The notes under the pieces are model-generated. The model made no database searches. It worked only from the letters and a program-made list of their open reading frames with translations, and was not told the DNA's origin. Both the position numbers and the translations under genes were made by a program. From assembly GCA_035556555.1 (NCBI GenBank), contig DATMES010000005.1, forward strand, positions 1-40,399: a stretch of 40,399 bases of DNA, given 5' to 3'. How positions within the stretch are numbered: the first letter of the stretch is position 1; every line of letters starts with the position of its first letter. This DNA is from Frankiaceae bacterium (GTDB lineage Bacteria > Actinomycetota > Actinomycetes > BP-191). Positions 1 through 40,399 of this stretch are shown in pieces.

Positions 1-19
1 TGGGCTGCAGGGTTGGGCC
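1..19 (+). repeat. Partial copy of a dispersed element (3' part)
   Basis: The window opens with TGGGCTGCAGGG followed by TTGG. This matches the end of the element seen on the minus strand at 38366-38408, which continues TGGGCTGCAGGG then ATGG. The upstream part of this copy would lie outside the window, so the match is short and the call is tentative. Confidence 0.35.
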
Positions 20-190
20 GACGCGGGTGCGCGGGCGCCGCTCGTCCGGGGTTGACCGCCGTTCTTGTGGTGGTCCAGCGCCAAAGGGGCTCCTGCCCAG
101 CACGATCCAGGCCCAGCGCGAGCCAGGATGGAAAAGGCTCCGGGTTGCGCCCCGTGCGGCGAAAAAGCGCAAAACGCACCCCGATCGGCG

Positions 191-228
191 ACGAGCCGCC
201 CGGTCGCAATGCGGCCCAGGCGGCTCGT
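191..228. terminator. Hairpin, possible intrinsic terminator
   Basis: Perfect 10-bp inverted repeat ACGAGCCGCC (191-200) and GGCGGCTCGT (219-228) with an 18-nt loop, followed by TCTTTG. It could end transcription of a gene lying before the window on the plus strand, or of the minus-strand gene ending at 315. The short T-run makes this moderate evidence. Apart from this hairpin and the repeats at 1-19 and 232-274, I see nothing convincing in 1-314; open frames there have no start signal or recognisable product. Confidence 0.4.
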
Positions 229-231
229 TCT

Positions 232-274
232 TTGAAGATCATCACGCTTGAGACCGGCGTACGGAGTGCAGGGA
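232..274 (+). repeat. Copy of a 43-bp dispersed element
   Basis: This 43-nt stretch begins TTGAAGATCA and ends TGCAGGGA. It aligns without gaps to the minus-strand stretch 38408-38366, with 34 of 43 positions identical by my count, including TTGAAGATCA, CACGC, GAGACCGGC and TGCAGGGA. Both copies lie in non-coding DNA and both follow GTTC or a GTT-like end. The nature of the element is unknown: relic of a mobile element, RNA structure or diverged coding remnant are all possible. Confidence 0.5.
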
Positions 275-314
275 ACGACCGCGGCCGGGGGGCGGGGGCA
301 GGGCCCGCGCTGGG

Positions 315-1163
315 TCAGTGCTTGACGTCCACCACCAACCGACTCGGTGACGTCAGGAACGACACCCGGAAGCCGTGCCGCGCGGCCGTCGACATCCGGA
401 AGATCATCGTGCCGCCGCTCTTCGAGCCGAGCGTGATGCGCTTGACGCCGGGGAGGCCGGGGTTCATGGGCGTGGTGCCGTAGAACGACGCCGTCCCCGG
501 CCCGGTCAGCTTGACCAGCAGCAGCGACGTGTCGCCGGAGTAGCGGACGACGTACGACGGCTTGGCGGTGCCGCGGATGTCCCACACGACGCGGTCGTAG
601 CCGGCGGCCTGCCGCGCGGCGCGGACGCGGTCGACGCGGATGTTCGACAGGGTGCCCGAGGCACTGACGTCCGACGTACGGAACGGCTTCGGGTGCGTGA
701 TGTCGATGACGACGCGGTCGGTGAGCGTGTAGATCTTGTACGCCACGATGTCGCGCAGCCCGAGTCCGACGCTGACGTAGCCCTCGTAGTCGCCGCCGAA
801 GCGGATCTGCCGTACGGCGGGGAGGTTCGGGTCGAGGGTGTTCTGGATCGGGTAGGTCGCGTTGCCGTCGTTGTCGTGCGCGCGCGCCGGGTTGAAGCGC
901 ACGACGAGGTCGACGGCTCCGGCCACCGGGATCGGGTCGCCCGTCCCCTCGCCTTCGAGCGTCCCGAACTTCGCCGTCCACGACGGCAGCTCGCCGGAGA
1001 AGTCGAAGACGACGCGGTCGAAGCCGGTCTGCTTCGCGTAGCGGACGTTCGTGAGCGTGGGGTACGACGTCGTGCCCGACGCGGGCACGGTCACGGCGAC
1101 AGAGCCGAGCGACAGCCCGAGCGCGGTCAGCAGGACGACAACGGTGCGACGGATGGACCGCAT
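315..1163 (-). CDS. Secreted protein with two AMIN-like domains
   Basis: Predicted exported protein of 282 residues. The N-terminus (MRSIRRTVVVLLTALGLSLG) is a classic Sec signal peptide with probable cleavage near residue 30. The rest is two related units of about 120 residues. Each starts with a pattern like LTNVRYAKQTGFDRVVFDFS (about 37-56) or LSNIRVDRVRAAGYDRVVWD-like (about 172-197) and ends with VVIDI or LVVDV. This is the pattern of AMIN/AMIN-like domains, beta-rich modules that in known families bind cell-wall components. No amidase or other catalytic domain follows, so it is probably a wall-binding or adaptor protein. The start is supported by GAGGAGG about 8 nt upstream on the minus strand. 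It is divergent from the gene at 1281. Domain identity is by eye; function is inferred. Confidence 0.75.
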   Translation of the reverse strand: MRSIRRTVVVLLTALGLSLGSVAVTVPASGTTSYPTLTNVRYAKQTGFDRVVFDFSGELPSWTAKFGTLEGEGTGDPIPVAGAVDLVVRFNPARAHDNDGNATYPIQNTLDPNLPAVRQIRFGGDYEGYVSVGLGLRDIVAYKIYTLTDRVVIDITHPKPFRTSDVSASGTLSNIRVDRVRAARQAAGYDRVVWDIRGTAKPSYVVRYSGDTSLLLVKLTGPGTASFYGTTPMNPGLPGVKRITLGSKSGGTMIFRMSTAARHGFRVSFLTSPSRLVVDVKH

Positions 1164-1267
1164 AGGGGTTCCCCTCCTCGGACGTACGCGCCGTACGCCG
1201 GCGCACGTAGTCAGACGCGCGCCGAGGGCCGAGGTTTACCGCCGGAGACGAGAAAGTTCCGGCGCCG

Positions 1268-1273
1268 TACGCT
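1268..1273 (+). promoter_or_regulatory. Putative -10 box, leaderless start of the gene at 1281
   Basis: TACGCT ends 7 nt before the ATG at 1281. This fits the TANNNT-N6/7-start spacing seen at several other genes in the window and would place the transcript start at or next to the ATG. A short GGAG also lies just before the ATG, so leadered initiation is not excluded. Confidence 0.4.
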
Positions 1274-1280
1274 CCGGAGC

Positions 1281-2366
1281 ATGTGGCGGCCCCTGCTCGT
1301 CTCCCTGCTCGTCGCCGCCTCCCTCGCCGTCCCCGCCGAGGCGCACCTCGGCGACCCGAACGCGTTCTCGGTCATCGACGCGGTCGAGCCCGCGGTTCCG
1401 GGCATCACGGTCGAGGTCCGCGTCGGCGTCACCGACCAGCTCCTGCTCGTCAACACCACCGACGCGCCGGTCGAGGTGCTCGACCGCGAGGGGGAGCCGT
1501 TCCTGCGCGTCGGCCCGAAGGTCGTCGAGGCCGACTACTCGCGCGCCGACTGGTACCAGACCAACTCGCCCCTCGGCCTCGCCGCGCCGCCGAAGCCGGC
1601 GAACGGGCCCGAGTGGCGGGTCGTCGCGCGGGGCTCGTCGTGGGGGTGGTTCGACCACCGGCTGCACGAGGAGTCGTACACGCCGCCGAAGGACCCCCAG
1701 CGCAACGCGCGGCTCGCCGAGTGGACGATCCCCTTGCGGCACAAGGGAGCCGCGATCGCCGTACGCGGGCACCTGGAGTACCGGCCGGTCCCCGGCACCT
1801 TCCGGACGCGGCTCGCGAAGATCCCGGGGACGATGTCGTTCCAGACGTTCGACGGGCGGGTGCCCGGCATCTTCCTGGGCTGGTCGGAGCCCGAGACGCT
1901 GACGGTGTACGGCGTCGAGGGTGAGCCGTTCCTCCGCTACGGCCCGAAGGGCCTGGAGCGCAACGAAGCCAGCCCGACCCACCAGGACGACCTGCGGCTG
2001 CGCGGCGACCAGCCGACCGGCGTCGTCGACCTGGCGAAGCCGAGGTGGAAGGTCGTGGGGCCGCGGCGCATGCCCGTGTCGTGGCTGGACCGGCGGCTCG
2101 CGTACGCCCCGGGGGTGCCGCCGCCCGACGTGCTCCGGGCGCGCAAGGAGGCGGTCGTCGTCGAGTGGGAGATCCCCGTCGACATCGGCGGCGTACGCGA
2201 CAGCGTCCGGGGCGTCACGGAGTGGGTGCCGCGGCAAGGAGCCGGCACCGCCCGCCTGCCCCGGTGGCTCACGCTGGTCCCCGCCGTCGTCGGCGCCGTT
2301 CTCGGCGTCGGCCTGGTCCATCTTCGGCGGCGCCTCCGCGGGAGGGAACGCGCCCCCGCGCGTTGA
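1281..2366 (+). CDS. Membrane-anchored extracytoplasmic protein with internal duplication
   Basis: 361-residue protein of unknown function. Residues 1-22 (MWRPLLVSLLVAASLAVPAE) look like a signal peptide, and residues about 330-350 (LTLVPAVVGAVLGVGLVHL) form one transmembrane helix followed by an Arg-rich cytoplasmic tail, so it is a type I membrane protein with its bulk outside. The body has two copies of one unit. EGEPFLRVGPKVVE at about 73 is followed by WRVVARGSSWGWFDHRL and an EWTIPL strand; EGEPFLRYGPKGLE at about 215 is followed by WKVVGPRRMPVSWLDRRL and EWEIPV. The start was chosen at the ATG opening the signal peptide; the long upstream open frame is antisense to the AMIN gene. It ends 42 nt before the copper oxidase gene, so co-transcription is likely. 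I do not recognise the family. Confidence 0.75.
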   Translation: MWRPLLVSLLVAASLAVPAEAHLGDPNAFSVIDAVEPAVPGITVEVRVGVTDQLLLVNTTDAPVEVLDREGEPFLRVGPKVVEADYSRADWYQTNSPLGLAAPPKPANGPEWRVVARGSSWGWFDHRLHEESYTPPKDPQRNARLAEWTIPLRHKGAAIAVRGHLEYRPVPGTFRTRLAKIPGTMSFQTFDGRVPGIFLGWSEPETLTVYGVEGEPFLRYGPKGLERNEASPTHQDDLRLRGDQPTGVVDLAKPRWKVVGPRRMPVSWLDRRLAYAPGVPPPDVLRARKEAVVVEWEIPVDIGGVRDSVRGVTEWVPRQGAGTARLPRWLTLVPAVVGAVLGVGLVHLRRRLRGRERAPAR

Positions 2367-2408
2367 AAGGGACGAACGGCACCCCTACCGCCCGCCGGAG
2401 GCTCCGTC

Positions 2409-4595
2409 ATGCGCCGTACGTCCCCGCTCCTCGCGCTGCTCGTGCTCGCCGCCGCCGTCCCCGTCAGCGCGCCGGTCGCGCAGGCCGAGGACCCGAGCGT
2501 GAGCGGCGTGTTCAGCGCGCCGTTCGAGGAGGCCGGGCCGAAGTGCGCCAAGGACGCCGAGGGCCGGACGATCTGCAAGCCCGCCGCCGTCTCCGCCGTG
2601 GGCCTGCCCGACGGCACCGTCCTCTACTGGGACGGGCTCGAGGGCATGGAGGACGTCCGCTACAACACCGTCCTGGAGATCGGCCACCAGGCGCAGGACG
2701 ACCTGTCGCGGGTGCTCGACCTGCGCGGTGACCGGCCGCGCTGGGCCACGCCGACTCCCGCGGACGCCGGGGAGCCGAACGCCGGCGTCGGCAGCGAGTA
2801 CCTCCCCGTCGTTCCCCACAACAACGACCGCACCGACAACGACGGCGACCTGTTCTGCTCCGACCAGGTGCACCTCGCCGACGGCCGCGTCCTCAACGTC
2901 GGCGGCACCGGCTACTACCTCGAGCCCGGCGTCTCCGGCGTGCCGTTCGGCCTCTCCGAGCTCGAGGGCCTCAAGGCGACGCGCATCTACGACACCGCGA
3001 CGCGGACGTGGCGGCAGGCGGCGGCGCCGATGACGTACGGCCGCTGGTACCCCAGCCTCGTCACGCTGCCCAGCGGCAAGGTGCTCGTCACGAGCGGCGT
3101 CACCAAGCTCATCAAGCCGATGTACCCCGACCGCCCCGCCGACTCGGGCACCAACGTCAAGCAGACCGAGACGTTCGACCCCGCCACCGAGAAGTGGACC
3201 GTCAACCCGAAGTCGGCCGACCGGTCGCTGCCGCTGTTCCCGCGGCTGCACCTGCTGCCCAACGGCAAGGTCTACTACGACGCCAGCGGTCAGACGTTCA
3301 ACCCGATGGGCCAGTCGTACGACGAGGCGCTGTGGAACCTCGCCGCCGTCTACGACCCCGCGACGCAGTCGTGGCGCGACCTCGGGCTGCCGGCGTTCGG
3401 GCCCGCGCTCAAGGGCTTCCGCGGGTCGGCGTTCTCGCAGCAGCTGACGCTGAAGGCGCCGTACACCAAGGCGGAGTTCCTCTCGGCCGGCGGCGTCTAC
3501 GGCGTCACGCCCGGCACGTACGTCGCCACGGACACCTCGACGCTCAACACCGTCGACGTCTCGTCCGGCACCGAGGTCTTCAGCTCTCAGGCCACGGCGC
3601 CGCTGTCGACGCCGCGCTGGTACTCCACCGGCGTGACGCTGCCGACCGGTCAGGTGCTGGCGTTCTCCGGCGCCGACCGCGACGAGGTCGCCGGCCCCGG
3701 CGGCGGCGCGCCGATCCGCCGCGCCGAGATGTACGACCCCGCGACCAGGAAGTGGACGCCGCTCGCCGCCGCGCGCAAGGGGCGGACGTACCACAACACC
3801 GCGATCCTCCTGCCCGACGGCCGGGTGCTCGTCGGCGGTCACGCGCCGATCAACACGGGGTACGCGTTCCCGTTCAACGACGGCCGCTCGCCGGCCGGGC
3901 TGTCGGACGCGTTCCGCGACCCGTCGTTCGAGGTCTTCTCGCCGCCGAACCTCTTCTACGGCCCGCGCCCCGTCATCGCGGACTACGACATGTCGCAGTC
4001 GTACGGCAGCACGACGACTGTGCGGATCGCCGGCGGCGCGCGCGACGTCGAGAGCGTGGTGCTCGTACGCAACCCGGCGCTGACGCACCTCATCGACGGC
4101 GACCAGAAGGTCGTCGAGCTGCCGATCGTCGCGCGGTCCGGCGACACCGTGACCGTCGCGACGCCGCCGTCCGCGAACGTCGCGCCGGCCGGGCCGTACT
4201 GGCTGTTCGTCAACAAGCGCACGCCCAAGGGCCTCACGCCGTCGGTGTCGCGACAGGTGTATGTCGGCGCGCCGGTGCCCGCCGCCCTGCGCGCCAAGAT
4301 CGAGCGCAACAACGAGCACGCGCTGCGCGCGGAGCGGTCCTCGCAGAAGCGAGGGCGCAGCATCGACCGCCGCCGCGACGGCCGTGGCACCCAGCCGCAC
4401 CCCGCGCCGTCCGCGCCGGTGCCCGCGATGGTCGCGCCGGTCGCGGGCTCGCTGCCGTCGTCCGGGTCCGGCTCGTCGATGCTGGTGATGGCGTACGGCC
4501 GCCCGCATCGCACCGACTACACAGGCGCGTTGCTGGCGTTCGGCGCCCTCGTCGCGCTCATGATCCGGAGGCGAGGCCGCGCAGCAGCGCGGTGA
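2409..4595 (+). CDS. Galactose-oxidase-like copper radical oxidase, surface anchored
   Basis: 728-residue exported protein with a seven-bladed Kelch/galactose-oxidase-type propeller and a C-terminal E-set (DUF1929-type) domain. All residues expected for the copper-radical centre are visible: Cys150 in FCSDQVHLADGRVLNVGG, Tyr214 in GRWYPSLVTLPSGKVLV (the Cys-Tyr pair of the cofactor), Tyr461-His462 in RTYHNTAILLPDGRVLVGG, and His560 in LTHLIDGDQ. Such enzymes oxidise primary alcohols or sugar C6-OH to aldehydes and give H2O2; the Streptomyces relative GlxA acts on cell-surface glycan. Residues 1-27 form a signal peptide. The C-terminus has a low-complexity linker, LPSSG, a hydrophobic stretch and RRRGRAAAR, which looks like a sortase or membrane anchor, although the 30-residue gap after LPSSG is unusual. 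The last 38 nt overlap the convergent gene at 4558. The substrate cannot be told from sequence, and no glycan synthase gene is adjacent. Confidence 0.85.
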   Translation: MRRTSPLLALLVLAAAVPVSAPVAQAEDPSVSGVFSAPFEEAGPKCAKDAEGRTICKPAAVSAVGLPDGTVLYWDGLEGMEDVRYNTVLEIGHQAQDDLSRVLDLRGDRPRWATPTPADAGEPNAGVGSEYLPVVPHNNDRTDNDGDLFCSDQVHLADGRVLNVGGTGYYLEPGVSGVPFGLSELEGLKATRIYDTATRTWRQAAAPMTYGRWYPSLVTLPSGKVLVTSGVTKLIKPMYPDRPADSGTNVKQTETFDPATEKWTVNPKSADRSLPLFPRLHLLPNGKVYYDASGQTFNPMGQSYDEALWNLAAVYDPATQSWRDLGLPAFGPALKGFRGSAFSQQLTLKAPYTKAEFLSAGGVYGVTPGTYVATDTSTLNTVDVSSGTEVFSSQATAPLSTPRWYSTGVTLPTGQVLAFSGADRDEVAGPGGGAPIRRAEMYDPATRKWTPLAAARKGRTYHNTAILLPDGRVLVGGHAPINTGYAFPFNDGRSPAGLSDAFRDPSFEVFSPPNLFYGPRPVIADYDMSQSYGSTTTVRIAGGARDVESVVLVRNPALTHLIDGDQKVVELPIVARSGDTVTVATPPSANVAPAGPYWLFVNKRTPKGLTPSVSRQVYVGAPVPAALRAKIERNNEHALRAERSSQKRGRSIDRRRDGRGTQPHPAPSAPVPAMVAPVAGSLPSSGSGSSMLVMAYGRPHRTDYTGALLAFGALVALMIRRRGRAAAR

Positions 4596-5415
4596 TCTCC
4601 TCGGGTCGTTCCATCGGGAGGAAGTGCGACCCGTCGAGCGTCACCAGACGCGCGTGGGGGATCTGCGCCGCGGCGCGTTCCATGTCGTGCCGCGACGTCA
4701 CGATGTCGTGGCGCCCCGCGACGAGCACCGCCGGGCACTCGACGAACGCGAGGTCCATCGGCCGGTGCTCGGCCATCGCGACGGCGAGCGTGAAGTACCA
4801 GCGGAAGTCGTGCCCGCGGAACTCCGACAGCACCGGCAGCACGACCTCGGGCCGCGCGGCGGGGCGCATCGCGGTGTGCCGTACGACCGCCGCCGTAGCG
4901 CGGCTCACGGGCGTCACCCGCGACACCGCGCCGAGCGCGGGGCCGGCGAGACGCAGCCCGCGCGCCACGCCGAGCGCCGCCGCGTGCCTGGCCCGCGGCA
5001 TCCGCCGGGCTGGTCCGAACATCGCCGAGAACGTCCCGCCCGGCACGCCGGCCACGGCCAGCAGGCCGGACACCCGCGAGGGATGCCGCTCCGCGAGCTC
5101 GAACGCGACGTTCACCCCGATGCTCCACGACGCCACCACCGCGCGTTCGATGCCGCACGCGTCGAGCAGCGCCACCGCGTCGGCGACATGGTCGGCTACG
5201 TCGATCCGCGAACGATCGACCGGCCGCGCGGAGCCGCCGAGCCCGCGGTAGTCCCACGACACGACGCGGAGGCCGGCGTCGGCGCGGGCGAGCAGCGGCC
5301 AGCACGACAACGGCGCGCCGAGCCCGTTGCAGAGGAGCACAGCGGGCCCGGCGCCGTCGTTGGTGATGCCGCGGATCGGGGTTCCGTCGCCGCTCGCGAA
5401 GTCGAACGTCGTCAT
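4558..5415 (-). CDS. Alpha/beta-hydrolase fold protein
   Basis: 285-residue cytoplasmic enzyme of the alpha/beta-hydrolase superfamily. Visible are the oxyanion-hole region LLCNGLGAPLSCW (about 27-39), the strand VVSWDYRGLGGS (about 51-62), the nucleophile elbow ASWSIGVN with Ser98, the acid in VLVAGRHDIVT and the catalytic His in LDGSHFLPMERPEEI near the C-terminus. The triad is therefore intact. The family includes esterases, haloalkane dehalogenases and haloperoxidase-like enzymes; the substrate is not predictable. The gene is convergent with the copper oxidase and overlaps its 3' end by 38 nt, and starts 27 nt after the stop of the minus-strand repeat protein read in the opposite sense. 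No signal peptide. Confidence 0.85.
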   Translation of the reverse strand: MTTFDFASGDGTPIRGITNDGAGPAVLLCNGLGAPLSCWPLLARADAGLRVVSWDYRGLGGSARPVDRSRIDVADHVADAVALLDACGIERAVVASWSIGVNVAFELAERHPSRVSGLLAVAGVPGGTFSAMFGPARRMPRARHAAALGVARGLRLAGPALGAVSRVTPVSRATAAVVRHTAMRPAARPEVVLPVLSEFRGHDFRWYFTLAVAMAEHRPMDLAFVECPAVLVAGRHDIVTSRHDMERAAAQIPHARLVTLDGSHFLPMERPEEITALLRGLASGS

Positions 5416-5442
5416 CGCGGACAGCGTCTCACCCCCTTCGCG

Positions 5443-7182
5443 CTACCCGACACCACCCAGGATCACGCGAGCCCCGCCGACGGCCGGACCGGTGCCGCCG
5501 AGGTCGTACGGCGGGCAGTCGACCACCGGTTCGCCGGCCACGAACACGTCGCCCTGCGCAGTGATGTCCACGACACCGTACGAGCCGGTGAGCGGCGCGA
5601 GCAGCGGGCACGTGATCACGTCGGCCTGCTCGGCGAGAGGCGCCACGGCGTCCTTCGCCGGGTCCAGCGCCGGGTCGGAGTCGGCCACGTCGACGTTCAG
5701 GCCGCACTCCGAGTCCGGGTCCGGGCTGAACGCCCCTGTGGTGTCGTCGAAGTACAGCGTGGAGCCGTCGGGTTCGGTGAACTGCGCGCAGAGGTACGTC
5801 GGGACCCCCTCGGGGGCGATGAAGCTGACGAGCCCCGGCGCCAGGACCGTGACGCCGTTGGTGCCCGACACCGTCCTCGAGGCGCCGTTGGCGAACGCGC
5901 CGCTGTGCGTGCTGACGCCGACCTTCACGGTGCACTTCAGGGTGCCGTTGCGGTTGACGGGCCCGCCCGAGAGGAAACCGGTCTGGGTGCTCTCCGGTGC
6001 CTCGGGGCTGGAGTCCGTCGACGTGCCCAGCTGGCACAGCCGGTCGGCGTCCGGCCGCGTCGTGTACCGCTTGCGGGACGGTGCCGCGTGCGAGCCGCCG
6101 CAGAACGTCCCGAGCCCCTCGCCGCCGGTCGTCACGCGGCCGGTGCCGGTCGTGGGCGTGTGCGGGTGCGGTACGCCGCCTTGGACGTGCGCGCCCTCGC
6201 AGAGGAACACGACGAAGCCGTTCCACGGTCCGCCGCCGCAGCCCGGCGCGAAGCCGGTCGGCACCGGCCCGAGCGGGTTGAAGAACTGCCCCGCGTCGTT
6301 GTGGCTGAACGCGATGACGTCGGCGCATGGCCCGGACTCCGGCGAGGTGCAGAGCCCGTCGCCGCTGTTGTCGACGCACACCTGGAACGGCACGTCCTCC
6401 CCGAGGGACGCGTCGAACACCGCGACGGCGTTGCCCCCGGTGAACGGCACGCAGAAGCCGCCGACGCCGACGTTGTCGCCGTTGTTGCAGACCACGGAGC
6501 CCTCGTCGGCGGTGGTCTGCCCGTCCTCGCGGACGACGGCGGTGCCACCGCTCATGTAGCGGGCGCCAGAGCCGAGCGTGTACGGCTTGCGCGACTGCTG
6601 GATCGGCGTACCGCCGCAGAACGTTCCCTGGCCCTCGCCGCCGCTGACGACGCCGCCGGTGCCCGAGGTGGCCGGGTGCGAGTGACCGTCGGCTCCCGCT
6701 AAGTGGGCGCCGTCGCAGAGGAACACGACGTAGCCCCTCCACGGACCGCCCGCGCACCCCGGCGCGAAGCCGGTCGGCACCGGCCCCACCGGGTTGTAGA
6801 AGCTGCCGTCGTCGTCGTGGCTGAACACCACGACGTCGGCGCACGCACCGAAGTCGGGCGACGTGCAGACGCCGTCGCCGCTGTTGTCGACGCACACCTG
6901 GAACGCGACGTTCTCCCCGGCCGTCGCGTCGGCTACCTGGACGGCGTCGCCGCCGCCGAAGCCGAGGCAGAAGCCGCCGACGCCGACGCCGTTGCCGTCG
7001 TCACAGACGACGGTCCCCTCGTCGACCACGGTCTGGCCGTTGGCGCGAGCCGCGGCGGTGCCACCGCTGACGTACGACGCGGTGTCACCGGGTGCCGCCG
7101 ACGCGGTGGGTGATGCTCCTGGAACGAGCGTGAGGCAGGCGACGGTCAACGCCGCCAGGCGCACGCGAAGACGAGACTTCAT
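5443..7182 (-). CDS. Secreted Cys-rich protein with two 172-residue repeats
   Basis: 579-residue exported protein of unknown function. The start at the ATG of MKSRLRVRLAALTVACLTL is chosen because it opens a signal peptide and has GGGAGGG 6 nt upstream; the frame remains open upstream but without these signals. Two tandem copies of one unit fill residues about 35-380. Each copy has SGGTA, DEG(T/S)VVC, GFC, FQVCVDNSGDG(V/L)CTSP, (G/A)CADV, GPVPTGFAPGC, FLC(D/E)GAH and GEG(Q/L)GTFCGG in order, with eight conserved cysteines per unit that probably form disulfides. The DNSGDG loop looks like a possible metal-binding turn. The last 200 residues are unrelated and contain five further cysteines. It lies downstream of another secreted Cys-containing gene on the same strand. 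Family not recognised. Confidence 0.75.
   Translation of the reverse strand: MKSRLRVRLAALTVACLTLVPGASPTASAAPGDTASYVSGGTAAARANGQTVVDEGTVVCDDGNGVGVGGFCLGFGGGDAVQVADATAGENVAFQVCVDNSGDGVCTSPDFGACADVVVFSHDDDGSFYNPVGPVPTGFAPGCAGGPWRGYVVFLCDGAHLAGADGHSHPATSGTGGVVSGGEGQGTFCGGTPIQQSRKPYTLGSGARYMSGGTAVVREDGQTTADEGSVVCNNGDNVGVGGFCVPFTGGNAVAVFDASLGEDVPFQVCVDNSGDGLCTSPESGPCADVIAFSHNDAGQFFNPLGPVPTGFAPGCGGGPWNGFVVFLCEGAHVQGGVPHPHTPTTGTGRVTTGGEGLGTFCGGSHAAPSRKRYTTRPDADRLCQLGTSTDSSPEAPESTQTGFLSGGPVNRNGTLKCTVKVGVSTHSGAFANGASRTVSGTNGVTVLAPGLVSFIAPEGVPTYLCAQFTEPDGSTLYFDDTTGAFSPDPDSECGLNVDVADSDPALDPAKDAVAPLAEQADVITCPLLAPLTGSYGVVDITAQGDVFVAGEPVVDCPPYDLGGTGPAVGGARVILGGVG
6043..7074 (-). repeat. Two tandem 516-bp coding repeats
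   Basis: Within the secreted protein gene, the Tyr codon before SGGT lies at 7072-7074 in the first copy and 6556-6558 in the second, giving a period of 516 nt or 172 codons with no frame change. Stretches such as the GPVPTGFAPGC-coding segment (about 6241-6275 and 6757-6791) are almost identical at the DNA level, pointing to a fairly recent in-frame duplication. Confidence 0.7.
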
Positions 7183-7305
7183 GAAGGGCCCTCCCCTTGT
7201 GGCCGCACCGCCGGAGCGGCTGCGATGTCCCCGGATGGGACGACGTGCTGTGTCGAGCGCGACGGCTTCCACCACCAGCCGGAAGCCGGCCGTGCGCCCC
7301 GTGCG

Positions 7306-7998
7306 TCAGCCGACCGGCGGGTTCGCCGTGACATCGAGCGCCACGCCTGGCGTGTGGCCGGACGACACCAGCGCGGCGGTCTCCTGCGCGTACGCGGTGG
7401 CGATGCCGGCGCAGCTACGGGTCGGGTTGACCTCGGCGCACGCCACGGCGGTGCCGGTGCCCCTGTCGACGATGGTGTTGGTGCCGTCGTCCAACGACAG
7501 CTCCGCACTGACCAGCTCGTCCTTCCAGAAGACCACGCGGCCCTGCTGGCAGCGGTTGACGACGTTGAACGTGTCGCCGTTGCTCCACACGACCTTCGCG
7601 GTCAGGCAGACCTTCGTCGGCCGGCCGGCGGCCTGGTCGTGCGAGTAGCCGACGGGGGAGGTCGTGCCCGAGTCGGTCATGACGAGCGTCCCGGTGGCGG
7701 TGTTGTAGTACGTGCACGTGACCTCGAGCGTGGCGTCGGTGCTGGTCGACAGCGAGCTGCCGGTGTACGCCTCCACCCACGTCTCGAAGTGGCCGTACAC
7801 GCCGCCGCCCGGACTGGCGTTGACGGCGTACTCGCAGAGACCGCGCGCGCTGTGGCCGTTGCCGACGTCCTGGTAGACCGCCAGCCAGTCCTTGATCCCG
7901 GTGCCGTTCCCGGCGCCGATCACGTCGGCGTGGGCCGAGCCCGTGACCACCGTCGCGGCCGCGAGCGCGAGCGCGGCCGTCCTCCGGATGCGTGCCAT
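7306..7998 (-). CDS. Secreted protein of unknown function
   Basis: 230-residue exported protein. The chosen ATG opens [20 protein letters not shown], a signal peptide ending near SAHA, and is preceded by GAGGAGG with 6-7 nt spacing. The mature part has six to seven cysteines (for example [45 protein letters not shown]), which suggests disulfide-bonded beta structure. I do not recognise the family. The gene lies 123 nt upstream of the repeat-containing secreted protein on the same strand, and is divergent from ilvD with a 92-nt gap. Confidence 0.7.
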
Positions 7999-8077
7999 TC
8001 GTCCTCCTCGTAGGGGTGTCGAGGCTCCGAGCGCCTCACCCCTATACGAGCGGGGGCCGCGCATCCCTCACGGGACA

Positions 8078-8083
8078 TAGGCT
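8078..8083 (+). promoter_or_regulatory. Putative -10 box for leaderless ilvD
   Basis: TAGGCT is followed by exactly 7 nt and the GTG start of ilvD at 8091. No Shine-Dalgarno sequence lies between them, so a leaderless mRNA is likely. Confidence 0.5.
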
Positions 8084-8090
8084 CGGGCTC

Positions 8091-9764
8091 GTGACCGGAC
8101 CCCGACGCAGTGCCGAGGTGACCCAGGGCGACGAGCGCGCCCCTGCCCGCGCGATGCTCCGCGCCGTCGGCATGACCGACGACGACTGGGACAAGCCGCA
8201 GGTCGCGGTCGCCTCGTCCTGGAACGAGGTCACCCCCTGCAACCTCCCCCTCGACCGCCTCGCCAAGGACGTCAAGCAGGGCGTACGCGACTCCGGCGGC
8301 TTCCCCCTGGAGTTCACGACGATCGCCGTGAGCGACGGCATCTCGATGGGCCACGAGGGGATGCGCGCGAGCCTCGTCTCCCGCGAGGTCATCGCCGACT
8401 CCGTCGAGCTCGTCGTCCACGCCGAACGCCTCGACGCCGCGGTGCTCCTCGCCGGCTGCGACAAGAGCCTCCCCGGCATGCTCATGGCGGCCGCGCGCCT
8501 CGACATCCCGAGCGTGTTCCTCTACGGCGGCAGCATCCTCCCCGGCCACCTCGCCGACGGCACGGCGGTGACGATCCAGGACGTCTTCGAGGCCGTGGGC
8601 GCCTGCGCGCTGGGCAAGATCACCCGCGAACGCCTCGGCGAGATCGAGCGCGCCGCCTGCCCGAGCGAGGGCTCGTGCGGCGGCATGTTCACCGCCAACA
8701 CGATGGCCTGCGCCGCCGAGGCGCTCGGCATGGCGCTGCCCGGCTCCGCCGCGCCGCCCGCCCCCGACGCGCGCCGTACCGACATCGCCCGGCGATCGGG
8801 CGAGGCCGTCGTCGCGCTCACCGAGGCCGGCATCACCGCGCGCCGCATCCTCACCAAGCCCGCGATCGAGAACGCCGTCGCCGTCGTCATGGCGCTCGGC
8901 GGCTCGACCAACGCCGTCCTCCACCTGCTCGCCATCGCCAACGAGGCCGAGGTCGAGCTGACCCTCGCCGACTTCGACCGCATCGGCCGCAAGGTGCCGC
9001 ACCTCGCCGACGTGAAGCCGTTCGGCCGGTACGTCATGACCGACGTCGACGCCGTCGGCGGGGTCCCCGTCGTCATGCGCCACCTCCTCGACGCCGGCCT
9101 GCTGGACGGCGACGCGCTCACGGTGACCGGCAAGACCCTCGCCGAGAACCTCGACGCCCTCGCGCCCGCGCAGCCCGACGGCGAGGTCGTCCACGCCATG
9201 AACGACCCCATCCACCTCAGCGGCGGCATCGCGATCCTGCGCGGCTCGCTCGCGCCCGACGGCGCCGTCGTCAAGAGCGCGGGCATGGACGCACTGGTGT
9301 TCGAGGGGACGGCGCGGGTGTTCGACGGCGAGGCCGACGCGATGGCCGCCGTCACCGAGGGACGTATCCACCCGAACGACGTCATCGTCATCCGCTGGGA
9401 GGGTCCGAAGGGCGGGCCCGGGATGCGCGAGATGCTCGCCGTCACCGCCGCGGTGAAGGGCGCGGGCCTCGGCGCCGACGTCGCGCTCGTCACGGACGGG
9501 CGGTTCAGCGGGGCGACGTTCGGCCTCTGCGTCGGGCACGTCGCGCCGGAGGCCGCCGACCTCGGGCCGATCGCGCTCGTCGCCGAGGGCGACCGGATCG
9601 TCCTCGACGTCCCGAACCGTCGCCTCGACCTCCTCGTCGACGACGCCGAGCTCGAACGCCGCCGCGCCGCCTGGCAGCCGATGGAGCCGCGCTACACGCG
9701 GGGCGCGCTCGCCAAGTACGCGCGCCTGGTCTCGTCGGCGGCGTACGGCGCCGTCACCCACTGA
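8091..9764 (+). CDS. ilvD: Dihydroxy-acid dehydratase
   Basis: 557-residue cytoplasmic enzyme that dehydrates 2,3-dihydroxyisovalerate and 2,3-dihydroxy-3-methylvalerate to the 2-keto acids, the third common step of valine and isoleucine synthesis. The three Fe-S cysteines of the IlvD/Edd family are present: Cys50 in [10 protein letters not shown], Cys123 in [20 protein letters not shown] and Cys196 in [20 protein letters not shown]. The family signatures [16 protein letters not shown] and [20 protein letters not shown] are intact. GTG at 8091 is chosen because homology begins just after it and it sits 7 nt behind a TAGGCT box; the open frame upstream overlaps the divergent gene. It stands apart from ilvBNC, about 3.7 kb downstream. 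Length suits the shorter IlvD class. Confidence 0.96.
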
Positions 9765-9798
9765 CGTGGCTGCGCGGCGCTTGCGCACGCGCAGAACT

Positions 9799-9854
9799 CG
9801 TGATCTTGGCTGCGTTCGTGTCGCTCGGGCAGCATGAACGCAGCCAAGATCACG
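9799..9854. terminator. Long perfect inverted repeat after ilvD
   Basis: 19-bp perfect arms, CGTGATCTTGGCTGCGTTC at 9799-9817 and its exact complement at 9836-9854, with an 18-nt loop. It could serve as the ilvD terminator, but no T-run follows, only GAAAAG. The stem is longer and more perfect than usual, so it may instead be a repetitive palindromic element. No second copy occurs in the window. The rest of 9765-10005 holds no gene I can support. Confidence 0.5.
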
Positions 9855-10005
9855 AAAAGCGGGCGCGTCCCCGCGCCTCGCCCCGCCGCCCGGACCCGCC
9901 GCACGGCGGCGCCGCCATAGCCCGTTCGGCCCATGCCATCCCGCCCGACTCGCTCATGCAGGCCCGTGCCCTACGGCCCGATGAACGAGGAGGGAGGACG
10001 ACCGA

Positions 10006-12693
10006 GTGCGCCAAGCGAGTGAGTTCCGCCGTGCCGCGACCGCGGTGGCGTTCGCGTGCGCGGCGTTCCTCGTCTGGTCTCTGACCCCCGCCGCCGACGG
10101 TCGCGTCGGCCCGCTCGTCTCCAACGCCGGCTGCCTCGCCGCCGCGGTCGTGCTCGCCGCCGCCGGCCTGTCCCACGGTCTGCGCGCCACGGGCCGCCGC
10201 CGGCTCCACCTCCTCCTGCTCGGCCTCGCCGGCGTCTTCTGGGCGGCAGGGCAGACGCTCTGGACCGTCTACGAGGTCGCGCTGAACCGCGAGGCGCCGT
10301 TCCCAGGGTGGGCGGACCTCAGCTACCTCGCGTTCGTCCCGCTCGTCGGCGTCGCCACGCTGCTGCTGCCCGAGGTCCCCGACGACCTCCGCGCGCGCGT
10401 CCGTATCGCCATCGACGGGCTGCTCATGGGCGGCTCGCTGCTGTTCCTCGCGTGGTCGGCGTTCCTCGGGGAGGCGTACGGCGCCAGCGGCGGCACGCCG
10501 TTCGCGGCGCTCGTCGCGGTGGCGTACCCGGTGTCCGACATCGTGCTCGCGGCCATCGCCCTGTCCGTCCTGACGAGGCTGCGCGGCGGCGGCCACGCCC
10601 AGCCGATCTGCCTCGCGGCGGGGCTGTTCTCGTTCGTCGTCGCCGACGCCGGCTTCGCGCTGCTCTCGCTCGACGGCACGTACCGCGCCGGCGCGGTCAC
10701 CGACCTCGGCTGGATCGCGGGCGGGCTGTTCATGGCGCTGTCCGTGCTGGCCCCCGGCCACACAGTCATCGCGCCCGAACGCTCGCACACGAGGATGACC
10801 ACGGCGGTCCCGTACGTCCCCCTCGTCATCGCCGCGGTCGCGGCGTTCTGGTCGGGCATCACGCAGGGCGGTCTCGACGGCGTCGAGACGGTGATCGGCG
10901 CGTCGGTCGTCGTGCTCGTCGTCGTACGCCAGCTTCTCGGTGTCGCCGACAACGCCCGCCTCACCCGCTCGCTCGCCGCCGCCATCGAGGAGGCGCAGGC
11001 TCGCGAGGAGCACTTCCGCGCGCTCGTGCAGGGCTCGTCCGACGTCCTCACGATCACCGAGCGGGACGGCACGATCCGCTTCATCTCCCCGGCCGTCTAC
11101 CGCGTCTTCGGCTACCACCCCGACGACCTCGTCGGCACCCGCCTCATCGCGCTCGTCCACCCCGAGGACGTCGACCGCGTCAAGGCCGAGGTCGGCGCGG
11201 CGGTCGCGCAGCCGGGCCCGCCGTGCCTCGTGCACTGCCGATACCGCAAGGCCGACGGCGAGTGGCTCCACGTCGAGGCGATGCTGTCGAACGACCTCGA
11301 CCACCCGCACATCGCCGGGCTCGTCTTCAACACCCGCGACGTCAGCGAGCGCAAGCAGCTGGAACGCCAGCTGACCCACCAGGCGTTCCACGACCCGCTG
11401 ACCGGTCTCGCCAACCGCGCGCTGTTCCGCGACCGCGTGCAGCACGCGCTCGCGCTGCGCAGCCGTTCGCACGAGCAGATCGCGGTGCTCTTCCTCGACC
11501 TCGACGGCTTCAAGGCGATCAACGACTCCCTCGGCCACTCGGTCGGCGACCGCCTGCTCGAGGCCGTGTCGAGCAGGCTCAAGCAGGTCGTACGTCCCGG
11601 CGACACCGTCGCGCGGCTCGGCGGCGACGAGTTCGCGGTGCTGCTCGAGGACTCGGCTGGAATCGTTGCGGCGCAGCAGGTCGCGGCGAGGTTCATCGAG
11701 GAGATGCACTCGGCGTTCTCGCTGTCCGGGCACGAGGTGTTCGTCGGCGCCAGCGTCGGCGTCGCGGCCTCGACCGACGAGCTCGACGCCGACGCGTTGC
11801 TGCGCAACGCCGACCTCGCGATGTACCGCGCCAAGGCCATGGGCAAGAACCGCTGCGAGGTATTCGAGCCCGACATGCACGCCGCCGCGCTCGACCGCAT
11901 GGCGATCGAGAACGACCTCCGCTACGCCGTCGTCCGCGACGAGCTCGTCCTCCACTACCAGCCGGTCGTCGAGCTCGCGACCGGCCGCGTCGTCGGCGTC
12001 GAGGCGCTGCTGCGCTGGAACCATCCGACCCGCGGGCTCGTCTCGCCGCTCGACTTCATCAACGTCGCCGAGGAGAGCGGGCTCATCGTCCCCGTCGGCC
12101 GGTGGGTGCTCACCGAGGCGTGCCGCCAGGTCGCGCGCTGGCGCCGTGACCTCGGCCTGCCGCTCAAGCTGTCGGTCAACATCTCGGCCCGCCAGCTCTC
12201 CGCGCCGCGGCTCGCCGAGCACGTCGCGAAGACGCTGCGGACGACCGGTGTCGACCCCGGCGACCTCGTCCTCGAGATCACCGAGTCGATGCTCGTCGAC
12301 GACGCCGAGCGCACCATCGCCAAGCTGCACCTGCTCCGCGAGCTCGGCGTCCAGCTCGCGATCGACGACTTCGGCACCGGCTACTCCTCGCTCAACTACC
12401 TGCGCCGCCTCCCCGTCGACGTGCTCAAGATCGACAGGTCGTTCGTCAGCGGCATCGGCACCGAGTCGGAGCTGACGTCGCTCACCGCGGCGATCGTCGG
12501 CATCGGCCGCGACCTCGGCCTCGACACCGTCGCCGAGGGCATCGAGGAGCCGGGACAGCTCGACGCCCTGCGCGCCATGGGCTGCGTACTCGGGCAGGGC
12601 TTCCTCTACGCCCGCCCGCTGCCCGCCGGCGAGCTCGCCGCGCTGCTGGCGCGGGGTCCCGTGCTCGATCTGCACGAAGCCGCGACCGCGTAG
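10006..12693 (+). CDS. Membrane PAS-GGDEF-EAL cyclic-di-GMP signalling protein
   Basis: 895-residue inner-membrane protein. Residues about 8-310 hold roughly eight to ten hydrophobic segments, a membrane sensor-like region of unknown ligand. A PAS domain follows at about 330-455 (VQGSSDVLTITERDGTIRFI and DVSERKQLERQ at its end). Next is a GGDEF domain at about 455-625 with intact RLGGDEFAVLL (GGDEF at 539-543), then an EAL domain at about 640-885 with EAL at 666-668, NISARQLSAPRL, EITESMLVDD, IDDFGTGYSSLNYLRRLPVD, IDRSFV and TVAEGIEE. All signature residues are present, so both diguanylate cyclase and c-di-GMP phosphodiesterase activity are possible. The GTG start has GGAGGGAGGA about 9 nt upstream. 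The signal sensed is unknown. Confidence 0.93.
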   Translation: MRQASEFRRAATAVAFACAAFLVWSLTPAADGRVGPLVSNAGCLAAAVVLAAAGLSHGLRATGRRRLHLLLLGLAGVFWAAGQTLWTVYEVALNREAPFPGWADLSYLAFVPLVGVATLLLPEVPDDLRARVRIAIDGLLMGGSLLFLAWSAFLGEAYGASGGTPFAALVAVAYPVSDIVLAAIALSVLTRLRGGGHAQPICLAAGLFSFVVADAGFALLSLDGTYRAGAVTDLGWIAGGLFMALSVLAPGHTVIAPERSHTRMTTAVPYVPLVIAAVAAFWSGITQGGLDGVETVIGASVVVLVVVRQLLGVADNARLTRSLAAAIEEAQAREEHFRALVQGSSDVLTITERDGTIRFISPAVYRVFGYHPDDLVGTRLIALVHPEDVDRVKAEVGAAVAQPGPPCLVHCRYRKADGEWLHVEAMLSNDLDHPHIAGLVFNTRDVSERKQLERQLTHQAFHDPLTGLANRALFRDRVQHALALRSRSHEQIAVLFLDLDGFKAINDSLGHSVGDRLLEAVSSRLKQVVRPGDTVARLGGDEFAVLLEDSAGIVAAQQVAARFIEEMHSAFSLSGHEVFVGASVGVAASTDELDADALLRNADLAMYRAKAMGKNRCEVFEPDMHAAALDRMAIENDLRYAVVRDELVLHYQPVVELATGRVVGVEALLRWNHPTRGLVSPLDFINVAEESGLIVPVGRWVLTEACRQVARWRRDLGLPLKLSVNISARQLSAPRLAEHVAKTLRTTGVDPGDLVLEITESMLVDDAERTIAKLHLLRELGVQLAIDDFGTGYSSLNYLRRLPVDVLKIDRSFVSGIGTESELTSLTAAIVGIGRDLGLDTVAEGIEEPGQLDALRAMGCVLGQGFLYARPLPAGELAALLARGPVLDLHEAATA

Positions 12694-12765
12694 ACAGCAG
12701 GAGGCGACCGGGGCGACGGCGAAGCCAGCGGGTAGACAACCCCTCACTCCGCCCAGGGAGTCCCG

Positions 12766-13332
12766 TTGCGCCGCGTCCTCGCTCTCGCCGCCGTCCTGTC
12801 CGTCGCCCTCGCCGCGCCCGGCCTCGCCGCCGCGCCGAAGCCGCAGATCACGGACCCCGCCGGGGACGCCCCCGCGGGCGCCGGCTACGACATCGTGTCC
12901 GCGCTGTTCTCCACCCAGGGCAACACCCAGAAGGTCGGCCGCAAGACCGTCTACACGCCGACCAAGCTCGTCGTGACGGTGACGTACGCCGGCACCGTCG
13001 CCGCCGACCCGTACGCCGCGCAGGTCGTCGAGTTCGACCTCCCCGGCTGCGAGAACGTCTACCTGGAGCGCTTCAGCGGCGGCACGTGGGGTGCGTCTGG
13101 CTGCCTCGAGACGTTCGACTACGGCGCCAAGGCGTCCGGCAAGACGGTGACGTTCACGCTGCCGTTCTCGGTCATCGGCAAGAGCATCATGAAGAAGGGC
13201 GCGGTCCTCAGCGGCCTGCGCACGTACACCGCCATCGCCGACCCGGTCCTCGGCTACGAGACCGCCGAGCTCAGCGCCGGCCAAGTGACTCTCGACTCGG
13301 CCACGACGACGAAGACGTACAAGATCGCCTGA
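12766..13332 (+). CDS. Small secreted protein, unknown function
   Basis: 188-residue exported protein. The TTG start is supported by AGGGAG 5 nt upstream and by an immediate signal peptide (MRRVLALAAVLSVALAAPGL, cleavage near AAA). The mature part begins ITDPAGDAPAGAGYDIVSA, a pattern common at the start of secreted beta-sandwich proteins. It continues with strands rich in Val and Thr and one Cys pair (LPGCENVYL and GASGCLETF) about 20 residues apart, a likely disulfide. Family not identified. It ends 20 nt before the -35-like element of the ilvB leader, so its terminator, if any, is not obvious. Confidence 0.7.
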   Translation: MRRVLALAAVLSVALAAPGLAAAPKPQITDPAGDAPAGAGYDIVSALFSTQGNTQKVGRKTVYTPTKLVVTVTYAGTVAADPYAAQVVEFDLPGCENVYLERFSGGTWGASGCLETFDYGAKASGKTVTFTLPFSVIGKSIMKKGAVLSGLRTYTAIADPVLGYETAELSAGQVTLDSATTTKTYKIA

Positions 13333-13358
13333 CACCGCGCGCGCCGCCGTGGCATAGT
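13329..13358 (+). promoter_or_regulatory. Promoter of the ilvBNC operon
   Basis: CTGACA (13329-13334), an 18-nt spacer and CATAGT (13353-13358) form a plausible sigma-70-type promoter. The hexamer is 7 nt before the ATG of the leader peptide, so the leader peptide mRNA would start at its initiation codon. Confidence 0.55.
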
Positions 13359-13365
13359 GGCGCGC

Positions 13366-13410
13366 ATGAGGCACCAGCTCGTAGTCCCGCGGAGGGGACC
13401 GGCCCGCTAG
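13366..13410 (+). CDS. ilvB leader peptide
   Basis: 14-codon [17 protein letters not shown] then TAG, placed between the operon promoter and the intrinsic terminator. The consecutive Leu-Val-Val codons (CTC GTA GTC) are the products controlled by the operon; GTA is rare in this high-GC genome and suits a control codon. Its stop codon falls in the loop of a downstream hairpin, as expected for ribosome-mediated attenuation. No Shine-Dalgarno; likely translated leaderless. Short branched-chain-rich leader peptides before ilvB are known in other actinobacteria; the assignment here is from layout and codons. Confidence 0.8.
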
Positions 13411-13456
13411 ACCCGCCGGTTCCCTCGACCTCTCGCGTCCCCGCGAGAGGTTTTTT
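13394..13456 (+). promoter_or_regulatory. Transcription attenuator of ilvBNC
   Basis: Two successive hairpins. The first pairs GGGGACCGG (13394-13402) with CCGGTTCCC (13416-13424), 9 bp including one G-U pair, and overlaps the end of the leader peptide. The second is an intrinsic terminator: CCTCTCGCG (13429-13437), a 4-nt loop, CGCGAGAGG (13442-13450) and TTTTTT (13451-13456). Ribosome stalling at the Leu-Val-Val codons would change folding of the upstream RNA; the precise antiterminator pairing is not resolved by eye. Confidence 0.8.
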
Positions 13457-13486
13457 GTTGTCCGGGACGAGAACGAGAGAGGCGTG

Positions 13487-15217
13487 ATGGAGAACCTGAC
13501 AGGAGCGCAGTCCCTGGTCCGCGCGCTGGCGGAGGCGGGCGCGGAGGTCGTGTTCGGCATCCCCGGCGGCGCGATCCTCCCGGCGTACGACCCGCTGCTC
13601 GACGCGAAGGACCTGCGGCACATCCTCGTGCGCCACGAGCAGGGCGCGGGCCACGCGGCGGAGGGGTACGCGCAGGCGACCGGCAAGGTCGGCGTCTGCA
13701 TGGCGACGTCCGGCCCCGGCGCGACGAACCTCGTCACGCCCATCGCCGACGCGTACATGGACTCCGTGCCGCTCGTCGCGATCACGGGCCAGGTGCCGTC
13801 GTCGTCGATCGGGACGGACGCGTTCCAGGAGGCGGACATCTGCGGCATCACGCTGCCGATCACCAAGCACAACTACCTCGTGCAGGACGCGCGCGACATC
13901 CCGCGGACGATCGCCGAGGCCTTCCACATCGCGTCCACGGGTCGCCCTGGCCCGGTGCTCGTGGACGTGCCGAAGGACATCCTGCAGTCGATGGCGCCGT
14001 ACGAGTGGCCTGCCTCTCTCGACCTGCCCGGCTACCGCGTCGCGAGCAAGCCGCACGGCAAGCAGGTCGCGCAGGCGGCGTCTCTCATGGTGTCCGCGAG
14101 ACGCCCTGTGCTCTACGTCGGCGGCGGCGTCCTCAAGGCGCGCGCGGCCGAGGAGCTGCGCGTCCTCGCGGAGCTCACCGGCATCCCCGTCGTGACGACG
14201 CTGATGGCGCGCGGGGCGTTCCCCGACAGCCACCCGCAGCACCTCGGCATGCCCGGCATGCACGGCACCGTCGCGGCTGTCATGGCGTTGCAGAAGTCCG
14301 ACCTCATCGTGTGTCTCGGCGCGCGGTTCGACGACCGCGTGACCGGCAAGCTCTCCACCTTTGCTCCCGACGCGGCCGTCGTGCACGCCGACATCGACCC
14401 CGCCGAGATCGGCAAGAACCGCTCGGCCGACGTGCCCATCGTCGGCGACGCGAGGGAGGTCATCGCCGACCTCGTGGTGGCGTTCCAGGGCGAGGGGCGC
14501 AAGCCCGACATCGAGGCCTGGTGGGCCGAGCTCGACAAGATGCGGGCCGACTATCCCCTCGGCTTCACCGAGCCCGAGGACGGCTCGCTCGCGCCTCAGC
14601 ACGTCATCACGCGGCTCGGGCAGCTCTGCGGCCCCGACGCGATCTACGTCTCCGGCGTCGGGCAGCACCAGATGTGGGCGTCGCAGTTCATCTCGTACGA
14701 GAAGCCGTACACCTGGCTCAACTCCGGCGGCCTCGGCACCATGGGCTACGCCGTCCCCGCCGCGATGGGCGCCAAGGTCGGCCGGCCCGACGCGCTCGTC
14801 GTCGCGATCGACGGCGACGGCTGCTTCCAGATGACCAACCAGGAGCTCGTCACCTGCGCCGTCGAGGGCATCCCCATCAAGGTGGCCGTCATCAACAACG
14901 GCAGCCTCGGCATGGTGCGCCAGTGGCAGAACCTGTTCTACGAGTCGCGGTACTCCAACACCGACCTCAAGTACGTCCCCGACTTCGTCAAGCTCGCCGA
15001 CGCGTACGGCTGCGTGGGCCTGCGCTGCGAGTCCGCCGGGGACGTGGACGCCACGATCGAGAAGATGCTCTCCGTCGACGACGCGCCGTGCGTCGTGGAC
15101 TTCCGGGTCGGGCAGGACGCGCAGGTGTGGCCGATGGTGCCGGCCGGCACGTCCAACTCCGACATCCGCTACGCGCGCGACGTGCGCCCCGACTTTTCGG
15201 AAGGGGCCGACGGATGA
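13487..15217 (+). CDS. ilvB: Acetolactate synthase, large (catalytic) subunit
   Basis: 576-residue ThDP enzyme that condenses two pyruvates to 2-acetolactate, or pyruvate with 2-ketobutyrate, the first committed step of valine, leucine and isoleucine synthesis. Visible are the catalytic Glu51 in [14 protein letters not shown], the segments [20 protein letters not shown] and [16 protein letters not shown], and the ThDP-Mg motif starting GDG at 443-445 and ending NN near 470. The ATG at 13487 is preferred over the in-frame GTG at 13484 because GAGAGAGG (13475-13482) is correctly spaced only for the ATG. Its stop overlaps the ilvN start (ATGA), so the two subunits are translationally coupled. 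Expression is under the upstream attenuator. Confidence 0.97.
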
Positions 15218-15738
15218 CCACTCACACGCTCTCGGTGCTCGTGGAGAACAAGCCCGGTGTCCTCGCTCGCGTGGCGGGGCTGTTCTCGCGGCGTGGCTTC
15301 AACATCGACTCGCTCGCGGTCGGCCCCACCGAGCACCCCGAGATCTCCCGCATGACCATCGTCGTCTCGGTCGACGACCTGCCGCTGGAGCAGGTGACCA
15401 AGCAGCTCAACAAGCTCGTCAACGTGCTGAAGATCGTGGAGCTCGAACCCGCTCTCTCGGTGCAGCGCGAGCTGCTGCTGCTCAAGGTGCGCGCCGACGT
15501 GCAGACCCGCTCGCACGTGCTCGAGACCGTGCAGCTGTTCCGCGCGAAGGTCGTGGACGTCGCGACCGACACCGTCACCGTCGAGGCGACGGGCACCGCC
15601 GACAAGCTCGATGCGCTCATCCGCGTGCTGGAGCCGTTCGGCATCCGAGAGCTCGTGCAGTCCGGCATGGTCGCGGTCGCCCGCGGCAGCCGTTCCATGA
15701 CCGACCGCGCGCTGCGCGCCGCCGAGAGGACCGCATAG
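15214..15738 (+). CDS. ilvN: Acetolactate synthase, small (regulatory) subunit
   Basis: 174-residue regulatory subunit, normal for the long IlvN/IlvH form. An N-terminal ACT domain occupies about residues 4-77 ([35 protein letters not shown]), which in the family binds valine and confers feedback inhibition. The C-terminal ALS small-subunit domain follows ([38 protein letters not shown]). It starts inside the ilvB stop (ATGA) and is 2 nt from ilvC, so the three genes form one operon. Confidence 0.97.
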
Positions 15739-15740
15739 CC

Positions 15741-16736
15741 ATGCCCGAGATCTACTACGACGACGACGCGTCGCTCGACCCGATCCGTTCGCGCAAGGTC
15801 GCCGTCCTGGGCTTCGGCTCGCAGGGCCACGCGCACGCGCTGTCGCTCCACGACTCCGGCGCCGACGTCCGCGTCGGCCTGCCGTCGGGTTCCAAGTCCC
15901 GCGCGGCCGCGGAAGAAGCGGGCCTGCGCGTTCTCTCTCCGGAGGAAGCCTGCGCGGAAGCCGACCTCATCATGGTGCTCGCCCCGGACACCTCGCAGCG
16001 TCGGCTCTATCGCGAAGCGATCGAGCCGACGCTGCGACATGGCGACGCGCTGTTCTTCGCGCACGGCTTCAACATCCGCTTCGGGCTCATCACCCCGCCC
16101 GCCGGCGTGGACGTCGCGATGGTCGCGCCCAAGGGGCCCGGGCATCTCGTACGGCGCCAGTTCGAGGAGGGGCGCGGCGTGCCGTGCCTCGTCGCGATCG
16201 AGCAGGACGCGTCGGGTTCGGCACTGGCCTTGGCGCTCTCGTACGCCAAGGCCATCGGTGGCACTCGCGCGGGCGCGCTGCGGACGACGTTCACCGAGGA
16301 GACGGAGACCGACCTCTTCGGCGAGCAGGCGGTCCTCTGCGGCGGCGCGACGGCGCTGGTGCAGGCCGGCTTCGAGACGCTCGTCGAGGCGGGGTACCAG
16401 CCGGAGGTCGCGTACTTCGAGTGCCTCCACGAGCTCAAGCTCATCGTGGACCTCATGTACGAGGGAGGCCTCGCGAAGATGCGCTGGTCGATCTCCGACA
16501 CCGCGGAGTACGGCGACTACACCCGCGGGCCGCGCATCGTCACCGCCGAGACCAAGGCCGAGATGAAGCGCATCCTCGAGGAGATCCGCAGCGGGCAGTT
16601 CGCGGAGGAATGGGTGGCGGAGGACGACGCAGGACGTCCCGTCTACACCAAGCTCGCCGAGGAAGGCGCGACCCACCCGATCGAGGAAGTGGGCGCCCGG
16701 TTGCGCCCGTTGATGAGCTGGATCGACAAGCGCTAA
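15741..16736 (+). CDS. ilvC: Ketol-acid reductoisomerase, class I
   Basis: 331-residue NADPH enzyme that isomerises and reduces acetolactate or acetohydroxybutyrate to the dihydroxy acids used by IlvD. The Rossmann motif is GFGSQG at 24-29. The knotted C-terminal domain shows the conserved [60 protein letters not shown] and [15 protein letters not shown] segments with the metal-binding acidic residues. Length fits the short class I form. The start has AGAGGACC about 9 nt upstream. Last gene of the ilvBNC operon; a palindromic repeat lies 36 nt beyond its stop. Confidence 0.97.
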
Positions 16737-16772
16737 CCCGCCCGCGTCCGCGCCCCGCGGCCCCGCCCCGCG

Positions 16773-16841
16773 GTTACTGGTGAGTAGCGACATCGCCGTT
16801 CACCAGTTCCCGCGTACGGTCAGCCGCCGTTCACCAGTGGC
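16773..16841 (+). repeat. Palindromic repeat PR, copy 1
   Basis: 69-bp element. The left arm GTTACTGGTGAGTAGCG (16773-16789) is identical to copies 2 and 3. The 35-bp centre contains ATCGCCGTTCACCAGTT. The right arm CGCCGTTCACCAGTGGC (16825-16841) matches the consensus at 12 of 17 positions. The degenerate right part also encodes the last residues and stop codon of the minus-strand gene ending at 16800. Same orientation as copy 2. Confidence 0.75.
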
Positions 16842-17756
16842 GGTGGCGGAGGTGAGCGCGGCGCGGGTCGCCGAGACGAGTGCGCCAGGTCGGTGGAAGA
16901 CGTCTGCCCACGAGAACCGCAGCACGGTGACGCCTGGCACTCGGCCAAGGTCGTTGAACCGCGCGATGTCGGCCTGGTGCTGCTCGCGCGAGGAGTGGAA
17001 CGCGTACCCCTCGACCTCGACGGCGACTCCCGCCGGAAACCAGAAGTCGACCCGTGCCCGCCGTCCGGTCGTGTCGACGAGCACCACCTGAGTGCGCGGG
17101 TACAGTCCGGCTCCGTGCAGGACGAGGCGCGCCTGCGACTCCGCGACCGACCCGCTGCGCGGGTCCAGCCTCGCGAACGAAGGCCAGGCGCGCGAGCGTA
17201 CGTAGCGCCGCCCGGCGAGTCGTTCGAGCCGATCCGCCACCGCGTCCAACGTGACGGCCTTCGAACGCAGTAGACCGTCCACGGCGATGACCGCCTCATG
17301 GCGCGGCAGGGCGCGGAGCAGGTCGGTCGCCGTTCGCGTCGGGCTCGTCAGCCGGACGCCGTCGAGCCGGACCACGTCACCGTCATCGAGAGCCCAGCGG
17401 TGCAGCGTCCCGCCAGGGACGTCGTACCGACCGGCGCCGTCCACGGTGAAGTCGAAGCCTGGAACGAGCACGTCGCCACTGTGAAGGGCCGCCGCGGTGC
17501 GGTGACTCGCGACGACTGCTTCGTGCCGGAGCTGCTCGGCGCGGACCCGCGTCCGCAACGCGATCGCGCTGTCGGGGAGCGCGTACGCGCTCGGCGCCAC
17601 GCGTACCCACCCCTCCGTCCGCACCAAGGAGCGGAACCGCGCCCAGTCGTAGCCGAGACCGCGCGCCGCCGCAACCGTGATGGCGCCGTCATGCGCGGCG
17701 GCGAACCGGTGCAACGGCGAGTCCATGCCATTCAGGGTGCCGCGCTCGACGGCCAT
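16800..17756 (-). CDS. DUF559/AbiEi-like protein with a nuclease-type fold
   Basis: 318-residue protein. The N-terminal 90 residues (HRFAAAHDGAITVAAARGLG, WVRVAPSAYALPD, SHRTAAALHSG) resemble the winged-helix/AbiEi-type domain found with DUF559 proteins. The C-terminal 120 residues carry a PD-(D/E)XK-like pattern: GSVAESQARLVL, RARVDFWFPAGVAVEVEGYA (D then E-x-E), HSSREQHQADIARFNDL and VTVLRFSWADVF, as in DUF559/VSR-like nucleases. Role in actinobacteria is unknown; toxin-antitoxin or phage defence is often suggested by domain name only. The start at 17756 is preferred because GGGAGGGGG lies 7 nt upstream; TTG 17777 and ATG 17726 are alternatives. It is the only minus-strand gene between ilvC and serA and is bracketed by two palindromic repeats, its stop codon lying inside copy 1. 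Confidence 0.75.
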   Translation of the reverse strand: MAVERGTLNGMDSPLHRFAAAHDGAITVAAARGLGYDWARFRSLVRTEGWVRVAPSAYALPDSAIALRTRVRAEQLRHEAVVASHRTAAALHSGDVLVPGFDFTVDGAGRYDVPGGTLHRWALDDGDVVRLDGVRLTSPTRTATDLLRALPRHEAVIAVDGLLRSKAVTLDAVADRLERLAGRRYVRSRAWPSFARLDPRSGSVAESQARLVLHGAGLYPRTQVVLVDTTGRRARVDFWFPAGVAVEVEGYAFHSSREQHQADIARFNDLGRVPGVTVLRFSWADVFHRPGALVSATRAALTSATATGERRLTVRGNW

Positions 17757-17797
17757 GGAACCACCCCCTCCCGGCAATCTGTGGACAAGTGTCTCCG

Positions 17798-17866
17798 GTT
17801 ACTGGTGAGTAGCGACGTCGCCGTTCACCACTTCGCGTCTGGCCCGCGCCGCTACTCACCAGTAAC
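17798..17866 (+). repeat. Palindromic repeat PR, copy 2
   Basis: 69-bp element with perfect 17-bp arms, GTTACTGGTGAGTAGCG at 17798-17814 and its complement at 17850-17866, and a 35-bp centre containing GTCGCCGTTCACCAC. It lies in the divergent gap between the DUF559-like gene and serA, ending 30 nt before the serA -10-like box. Confidence 0.85.
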
Positions 17867-17896
17867 TTCCGGGCGGCCGGGCTGCGGGGGCCCGGG

Positions 17897-17902
17897 TAGG
17901 GT
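17897..17902 (+). promoter_or_regulatory. Putative -10 box for leaderless serA
   Basis: TAGGGT lies 6 nt before the ATG at 17909, with no Shine-Dalgarno sequence in between. Its upstream flank is the palindromic repeat copy 2. Confidence 0.45.
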
Positions 17903-17908
17903 CGGCGC

Positions 17909-19501
17909 ATGGGACGACCGGTGGTGCTTGTCGCGGAGGAGCTGGCGCCCAGTGCGCTCGACGTGCTGGGCTCCGACTTCGACGTACGGCACTGCGACGG
18001 CTCGGACCGTGCGCAGCTGCTGCCCGCGCTCAACGACGCGGACGCCGTGATCGTGCGCAGCGCCACCACGATCGACGCCGAGGCGCTCGCCGCCGCGCCC
18101 AAGCTCAAGGTCGTCGCCAGAGCGGGCATCGGGCTCGACAACGTCGACGTCCCCGCCGCCACCAAGGCCGGCGTCATGGTCGTCAACGCCCCCCAGTCGA
18201 ACGTCATCTCCGCCGCCGAGCACGCGGTCGCGCTGCTGCTCGCGGTGGCGCGACGCATCCCGCGAGCCGACGCCTCCCTCCGAGCAGGGGAGTGGAAGCG
18301 CTCGAAGTTCACCGGTGTCGAGCTCGCGGGGAAGACCGCCGGCATCGTCGGCCTGGGCCGCATCGGCGTGCTCGTCGCGCAGCGCCTGTCCGCGTTCGGC
18401 ATGCGGCTCGTCGCGTACGACCCCTACGTCCCCGCCGGCCGCGCCGCGCAGATGGGCGTACGCCTCCTGCCGCTCGACGACGTCCTCCACGAGGCCGACG
18501 TCGTCACGATCCACCTGCCGAAGACGAAGGAGACGTCGGGCCTGATCGGCGAGCGCGAGCTCGGCCTCATGAAGCCCGACGCGATCCTCGTCAACGCCGC
18601 CCGCGGCGGCCTGGTCGACGAGCACGCGCTCGCGCAGGCGCTGAAGAACGGCACCATCGCCGGCGCCGGCGTGGACGTCTACGCCACGGAGCCGTGCACC
18701 GACTCGCCGCTGTTCGCGTTCGACAACGTCGTCGCCACGCCGCACCTGGGCGCCTCCACCACGGAGGCCCAGGACAAGGCCGGCACCGCCGTCGCGCGCA
18801 GCGTCAAGCTCGCGCTCTCCGGCGAGTTCGTCCCCGACGCCGTCAACGTCCAGGCCGCCGGCGTCATCGCCGAGGAGATCCGCCCCGCGCTCCCGCTGGT
18901 CGAGAAGCTCGGCCAGGTCCTCACGGGCCTCGCCCAGGAGGTCGTCAGCAACCTCACCGTCGAGGTCCGCGGCGAGATCGCCGTCCACGACGTCAACGTC
19001 CTCAAGCTGGCCGCGCTCAAGGGCGTCTTCGCGCCGGTGGTCGAGGAGCCGGTGACGTACGTCAACGCCCCGCTGTTCGCCGAGGACCGCGGCGTCACCG
19101 TCGACCTCACGACGAGCAGCGAGAGCCCCGACTACCGCAACCTCATCACCCTTCGCGGCACGACGGCCAAGGGGACGGTCTCGGTCTCCGGAACGCTCAT
19201 CGGCCCGAAGATGCTCGAACGCCTCACCGAGGTCGACGGCTTCGACATCGACCTCACGCCGACGGCGCACCTCGCGTTCTTCCGCTACCACGACCGCCCG
19301 GGCATCGTCGGCGCGGTCGGCGGCATCCTCGGCGCCGCCGAGGTCAACATCGCGAGCATGCAGGTCTCCCGTACGCAGCAGGGTGGCGACGCGCTCATGG
19401 CCATCACGGTCGACACCGCGATCCCCGACGAGGCGCTGCGCGAGATCGGCGAGGCCGTCGGCGCGCACTCCGCCCGCGGCGTGGACCTCGTCGGGCAGTG
19501 A
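17909..19501 (+). CDS. serA: D-3-phosphoglycerate dehydrogenase
   Basis: 530-residue enzyme for the first step of serine synthesis, oxidising 3-phosphoglycerate to 3-phosphohydroxypyruvate with NAD. Visible are the substrate/nucleotide segment VVARAGIGLDNVDVPAATKA, the Rossmann motif AGIVGLGRIGVLVAQRL, Arg232 in NAARGGLVDEHAL, the acidic partner in VDVYATEPC, and catalytic His279 in VATPHLGASTTEAQ. Beyond residue about 315 come the allosteric substrate-binding domain and a C-terminal ACT domain (FRYHDRPGIVGAVGGILGAA), as in the long mycobacterial-type enzyme (about 528 residues), so serine feedback is likely. The stop overlaps the GTG of the next gene (GTGA). Confidence 0.96.
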   Translation: MGRPVVLVAEELAPSALDVLGSDFDVRHCDGSDRAQLLPALNDADAVIVRSATTIDAEALAAAPKLKVVARAGIGLDNVDVPAATKAGVMVVNAPQSNVISAAEHAVALLLAVARRIPRADASLRAGEWKRSKFTGVELAGKTAGIVGLGRIGVLVAQRLSAFGMRLVAYDPYVPAGRAAQMGVRLLPLDDVLHEADVVTIHLPKTKETSGLIGERELGLMKPDAILVNAARGGLVDEHALAQALKNGTIAGAGVDVYATEPCTDSPLFAFDNVVATPHLGASTTEAQDKAGTAVARSVKLALSGEFVPDAVNVQAAGVIAEEIRPALPLVEKLGQVLTGLAQEVVSNLTVEVRGEIAVHDVNVLKLAALKGVFAPVVEEPVTYVNAPLFAEDRGVTVDLTTSSESPDYRNLITLRGTTAKGTVSVSGTLIGPKMLERLTEVDGFDIDLTPTAHLAFFRYHDRPGIVGAVGGILGAAEVNIASMQVSRTQQGGDALMAITVDTAIPDEALREIGEAVGAHSARGVDLVGQ

Positions 19502-20307
19502 CGCGGTTCACGACGCCGGACGGCGTGACGCTGGCGTACCGGCTCGTCGGCGAGGGCCCGTACCTCCTCTGCCAGCCCGGCGGACCTGGCCGCGCCTCCT
19601 CCTACCTCAGAGACCTCGCGGGCCTCGACAGGACGCGCACCCTCGTCCTCCTCGACTCGCGCGGCACCGGCGACTCCGACCGGCCGCCACCGGAACACCT
19701 CACGTGGCCGCACCTCGTCGGCGACCTCGACGCCCTCCGCGAGCACCTCGGCGCCGACACCGTCGACGTGCTCGGACACAGCGCGGGCGCTGTCGTCGCG
19801 CAGGCGTACGCCGCCGCGCACCCGCACCGCATCCAGCGCCTCGTGCTCGTCACGCCGTCGGGCCGGCTCCAGCTCGACGACCCGGCGCCCGACACCGAGC
19901 GCATCGTCCGTGCGCGCACCGACATCCCCGAGGCCGTCGAGGCGTACTTGAAAGGCGAGAGCCCCGCGCTACGGCCAGCCCTCTACGGACGCTGGGACGA
20001 CGACATCAGGGCGCACGCGTACGGCGCCGACACCGAGATGGACGACGTCGCCGAACGCTCGTTCAACGCCGACCCGCAGCCCGACCGCGCCGCCATCGTG
20101 CAGGCGCTGACAGGAGTCACGAGCCCCGTCCTCGTCGTCGCCGGCGACCGCGACGGCGCGACCGGCGTGGAGAGCGCGTACGCCGTCGCGGCGTCGTTCC
20201 CGAACGCCCGCGTCGACGTCCTCCCAGGCGTGGGGCACTTCCCGTGGGTCGAGGTCCCTGAGCGATTCCGGTCACTCGTCGCGGAGTTCCTCGAAACGCC
20301 GGTCTGA
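19498..20307 (+). CDS. Alpha/beta hydrolase, proline-iminopeptidase-like
   Basis: 269-residue enzyme with an intact alpha/beta-hydrolase triad: Ser95 in VLGHSAGAVVAQ, Asp in VVAGDRDGATG and His in LPGVGHFPWVEVPERF. The oxyanion-hole segment LLCQPGGPGRASSYLRD and the LVLLDSRGTGDSDRP strand resemble peptidase family S33 (prolyl iminopeptidases), but simple esterases share these features, so the substrate is uncertain. The GTG start overlaps the serA stop by 4 nt, so it is co-translated with serA. No signal peptide. Confidence 0.85.
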   Translation: MTRFTTPDGVTLAYRLVGEGPYLLCQPGGPGRASSYLRDLAGLDRTRTLVLLDSRGTGDSDRPPPEHLTWPHLVGDLDALREHLGADTVDVLGHSAGAVVAQAYAAAHPHRIQRLVLVTPSGRLQLDDPAPDTERIVRARTDIPEAVEAYLKGESPALRPALYGRWDDDIRAHAYGADTEMDDVAERSFNADPQPDRAAIVQALTGVTSPVLVVAGDRDGATGVESAYAVAASFPNARVDVLPGVGHFPWVEVPERFRSLVAEFLETPV

Positions 20308-20336
20308 GACGCCGTTCTCCGCGAGACTTTTCCGTC

Positions 20337-21848
20337 GTGACCACGACGACTCTCGCGGGCCCGCGCCGTTCGGTGGCGGGCCGCGCCACGCTCGCCGCGC
20401 TGCTCCTGCTCGGCTTCTACCTGCTCGGCTTCGCGATCATCGGCACGCTCGCGGCCATCAACATCGCGTTCTTCGCGAACGGCCGCGTCCCCGTCCGCAT
20501 CACGATCTTCTCGGTGATCGTGGCGTTCGCTCTGCTGCGCGGGATGTTCTTCGTGGAGAAGCGCGGCGGCGCCGACGAGATCACCGGACTCGCGGTGACC
20601 GACGCCGACGAGCCGAGGCTCTGGGCGCTGATCCGCGAGATCGCGCAGCAGCTCGGCACCGATCCGCCGGCGCGCGTGTACCTGGTGCCCGACGTCAACG
20701 CGTTCGTGACCCAGCGCAGCAAGCTGATGGGCCTCGTGCCCGGCGAACGCATCATGGGCATCGGCCTGCCGTTGCTGCACGTGCTCACGGTCGACGAGCT
20801 GCGCGGCGTTCTGGCGCACGAGTTCGGGCATTACACCGGCGGCGACACGCGCCTCGGCCCGCTCGTCTACCGCGGCCGCGCGTCGATCGGCCGCACGATC
20901 GGCCACCTCGGCGCGGACTCGTTGCTGGCCACGGTGTTCACGACGTACGGCAAGCTCTACCTCCGCGTCAGCCAGGCGGTCTCGCGCCGCCAGGAGCTCG
21001 ACGCCGACGCCAACGCTGCCCGCGTCGCCGGCCCCGCGGCGCACGCCTCCGCGCTGCGGAAGGTGCACGTCGCGGACCCGGTGTTCGACACGTTCATCGG
21101 CCGCTTCGTCCAGCCGCTCTGGAACGCCGACGCGAGGCCCCGCGCCCTCTACGCCGGCTTCGAGCAGTTCCACGACCACCCCGACCACGAGGAGTCGCTG
21201 GCCCGCGTCGCCGCGCGGATGGAGGAGCGGGAGGGCGATCGGTACGACTCGCACCCCGCCCTGCGCGTCCGCCTCGCCGCCCTCGGCGACGTGCCCGCCG
21301 AGGCCGAGGACGGCGACCGCGCGCGGACGCTGCTCGCCGACGCGGACCAGGTGGACGAGCGGATGTCGCTGCTCGTCTCCCGGCTCGGGACGGAGAGCAA
21401 CTCGCTGCGCGCCGTGGAGTGGGACGACGCTGCCGCGGAGACGATGCTCGCGCCGGTCGTGCGCCAGGACCAGGCGCGGCTGTACGCCGCCGTCTCCACC
21501 CTGACGGGCGCCGAGCCGACGGTCGGCGCCGCACTCGACCTCGTCGAGGCGGGCCGCGTCGTCGAGCTCGCGACCGCGATCGACCAGCGCGTCGCCACAG
21601 TGCCCGAGGAGGACCGGCTCGAGGTGTCGAACGACCTCGTCGCCGACCTGCTCGCGGGCGCCGTCGGCGCGGCGCTGACGACCGAGCGCGGCTGGCGCTG
21701 GGGGCTGCGCTGGTCCGGCCCCGCGGCGCTCGTCGCCCCGACGGGGAAGCCCTGGGACTACGGCAAGGCGGTGTACGACGCCGTCGGCGACCCCGCCAAC
21801 CTCCCGGCCCTGCGCAAGAAGCTGCGCGCAACCGGCATCGCGGCATAG
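20337..21848 (+). CDS. M48-family membrane metalloprotease
   Basis: 503-residue protein. Two hydrophobic helices lie at about 17-45 and 53-70, before a zinc protease domain with the HEFGH motif at 161-165 (DELRGVLAHEFGHYTGGDTR) and the third ligand in SRRQELDADANAARVAG. This is the arrangement of the M48/HtpX-like peptidases, which degrade or process membrane proteins. Beyond about residue 280 is a long acidic region of unknown fold, longer than HtpX (about 290 residues), matching the larger actinobacterial M48 proteins. The GTG start lies 29 nt after the preceding hydrolase gene. Active-site residues are intact. Confidence 0.88.
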   Translation: MTTTTLAGPRRSVAGRATLAALLLLGFYLLGFAIIGTLAAINIAFFANGRVPVRITIFSVIVAFALLRGMFFVEKRGGADEITGLAVTDADEPRLWALIREIAQQLGTDPPARVYLVPDVNAFVTQRSKLMGLVPGERIMGIGLPLLHVLTVDELRGVLAHEFGHYTGGDTRLGPLVYRGRASIGRTIGHLGADSLLATVFTTYGKLYLRVSQAVSRRQELDADANAARVAGPAAHASALRKVHVADPVFDTFIGRFVQPLWNADARPRALYAGFEQFHDHPDHEESLARVAARMEEREGDRYDSHPALRVRLAALGDVPAEAEDGDRARTLLADADQVDERMSLLVSRLGTESNSLRAVEWDDAAAETMLAPVVRQDQARLYAAVSTLTGAEPTVGAALDLVEAGRVVELATAIDQRVATVPEEDRLEVSNDLVADLLAGAVGAALTTERGWRWGLRWSGPAALVAPTGKPWDYGKAVYDAVGDPANLPALRKKLRATGIAA

Positions 21849-21861
21849 GGGGAGCGCACGC

Positions 21862-21867
21862 TACCGT
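21862..21867 (+). promoter_or_regulatory. Putative -10 box for leaderless ilvE
   Basis: TACCGT, then exactly 7 nt, then the ATG at 21875. The nearest purine-rich stretch (GGGGGAG at 21848-21854) is too far from the ATG for a ribosome binding site. Confidence 0.5.
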
Positions 21868-21874
21868 CGTACGC

Positions 21875-22954
21875 ATGACGGACCTCGACCTCGCCATCGA
21901 GCTGACCGGCACGCCGCGCGACCCCGCGGACGTGCTGGCCGACCCCGGCTTCGGGCGGCACTTCACCGACCACATGGCCACCGCCCGCTGGACCCGTGAG
22001 GGCGGCTGGGGCGAGGCGCGGATCCGGCCGTACGCGCCGCTGTCGTTCGACCCGGCGACGTCGTTCCTGCACTACGGGCAGGCGATCTTCGAGGGCTTCA
22101 AGGCGTACCGCCACCCCGACGGCTCGGTGCACACGTTCCGGCCCGAGCGCAACGCCGCGCGCTTCGCCCGCTCCGCCGCGCGGCTCGCGCTGCCGGAGCT
22201 GCCGCCGGAGTGGTTCGTGGGGCTCGCCGACGAGCTGATCCGTACGGACCGCGAGTGGGTCCCGACGGGCGGCGAGTCGAGCCTGTACCTGCGGCCGTTC
22301 ATGCTCGGCACCGAGGTCGGCCTCGGCGTGCGGCCGAGCAGCGAGGCGCTCTTCCTGATCATCGCGTCGCCTGCGGGCTCGTACTTCGCCGGCGGCGTGA
22401 AGCCGGTCTCGATCTGGCTCTCCGAGGAGTACGTCCGCGCGGCGCCCGGCGGCACCGGCGCGGCGAAGAGCGCCGGCAACTACGCCGCCAGCCTCATCGC
22501 CCAGCAGGAAGCGATCGCGAACGGCTGCGAGCAGGTGGCGTTCGTCGACGCCGTCGAACGCCGCTGGGTCGAGGAGCTCGGCGGCATGAACCTGTTCTTC
22601 GTCCACGAGGACGGCCTCATCGTCACGCCGGAGCTGACCGGCACGATCCTCGAGGGCGTCACGCGCGACACGATCCTCACCCTCGCCGACGGGCTGGGCC
22701 ACAAGGTCGAGGAACGCCGCGTCGACATCGAGGAGTGGCAGAAGGGCGTGCTCGAGGGGACGGTCACCGAGGTCTTCGCCTGCGGCACCGCCGCGGTCGT
22801 CACGCCGGTCGGCGTCCTGCGCTGGCGCGGCGGCGAGGCGGTCACCGGCGACGGCGGCACCGGGCCCGTCACGGCGAGCATCCGCGGCGCGCTGCTCGAC
22901 CTGCAGCAGGGTCGTACGGAGGACCCCCACGGCTGGCTGCACCGCGTCTGCTGA
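21875..22954 (+). CDS. ilvE: Branched-chain amino acid aminotransferase, long form
   Basis: 359-residue PLP enzyme (fold type IV) that makes the last, reversible transamination of Val, Leu and Ile synthesis. Motifs: FLHYGQAIFEGFKAYRHPDG, SLYLRPFMLGTEVGLGVRPS, the PLP lysine Lys198 in GTGAAKSAGNYAASLIAQQE, EELGGMNLFFVHEDGLIVTP and EVFACGTAAVVTPVG. Length and motifs match the type II/eukaryote-like BCATs usual in actinobacteria (about 360 residues). Followed by a strong hairpin (22965-22995) and then a second, different BCAT. In related genomes this gene usually follows leuB, which is absent here. Confidence 0.95.
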   Translation: MTDLDLAIELTGTPRDPADVLADPGFGRHFTDHMATARWTREGGWGEARIRPYAPLSFDPATSFLHYGQAIFEGFKAYRHPDGSVHTFRPERNAARFARSAARLALPELPPEWFVGLADELIRTDREWVPTGGESSLYLRPFMLGTEVGLGVRPSSEALFLIIASPAGSYFAGGVKPVSIWLSEEYVRAAPGGTGAAKSAGNYAASLIAQQEAIANGCEQVAFVDAVERRWVEELGGMNLFFVHEDGLIVTPELTGTILEGVTRDTILTLADGLGHKVEERRVDIEEWQKGVLEGTVTEVFACGTAAVVTPVGVLRWRGGEAVTGDGGTGPVTASIRGALLDLQQGRTEDPHGWLHRVC

Positions 22955-22964
22955 TTTTCGGGGT

Positions 22965-22995
22965 CCCCGCGGCCGCGCGCAGCGCGGTCGTGGGG
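22965..22995 (+). terminator. Strong hairpin after ilvE
   Basis: Two 14-nt arms, 22965-22978 and 22982-22995, pair fully (two G-U pairs) around a 3-nt loop, 10 nt past the ilvE stop. No T-run follows, so termination efficiency is uncertain. It directly abuts the promoter of the next gene. Confidence 0.5.
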
Positions 22996-23003
22996 GGAGT
23001 TGA

Positions 23004-23009
23004 CATACT
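23004..23009 (+). promoter_or_regulatory. Putative -10 box for the second aminotransferase
   Basis: CATACT, preceded by TTGA, then 7 nt (CCCGGGC) and the ATG at 23017. No Shine-Dalgarno; leaderless start likely. Confidence 0.5.
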
Positions 23010-23016
23010 CCCGGGC

Positions 23017-23943
23017 ATGCCGATCACGCCCACCAAGAAGATCTGGATGGACGGCGAGCTCGTCGACTGGGACGACGCCACCATCCACGTGCTCAACCCG
23101 ACGCTGCACTACGGGTGGGGCGTGTTCGAGGGCATCCGCGCGTACGCCACCGACCGCGGCCCCGCGGTATTCCGGCTGACCGAGCACATCGAGCGCCTGT
23201 TCCGTTCGGCGCACATCTACTTCCTCGAGCCGCAGTTCACGGTCGAGCAGGTCATCGCCGCGACGAAGGAGACCGTCCGCGTCAACGACGTCGAGTCCTG
23301 CTACATCAGGCCTCTCATGTACCTCGGCCACGGCGAGATGGGCCTGCTCCCCGTCACGTCCAACACGCGCATCTCCATCGCCGTCTGGCCGTGGGGGACG
23401 TACCTCGGCGATGCGGCCGAGGAGAACGGCGTCCGCGCCCGCGTCTCGTCGTGGCAGCGGATCAGCGCCAACGCCATCCCGCCGGCGGGCAAGGGCACCG
23501 GCCAGTACATCAACTCCTCGCTGGCCAAGGTCGAGGCGATCAAGGCCGGCTACGACGAGGCGATCATGCTCACGCCCAGCGGCAACGTCGCCGAGGGCTC
23601 CGGGGAGAACCTCTTCGTCGTCACGCGCGGCACCGTCTACACGCCGCCGGTCGTGGACGGTGTGCTCGCAGGCCTGACTCGCGACTCGATCATGACGATG
23701 GCGCGCGACGAGGGCATCGAGGTCGTCGAGAAGAGCATCGTCCGCTCCGACCTGTACCTCGCCGACGAGGTGTTCTGCACAGGCACCGCCGCGGAGGTCG
23801 TGCCGATGGTCGAGATCGACGACCGCAAGGTCGGTAAGGGCGTTCCCGGGCCGGTCACGAAGCGGCTCATCGAGCTGTACCGCCAAGCCGTCACCGGACG
23901 GCTCGACCGGTACAAGGAGTGGAACGAGTACGTGCGCGAGTAG
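23017..23943 (+). CDS. ilvE: Branched-chain aminotransferase, short E. coli-like form
   Basis: 308-residue fold-type-IV PLP aminotransferase, the same length as E. coli IlvE (309). Motifs: MDGELVDWDDATIHVLNPTL, HYGWGVFEGIRAY, CYIRPLMYLGHGEMG, Lys159 in AGKGTGQYINSSLAKVEAI (same position as in E. coli), EGSGENLFVVTRGTVYTPPV and EVFCTGTAAEVVPM. It is clearly different from the 359-residue enzyme just upstream, so the two are not a recent tandem duplication. Most likely a second BCAT; a D-amino acid aminotransferase or aminodeoxychorismate lyase role cannot be excluded within fold type IV, but the E. coli-type motifs favour BCAT. Confidence 0.9.
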   Translation: MPITPTKKIWMDGELVDWDDATIHVLNPTLHYGWGVFEGIRAYATDRGPAVFRLTEHIERLFRSAHIYFLEPQFTVEQVIAATKETVRVNDVESCYIRPLMYLGHGEMGLLPVTSNTRISIAVWPWGTYLGDAAEENGVRARVSSWQRISANAIPPAGKGTGQYINSSLAKVEAIKAGYDEAIMLTPSGNVAEGSGENLFVVTRGTVYTPPVVDGVLAGLTRDSIMTMARDEGIEVVEKSIVRSDLYLADEVFCTGTAAEVVPMVEIDDRKVGKGVPGPVTKRLIELYRQAVTGRLDRYKEWNEYVRE

Positions 23944-23980
23944 TACAAAAACGGGCATCCCCTCACTCAAGGAGCCCTCG

Positions 23981-24154
23981 ATGCCCCGCACGTTCCGTCT
24001 CGCGCTCGTCGCCGTCGCGCTGGCCGGTGTGGTCGCGCCCGCCGCCGCGTCGGCCGATCCCGAGCCGCCCTGCAAGCTCACCGGGGGGCCGCAGCTGGAG
24101 TTCCACGACGGCCGTCCGGTCGTCGTCGTCTACCCGTACCAGTGGGTCTGCTGA
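23981..24154 (+). CDS. Tiny secreted peptide 1
   Basis: 57-residue ORF. AAGGAG lies 6-7 nt before the ATG. Residues 1-26 form a signal peptide (MPRTFRLALVAVALAGVVAP, then AAASA). The mature part of about 31 residues has one Cys near its start (PPCKL) and one as the last residue (YPYQWVC), a likely disulfide. Together with the next ORF, it shares layout: MPRTFR or MRTFR start, Ala-rich signal, a run of valines and a terminal Cys. Function unknown. Confidence 0.65.
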   Translation: MPRTFRLALVAVALAGVVAPAAASADPEPPCKLTGGPQLEFHDGRPVVVVYPYQWVC

Positions 24155-24166
24155 CGGAGGTCGCTC

Positions 24167-24313
24167 ATGCGTACGTTCCGCATCGCCGTGTCCGCGCTCG
24201 CTCTCGTCGCCGTCGCCGCCCCCGCGGCGTCCGCAGGCAACCAGTGCGAGCCCTACGTGTACTACGAGCAGGTCGGCCCCGTCGCCGTGCCCGTCGTCAC
24301 CGTCGTCTGCTAG
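24167..24313 (+). CDS. Tiny secreted peptide 2
   Basis: 48-residue ORF 12 nt after peptide 1, with ACGGAGG 6 nt before its ATG. Signal peptide MRTFRIAVSALALVAVAAPA then ASA; the mature peptide is about 24 residues: one Cys at NQC, several Tyr, and a Val-rich end finishing in Cys (VVTVVC). It looks like a diverged copy of peptide 1, probably co-transcribed with it. Followed by a strong terminator. Function unknown. Confidence 0.65.
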   Translation: MRTFRIAVSALALVAVAAPAASAGNQCEPYVYYEQVGPVAVPVVTVVC

Positions 24314-24320
24314 CTCGCAT

Positions 24321-24366
24321 CACGAAGGGCGGGTCGCCGGCACGCGCCGGTGCCCGCCCTTCGTCG
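24321..24366. terminator. Bidirectional terminator
   Basis: CGAAGGGCGGG (24323-24333) pairs perfectly with CCCGCCCTTCG (24353-24363), and an inner CCGGC/GCCGG hairpin fills the loop. It is placed between the stop of the tiny peptide gene and the convergent HiPIP-like gene, so it can serve both strands. Confidence 0.75.
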
Positions 24367-24374
24367 TGCCCGGG

Positions 24375-24617
24375 CTACGAGGGGCTGGGGATCTCCTCCC
24401 ACCACTGGCACCACCAGTCCGCGCCCACGAGGATGCGGATCTTCGGGTGCCAGCAGTAGGAGATGTCCTTCTCCGCCTCGAGGTAGTAGAGGCAGTTGTC
24501 GCAGCGCTCGTCGCCGTACGGCTTCCCCTTGAGGATCGAGTCCTCGATGAGGTGCTGCAGCTTGAGGTGGTTCTCTTCGTCGATGGGCTTCGGCTCGGGA
24601 AGGGGCAGTTCCGTCAT
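24375..24617 (-). CDS. HiPIP-like four-cysteine protein
   Basis: 80-residue cytoplasmic protein. The C-terminal half has Cys spacing C-x2-C-x12-C-x14-C: RCDNCLYYLEAEKD, ISYCWHPKIRILVGADWWCQ, then WW. This reproduces the high-potential iron-sulfur protein pattern (C-x-N-C-x2-Y, G-x-C, FPGK-x-V-x-A-x-GWC-x-x-W/Y), including the aromatic residues around the cluster. Classical HiPIPs are exported electron carriers with a [4Fe-4S] cluster; this one has no signal sequence and an acidic, proline-rich N-terminus. A zinc site is the alternative. It is divergent from the FAH-family gene, with only 30 nt between starts, and convergent with the small peptides. Confidence 0.7.
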   Translation of the reverse strand: MTELPLPEPKPIDEENHLKLQHLIEDSILKGKPYGDERCDNCLYYLEAEKDISYCWHPKIRILVGADWWCQWWEEIPSPS

Positions 24618-24634
24618 GCCTCCATCCAAGCAGG

Positions 24635-24640
24635 TAGCCT
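24635..24640 (+). promoter_or_regulatory. Putative -10 box for the FAH-family gene
   Basis: TAGCCT followed by 7 nt and the GTG at 24648. It lies in the 30-nt divergent gap, so the promoter must overlap the 5' end of the HiPIP-like gene. Confidence 0.45.
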
Positions 24641-24647
24641 CCCGCCC

Positions 24648-25409
24648 GTGCGCATCGCGAGGTTCAGCGTCGAGGGCGACGTGTCGTTCGGCGTCGTCGA
24701 GGGAGACGAGGTCGCGGCGCTGTCGTCGCACCCGTTCGGGCCGGTGTCGTTCAGCGGCGCGCGCTACGCCCTGGGCGACGTACGCCTGCTCGCCCCGATC
24801 ATCCCCAGCAAGGTCGTCGCGATCGGCAAGAACTACGCCGACCACGCCCGTGAGATGGGCGGCGAGCCGCCGGCGGCGCCGGTGATCTTCCTCAAGCCGT
24901 CGACAGCGGTGGTCGGTGCCGGCGACCCGATCGCGCGGCCCGCTTCGGTCGAGCGGCTCGACTACGAGGGCGAGCTCGCGGTGGTCATCGGCAGGCTCGC
25001 GCGCGACGTGCCGCGCGAACGCGCGCTCGACGCGGTCCTCGGCTACACCTGCGCCAACGACGTCACCGCGCGCGACCAGCAGCAGACCGACGGGCAGTGG
25101 TCGCGGGCCAAGGGGTACGACTCGTTCTGCCCGCTGGGGCCGTGGATCGAGACCGACCTCGACCCCGCCGGCGCGCGGGTCACGACGACGCTGAACGGCG
25201 AGACGAAGCAGGACGCCCCGACGTCGCTGCTGCTGCACTCGGTCCCCGACCTGGTGGCGTACGTCACCGCCGTCATGACCCTGCTCCCTGGCGACGTGCT
25301 GCTGACGGGCACACCCGCGGGCGTCGGCCCGATGGACGTGGGGGACGAGGTGTCGGTGACCGTCGCCGGCATCGGCACGCTGACGAACCCGGTGGTGGCG
25401 CGTGGTTGA
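24648..25409 (+). CDS. Fumarylacetoacetate-hydrolase-family protein
   Basis: 253-residue enzyme of the FAH superfamily. Motifs: VVAIGKNYADHAREMGGEPP, the metal-binding RLDYEGELAVVIGRLARDV (paired Glu residues), GYTCANDVTARDQQQ, KGYDSFCPLGPWIET and LLTGTPAGVGPM. The family includes acylpyruvases, oxaloacetate decarboxylases and 2-hydroxyhepta-2,4-diene-dioate isomerases; the substrate is not predictable from these motifs. The GTG start fits a leaderless transcript. Its 3' end overlaps gltX by 8 nt, a pairing that suggests co-transcription with gltX. Confidence 0.88.
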   Translation: MRIARFSVEGDVSFGVVEGDEVAALSSHPFGPVSFSGARYALGDVRLLAPIIPSKVVAIGKNYADHAREMGGEPPAAPVIFLKPSTAVVGAGDPIARPASVERLDYEGELAVVIGRLARDVPRERALDAVLGYTCANDVTARDQQQTDGQWSRAKGYDSFCPLGPWIETDLDPAGARVTTTLNGETKQDAPTSLLLHSVPDLVAYVTAVMTLLPGDVLLTGTPAGVGPMDVGDEVSVTVAGIGTLTNPVVARG

Positions 25410-26853
25410 GGTCCGTACCCGATTCGCTCCGGCGCCGTCCGGCGACCTGCACGTCGGCAACGTCCGTACCGGCCTGTTCTCGTGGGCCGTCGCGCGGCAC
25501 GCGGGCGGGAAGTTCGTGTACCGGATCGAGGACACCGACGCGACGCGGGCGACCGACGAGTCGTTCCACGCGGCGGTCGACGTGCTGCGCTGGCTCGGGC
25601 TCGACTGGGACGAGGGGCCCGTCGTGGGGGGTCCGTCGGCGCCGTACCGGCAGAGCGAGCGCTTCGACGTCTACGCCGGCGTCGTCGCGCAGCTGCAGGA
25701 GGGCGGGCACGCGTACCCCTGCTGGTGCACGCCCGAGGAGATCACCGCCCGCAAGGCGGGTCGCGGGGACAAGACGCCGGGGTACGACGGCTTCTGCCGC
25801 ACGCGCACGGACTCGCCCGAGGGCCCCGCGACGATGCGCTTCCGGATGCCCGACGGGTCGACGACGTGGGACGACCTCGTCCGCGGCGAGATCACCATCG
25901 AGCACAAGGACGTACCCGACTTCACGATCCTGCGTACCAATGGGCACCCGCTGTACATGCTCGCGGCGACCGTGGACGACGTGCTCATGGGGATGACGCA
26001 CATCATCCGCGGCGAGGACCTCATCGCGGCGACGCCGCGGCAGATGGCGATGTACGCGGCGATGGGCGTCTCTCGCGAGTCGTTCCCGAAGTTCGGTCAC
26101 CTGCCGCTCATCGTCGGCGAGGACTCGAAGCCCCTGTCGAAGCGCAACGGCGAGGTGTCGATCGCGTGGTACCGCCGCCATGGCTTCCTGCCCGAGGCGA
26201 TGCTCAACTACCTCGCGCTGCTCGGCTGGTCGCTGCCGGGGACCGACCGTGAGGTGTTCACGGTCGAGGAGCTGGTGGCGGCGTTCGACGTGACCCGGGT
26301 CTCGAAGAACCCCGCGCGCTTCGACGTGAAGAAGCTCGAGGCGATCAACGGCGAGCACATCCGGCTCATCGCCGAGGGCGACCTCGCGGCGCGGCTGACG
26401 CCGGTGCTGCAGGACGCGGGGGTGCTGCCGGACGAGCCGTCGCCCTCGCAGCGGGAGCTCTTGCTGGAGGCGATCCCGCTGATCCAGACGCGGCTCGCGC
26501 GGCTCACCGAGGCGCCGGAACTGCTGCGCTTCCTCTTCGCCGGTTCCGACTTCGCCGTGGATGGCGAGGCGGCGGGGAAGGCGTTGCTGGGGGAGGTGCT
26601 GCCGACGCTGGAGGCCGCGCGCCGGGCCCTGGCGGGGGTCGACCCGTGGGAGACGGCGGGGATCGAGGCGGCGCTGCGCGCGGCGCTGGTGGAGGGGCTC
26701 GGCATCAAGCCGAAGCACGCGTTCGGCCCGCTCCGCGTCGCGGTGACCGGGCGCACGATCTCGCCGCCGCTGTTCGAGTCGATGGAGCTGCTCGGCCGCG
26801 ACGTGACGCTGGCTCGGGTCGACGCCGCGATCACCGACATCCGCGGCGGCTGA
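25402..26853 (+). CDS. gltX: Glutamyl-tRNA synthetase
   Basis: 483-residue class I aminoacyl-tRNA synthetase that charges tRNA-Glu; in actinobacteria, which use Gln-tRNA amidotransferase, the non-discriminating enzyme usually also charges tRNA-Gln. The HIGH-type signature is in RFAPAPSGDLHVGNVRTGLF, and the KMSKS-type signature is KPLSKRNGEVS. Other markers are FVYRIEDTDATRA, FTILRTNGHPLYMLAATVDD and MTHIIRGEDLI. The C-terminal helical anticodon-binding part is complete. The GTG start overlaps the preceding FAH stop. Genes for tRNA-Gln and tRNA-Glu lie 200-300 nt downstream. Confidence 0.96.
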   Translation: MVEVRTRFAPAPSGDLHVGNVRTGLFSWAVARHAGGKFVYRIEDTDATRATDESFHAAVDVLRWLGLDWDEGPVVGGPSAPYRQSERFDVYAGVVAQLQEGGHAYPCWCTPEEITARKAGRGDKTPGYDGFCRTRTDSPEGPATMRFRMPDGSTTWDDLVRGEITIEHKDVPDFTILRTNGHPLYMLAATVDDVLMGMTHIIRGEDLIAATPRQMAMYAAMGVSRESFPKFGHLPLIVGEDSKPLSKRNGEVSIAWYRRHGFLPEAMLNYLALLGWSLPGTDREVFTVEELVAAFDVTRVSKNPARFDVKKLEAINGEHIRLIAEGDLAARLTPVLQDAGVLPDEPSPSQRELLLEAIPLIQTRLARLTEAPELLRFLFAGSDFAVDGEAAGKALLGEVLPTLEAARRALAGVDPWETAGIEAALRAALVEGLGIKPKHAFGPLRVAVTGRTISPPLFESMELLGRDVTLARVDAAITDIRGG

Positions 26854-26867
26854 GCCGCCACCCCGCG

Positions 26868-26936
26868 GTTACTGGTGAGTAGCGACTCGCGCCACGCGGA
26901 AACTGGTGAACGGCGACGTCGCTACTCACCAGTAAC
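26868..26936 (-). repeat. Palindromic repeat PR, copy 3 (inverted)
   Basis: 69-bp element with perfect 17-bp arms (26868-26884 and 26920-26936), identical in arms and spacer length (35 bp) to copy 2. The centre read on the minus strand contains GTCGCCGTTCACCAGTTT, so this copy is inverted relative to copies 1 and 2. It begins 14 nt after the gltX stop and may act as its terminator. Confidence 0.85.
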
Positions 26937-26973
26937 CGCCCGGTCGGACGGGTCGGGCGGAGTGCGGAAGGCT

Positions 26974-27003
26974 TTGGCGCGGGGCGGCGCGGTCAGGTAG
27001 GCT
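26974..27003 (+). promoter_or_regulatory. Promoter of the tRNA-Gln/tRNA-Glu unit
   Basis: TTGGCG (26974-26979), an 18-nt spacer and TAGGCT (26998-27003), about 58 nt before the first tRNA. The intervening leader is GC-rich with short inverted repeats. Confidence 0.55.
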
Positions 27004-27061
27004 CGTCCGGTTCCCGAAGCCGGTCCGGGCGAGAGTCCGGGGGCTGGCGGCTGGGATGCAT

Positions 27062-27133
27062 TGGGGTATGGGGTAATTGGCAGCCCGGCTGATTCTGGTT
27101 CAGCTAGTCTAGGTTCGAGTCCTGGTACCCCAG
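27062..27133 (+). tRNA. tRNA-Gln (anticodon CTG)
   Basis: 72-nt cloverleaf. Acceptor TGGGGTA pairs with TACCCCA, discriminator G. Anticodon stem GCTGA/TCAGC with loop TTCTGGT gives anticodon CTG. T-loop is GGTTCGAGTCC. The 3' CCA is not encoded. It closely resembles actinobacterial tRNA-Gln. Confidence 0.95.
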
Positions 27134-27150
27134 CTCAGCACCATCCCTAG

Positions 27151-27223
27151 GGCCCCGTCGTCTAGCGGCCTAGGACACCGCCCTCTCAAGGCGGCGGCGC
27201 CGGTTCGAATCCGGTCGGGGCTA
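27151..27223 (+). tRNA. tRNA-Glu (anticodon CTC)
   Basis: 73-nt cloverleaf. Acceptor GGCCCCG pairs with CGGGGCT (first pair G-U), discriminator A. Anticodon stem CCGCC/GGCGG with loop CTCTCAA gives anticodon CTC. T-loop is GGTTCGAATCC. CCA not encoded. It lies 17 nt after tRNA-Gln, probably in the same transcript. Confidence 0.94.
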
Positions 27224-27234
27224 CTCCGTACAGC

Positions 27235-27265
27235 ACGAAGGCAGGGCCTCGGCCCTGCCTTTCGT
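27235..27265. terminator. Terminator of the tRNA unit, shared with the convergent gene
   Basis: AAGGCAGGGCC (27238-27248), a 2-nt loop and GGCCCTGCCTT (27251-27261) form a perfect 11-bp stem, with outer ACG/CGT pairing and T-rich TTTCGTCGTCT after it. The convergent small gene ends at 27271, so it can use the same hairpin. Confidence 0.85.
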
Positions 27266-27270
27266 CGTCT

Positions 27271-27453
27271 CTAGCGAGCGCCGTACGCGGGGTGGCGCTG
27301 CTTGGTGCACTCGCGGCAGAGGCAGAGTCCGCTCGCGACCTGGAAGAACGTACGGACCGCCTTCGGGTCGTCGGCCCACGGCTTGCGCTGCTCGGGCACC
27401 GCGACGGTCGTGACGGTCTCGGGGAGCGGCGTGACCAGGCGCAGGTGCGACAT
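27271..27453 (-). CDS. Small protein with C-x-C-x2-C motif
   Basis: 60-residue ORF. Support comes from a strong ACGGAGG ribosome binding site 6-7 nt before its ATG and from ending at a shared terminator. The C-terminal end has CLCRECTKQRHP, a cluster that could bind zinc; the rest (MSHLRLVTPLPETVTTVAVP) has no recognised domain. No signal peptide. It is divergent from hupB with a 269-nt gap, which holds the hupB promoter; a -10-like GATAGT on the minus strand at about 27550 could drive this gene. Confidence 0.55.
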   Translation of the reverse strand: MSHLRLVTPLPETVTTVAVPEQRKPWADDPKAVRTFFQVASGLCLCRECTKQRHPAYGAR

Positions 27454-27645
27454 CGGGAGCCTCCGTACGAGCCCGGCGCGTCGTCTCGGCCGGCTGTCCC
27501 CACTGTCCCGATTGCACCCATACGGGCGCTATGACGCGCTCGGGTGGTTTTGCCACTATCCGTTCTGACTAGGCCGGGCAGCGCCGCGATGCCCACAGCG
27601 ACACGGAATCCGTTGCGACACAAGGATTTCCGGGCGCCGATGTCG

Positions 27646-27674
27646 TTGCTACGCGCACGCGCGCACCATAGGTT
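27646..27674 (+). promoter_or_regulatory. Promoter of hupB
   Basis: TTGCTA (27646-27651), a 17-nt spacer and TAGGTT (27669-27674). It would give a 5' leader of about 42 nt ending in the ACGGAGG ribosome binding site of hupB. Confidence 0.6.
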
Positions 27675-27722
27675 GACCGCGTCGGGGCGCGGTGCTTCCG
27701 ACCTCTTACGGAGGTGTCGTAC

Positions 27723-28184
27723 GTGAACAAGTCCGAGCTGATCGACACGATCGCCGAGAAGGTCGGCGGACGCGCCGCGGCGGCGAAGGCCGTCGACGCC
27801 GTGCTCGACAGCATCATGGCCGCGGTCGCCAAGGGCGAGCGGGTCGGGATCGTCGGCTTCGGGACGTTCGAGAAGCGCGTCCGCGGCGCCCGCACCGCGC
27901 GCAACATCCGCACCGGCGCGACCATCAAGGTCAAGGCGACGTCGGTGCCGGCGTTCCGCGCGGGCTCCGGCTTCAAGGAGACCGTGGCGAGCGGCGGCAA
28001 GAAGACCGGCGCGAAGAAGGCGGCCCCGGCGAAGGCGGCGAAGGCCGCCGCGAAGCCCGCTGCCAAGAAGACGGCCGCGAAGGCGGCTCCGGCGAAGAAG
28101 GCCGCGACGAAGGCCCCCGCCAAGACCGCCACGAAGGCGGCGGCCAAGAAGGCTCCGGCGAAGAAGGCGGCCAAGGGCCGCTAG
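27723..28184 (+). CDS. hupB: HU-family nucleoid protein with Lys/Ala/Pro tail
   Basis: 153-residue DNA-binding protein. Residues 1-90 are a complete HU domain ([40 protein letters not shown], then [12 protein letters not shown]-like strands). The remaining 60 residues are a basic tail of repeated KKA, PAKK and AAKK units, the mark of actinobacterial HupB/Hlp, which bends, compacts and protects DNA. GTG at 27723 is chosen rather than GTG 27714 because ACGGAGG ends at 27714, giving 8-nt spacing, and because the family starts with MNK. Its own promoter and a 3' hairpin suggest a single-gene unit. leuCD, often just before hup in other actinomycetes, are absent. Confidence 0.95.
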
Positions 28185-28210
28185 CAACGCCGCAGCGGCG
28201 CTTCCCCTGC

Positions 28211-28241
28211 GGGGCCTCACTCCTCCGGGAGTCGGGGCCCC
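28211..28241 (+). terminator. Terminator after hupB
   Basis: GGGGCC-x2-ACTCC (from 28211) pairs with GGAGT-x2-GGCCCC (to 28241) around a short loop, 27 nt after the stop. The stem has one internal mismatch region and no clear T-run. Confidence 0.5.
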
Positions 28242-28582
28242 GCCGCCGTTTCCGCCCCCGCCCAGGAAGTTTCGGTGGGTACTGCGGTAGCCGGTCCTCC
28301 TGGGAGTGCCTTCATAGCCGTTGACCTGCGCATTTGACCGCTCGGCGAAGCTGGCGACGCGCCCGGGCCTGGGGGGCTTTTCGGGGTTTGCCAACCCCGC
28401 CGCTCGGCGAGCGGTCGTCTCGGCCGCTTGCGAGGCCCGTCCGGGTGCGGACTCCGCAAGGGTGTGCCGTGGCCAGGGAGTTGAAAGAGCCGGGGACGAC
28501 GGGATCGTGAGGTTCGGCGGGAACGGTCGCGGTGTCATGGCGCGAAGGGTCCGGATAGAGGTTGCGCGGGACGTTGCGCGGG
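28242..28582. other. Non-coding gap between hupB and the minus-strand operon
   Basis: No gene is supported here. It holds a GGGGTT-x4-AACCCC hairpin at about 28384-28399, followed by a GCTCGGCGAGC palindrome at about 28401-28412, which could terminate the minus-strand operon. At 28561-28579 there is a short direct repeat of GTTGCGCGGG. Open frames across it have no start signals. Confidence 0.4.
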
Positions 28583-29200
28583 CTACTGCTTGTCGCGCAC
28601 ATCACGGCCTGTTCCCGTCACCTCGAACGCGGTGCTGAACCTGAACTCGCGCGTCACGTTCCGTCCGCCGACGCGATATGTGACGGTCCCTCCGGACGCG
28701 CGAAGCCGTCCGAGTCGGCGCGGCACGAAGGGCACCAGGACGTACCAGCAGGCGTCCGACTCGGCCGTGATCCGCTGCTCGCGCAAGGGCACGGCCCCGG
28801 TCTTGGGGAGGCGGAACAGGTCGGCGGCGACGACGCCGCCCCAGAACTCGTTTCCGCCGCAACTCCACGCGAGCACGGGTTCCGGGGTGTCGAGCCCGGG
28901 CGTCACGGAGCGCAGCGTGACGGACCGAATCTCGACGGCGCCGCGTCCTTCGACGCGAAGCGGGATGCCGAGGTTGTACGTCGAGCCGACGCGAGCGTCA
29001 TGCGTGATGCCCGTGCCAGGGGGGTTGAGGGCGAGCGAGGCGTGTCCTCCGCGCCCGACGTACGGAAGGCCGCTCTCCCACACCGCGTACCCGGCGAGGG
29101 CCACGACGACGACGGCGAGGCCGCGCAGAGCGACGGAGACGCGCGAGCGGCGCCCCCTGGCAAGGGGACGCCGCTGCGCGATCCGATCAGTGAGAGGCAC
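28583..29200 (-). CDS. Single-pass membrane protein, unknown function
   Basis: 205-residue protein. An Arg-rich N-terminus is followed by one transmembrane helix (about 24-44, LRGLAVVVVALAGYAVWESG) and an extracytoplasmic domain of about 160 residues with two cysteines (AWSCGGNEFW and SDACWYVLVPF) and beta-strand patterning such as VTYRVGGRNVTREFRF. The GTG start is only 2 nt past the stop of the preceding gene, so translation is probably by reinitiation; in-frame upstream codons offer no better start. Last gene of the sigma-like operon. Family not recognised. Confidence 0.65.
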   Translation of the reverse strand: MPLTDRIAQRRPLARGRRSRVSVALRGLAVVVVALAGYAVWESGLPYVGRGGHASLALNPPGTGITHDARVGSTYNLGIPLRVEGRGAVEIRSVTLRSVTPGLDTPEPVLAWSCGGNEFWGGVVAADLFRLPKTGAVPLREQRITAESDACWYVLVPFVPRRLGRLRASGGTVTYRVGGRNVTREFRFSTAFEVTGTGRDVRDKQ

Positions 29201-29202
29201 GA

Positions 29203-30771
29203 TCAGCCAGAGACATACAACGCATGATTCAGCGCCGACGCTGGCACGTCCACGTCTCCCCAGACGTGCCAGTCCTTGAGCCTGGTCGTCGTCTTGATCG
29301 TGGCGCGGTGCTTGGCGTCCATCATCGACTCGGCCGAGAGACCGACGCCGTACGCCGACACGCCGAAGGTGTACTTGTAGGTCTTGCCCGAGTCCTTGGT
29401 GAACGTCCAGTTCTGGTACATCGTCATGGAGCGGCCTTCGGCCTTGGCCTCGCGGTACTCGTCCCAGCCGTCGCCGCCCAACGCCCGCGACCCGTAGCGG
29501 GTGCCGCCCGTCCACTTCGTCGTGGTGACGCGCTCCTCATGGGTCGCGGTGGGGCCTCGGTCCTCGTCGTAGCCCGTGGGACACCACGTCCTTTTCTCGT
29601 AGACGCTGACGAACTCGCTCTCGAACGGGATGGCCTGGTCGCCCTCCTTGTAGCCGCCCGTAGAGGTTGACTTGCCGCTGTTCGTGACGTTGACCGAACC
29701 GCTGATCTTCCAGCCCTTGGCTTCCAGGTTCAGGGCGGCGGCGATCTTGGTATTGGCGCTCTCCGCGTAGGCGTAGGCCGTCTTCATCCCGAGCCAGGAA
29801 TGAACCTCGCCTACCGGCATCCAGACCTGCGAGTTCTTCAGCGAGTCCACGAACCACTTGCCTTGGTTGATCGGCTTGCGGCACCGGGCGTCGCCGCCCA
29901 GCGGGTCCTCCTCCTCGTCGGGGGCCATGATCCCGACCGGTTCGGCCGGCGGGCCGACGGCCATGTCGAGCAGGGCGTCCAGGCCCTCGACCTCCACGGC
30001 GGGGGACGGCGCTATGGGCGCCGTGTCGATGACCCCGCCTGCGTCACCGGGCAGCACCGGACGCGAGAGGGCGGGCGGCGTCTCCGGGTCGTACGGGTCG
30101 TTCGCGGGCGTGTCACCGAGCCCGTAGACACCGACGCTGGCGCCCACAGAAACGACCGTGAGGACACCGACGTTGACCGGCGCCATGACGAGGCCCGTAC
30201 CGCCGCCATACCGCATGAGCGACGAGTAGATCGCACCGGCTCCGTGCAGCGTGCGCCACGTCACGTCGGCACCGAGCGTCTGCGTGGCCGACAGGAACAT
30301 GTTGACCGTGCCGTTGGCGAACTGCGCTTCTGCCAACAGGGCGTCGCTCATCGGGACGTTGAGGACGTACACGCCTGCGGCGTTCGTCTCGGCGCGGGCG
30401 AGCTCCACGTCCTCACCCAGAGCGGCCCGGTTCCGGATCAGACTCAGGACGACCGGCATACCCGCGACAGGGCTTCCCTCGGCGTCCACGACCCGGCCGT
30501 ACACCGTGTTCATCCACGGCGCGACGGCGGCGGGGTCGAGCACCGTAAGGCCGTCGCCGTTGGTGTCAGCGAGGCGCCACGCGGGATCGACCAGGCCGAA
30601 GACCCGGTTCACAGTGCCGTCTGCCGCGGTGGCTCGCTCGGGCCGCAGCGCCGCGCCGGGAGTGAAGTCAGCGGACGACGTTCCAGTCGTCGCGGTGACC
30701 AGTGACGCGGCCAGAGCCGCCGTCAGGAGTGGGGCGCCGAGGATGCGGCGGCGCCAGGGTGCATGTGCCAT
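29203..30771 (-). CDS. Large secreted protein with carboxypeptidase-regulatory-like domain
   Basis: 522-residue exported protein. The signal peptide is residues 1-34 (RRRILGAPLLTAALAASLVT then SSA). Residues about 85-145 resemble a carboxypeptidase-regulatory/CNA-B-like beta-sandwich: VYGRVVDAEGSPVAGMPVVL and AETNAAGVYVLNVP. A DTNGDGLTVLDP segment before it resembles a calcium-binding dockerin-type loop. A Pro/Asp/Glu-rich linker (about 215-300) leads to a C-terminal domain of 210 residues with many Lys, Thr and Trp and two Cys (DARCRKPINQ, RTWCPTGYDE). ATG 30771 is chosen because it opens the signal peptide; the ribosome binding site (AAAGG) is weak. Function unknown; context suggests a surface component made under control of the sigma-like gene. 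Confidence 0.65.
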   Translation of the reverse strand: MAHAPWRRRILGAPLLTAALAASLVTATTGTSSADFTPGAALRPERATAADGTVNRVFGLVDPAWRLADTNGDGLTVLDPAAVAPWMNTVYGRVVDAEGSPVAGMPVVLSLIRNRAALGEDVELARAETNAAGVYVLNVPMSDALLAEAQFANGTVNMFLSATQTLGADVTWRTLHGAGAIYSSLMRYGGGTGLVMAPVNVGVLTVVSVGASVGVYGLGDTPANDPYDPETPPALSRPVLPGDAGGVIDTAPIAPSPAVEVEGLDALLDMAVGPPAEPVGIMAPDEEEDPLGGDARCRKPINQGKWFVDSLKNSQVWMPVGEVHSWLGMKTAYAYAESANTKIAAALNLEAKGWKISGSVNVTNSGKSTSTGGYKEGDQAIPFESEFVSVYEKRTWCPTGYDEDRGPTATHEERVTTTKWTGGTRYGSRALGGDGWDEYREAKAEGRSMTMYQNWTFTKDSGKTYKYTFGVSAYGVGLSAESMMDAKHRATIKTTTRLKDWHVWGDVDVPASALNHALYVSG

Positions 30772-30886
30772 CTGTCTTGCCTTTCGGTAGGGATGCCACG
30801 GCGCTTGCTGCCCCCCGAGGGCATCCGGCGAAAGCACGTCGCGTGGCACGGACCCGGCGCCGAACGGCGCCGGGAATCTGTGGCGG

Positions 30887-31374
30887 TCAGGTCAGGCGAC
30901 GCGCGACCTCCCGCAGACCCCAGGTCATTTCGCGCTGCAACGGCAGGGCATCGGCCCACGGCTCGGCCAGCGCGGCGACCATGGCGACCTCTCGGACCAA
31001 GCGCTGAGCCCTGCCGTGCGCCGCTGTTCGGCCGGCGCGTCGGGCAGATCGATGATCGCGTGGGCGTGGTCGAGCAGCCAGTCGCGGAGCCGGTCGGCGT
31101 CGGTGGCGGGGCCGACGAGCGGCAGGTCACTCCCGACCTCGGGCGGGGGCGGCAGGGGCTTCGGTTCCAGGAGCATGCGCACGTCGTCGACGACGCGCGG
31201 CACGAATTCGTCCTCCCCGTCGAGCTGGCAGGCGAGCTCTTCAAGTGCCAGCGCGAGGCCGAGGGAGCGATCCCAGGTCAGATGATCGGACACGGAGCCG
31301 CGAGCGCGCCGTGCCAGGCGCTCGGTCACGGCGGCGAGCTTGCCGCGCGTCCAGGACGGCAGGGGCTCGCTCAC
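30887..31374 (-). pseudogene. Frameshifted gene, unknown function
   Basis: The frame starting at GTG 31374 reads MSEPLPSWTRGKLAAVTERL to DLPDAPAEQRR at about 31020, then degenerates into a non-protein-like tail ending at 30925. From the same spot, the minus-strand frame -1 gives a natural continuation, HGRAQRLVREVAMVAALAEP, WADALPLQREMTWGLREVAR, RLT, ending at 30887. The two parts fit one helical protein of about 162 residues broken by a one-base indel near 31015-31030. The GTG overlaps the stop of the preceding peptide (GTGA) and has AGGGGGC upstream, so translation start is well supported. I see no standard slippery heptamer. Assembly error, real mutation or programmed shift cannot be told apart here. 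Confidence 0.6.
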
Positions 31375-31490
31375 GCCGCCCCCTGCGGCCAAGCGGTGCC
31401 CGCCCGGGCAAGAGTCCGATCCACACGCGGGCGGGCACCGGCCAGAGCTGCGCAGGCAATGATGAAACCTGCGCGGCTGTTCGTGGTCAT
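31371..31490 (-). CDS. Small peptide with hydrophobic N-terminus
   Basis: 39-residue ORF with GAAGAGGA 5 nt before its ATG, and a stop that overlaps the next start (GTGA). Residues 1-19 (MTTNSRAGFIIACAALAGA) are hydrophobic, like a weak signal or membrane anchor; the rest is basic. An in-frame ATG at 31553 overlaps the stop of the preceding gene (ATGA) and would give 60 residues; the shorter form is preferred for its ribosome binding site. Unknown function; the operon position supports it as real. Confidence 0.5.
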   Translation of the reverse strand: MTTNSRAGFIIACAALAGARPRVDRTLARAGTAWPQGAA

Positions 31491-31549
31491 GCGGTCCTCT
31501 TCCTCGTCTGAGTGGACGGACGCGCCCCTACGCACGCCCGCCCGGGGTT

Positions 31550-32005
31550 TCATGGGGCGAGCGGGTACGACTCGACGCAGATCCACGAAACCTCTTCGGC
31601 GGCGGGCACGAACGTCACGTTCATGTAGCAGACGGCGACCGGCGTCCCGCCTGCACCCAAGAACGAGACGGTCCCGGCTGCCGAGCCGATACCGCCCGCG
31701 CCGTTGGCCGTGACGCACGTGGTCAGCGGCATGTGCAGCGCGGCGACGGTGCGCTGGGTGTCAATGACGGCGGGCGCCGTCGTGGCGCCGTTCGCGCGCA
31801 GCGTCCAGGTCCCGGGGGCGAGCGAGTCGCCTTCGGCGCAGATGCGCAGCGCGTACGGGGAGGCCGTGGGGTACGTCTCCATGCGGGCGCGGGCGAACAG
31901 GACGCTGCTCGCGTCGGCGGTCTCGTCGGCGAAGGCCGGCGATGGCGCGTTGACCATCACGGCGGCGAGCAGGACGACAGCGGCGGCGCTGGTTGCGGTG
32001 CTCAT
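31550..32005 (-). CDS. Small secreted protein, unknown function
   Basis: 151-residue exported protein. The signal peptide is about 1-26 (MSTATSAAAVVLLAAVMVNA, cleavage after AFA). The mature part of about 125 residues has four cysteines (LRICAEGD, LTTCVTAN, VAVCYMNV, SWICVESYP), likely two disulfides, and beta-rich composition. The ATG overlaps the stop of the sigma-like gene (ATGA) and has GGAGGG upstream, so both are expressed together. Family not recognised. Confidence 0.7.
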   Translation of the reverse strand: MSTATSAAAVVLLAAVMVNAPSPAFADETADASSVLFARARMETYPTASPYALRICAEGDSLAPGTWTLRANGATTAPAVIDTQRTVAALHMPLTTCVTANGAGGIGSAAGTVSFLGAGGTPVAVCYMNVTFVPAAEEVSWICVESYPLAP

Positions 32006-33201
32006 GCGGTTCCCTCCGGGGGCGCGTCCGCGGGTGCGGACGCTGGAGGAACCTTCTTCACTCCGGGAGTGGTCGAACCCTCTTCCTCGGCTAGCAGATA
32101 CGAGCCTCCCCGCGTGCACCGCACCCGCTCGGGTGGTGGCAACGGGGCGAGCCGCCGACAGACCGGGGCGACGCGCTGCTCCCAGGTAATCACCATGTCG
32201 GCGACGTAGATCGACACCGTGTCGCCGTCGTCGGTCGGGTCGTCGTCGGCGCCGTCTCCGCCGTCGCCCTTTCCGACCCCGACGCAGACGAGCGCGGGTG
32301 TGGTGCAGGTGGTCGAAGGCCCGCCCGGGTCTTGGTCGGGGATGCCCTGGGACGCAGGGGTCAACGTCCCTATTCCCCCGACCGGGCCTACGGAGTGGCC
32401 CGGGCGGGCTTCCGGCCCCGCGCCGCGCATCCCGGCCGTTGCCAGGAAAGGACGCGAGACGAACGGGGCGGTTCGTGGCAGGTCGCGGACGTACGGCAAG
32501 GGCACGCCCGCGATCCGGGCGACGACGGCGAGGACGGCGAAGCCGGTCGCGGCGGTCATCGCGGTCGCGGCCGACCCGACAGCGCCAGAGCGCGCCGTCG
32601 TGGCCGGCTGGCGCAGCAGGGCGAGGAGGCCGAGGTACCTGGCGTCGGTCTCGCGGGTTTTGCGGCGGGTGTCAAGCTTAGCTTTGGCGCTCCTGTGGCG
32701 GCGGTTGACCTGGCCCTTGTTGAGCAGCCCCACGATCTCGGCGATCTCGTCCTGGGGGAAGCCGCCGAGGTACACCAGGACGAACACCTCGCGCTCCTCG
32801 TCGGAGAGGCAGTCCAGGTCTCCCAAGGCGTCGTGCAGGAGCGCGCGCACGGCGTCGTCGTGCGCGCTGTCGGCCCGCTGGTCGAACGCGGCGCGCTCGG
32901 CGAGCTCCTGCTCCCGGCTGGCCTTGCGCAGAACGCTCAGACCCTCACGGACGACGGCTTTCCGCAGGTACGCGAGCCAGTTGGCGACGTCGGCGGGGAC
33001 GCCGTGGTCGAGCACTCGGAGAATCACGTCGTGAACGACGTCCTCGGCCCGCACCGCGTCGAGTCGGGTGGTCAGGCTGACCAAGGCGATCAGCGCGTCC
33101 CGCTCGGAGGACAGCACACTCACGGCCTCGTGCTTGCGCGCGGCGGCGGCGTCCGTCGCGGCGTCGGTCGGCACGGCGCGGCGCGGCGTCGGGCAGGTCA
33201 C
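32002..33201 (-). CDS. Sigma-70-like protein with transmembrane segment and extracytoplasmic tail
   Basis: About 399 residues. Residues 30-110 resemble sigma region 2 (VRAEDVVHDVILRVLDHGVP, NWLAYLRKAVVREGLSVLRK). Residues 130-190 resemble region 4, a helix-turn-helix (LSDEEREVFVLVYLGGFPQD, EIAEIVGLLNKGQVNRRHRS). After a linker, residues about 212-238 are hydrophobic (AATAMTAATGFAVLAVVARI), predicting one membrane pass. The last 155 residues would be outside: Gly/Pro-rich, with Cys pairs (TTCTTPALVCVG, APVCRRLA, RVRCTRGG). A membrane-tethered ECF-like sigma factor is the simplest reading; it might need proteolysis to act. GTG 33201 is preferred over TTG 33207 because GGGGG lies 8 nt before it. 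It heads an operon of six coupled genes. Confidence 0.7.
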   Translation of the reverse strand: MTCPTPRRAVPTDAATDAAAARKHEAVSVLSSERDALIALVSLTTRLDAVRAEDVVHDVILRVLDHGVPADVANWLAYLRKAVVREGLSVLRKASREQELAERAAFDQRADSAHDDAVRALLHDALGDLDCLSDEEREVFVLVYLGGFPQDEIAEIVGLLNKGQVNRRHRSAKAKLDTRRKTRETDARYLGLLALLRQPATTARSGAVGSAATAMTAATGFAVLAVVARIAGVPLPYVRDLPRTAPFVSRPFLATAGMRGAGPEARPGHSVGPVGGIGTLTPASQGIPDQDPGGPSTTCTTPALVCVGVGKGDGGDGADDDPTDDGDTVSIYVADMVITWEQRVAPVCRRLAPLPPPERVRCTRGGSYLLAEEEGSTTPGVKKVPPASAPADAPPEGTA

Positions 33202-33259
33202 GTTCAAAGCCCCCGTTGGACGGTCGTAGGGATGAGGCGGCTGGTCTTGCCTCTACTCC

Positions 33260-33266
33260 TTAGACG
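33260..33266 (-). promoter_or_regulatory. Candidate ECF-type -10 element
   Basis: On the minus strand, CGTCTAA lies about 60 nt before the sigma-like gene, a sequence resembling -10 boxes used by some ECF sigma factors, and is followed by GGAGTAGAGG. I could not identify a confident -35 partner; a T-run and CACCC lie in the expected region. Suggests possible autoregulation only. Confidence 0.25.
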
Positions 33267-33484
33267 CTTCTCGACGGGTGAAAAAATCGCACCGGAACAA
33301 CTTTTCTCGCGCTGTCCCCACGATGTACGGCCGACCGTGCGCGAACGGGACGGCAACTGTCGGGTATCCGACACTCGGGCCGCGAGGGGCCGCGAAGAGG
33401 GGCGTCACAAACCCTCGCGGTGGGGACTGCTGCAAAACCCAGGTCGATCCCGGACGCGCCGTCACGCTCAGATCGCGCCAGTCC

Positions 33485-33553
33485 GTACCCGGTGGGTACG
33501 GACTGGCGGCCGTGCGGAAGCGGTGAGTTCGGCAGTCCGTACTCACCGGTAAC
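33485..33553 (-). repeat. Palindromic repeat PR, diverged copy 4
   Basis: 69-bp element aligning end to end with copy 3. The right arm CCGTACTCACCGGTAAC (33537-33553) pairs with the left arm GTACCCGGTGGGTACGG (33485-33501) at 14 of 17 positions. Relative to copies 1-3, AGTAGCG has become AGTACGG while pairing is kept by matching changes in the other arm. The centre retains GCGGAA and GGTGA. The left arm also takes part in a second perfect 15-bp hairpin at 33476-33508 (CGCCAGTCCGTACCC and its complement). Confidence 0.7.
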
Positions 33554-33583
33554 ATCCCGCGCCGCTCGCGGGGGAGGCGCGGG

Positions 33584-33790
33584 CTAGCGCAGGGTGACGA
33601 TGTTGAGCTCGCGGACGACGCGCTCCGCGCCTTCGCCCTCGGTCTCGAACCGCACCCGCTGACCCACCGCCAGCTTGAGCAGACCTGACCGGGAGAACGC
33701 CGCCGGCGGGATCGGGATGTCGGTGCCGTCGTCGAGGATGATCGACCCGCTCCGGGTCGCCTCGCTGAACTCCCTCACCGTGCCCTGCAT
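33584..33790 (-). CDS. Cold-shock-domain-like small protein
   Basis: 68-residue single-domain protein resembling a cold-shock (OB-fold) domain: MQGTVREFSEATRSGSIILD, DGTDIPIPPAAFSRSGLLKL, AVGQRVRFETEG and VVRELNIV match the strand order and the length (about 65-70) of CspA-type proteins. The RNA-binding aromatics of classical RNP1 (KGFGFI) are replaced by RSGSIIL, so nucleic-acid binding may be altered. It starts 12 nt after cofC on the same strand, so they form one unit. Confidence 0.75.
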   Translation of the reverse strand: MQGTVREFSEATRSGSIILDDGTDIPIPPAAFSRSGLLKLAVGQRVRFETEGEGAERVVRELNIVTLR

Positions 33791-33802
33791 CGCGTTCGCT
33801 CC

Positions 33803-34426
33803 CTAGGTGGTCAGCCGCGCAGCGAGTCTAGCGGTGGCGGGACCCACGCCCAGCGCCAGCGCGGCGGCGAGGTCGGCGGGGGTGTCGACGTCGCGTTCGA
33901 GCGAGGGCCAGCGGCCGAACGGCAGCTGCACCGCCCCCGTCATCATGTGCGCGTCGCGCGACTGCGGGCCGTACCGCGGCTCGAGCGCCACGCCCGCCCT
34001 CGCGGTGAGAACGGTCGTGCCGTCGCCGCGGGCGTCGGGGAGGACGGCGCGCTCGTACGCCGCCGCCGCCGACAGCGCGGAAGCCAGCTCGGCAGGCACC
34101 AGGCAGGGCAGGTCGGAGGAGACGGAGGCGACGCCGTTGCGCGGCCACAGCGACCCCGCGTAGCGCGCCCCGTCGGTGAGCGCCGGGTTGATGCCGGCGT
34201 CGGCGGTGTCGGCGACGACCCGCGCGCCGAGCGGCTCCAGCGCGGCGGCGGCACGGAGGTCGTTGGTGACGACGAGCACGCCGTCGACGGAAGGACACGC
34301 GACGCACGCGGCGACGACGTCGCGGGCCATGGCCAGCGCGGCCTCCTCACGCAGCGCGTCGGGCAGCCCGAGCCGCGTCTTCGCGACCCCGAGCTCCTTC
34401 ACAGGAACGATCACCGACCACTGCAT
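33803..34426 (-). CDS. cofC: Phosphoenolpyruvate/2-phospholactate guanylyltransferase
   Basis: 207-residue nucleotidyltransferase of coenzyme F420 synthesis (CofC, called FbiD in mycobacteria), which transfers GMP to phosphoenolpyruvate or 2-phospholactate for FbiA/CofD. Markers are [20 protein letters not shown] at the N-terminus, [11 protein letters not shown], the metal-binding [16 protein letters not shown], and [17 protein letters not shown] near the C-terminus. Length is typical. It is divergent from plsC with a 57-nt gap, as seen in other actinomycetes. The ATG is preceded by GGGAGGATGG on the minus strand. Confidence 0.9.
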
Positions 34427-34483
34427 CCGCCCATCCTCCCGTGCGAGGATCGGGGTCCGAACCCTGGGTGAGGGAGCGACGCG

Positions 34484-35209
34484 TTGGAGCCGTGGTACCG
34501 GCTGGCCGTGATGATCATCCGGCCGCTGTTGTGGCTGCTCTTCAAGACCGACTTCAAGGGTCGCGAGGAGCACCTGCCGCGCGAGGGCGGCGTGATCGTC
34601 GCGGTCAACCACATCTCGTACGCCGACCCGTTCGCGATCGCGCTGTTCCTCCACTCGTGGAAGCGCCGGCCTCGCTTCATGGCGAAGAGCAGCGTCTTCA
34701 AGATCCCCGTCGGCGGGCGGATCGTCCGCGGCGCGAGGCAGATCCCCGTCTACCGCGACACCGCCGACGCAGGCAACGCGCTGCGCGCCGCGGTCGCCGC
34801 GGTCAAGGACGGCGAGTGCGTCGTCATCTACCCCGAGGGCACGGTCACGAAGGACCCCGACTACTGGCCGATGGCGTCGAAGACCGGCGTCGCGCGGCTC
34901 GCGCTCGCCACCGGCGCGCCGGTGATCCCGGTGGGGCAGTGGGGCGCGCAGCACTTCCTCGGCCGCGAGAAGGGCTTCCAGCCGTTCCCGCGCAAGACGC
35001 TGCGGGTGCGGTGCGGGCCAGCGGTCGACCTGTCCCAGTGGGAGGGCGCGGAGCCGACGGCGGAGGTGCTGCGCGCGATGACGCTGAAGGTGATGAACGC
35101 CGTCACGGAACAGGTCGCGGCGATCCGGGGAGAGGACCCGCCGAAGGTGCCGTTCGTGCCGCCGCGCAAGCTCGACGCCGTACGCGACGACGACCGGCGC
35201 AGCGCGTGA
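34484..35209 (+). CDS. plsC: 1-acyl-sn-glycerol-3-phosphate acyltransferase family protein
   Basis: 241-residue membrane-associated acyltransferase that adds the second acyl chain in phosphatidic acid synthesis. The catalytic HX4D motif is in [20 protein letters not shown], the substrate-binding motif is [20 protein letters not shown], and [19 protein letters not shown] is the usual block. An N-terminal hydrophobic segment ([15 protein letters not shown]) anchors it to the membrane. The TTG start has AGGGAG 6-7 nt upstream. Its stop overlaps the gpsA start (GTGA), linking the two phospholipid steps. Confidence 0.92.
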
Positions 35210-36207
35210 CGCGCGCGGCGGTCCTCGGGACCGGGTCGTGGGGTACGGCGTTCGCCGCGGTGCTCGCCGACGCCGGCACCGAGACGGTGCTGTGGGCGCG
35301 CAGGCCGGAGCTCGCGGCGGCCGTGTGCGACACGCACGAGAACCCCGACTACCTCAGCGGCGTACGCCTGCCCGACTCGCTGACGGCGACGGCGGACGCG
35401 GAGGAAGCGTTGCGGGACAGCGACTTCGTGGTCCTCGCCATCCCTTCGCAGACGCTGCGCGCCAACCTCGCGCAGTGGGCGCCGCTCATCCCGCGCGACG
35501 CGACGCTGGTGTCGTTGATGAAGGGCATCGAGCTCGGCACCACGAAGCGGATGAGCGAGGTGATCTGCGAGGTCGCCGACGTCCCGTGTGAGCGCGTCGC
35601 GGTCGTCTCCGGCCCGAACCTCGCCCGCGAGATCGCCGCCAAGCAGCCCGCCGCGACGGTCGTGGCCTGCGGCGACAACGACGCCGCCGAACGTCTCCAG
35701 GCCGCGAGCATCACGCCGTACTTCCGCCCGTACACCAACGTCGACGTCGTCGGCTGCGAGCTCGGCGGCGCCGTCAAGAACGTCATCGCGCTGGCCTGCG
35801 GCATGGCCGAGGGCATGGGCTTCGGCGACAACACGAAGGCCTCGATCATCACCCGCGGCCTCGCCGAGATGGCGCGGCTCGGCGCGGCGCTGGGCGCCGA
35901 CCCGCTGACGTTCTCGGGCCTCGCCGGTCTCGGCGACCTCGTCGCGACGTGCACGTCTCCGTTGTCCCGCAACAGGACCGTAGGGGAGCAGCTCGGCCGG
36001 GGCCGTTCGCTCGCCGACATCATCGGCGAGATGCGCATGGTCGCCGAGGGCGTGAAGTCGAGCGAGTCGATCGTCGCGCTCGCCACGAAGCACGACGTCG
36101 AGATGCCGATCTCCGAGCACGTCGCGAAGGTCGTCCACGACGGCATGAAGCCCCAGGAGATGCTGCGCAGCCTGATGTCCCGCGAGGCGAAGCCGGAGCA
36201 GGCGTGA
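35206..36207 (+). CDS. gpsA: Glycerol-3-phosphate dehydrogenase [NAD(P)+]
   Basis: 333-residue cytoplasmic enzyme that reduces dihydroxyacetone phosphate to sn-glycerol-3-phosphate for phospholipids. The N-terminal Rossmann motif is [20 protein letters not shown]. Other GpsA markers are [39 protein letters not shown], the catalytic-Lys segment [40 protein letters not shown] and [23 protein letters not shown] start overlaps the plsC stop by 4 nt, and its own stop overlaps the next gene in the same way, giving a three-gene operon. Confidence 0.96.
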
Positions 36208-37379
36208 GCAGCGACGACGTCTACACGAAGGCAGTCCACCTGCCCGACGCGCCGGTCCCCCACGAGCGGCCCATCGGCCTGCCGACGTACCGCACGAGCG
36301 CGTTCGTCTTCGACACCGCCGAGGACTACGCCGAGGTCCTCGGCAGCCGCAAGCCCGGCTACGTCTACACGCGCATCGACAACCCGACGGTCGACGCGTT
36401 CGGGGCGGCGGTGGCGATGTTCGAGGGCGCGGAGGCGGCGCAGTGCTTCGCGTCGGGGATGGCCGCGATCTCGACGGTGCTGCTGACGTTCCTCTCGGCG
36501 GGCGACCACGTCGTGGCGCAGAGCGCGCTGTACGGCGGGACGTACTCGATGTTCGCGCACGTGCTGCCGCGCTTCGGGATCGAGACGACGTTCGCCGGCT
36601 CGGTCGAGGAGGCCGCGGCGGCGGTCCGCCCGACGACCCGGCTCGTCTACGGCGAGACGATCTCCAATCCGACGCTCGTCGTCGCCGACCTCCCAGGGCT
36701 GGCGTCGGTGGCGCACGACGCGGGGGTGCCGTTCGTCGTGGACTCGACGTTCGCGACGCCCGTCGTGTGCCGCCCGCTGGAGTGGGGCGCCGACGTCGTC
36801 GTGCACTCCGCGACGAAGTACTTCGGCGGGCACACCGACGCGACCGGCGGCGTCGCGCTCGGCAGCGCGGATCTCATGGCCAAGGTGCGCGCGCTGCGTA
36901 CGGACCTCGGCGGGTCGCTGGCGCCGGACGAGGCGTTCCTCCTGCACCGCGGGCTCGCGACGCTGCCGTTGCGGATGGACAGGCAGTGCGAGTCGGCGCT
37001 GGCGTTCGCGACGGCGATGCGGGCGTACGCCGCCGTGGCCTATCCGGGGCTGACCGACGACCCGGGCCATGAGCTCGCCACCAAGCTCTTCGACTCCCGC
37101 AGGGGCAGCACGCGGTACGGCGCCATCGTCACGATCGCGCCGCCCGGCGGCCGCGAGGAGGGGCAGGCGATGTGCAACCGGCTTCGCCTGGCGCACAACG
37201 CCACCAGCCTCGGCGGCACCGTGACGAAGGTGAGCCACGTCGCGACGACGACGCACCGCCAGCTCGACGACGAGGCGTTGCTCAACGCGGGCATCGCGCC
37301 GAGCGCCGTTCGCGTCTCGATCGGCCTGGAGGACCCCGACGACCTGGTAGCGGACTTCACCCGCGCCTTGGGCGACTAG
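36204..37379 (+). CDS. Cys/Met metabolism PLP-dependent enzyme
   Basis: 391-residue fold-type-I PLP enzyme of the cystathionine gamma-synthase/gamma-lyase family. Motifs: [99 protein letters not shown] and the PLP-lysine site [18 protein letters not shown]. Whether it is a cystathionine gamma-lyase, methionine gamma-lyase or O-acetylhomoserine sulfhydrylase cannot be settled by eye. GTG start overlaps the gpsA stop (GTGA). Confidence 0.88.
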
Positions 37380-37449
37380 GGGTACTTCGTCCGGTTCCGG
37401 GGTACGCCGCCGCCTGAGACCGGTTCGCGGTCGCGAAGCGAGGTGCGCC

Positions 37450-38211
37450 ATGACGTCACGGCTCCTGTTCCCGCCCGCGGTCGCGGTCGCGACCCTCGCC
37501 CTCGCCGGCGTCGCCGTGGCGAGCACGACGATCCCCATCAAGGACTCGCAGGTGCCCGTACGGGCGTCGGAGTTCGCGGAGCACGAGGACTGCGCGTTCC
37601 CCGGGCTCGCCACCCAGACGACCCAGTGGGGCTGGCACTTCGTGCTGCCGGGCGGCGAGGCGACGTTCGTCTCGCTGACGGCGGAGTTCGAGGACGCGGG
37701 CACCGTGACGCTGCCCGGGTCCGACGGGGCGTTCGTCCAGGACGGCAAGGGCGCGGTGATCTGGACCGCGACCGACGACACGCTGCTCGCCGCCGAGGCG
37801 ACGATCGAGGGCAGTACGCCGCAGGGCGACTTCGTGCTCTCGCACACCTGCCTGCCGGCGCCGACGCAGACGCCGACCCCGGAGGTATCCGGGAGCCAGA
37901 CAGCCACCCCGACGCCAGAGGTGTCAGGGAGCCAGACAGCCACCCCGACGCCAGAGGTGTCAGGGACCGAGACGGCAACTCCCTCGGGCACGCCGTCCGC
38001 CACCGTGTCGGGTGTGCGGTTCACGAACACTCCGTCCGGGTCGATCTCCCCGACGGTGCTCGGCGTGAAGCAGACCAAGGGCGGCGTGGCCGGTACGGCG
38101 CTGCCGTCCACCGGCTCCGCGCTGCTCGGCCTGACGGCGCTGTCCGCGCTGCTCCTCGCGACCGGCGTCGTGCTCACGAGCAGCCGGCCCAAGGGCAGGC
38201 ACGCCCGCTGA
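37450..38211 (+). CDS. LPxTG-type surface protein with tandem repeats
   Basis: 253-residue predicted surface protein. The signal peptide is about 1-25 (PPAVAVATLALAGVAVAS). A globular region (26-135) has two Cys (HEDCAFPG, SHTCLPAP), likely a disulfide. A Thr/Pro-rich stalk contains a 12-residue repeat, EVSGSQTATPTP. The C-terminus has LPSTGSALLG, a hydrophobic helix (about 222-243) and RPKGRHAR, a complete cell-wall sorting signal. GAGG lies 6 nt before the ATG. No sortase gene is in the window. Function unknown. Confidence 0.8.
   Translation: MTSRLLFPPAVAVATLALAGVAVASTTIPIKDSQVPVRASEFAEHEDCAFPGLATQTTQWGWHFVLPGGEATFVSLTAEFEDAGTVTLPGSDGAFVQDGKGAVIWTATDDTLLAAEATIEGSTPQGDFVLSHTCLPAPTQTPTPEVSGSQTATPTPEVSGSQTATPTPEVSGTETATPSGTPSATVSGVRFTNTPSGSISPTVLGVKQTKGGVAGTALPSTGSALLGLTALSALLLATGVVLTSSRPKGRHAR
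37882..37965 (+). repeat. 36-bp coding tandem repeat
   Basis: Two full units (37882-37917, 37918-37953) and a third of 12 nt, encoding EVSGSQTATPTP. The units are nearly identical, the first differing only in its VSG codons (GTATCCGGG against GTGTCAGGG). Such repeats in stalks can change copy number by slippage. Confidence 0.85.
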
Positions 38212-38496
38212 CGAGACGCGGGGGCCGCGTGATCGTGGCGCGGCTCGTCGTCCTGACTCAGCGCCGAGGCCGGGACGCGCTGCGCCACCGAACTCTCGGC
38301 ACCGGAACACCACGCAACCCCGGTGGACCCCAGGCGGGTCGACGGCGCACCCCGCGAGGGGTCCATCCCTGCAGCCCACCAGCCGGTCTCGTGCGTGCTG
38401 ATCTTCAAGGAACGGGTCGCCGACCGCCACCGAACACCGGGCTGACCGCCCTGAGGAGAATGGCTCCGGCCGGGTGGCGGCGTGATCCGCTCCGCC
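38212..38496. other. Non-coding convergent gap
   Basis: Between the convergent LPSTG gene and the cupredoxin-membrane gene. No gene is supported. It contains the second copy of the 43-bp dispersed element at 38366-38408 and several GC-rich inverted repeats (for example CCCCGCGAGGGG at 38350-38361). Confidence 0.5.
38366..38408 (-). repeat. Second copy of the 43-bp dispersed element
   Basis: Minus-strand copy matching 232-274 at 34 of 43 positions, without gaps. It continues into TGGACC, as the partial copy at 1-19 continues into TGGGCC. Located downstream of the cupredoxin gene, on the same strand. Confidence 0.5.
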
Positions 38497-39090
38497 CTAG
38501 CGGACGACCAGCTGCGCGTACATGAGCGGGTGGACCTGGCAGAAGAGCACGTAGTCGCCCGGCGTGAGCGGGCTCTCCTTCCAGGTCAGCCCCGTGCTCT
38601 CGCCGCTGTCCACGATGTCGGTCGCCACGATCGGCTTCTGCGTCCACGGCTGCTTCGCGTCGGGCACGACGGCGACGTTGTGGGGGAGCTGCGACGGGTT
38701 GGCGAACTCGATCCCCGGGAAGCCGGCCCGCACGACGTAGCATCCCTGGTCGAACTTCATCTCGGTGGCGTGCGCGGCGACGTGCAGCTCGTCGGCGGGG
38801 TACTCGAGGTCGCAGAACTCGTAGCGGCCCGTGAGGTCGGTGACGCCGGCGGGCGGGGTCGACGCCGGGGTGATCGAGGGCGCGGCAGGCGTGACCGTAC
38901 GCTCCGGCGCCGCGACGAGCGCGACCACCGATGCGGTCGCGAGGACCGGTGCCGCGAACAGCGCGGTCGTCCTGGCGGCGCGGCGGCGCCGGATGCGCCG
39001 CGGGAGACCGCCGGGCATGGGAGGTACGGCGGGCGCGTCGCCCGCCCGCTCGCGCAGCAGCGCGGCGAGGTCGTCGGTCGGGTCAGTCAT
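38497..39090 (-). CDS. Membrane protein with amicyanin-like blue-copper domain, likely anti-sigma
   Basis: 197-residue protein. Residues 1-40 are cytoplasmic and Arg-rich (MTDPTDDLAALLRERAGDAP), residues about 41-62 a transmembrane helix (TTALFAAPVLATASVVALVA), and about 95-197 an extracytoplasmic cupredoxin domain. Type-1 copper ligands are visible: His137 in QLPHNVAVVPD, then Cys184, His187 and Met190 in LFCQVHPLMYAQLVV. The C-x2-H-P-x-M spacing is that of amicyanin (CTPHPFM). Its start overlaps the upstream ECF sigma gene by 8 nt, the usual place of an anti-sigma factor, and the short cytoplasmic segment fits that role. Inference: a copper- or redox-sensing anti-sigma. An alternative is a simple electron carrier under sigma control. 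Confidence 0.8.
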   Translation of the reverse strand: MTDPTDDLAALLRERAGDAPAVPPMPGGLPRRIRRRRAARTTALFAAPVLATASVVALVAAPERTVTPAAPSITPASTPPAGVTDLTGRYEFCDLEYPADELHVAAHATEMKFDQGCYVVRAGFPGIEFANPSQLPHNVAVVPDAKQPWTQKPIVATDIVDSGESTGLTWKESPLTPGDYVLFCQVHPLMYAQLVVR

Positions 39091-39571
39091 CGGGCACCTC
39101 GTCGGTGGAGAGGTCGGCGCGCAGGGCGGCGAGGCCGCGCGCGGTGGCGGACTTGACGGTGCCGGGGCGGCAGCCGAGACGTTCGGCGACGTCGGCCTCG
39201 GACAGGTCGAGGTAGTAGCGGAGGACGAGCGCCGCCCGCTGCCGGTACGGCAGCCGCAGCAGCGCCGCCCAGAGACGTTCGCGGCCGGCCACGTCGGGGA
39301 GGTCGTACGGCACCGGCGTCGCCGCCGCCGCATGGCTGCGTTCGAGCGTGAGCCTGCGGGCGCGGTTGCGGACGCGGTTGACGACGGCGCGGTGCAGGTA
39401 CGCGCCGAACGCGTTCTCGTCGCGCAGCCCCCCGATCCGCGACGCCGCGCGAAGGAAGGCCTCCTGCGCCACGTCCTCGGCCGCGGCGCGGTCACCGGTG
39501 AGCAGGTACGCGAGCCGCGTCGCGCCGGGGAGGTGCGCGCGGTACAGCTCGCTCACCCGGTCGGAGGGCAC
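39083..39571 (-). CDS. SigE-family ECF RNA polymerase sigma factor
   Basis: 162-residue ECF sigma factor. Region 2: LYRAHLPGATRLAYLLTGDR and AAAEDVAQEAFLRAASRIG. Region 4, after a linker: LLRLPYRQRAALVLRYYLDL, SEADVAERLGCRPGTVKSAT, RGLAAL. Length and motifs match the Streptomyces SigE-like subfamily. GTG 39571 is chosen because GGGGAGGG lies 5 nt upstream; the open frame goes back to 39652. A GGAACC and, about 15 nt on, CGTGTC at about 39645-39619 (minus strand) resemble an ECF promoter, hinting at autoregulation. Coupled to the cupredoxin membrane protein by an 8-nt overlap. Confidence 0.9.
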   Translation of the reverse strand: MPSDRVSELYRAHLPGATRLAYLLTGDRAAAEDVAQEAFLRAASRIGGLRDENAFGAYLHRAVVNRVRNRARRLTLERSHAAAATPVPYDLPDVAGRERLWAALLRLPYRQRAALVLRYYLDLSEADVAERLGCRPGTVKSATARGLAALRADLSTDEVPDD

Positions 39572-39692
39572 CGCGACCCTCCCCTCGTCCGCGTAGGTGG
39601 TCGTCACGGGAGAGAGACACGCGGCGACCGTTCCGGGTTCCACCGTAGACAAACCTCACGACGCCGCTGCGCGGCGCCGCGGGGGCCCCGGA

Positions 39693-39698
39693 TAGGGT
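39693..39698 (+). promoter_or_regulatory. Putative -10 box for ddl
   Basis: TAGGGT, then 6 nt and the GTG at 39705; no Shine-Dalgarno. Same arrangement and hexamer as at serA. Confidence 0.45.
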
Positions 39699-39704
39699 CG
39701 TTCG

Positions 39705-40399
39705 GTGTCCCGCACCCGCCTCGCCGTGATCTTCGGCGGCCGCAGCACCGAGCACTCGATCTCCTGCCTGTCGGCGGGGAGCGTCCTGCGCGCGGTCGAC
39801 CGCGACCGCTACGACGTCGTCGCCATCGGCATCACGCCCGACGGCCACTGGGTGCTCGCCGGCGACGACCCGGCGGCGCTGGAGGCGCGCGGGCGCGCGC
39901 TGCCGAGCGTGTCCGACGAGACCGGCTCGGCCGTCGCTCTCGCGGGCGACCCCGGCGTCAAGGGGCTGCTCGTCCTGGAGCCCGGCGAGGTGCCGCGGGC
40001 GCTGACGGCGGTGGACGTCGTACTCCCGCTCCTGCACGGCCCGTACGGCGAGGACGGCACGATCCAGGGCCTGCTCGAGCTGGCCGGGGTCCCGTACGTC
40101 GGCTCAGGGGTGCTGGCCAGCGCCGCGGCCATGGACAAGGCGGTCGCCAAGCCGCTGCTGCGCGCCGCCGGCCTGACCGTCGCCGACGCCGTCGTGGTGC
40201 GGCAGGGGGAGTGGGACCGCGACGAGGCGGCCTGCGTGCAGCGGGTGCAGCGGCTGCCGCTGCCGGTGTTCGTCAAGCCGGCCCGCGGCGGCTCCTCGAT
40301 CGGCATCAGCCGGGTCACCGAGTGGTCGCAGCTGCCGACCGCCGTCGAGGACGCCCTGCGCAACGACCCCAAGGTGCTCGTCGAGGCCGGGGTCGCCGG
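39705..40399 (+). CDS. ddl: D-alanine--D-alanine ligase (5' part, runs off the window)
   Basis: The first 231 residues of an ATP-grasp ligase that joins two D-alanines for peptidoglycan. The start reads VSRTRLAVIFGGRSTEHSIS, the diagnostic GGxSxEHxIS motif, followed by GITPDGHW, VVLPLLHGPYGEDGTIQGLL, ELAGVPYVGSGVLASAAAMD, KAVAKPLLRAAGL and PVFVKPARGGSSIGISRV, the ATP-binding loop. This fits DdlA-type enzymes of about 350-370 residues, so roughly one third is missing. The gene commonly follows gpsA in actinomycetes; here about 3.5 kb lies between them. Confidence 0.93.
   Translation, partial: MSRTRLAVIFGGRSTEHSISCLSAGSVLRAVDRDRYDVVAIGITPDGHWVLAGDDPAALEARGRALPSVSDETGSAVALAGDPGVKGLLVLEPGEVPRALTAVDVVLPLLHGPYGEDGTIQGLLELAGVPYVGSGVLASAAAMDKAVAKPLLRAAGLTVADAVVVRQGEWDRDEAACVQRVQRLPLPVFVKPARGGSSIGISRVTEWSQLPTAVEDALRNDPKVLVEAGVA

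Follow-up and report, generated by a model that had tools for sequence, protein, structure and literature searches.

The known role of blue-copper proteins is electron transport, and the locus described here raises the question of what such a domain does in a membrane protein whose gene overlaps that of an ECF sigma factor. The locus lies in a 40,399-nucleotide stretch of DNA from a Frankiaceae bacterium (GCA_035556555.1, contig DATMES010000005.1), which is called the window below. The reading that we moderately favor is that of an autoregulated ECF sigma factor paired with a single-pass anti-sigma factor, whose outer domain would be a type-1 copper sensor of copper occupancy or redox state. 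The features concerned are all on the minus strand, and residue numbers are those of the membrane protein, hereafter the partner.

39616..39641, minus: promoter of ECF type, GGAACC-N14-CGTGTC, immediately before the start codon of the sigma gene (motif match)
39083..39607, minus: SigE-family (TIGR02983) ECF sigma factor, 174 aa, GTG start (model matches)
39083..39090, minus: 8-base start/stop overlap ATGACTGA of the sigma and partner genes, also present in sister genome G002
38497..39090, minus: single-pass membrane partner (putative anti-sigma factor) with a cupredoxin outer domain, 197 aa, ATG start (sequence, family match)
38971..39090, minus: cytoplasmic segment, residues 1-40, Cys-free, sigma-associated module with a predicted helix at 5-18
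38902..38970, minus: transmembrane helix, residues 41-63 (hydropathy)
38815..38901, minus: Pro/Ala/Thr-rich linker, residues 64-92 (sequence)
38500..38814, minus: cupredoxin domain, residues 93-197 (PF00127, alignment, PDB profile matches)

The sigma gene and its overlapping partner

The sigma factor scores 142.4 bits against the TIGR02983 model (SigE-fam_strep), barely above the cut-off of 141.55, and matches both Sigma70_r2 and Sigma70_r4_2 over their cut-offs, which places it in the SigE family. An earlier note on this DNA had described a SigE-like sigma factor overlapped by the partner gene, which the family score and the 8-base overlap bear out; the pair was located correctly in that note, but the end given there, 39571, corresponds to an in-frame GTG that lies 12 codons inside the sigma gene, which in fact extends to 39607. 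The topology that it had claimed, with a short cytoplasmic segment, one helix, and a blue-copper domain, also stands, as hydropathy gives a single membrane helix at 41-63 between residues 1-40 and the PF00127 domain. A profile search of the genome contigs with the pair alignment as query returned no relatives, and a scan of genome contigs with the sigma factor as query returned no orthologue above 54% identity. In the 3.98-Mb genome (G000), 46 places match the window's sigma factor, an unusually rich set for a genome of this size, against 25 and 39 in the two sister genomes.

Conservation within the genus

Conservation of the gene pair had been suggested as a check, and the pair was indeed found in the sister species G002 (locus L010), with the same gene order, promoter, and 8-base overlap; the sigma factor is 80% identical, and the partner is 44% identical and keeps all ligands. 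A chance overlap of the two genes was ruled out by its retention in two genomes. In both the window and G002 the pair is flanked by a PLP-dependent enzyme gene and ddl. The third genus member, G001, has no orthologue of the sigma factor or of the partner, and 9 bases separate its PLP-enzyme gene from ddl, a clean absence of the pair. Since both genes are present together in G002 and absent together in G001, the module was gained or lost as a unit.

Identity between the two partners is uneven along the protein, at 62% in the cytoplasmic segment, 35% in the helix, 30% in the linker, and 42% in the cupredoxin domain; the 62% that makes the cytoplasmic segment the best-conserved part of the partner fits an anti-sigma role. 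The dN/dS ratio for the pair is uninformative, with G+C at 95-97% of third codon positions.

Two repeat-bearing regions of the window were also recorded. Adjoining the pair, and likewise between the PLP-enzyme gene and ddl, a gene at 37450-38211 (plus strand) contains about three tandem repeats of 36 bases (TPTPEVSGSQTA) and codes for a secreted product with an LPSTG-like sorting signal at its C-terminus; this surface-protein gene is missing from the equivalent place in G002 and G001. Positions 28040-28171 hold Lys/Ala/Pro-rich tandem repeats (GAAGGCCGCCACGAAGGCC...) like the tail of a histone-like DNA-binding protein.

A sigma-associated N-terminal segment

Residues 1-40 of the partner contain no Cys and no His, so the H-x3-C-x2-C motif of the class I zinc anti-sigma factors (ZAS) is missing, and a zinc anti-sigma factor was ruled out. 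The partner also falls far short of the CU044_5270 family model (NF038083), with 11.8 bits against a cut-off of 100. Class II, CnrY-like anti-sigma factors have a cytoplasmic segment of less than about 50 aa with two helices that embrace sigma2 and sigma4; the partner's segment, at 40 aa, is within this length, and one helix (5-18) is predicted in it at low confidence. AlphaFold models made without an alignment were not usable, the pLDDT being 40 for the whole partner and 36 for the cupredoxin domain alone.

More was learned from the neighbors of related proteins. A profile built from the window and G002 partners only was used to search 394 genomes of the class and 396 of the phylum, and many of its matches cover just the N-terminal ~60-100 positions of the partner. 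A sigma gene lies directly upstream of these N-terminal relatives in 22/22 of the loci first fetched and in 36/40 of those fetched later (one of the 40 was already in the first set), giving a total of 58/62 checked; among the other four, some (L223, L244) may be loci at which the wrong reading frame was taken. Because generic single-helix proteins would not so consistently adjoin sigma genes, the N-terminus is best regarded as a sigma-associated module. Together with the position of the gene, the topology, and the co-inheritance of the pair, this supports the view, already put forward in the earlier note from position and topology, that the partner is an anti-sigma factor; as far as sequence and analogy allow, this assignment is well supported.

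The same note had expected an unusual class of anti-sigma factor, given the missing zinc motif. That expectation is not supported, because short zinc-free N-termini are the usual condition in the partners of this sigma subfamily and have experimental precedents in Tt-TolB and CnrY. Among 178 distinct sigma/partner pairs, gathered by similarity to the window's sigma factor or partner so that their proportions are no census, 114 have a short N-terminus without a zinc motif followed by a helix; the cytoplasmic part is Cys-free in 112 of these, and the median helix start is near 43. The H-x3-C-x2-C motif occurs in 38/178, and only two of the gathered pairs, both in this genus, have a cupredoxin partner.

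Outer domains exchanged on a constant inner segment

Outside the genus, the nearest sigma factors (L205, L206, and L211) are 51-53% identical, come from other classes of the phylum, and have membrane partners that share their N-terminus with the window's partner. The one of these partners that was scanned, L205, has a DUF4232 outer domain (PF14016, 61.9 bits); those of L206 and L211 resemble the DUF4232 type in appearance, and DUF4232 next to sigma factors is itself a candidate sensor domain. Of the other partners that share this N-terminus, one carries a PD40 beta-propeller, and several gave no match to Pfam. Beside more distant sigma homologues, this place is taken by canonical zinc anti-sigma proteins with the H-x3-C-x2-C motif, and the gene overlap is 4 bases. 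A Myxococcota MAG (L076, JANQFK010000003.1) also has a sigma factor with 47% identity to that of the window, next to a 133-aa single-helix protein, possibly through transfer or a mis-binned contig.

It had been stated beforehand that sigma homologues paired mostly with unrelated neighbors would speak against the proposal. For the N-terminus such pairing was not observed (58/62 adjoin a sigma gene), and for the outer domain it was (DUF4232, propeller). A constant inside with a variable outside is the pattern predicted for an anti-sigma factor with swapped sensors, and the same inner segment bearing different outer domains reads as sensor domain swapping rather than as a refutation of an anti-sigma role.

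The exchange of outer domains also lends some weight to a different account, rather improbable in our judgment, in which the partner is an anti-sigma factor but its cupredoxin senses protein contact, cell-wall stress, or proteolysis, the copper being structural or merely ancestral. In other partners that share this N-terminus the outer domain is a beta-sandwich or a propeller, for which we know of no metal site, and a fast-diverging outer domain could serve another role. The outer domain of the anti-sigma factor RsiV acts as a receptor for a protein, lysozyme (PMC4183432). Against this account, all four copper ligands are retained in both species though the domain has diverged to 42% identity.

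The copper domain

The outer domain matches PF00127 (Copper-bind) at residues 103-196, with 23.6 against a gathering score of 21.2. The four type-1 copper ligands named in the earlier note (His137, Cys184, His187, and Met190) proved exactly right, all being present in the partner and invariant across the aligned related domains. The ligand loop, C-x2-H-x2-M, is of the amicyanin type; the domain does not pass the amicyanin equivalog model (15.2 against 110.2 bits). C93 and C117 are likewise invariant in the aligned related cupredoxin domains of this subfamily and probably form a disulfide. Searched against the PDB, a profile made from the domain and related sequences matched auracyanin, amicyanin, and plastocyanin with E-values of 1e-11 to 1e-8, among them auracyanin A (1.4e-11) and amicyanin (4e-10). 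The outer domain has a complete type-1 copper site and is likely to bind copper.

The domain is most closely related, at 40-44% identity, to the cupredoxins at the C-terminus of cytochrome c oxidase subunit II (COX2) in the same genus, which have the same Cys pair and ligands; the grouping in a tree has moderate support (88/77), with long branches. COX2 with an extra C-terminal blue-copper domain occurs in all three genus members (L013, G000:C1:232779; L014, G002:C48:59427; L011, G001:C29:15976). This kinship, and the occurrence elsewhere in the phylum of membrane-anchored cupredoxins without sigma neighbors, are what one would expect if the partner were no regulator but a membrane-anchored electron-transfer cupredoxin, cotranscribed with the sigma factor and a target of it. 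We consider this unlikely: the N-terminus is specifically the sigma-associated module, the overlap is typical of sigma/anti-sigma pairs, and cupredoxins that lack that N-terminus do not lie beside sigma genes. A plain lone cupredoxin was rejected on the same N-terminal segment.

Promoter and regulon

The motif GGAACC-N14-CGTGTC precedes the sigma gene in the window and in G002 with identical -35 and -10 elements and spacing, and transcription would start near the GTG codon of the sigma gene. Exact matches number one in G000 and one in G002, both at the sigma gene, and none in G001; an exact match solely at its own operon supports autoregulation of the sigma factor, as judged from the motif. 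No regulon beyond the operon was found by the promoter motif in G000, G002, or G001. One-mismatch matches are near the level of a reversed control in G000 (16 vs 12) and exceed the control in G002 (20 vs 6) and G001 (21 vs 3), and the excess is not creditable to the sigma factor because G001, which is without it, shows 21 vs 3. Near the cupredoxin and COX2 genes the motif gave a single mismatched match, at one G002 locus. As no wider regulon was found, no copper-gene target backs a copper signal.

Relation to known systems

In Actinomycetota, the partners of sigma factors of the SigE family (TIGR02983), among them the CU044_5270 family (NF038083), commonly have a short N-terminus with a basic stretch and one helix, and their genes overlap by 4 or 8 bases, 8 in the window's pair. 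Their outer domains are DUF4232, a beta-propeller, or unassigned, whereas the window's is a cupredoxin.

A measured parallel in layout is Tt-TolB of Thermoanaerobacter tengcongensis, which has a cytoplasmic segment (1-39), a helix (39-61), and a large outer domain, and is encoded directly after the gene of an autoregulated sigma factor; its residues 1-39 bind Tt-RpoE1, the protein inhibits transcription, and Tt-RpoE1 recognizes its own promoter (PMC3397946). Unlike the window's partner, it has a TolB domain of ~580 residues and no cupredoxin, and the likeness is one of layout rather than established N-terminal ancestry. Tt-TolB also bears on the sign of regulation, which sequence alone does not give. 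That the partner might instead activate the sigma factor, as a co-activator or membrane recruiter with the cupredoxin still the sensor, seems very unlikely, given that this measured protein of like layout inhibits (PMC3397946) and that canonical zinc anti-sigma factors take the same place next to related sigma factors.

CnrY, the class II anti-sigma factor of CnrYXH in Cupriavidus metallidurans, is a membrane protein of a metal-responsive system that clamps an ECF sigma factor with a short, zinc-free cytoplasmic segment (PMC4598750, PMC7406223); in contrast to the window's pair, its metal sensor is a separate protein, CnrX, for Ni/Co, and there is no cupredoxin. For CorE of Myxococcus xanthus, also an ECF sigma factor, a response to copper and to its redox state has been proposed, but the sensing element is a Cys-rich extension at the C-terminus of CorE itself, with no anti-sigma factor described (PMC10141476). 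Amicyanin, plastocyanin, and auracyanin have the same domain and ligand set as the outer domain, with the loop as in amicyanin, but are soluble or peripheral electron carriers with no fused sigma-associated segment; the COX2 cupredoxin is fused to the oxidase subunit and has no sigma gene adjacent. No anti-sigma factor with a cupredoxin, blue copper, or azurin domain was found among the open-access papers searched. The anti-sigma layout itself is ordinary, and a cupredoxin sensor domain in that place would be new.

Proposed role

In the anti-sigma mechanism that we propose, which takes in sigma binding, copper binding, the direction of the response, release, and target genes, the partner's first ~40 residues would tether the sigma factor to the membrane, probably by means of a short helical clamp resembling the N-terminus of CnrY or Tt-TolB. 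The outer cupredoxin would bind one type-1 copper and serve as sensor, the signal being a change in copper occupancy or in the Cu(II)/Cu(I) state, the latter governed by the respiratory chain. This signal would alter the outer domain or expose the Pro-rich linker to proteolysis, and the freed sigma factor would transcribe its own operon from the GGAACC-N14-CGTGTC promoter. That copper or redox state may be the signal is suggested by the retention of the ligands and by the role of outer domains in such proteins. More tentatively, and with some doubt on our part, the blue-copper sensor could have been recruited from the cytochrome oxidase cupredoxin tail of the genus, and the sigma factor would then directly read the redox poise of respiration or the supply of copper outside the membrane.

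The searched data hold two examples of the fusion of a cupredoxin to a sigma partner, both in one genus. If the proposal is true, this would be, as far as we found, the first blue-copper protein to act as a transmembrane transcriptional sensor. A blue-copper domain in place of the usual outer domain would give a direct read-out of extracytoplasmic copper or of respiratory redox state, and the family would combine one sigma-holding module with exchangeable sensors. By this logic of exchange, the unassigned outer domains found beside SigE-family sigma factors would be candidates for undiscovered sensors.
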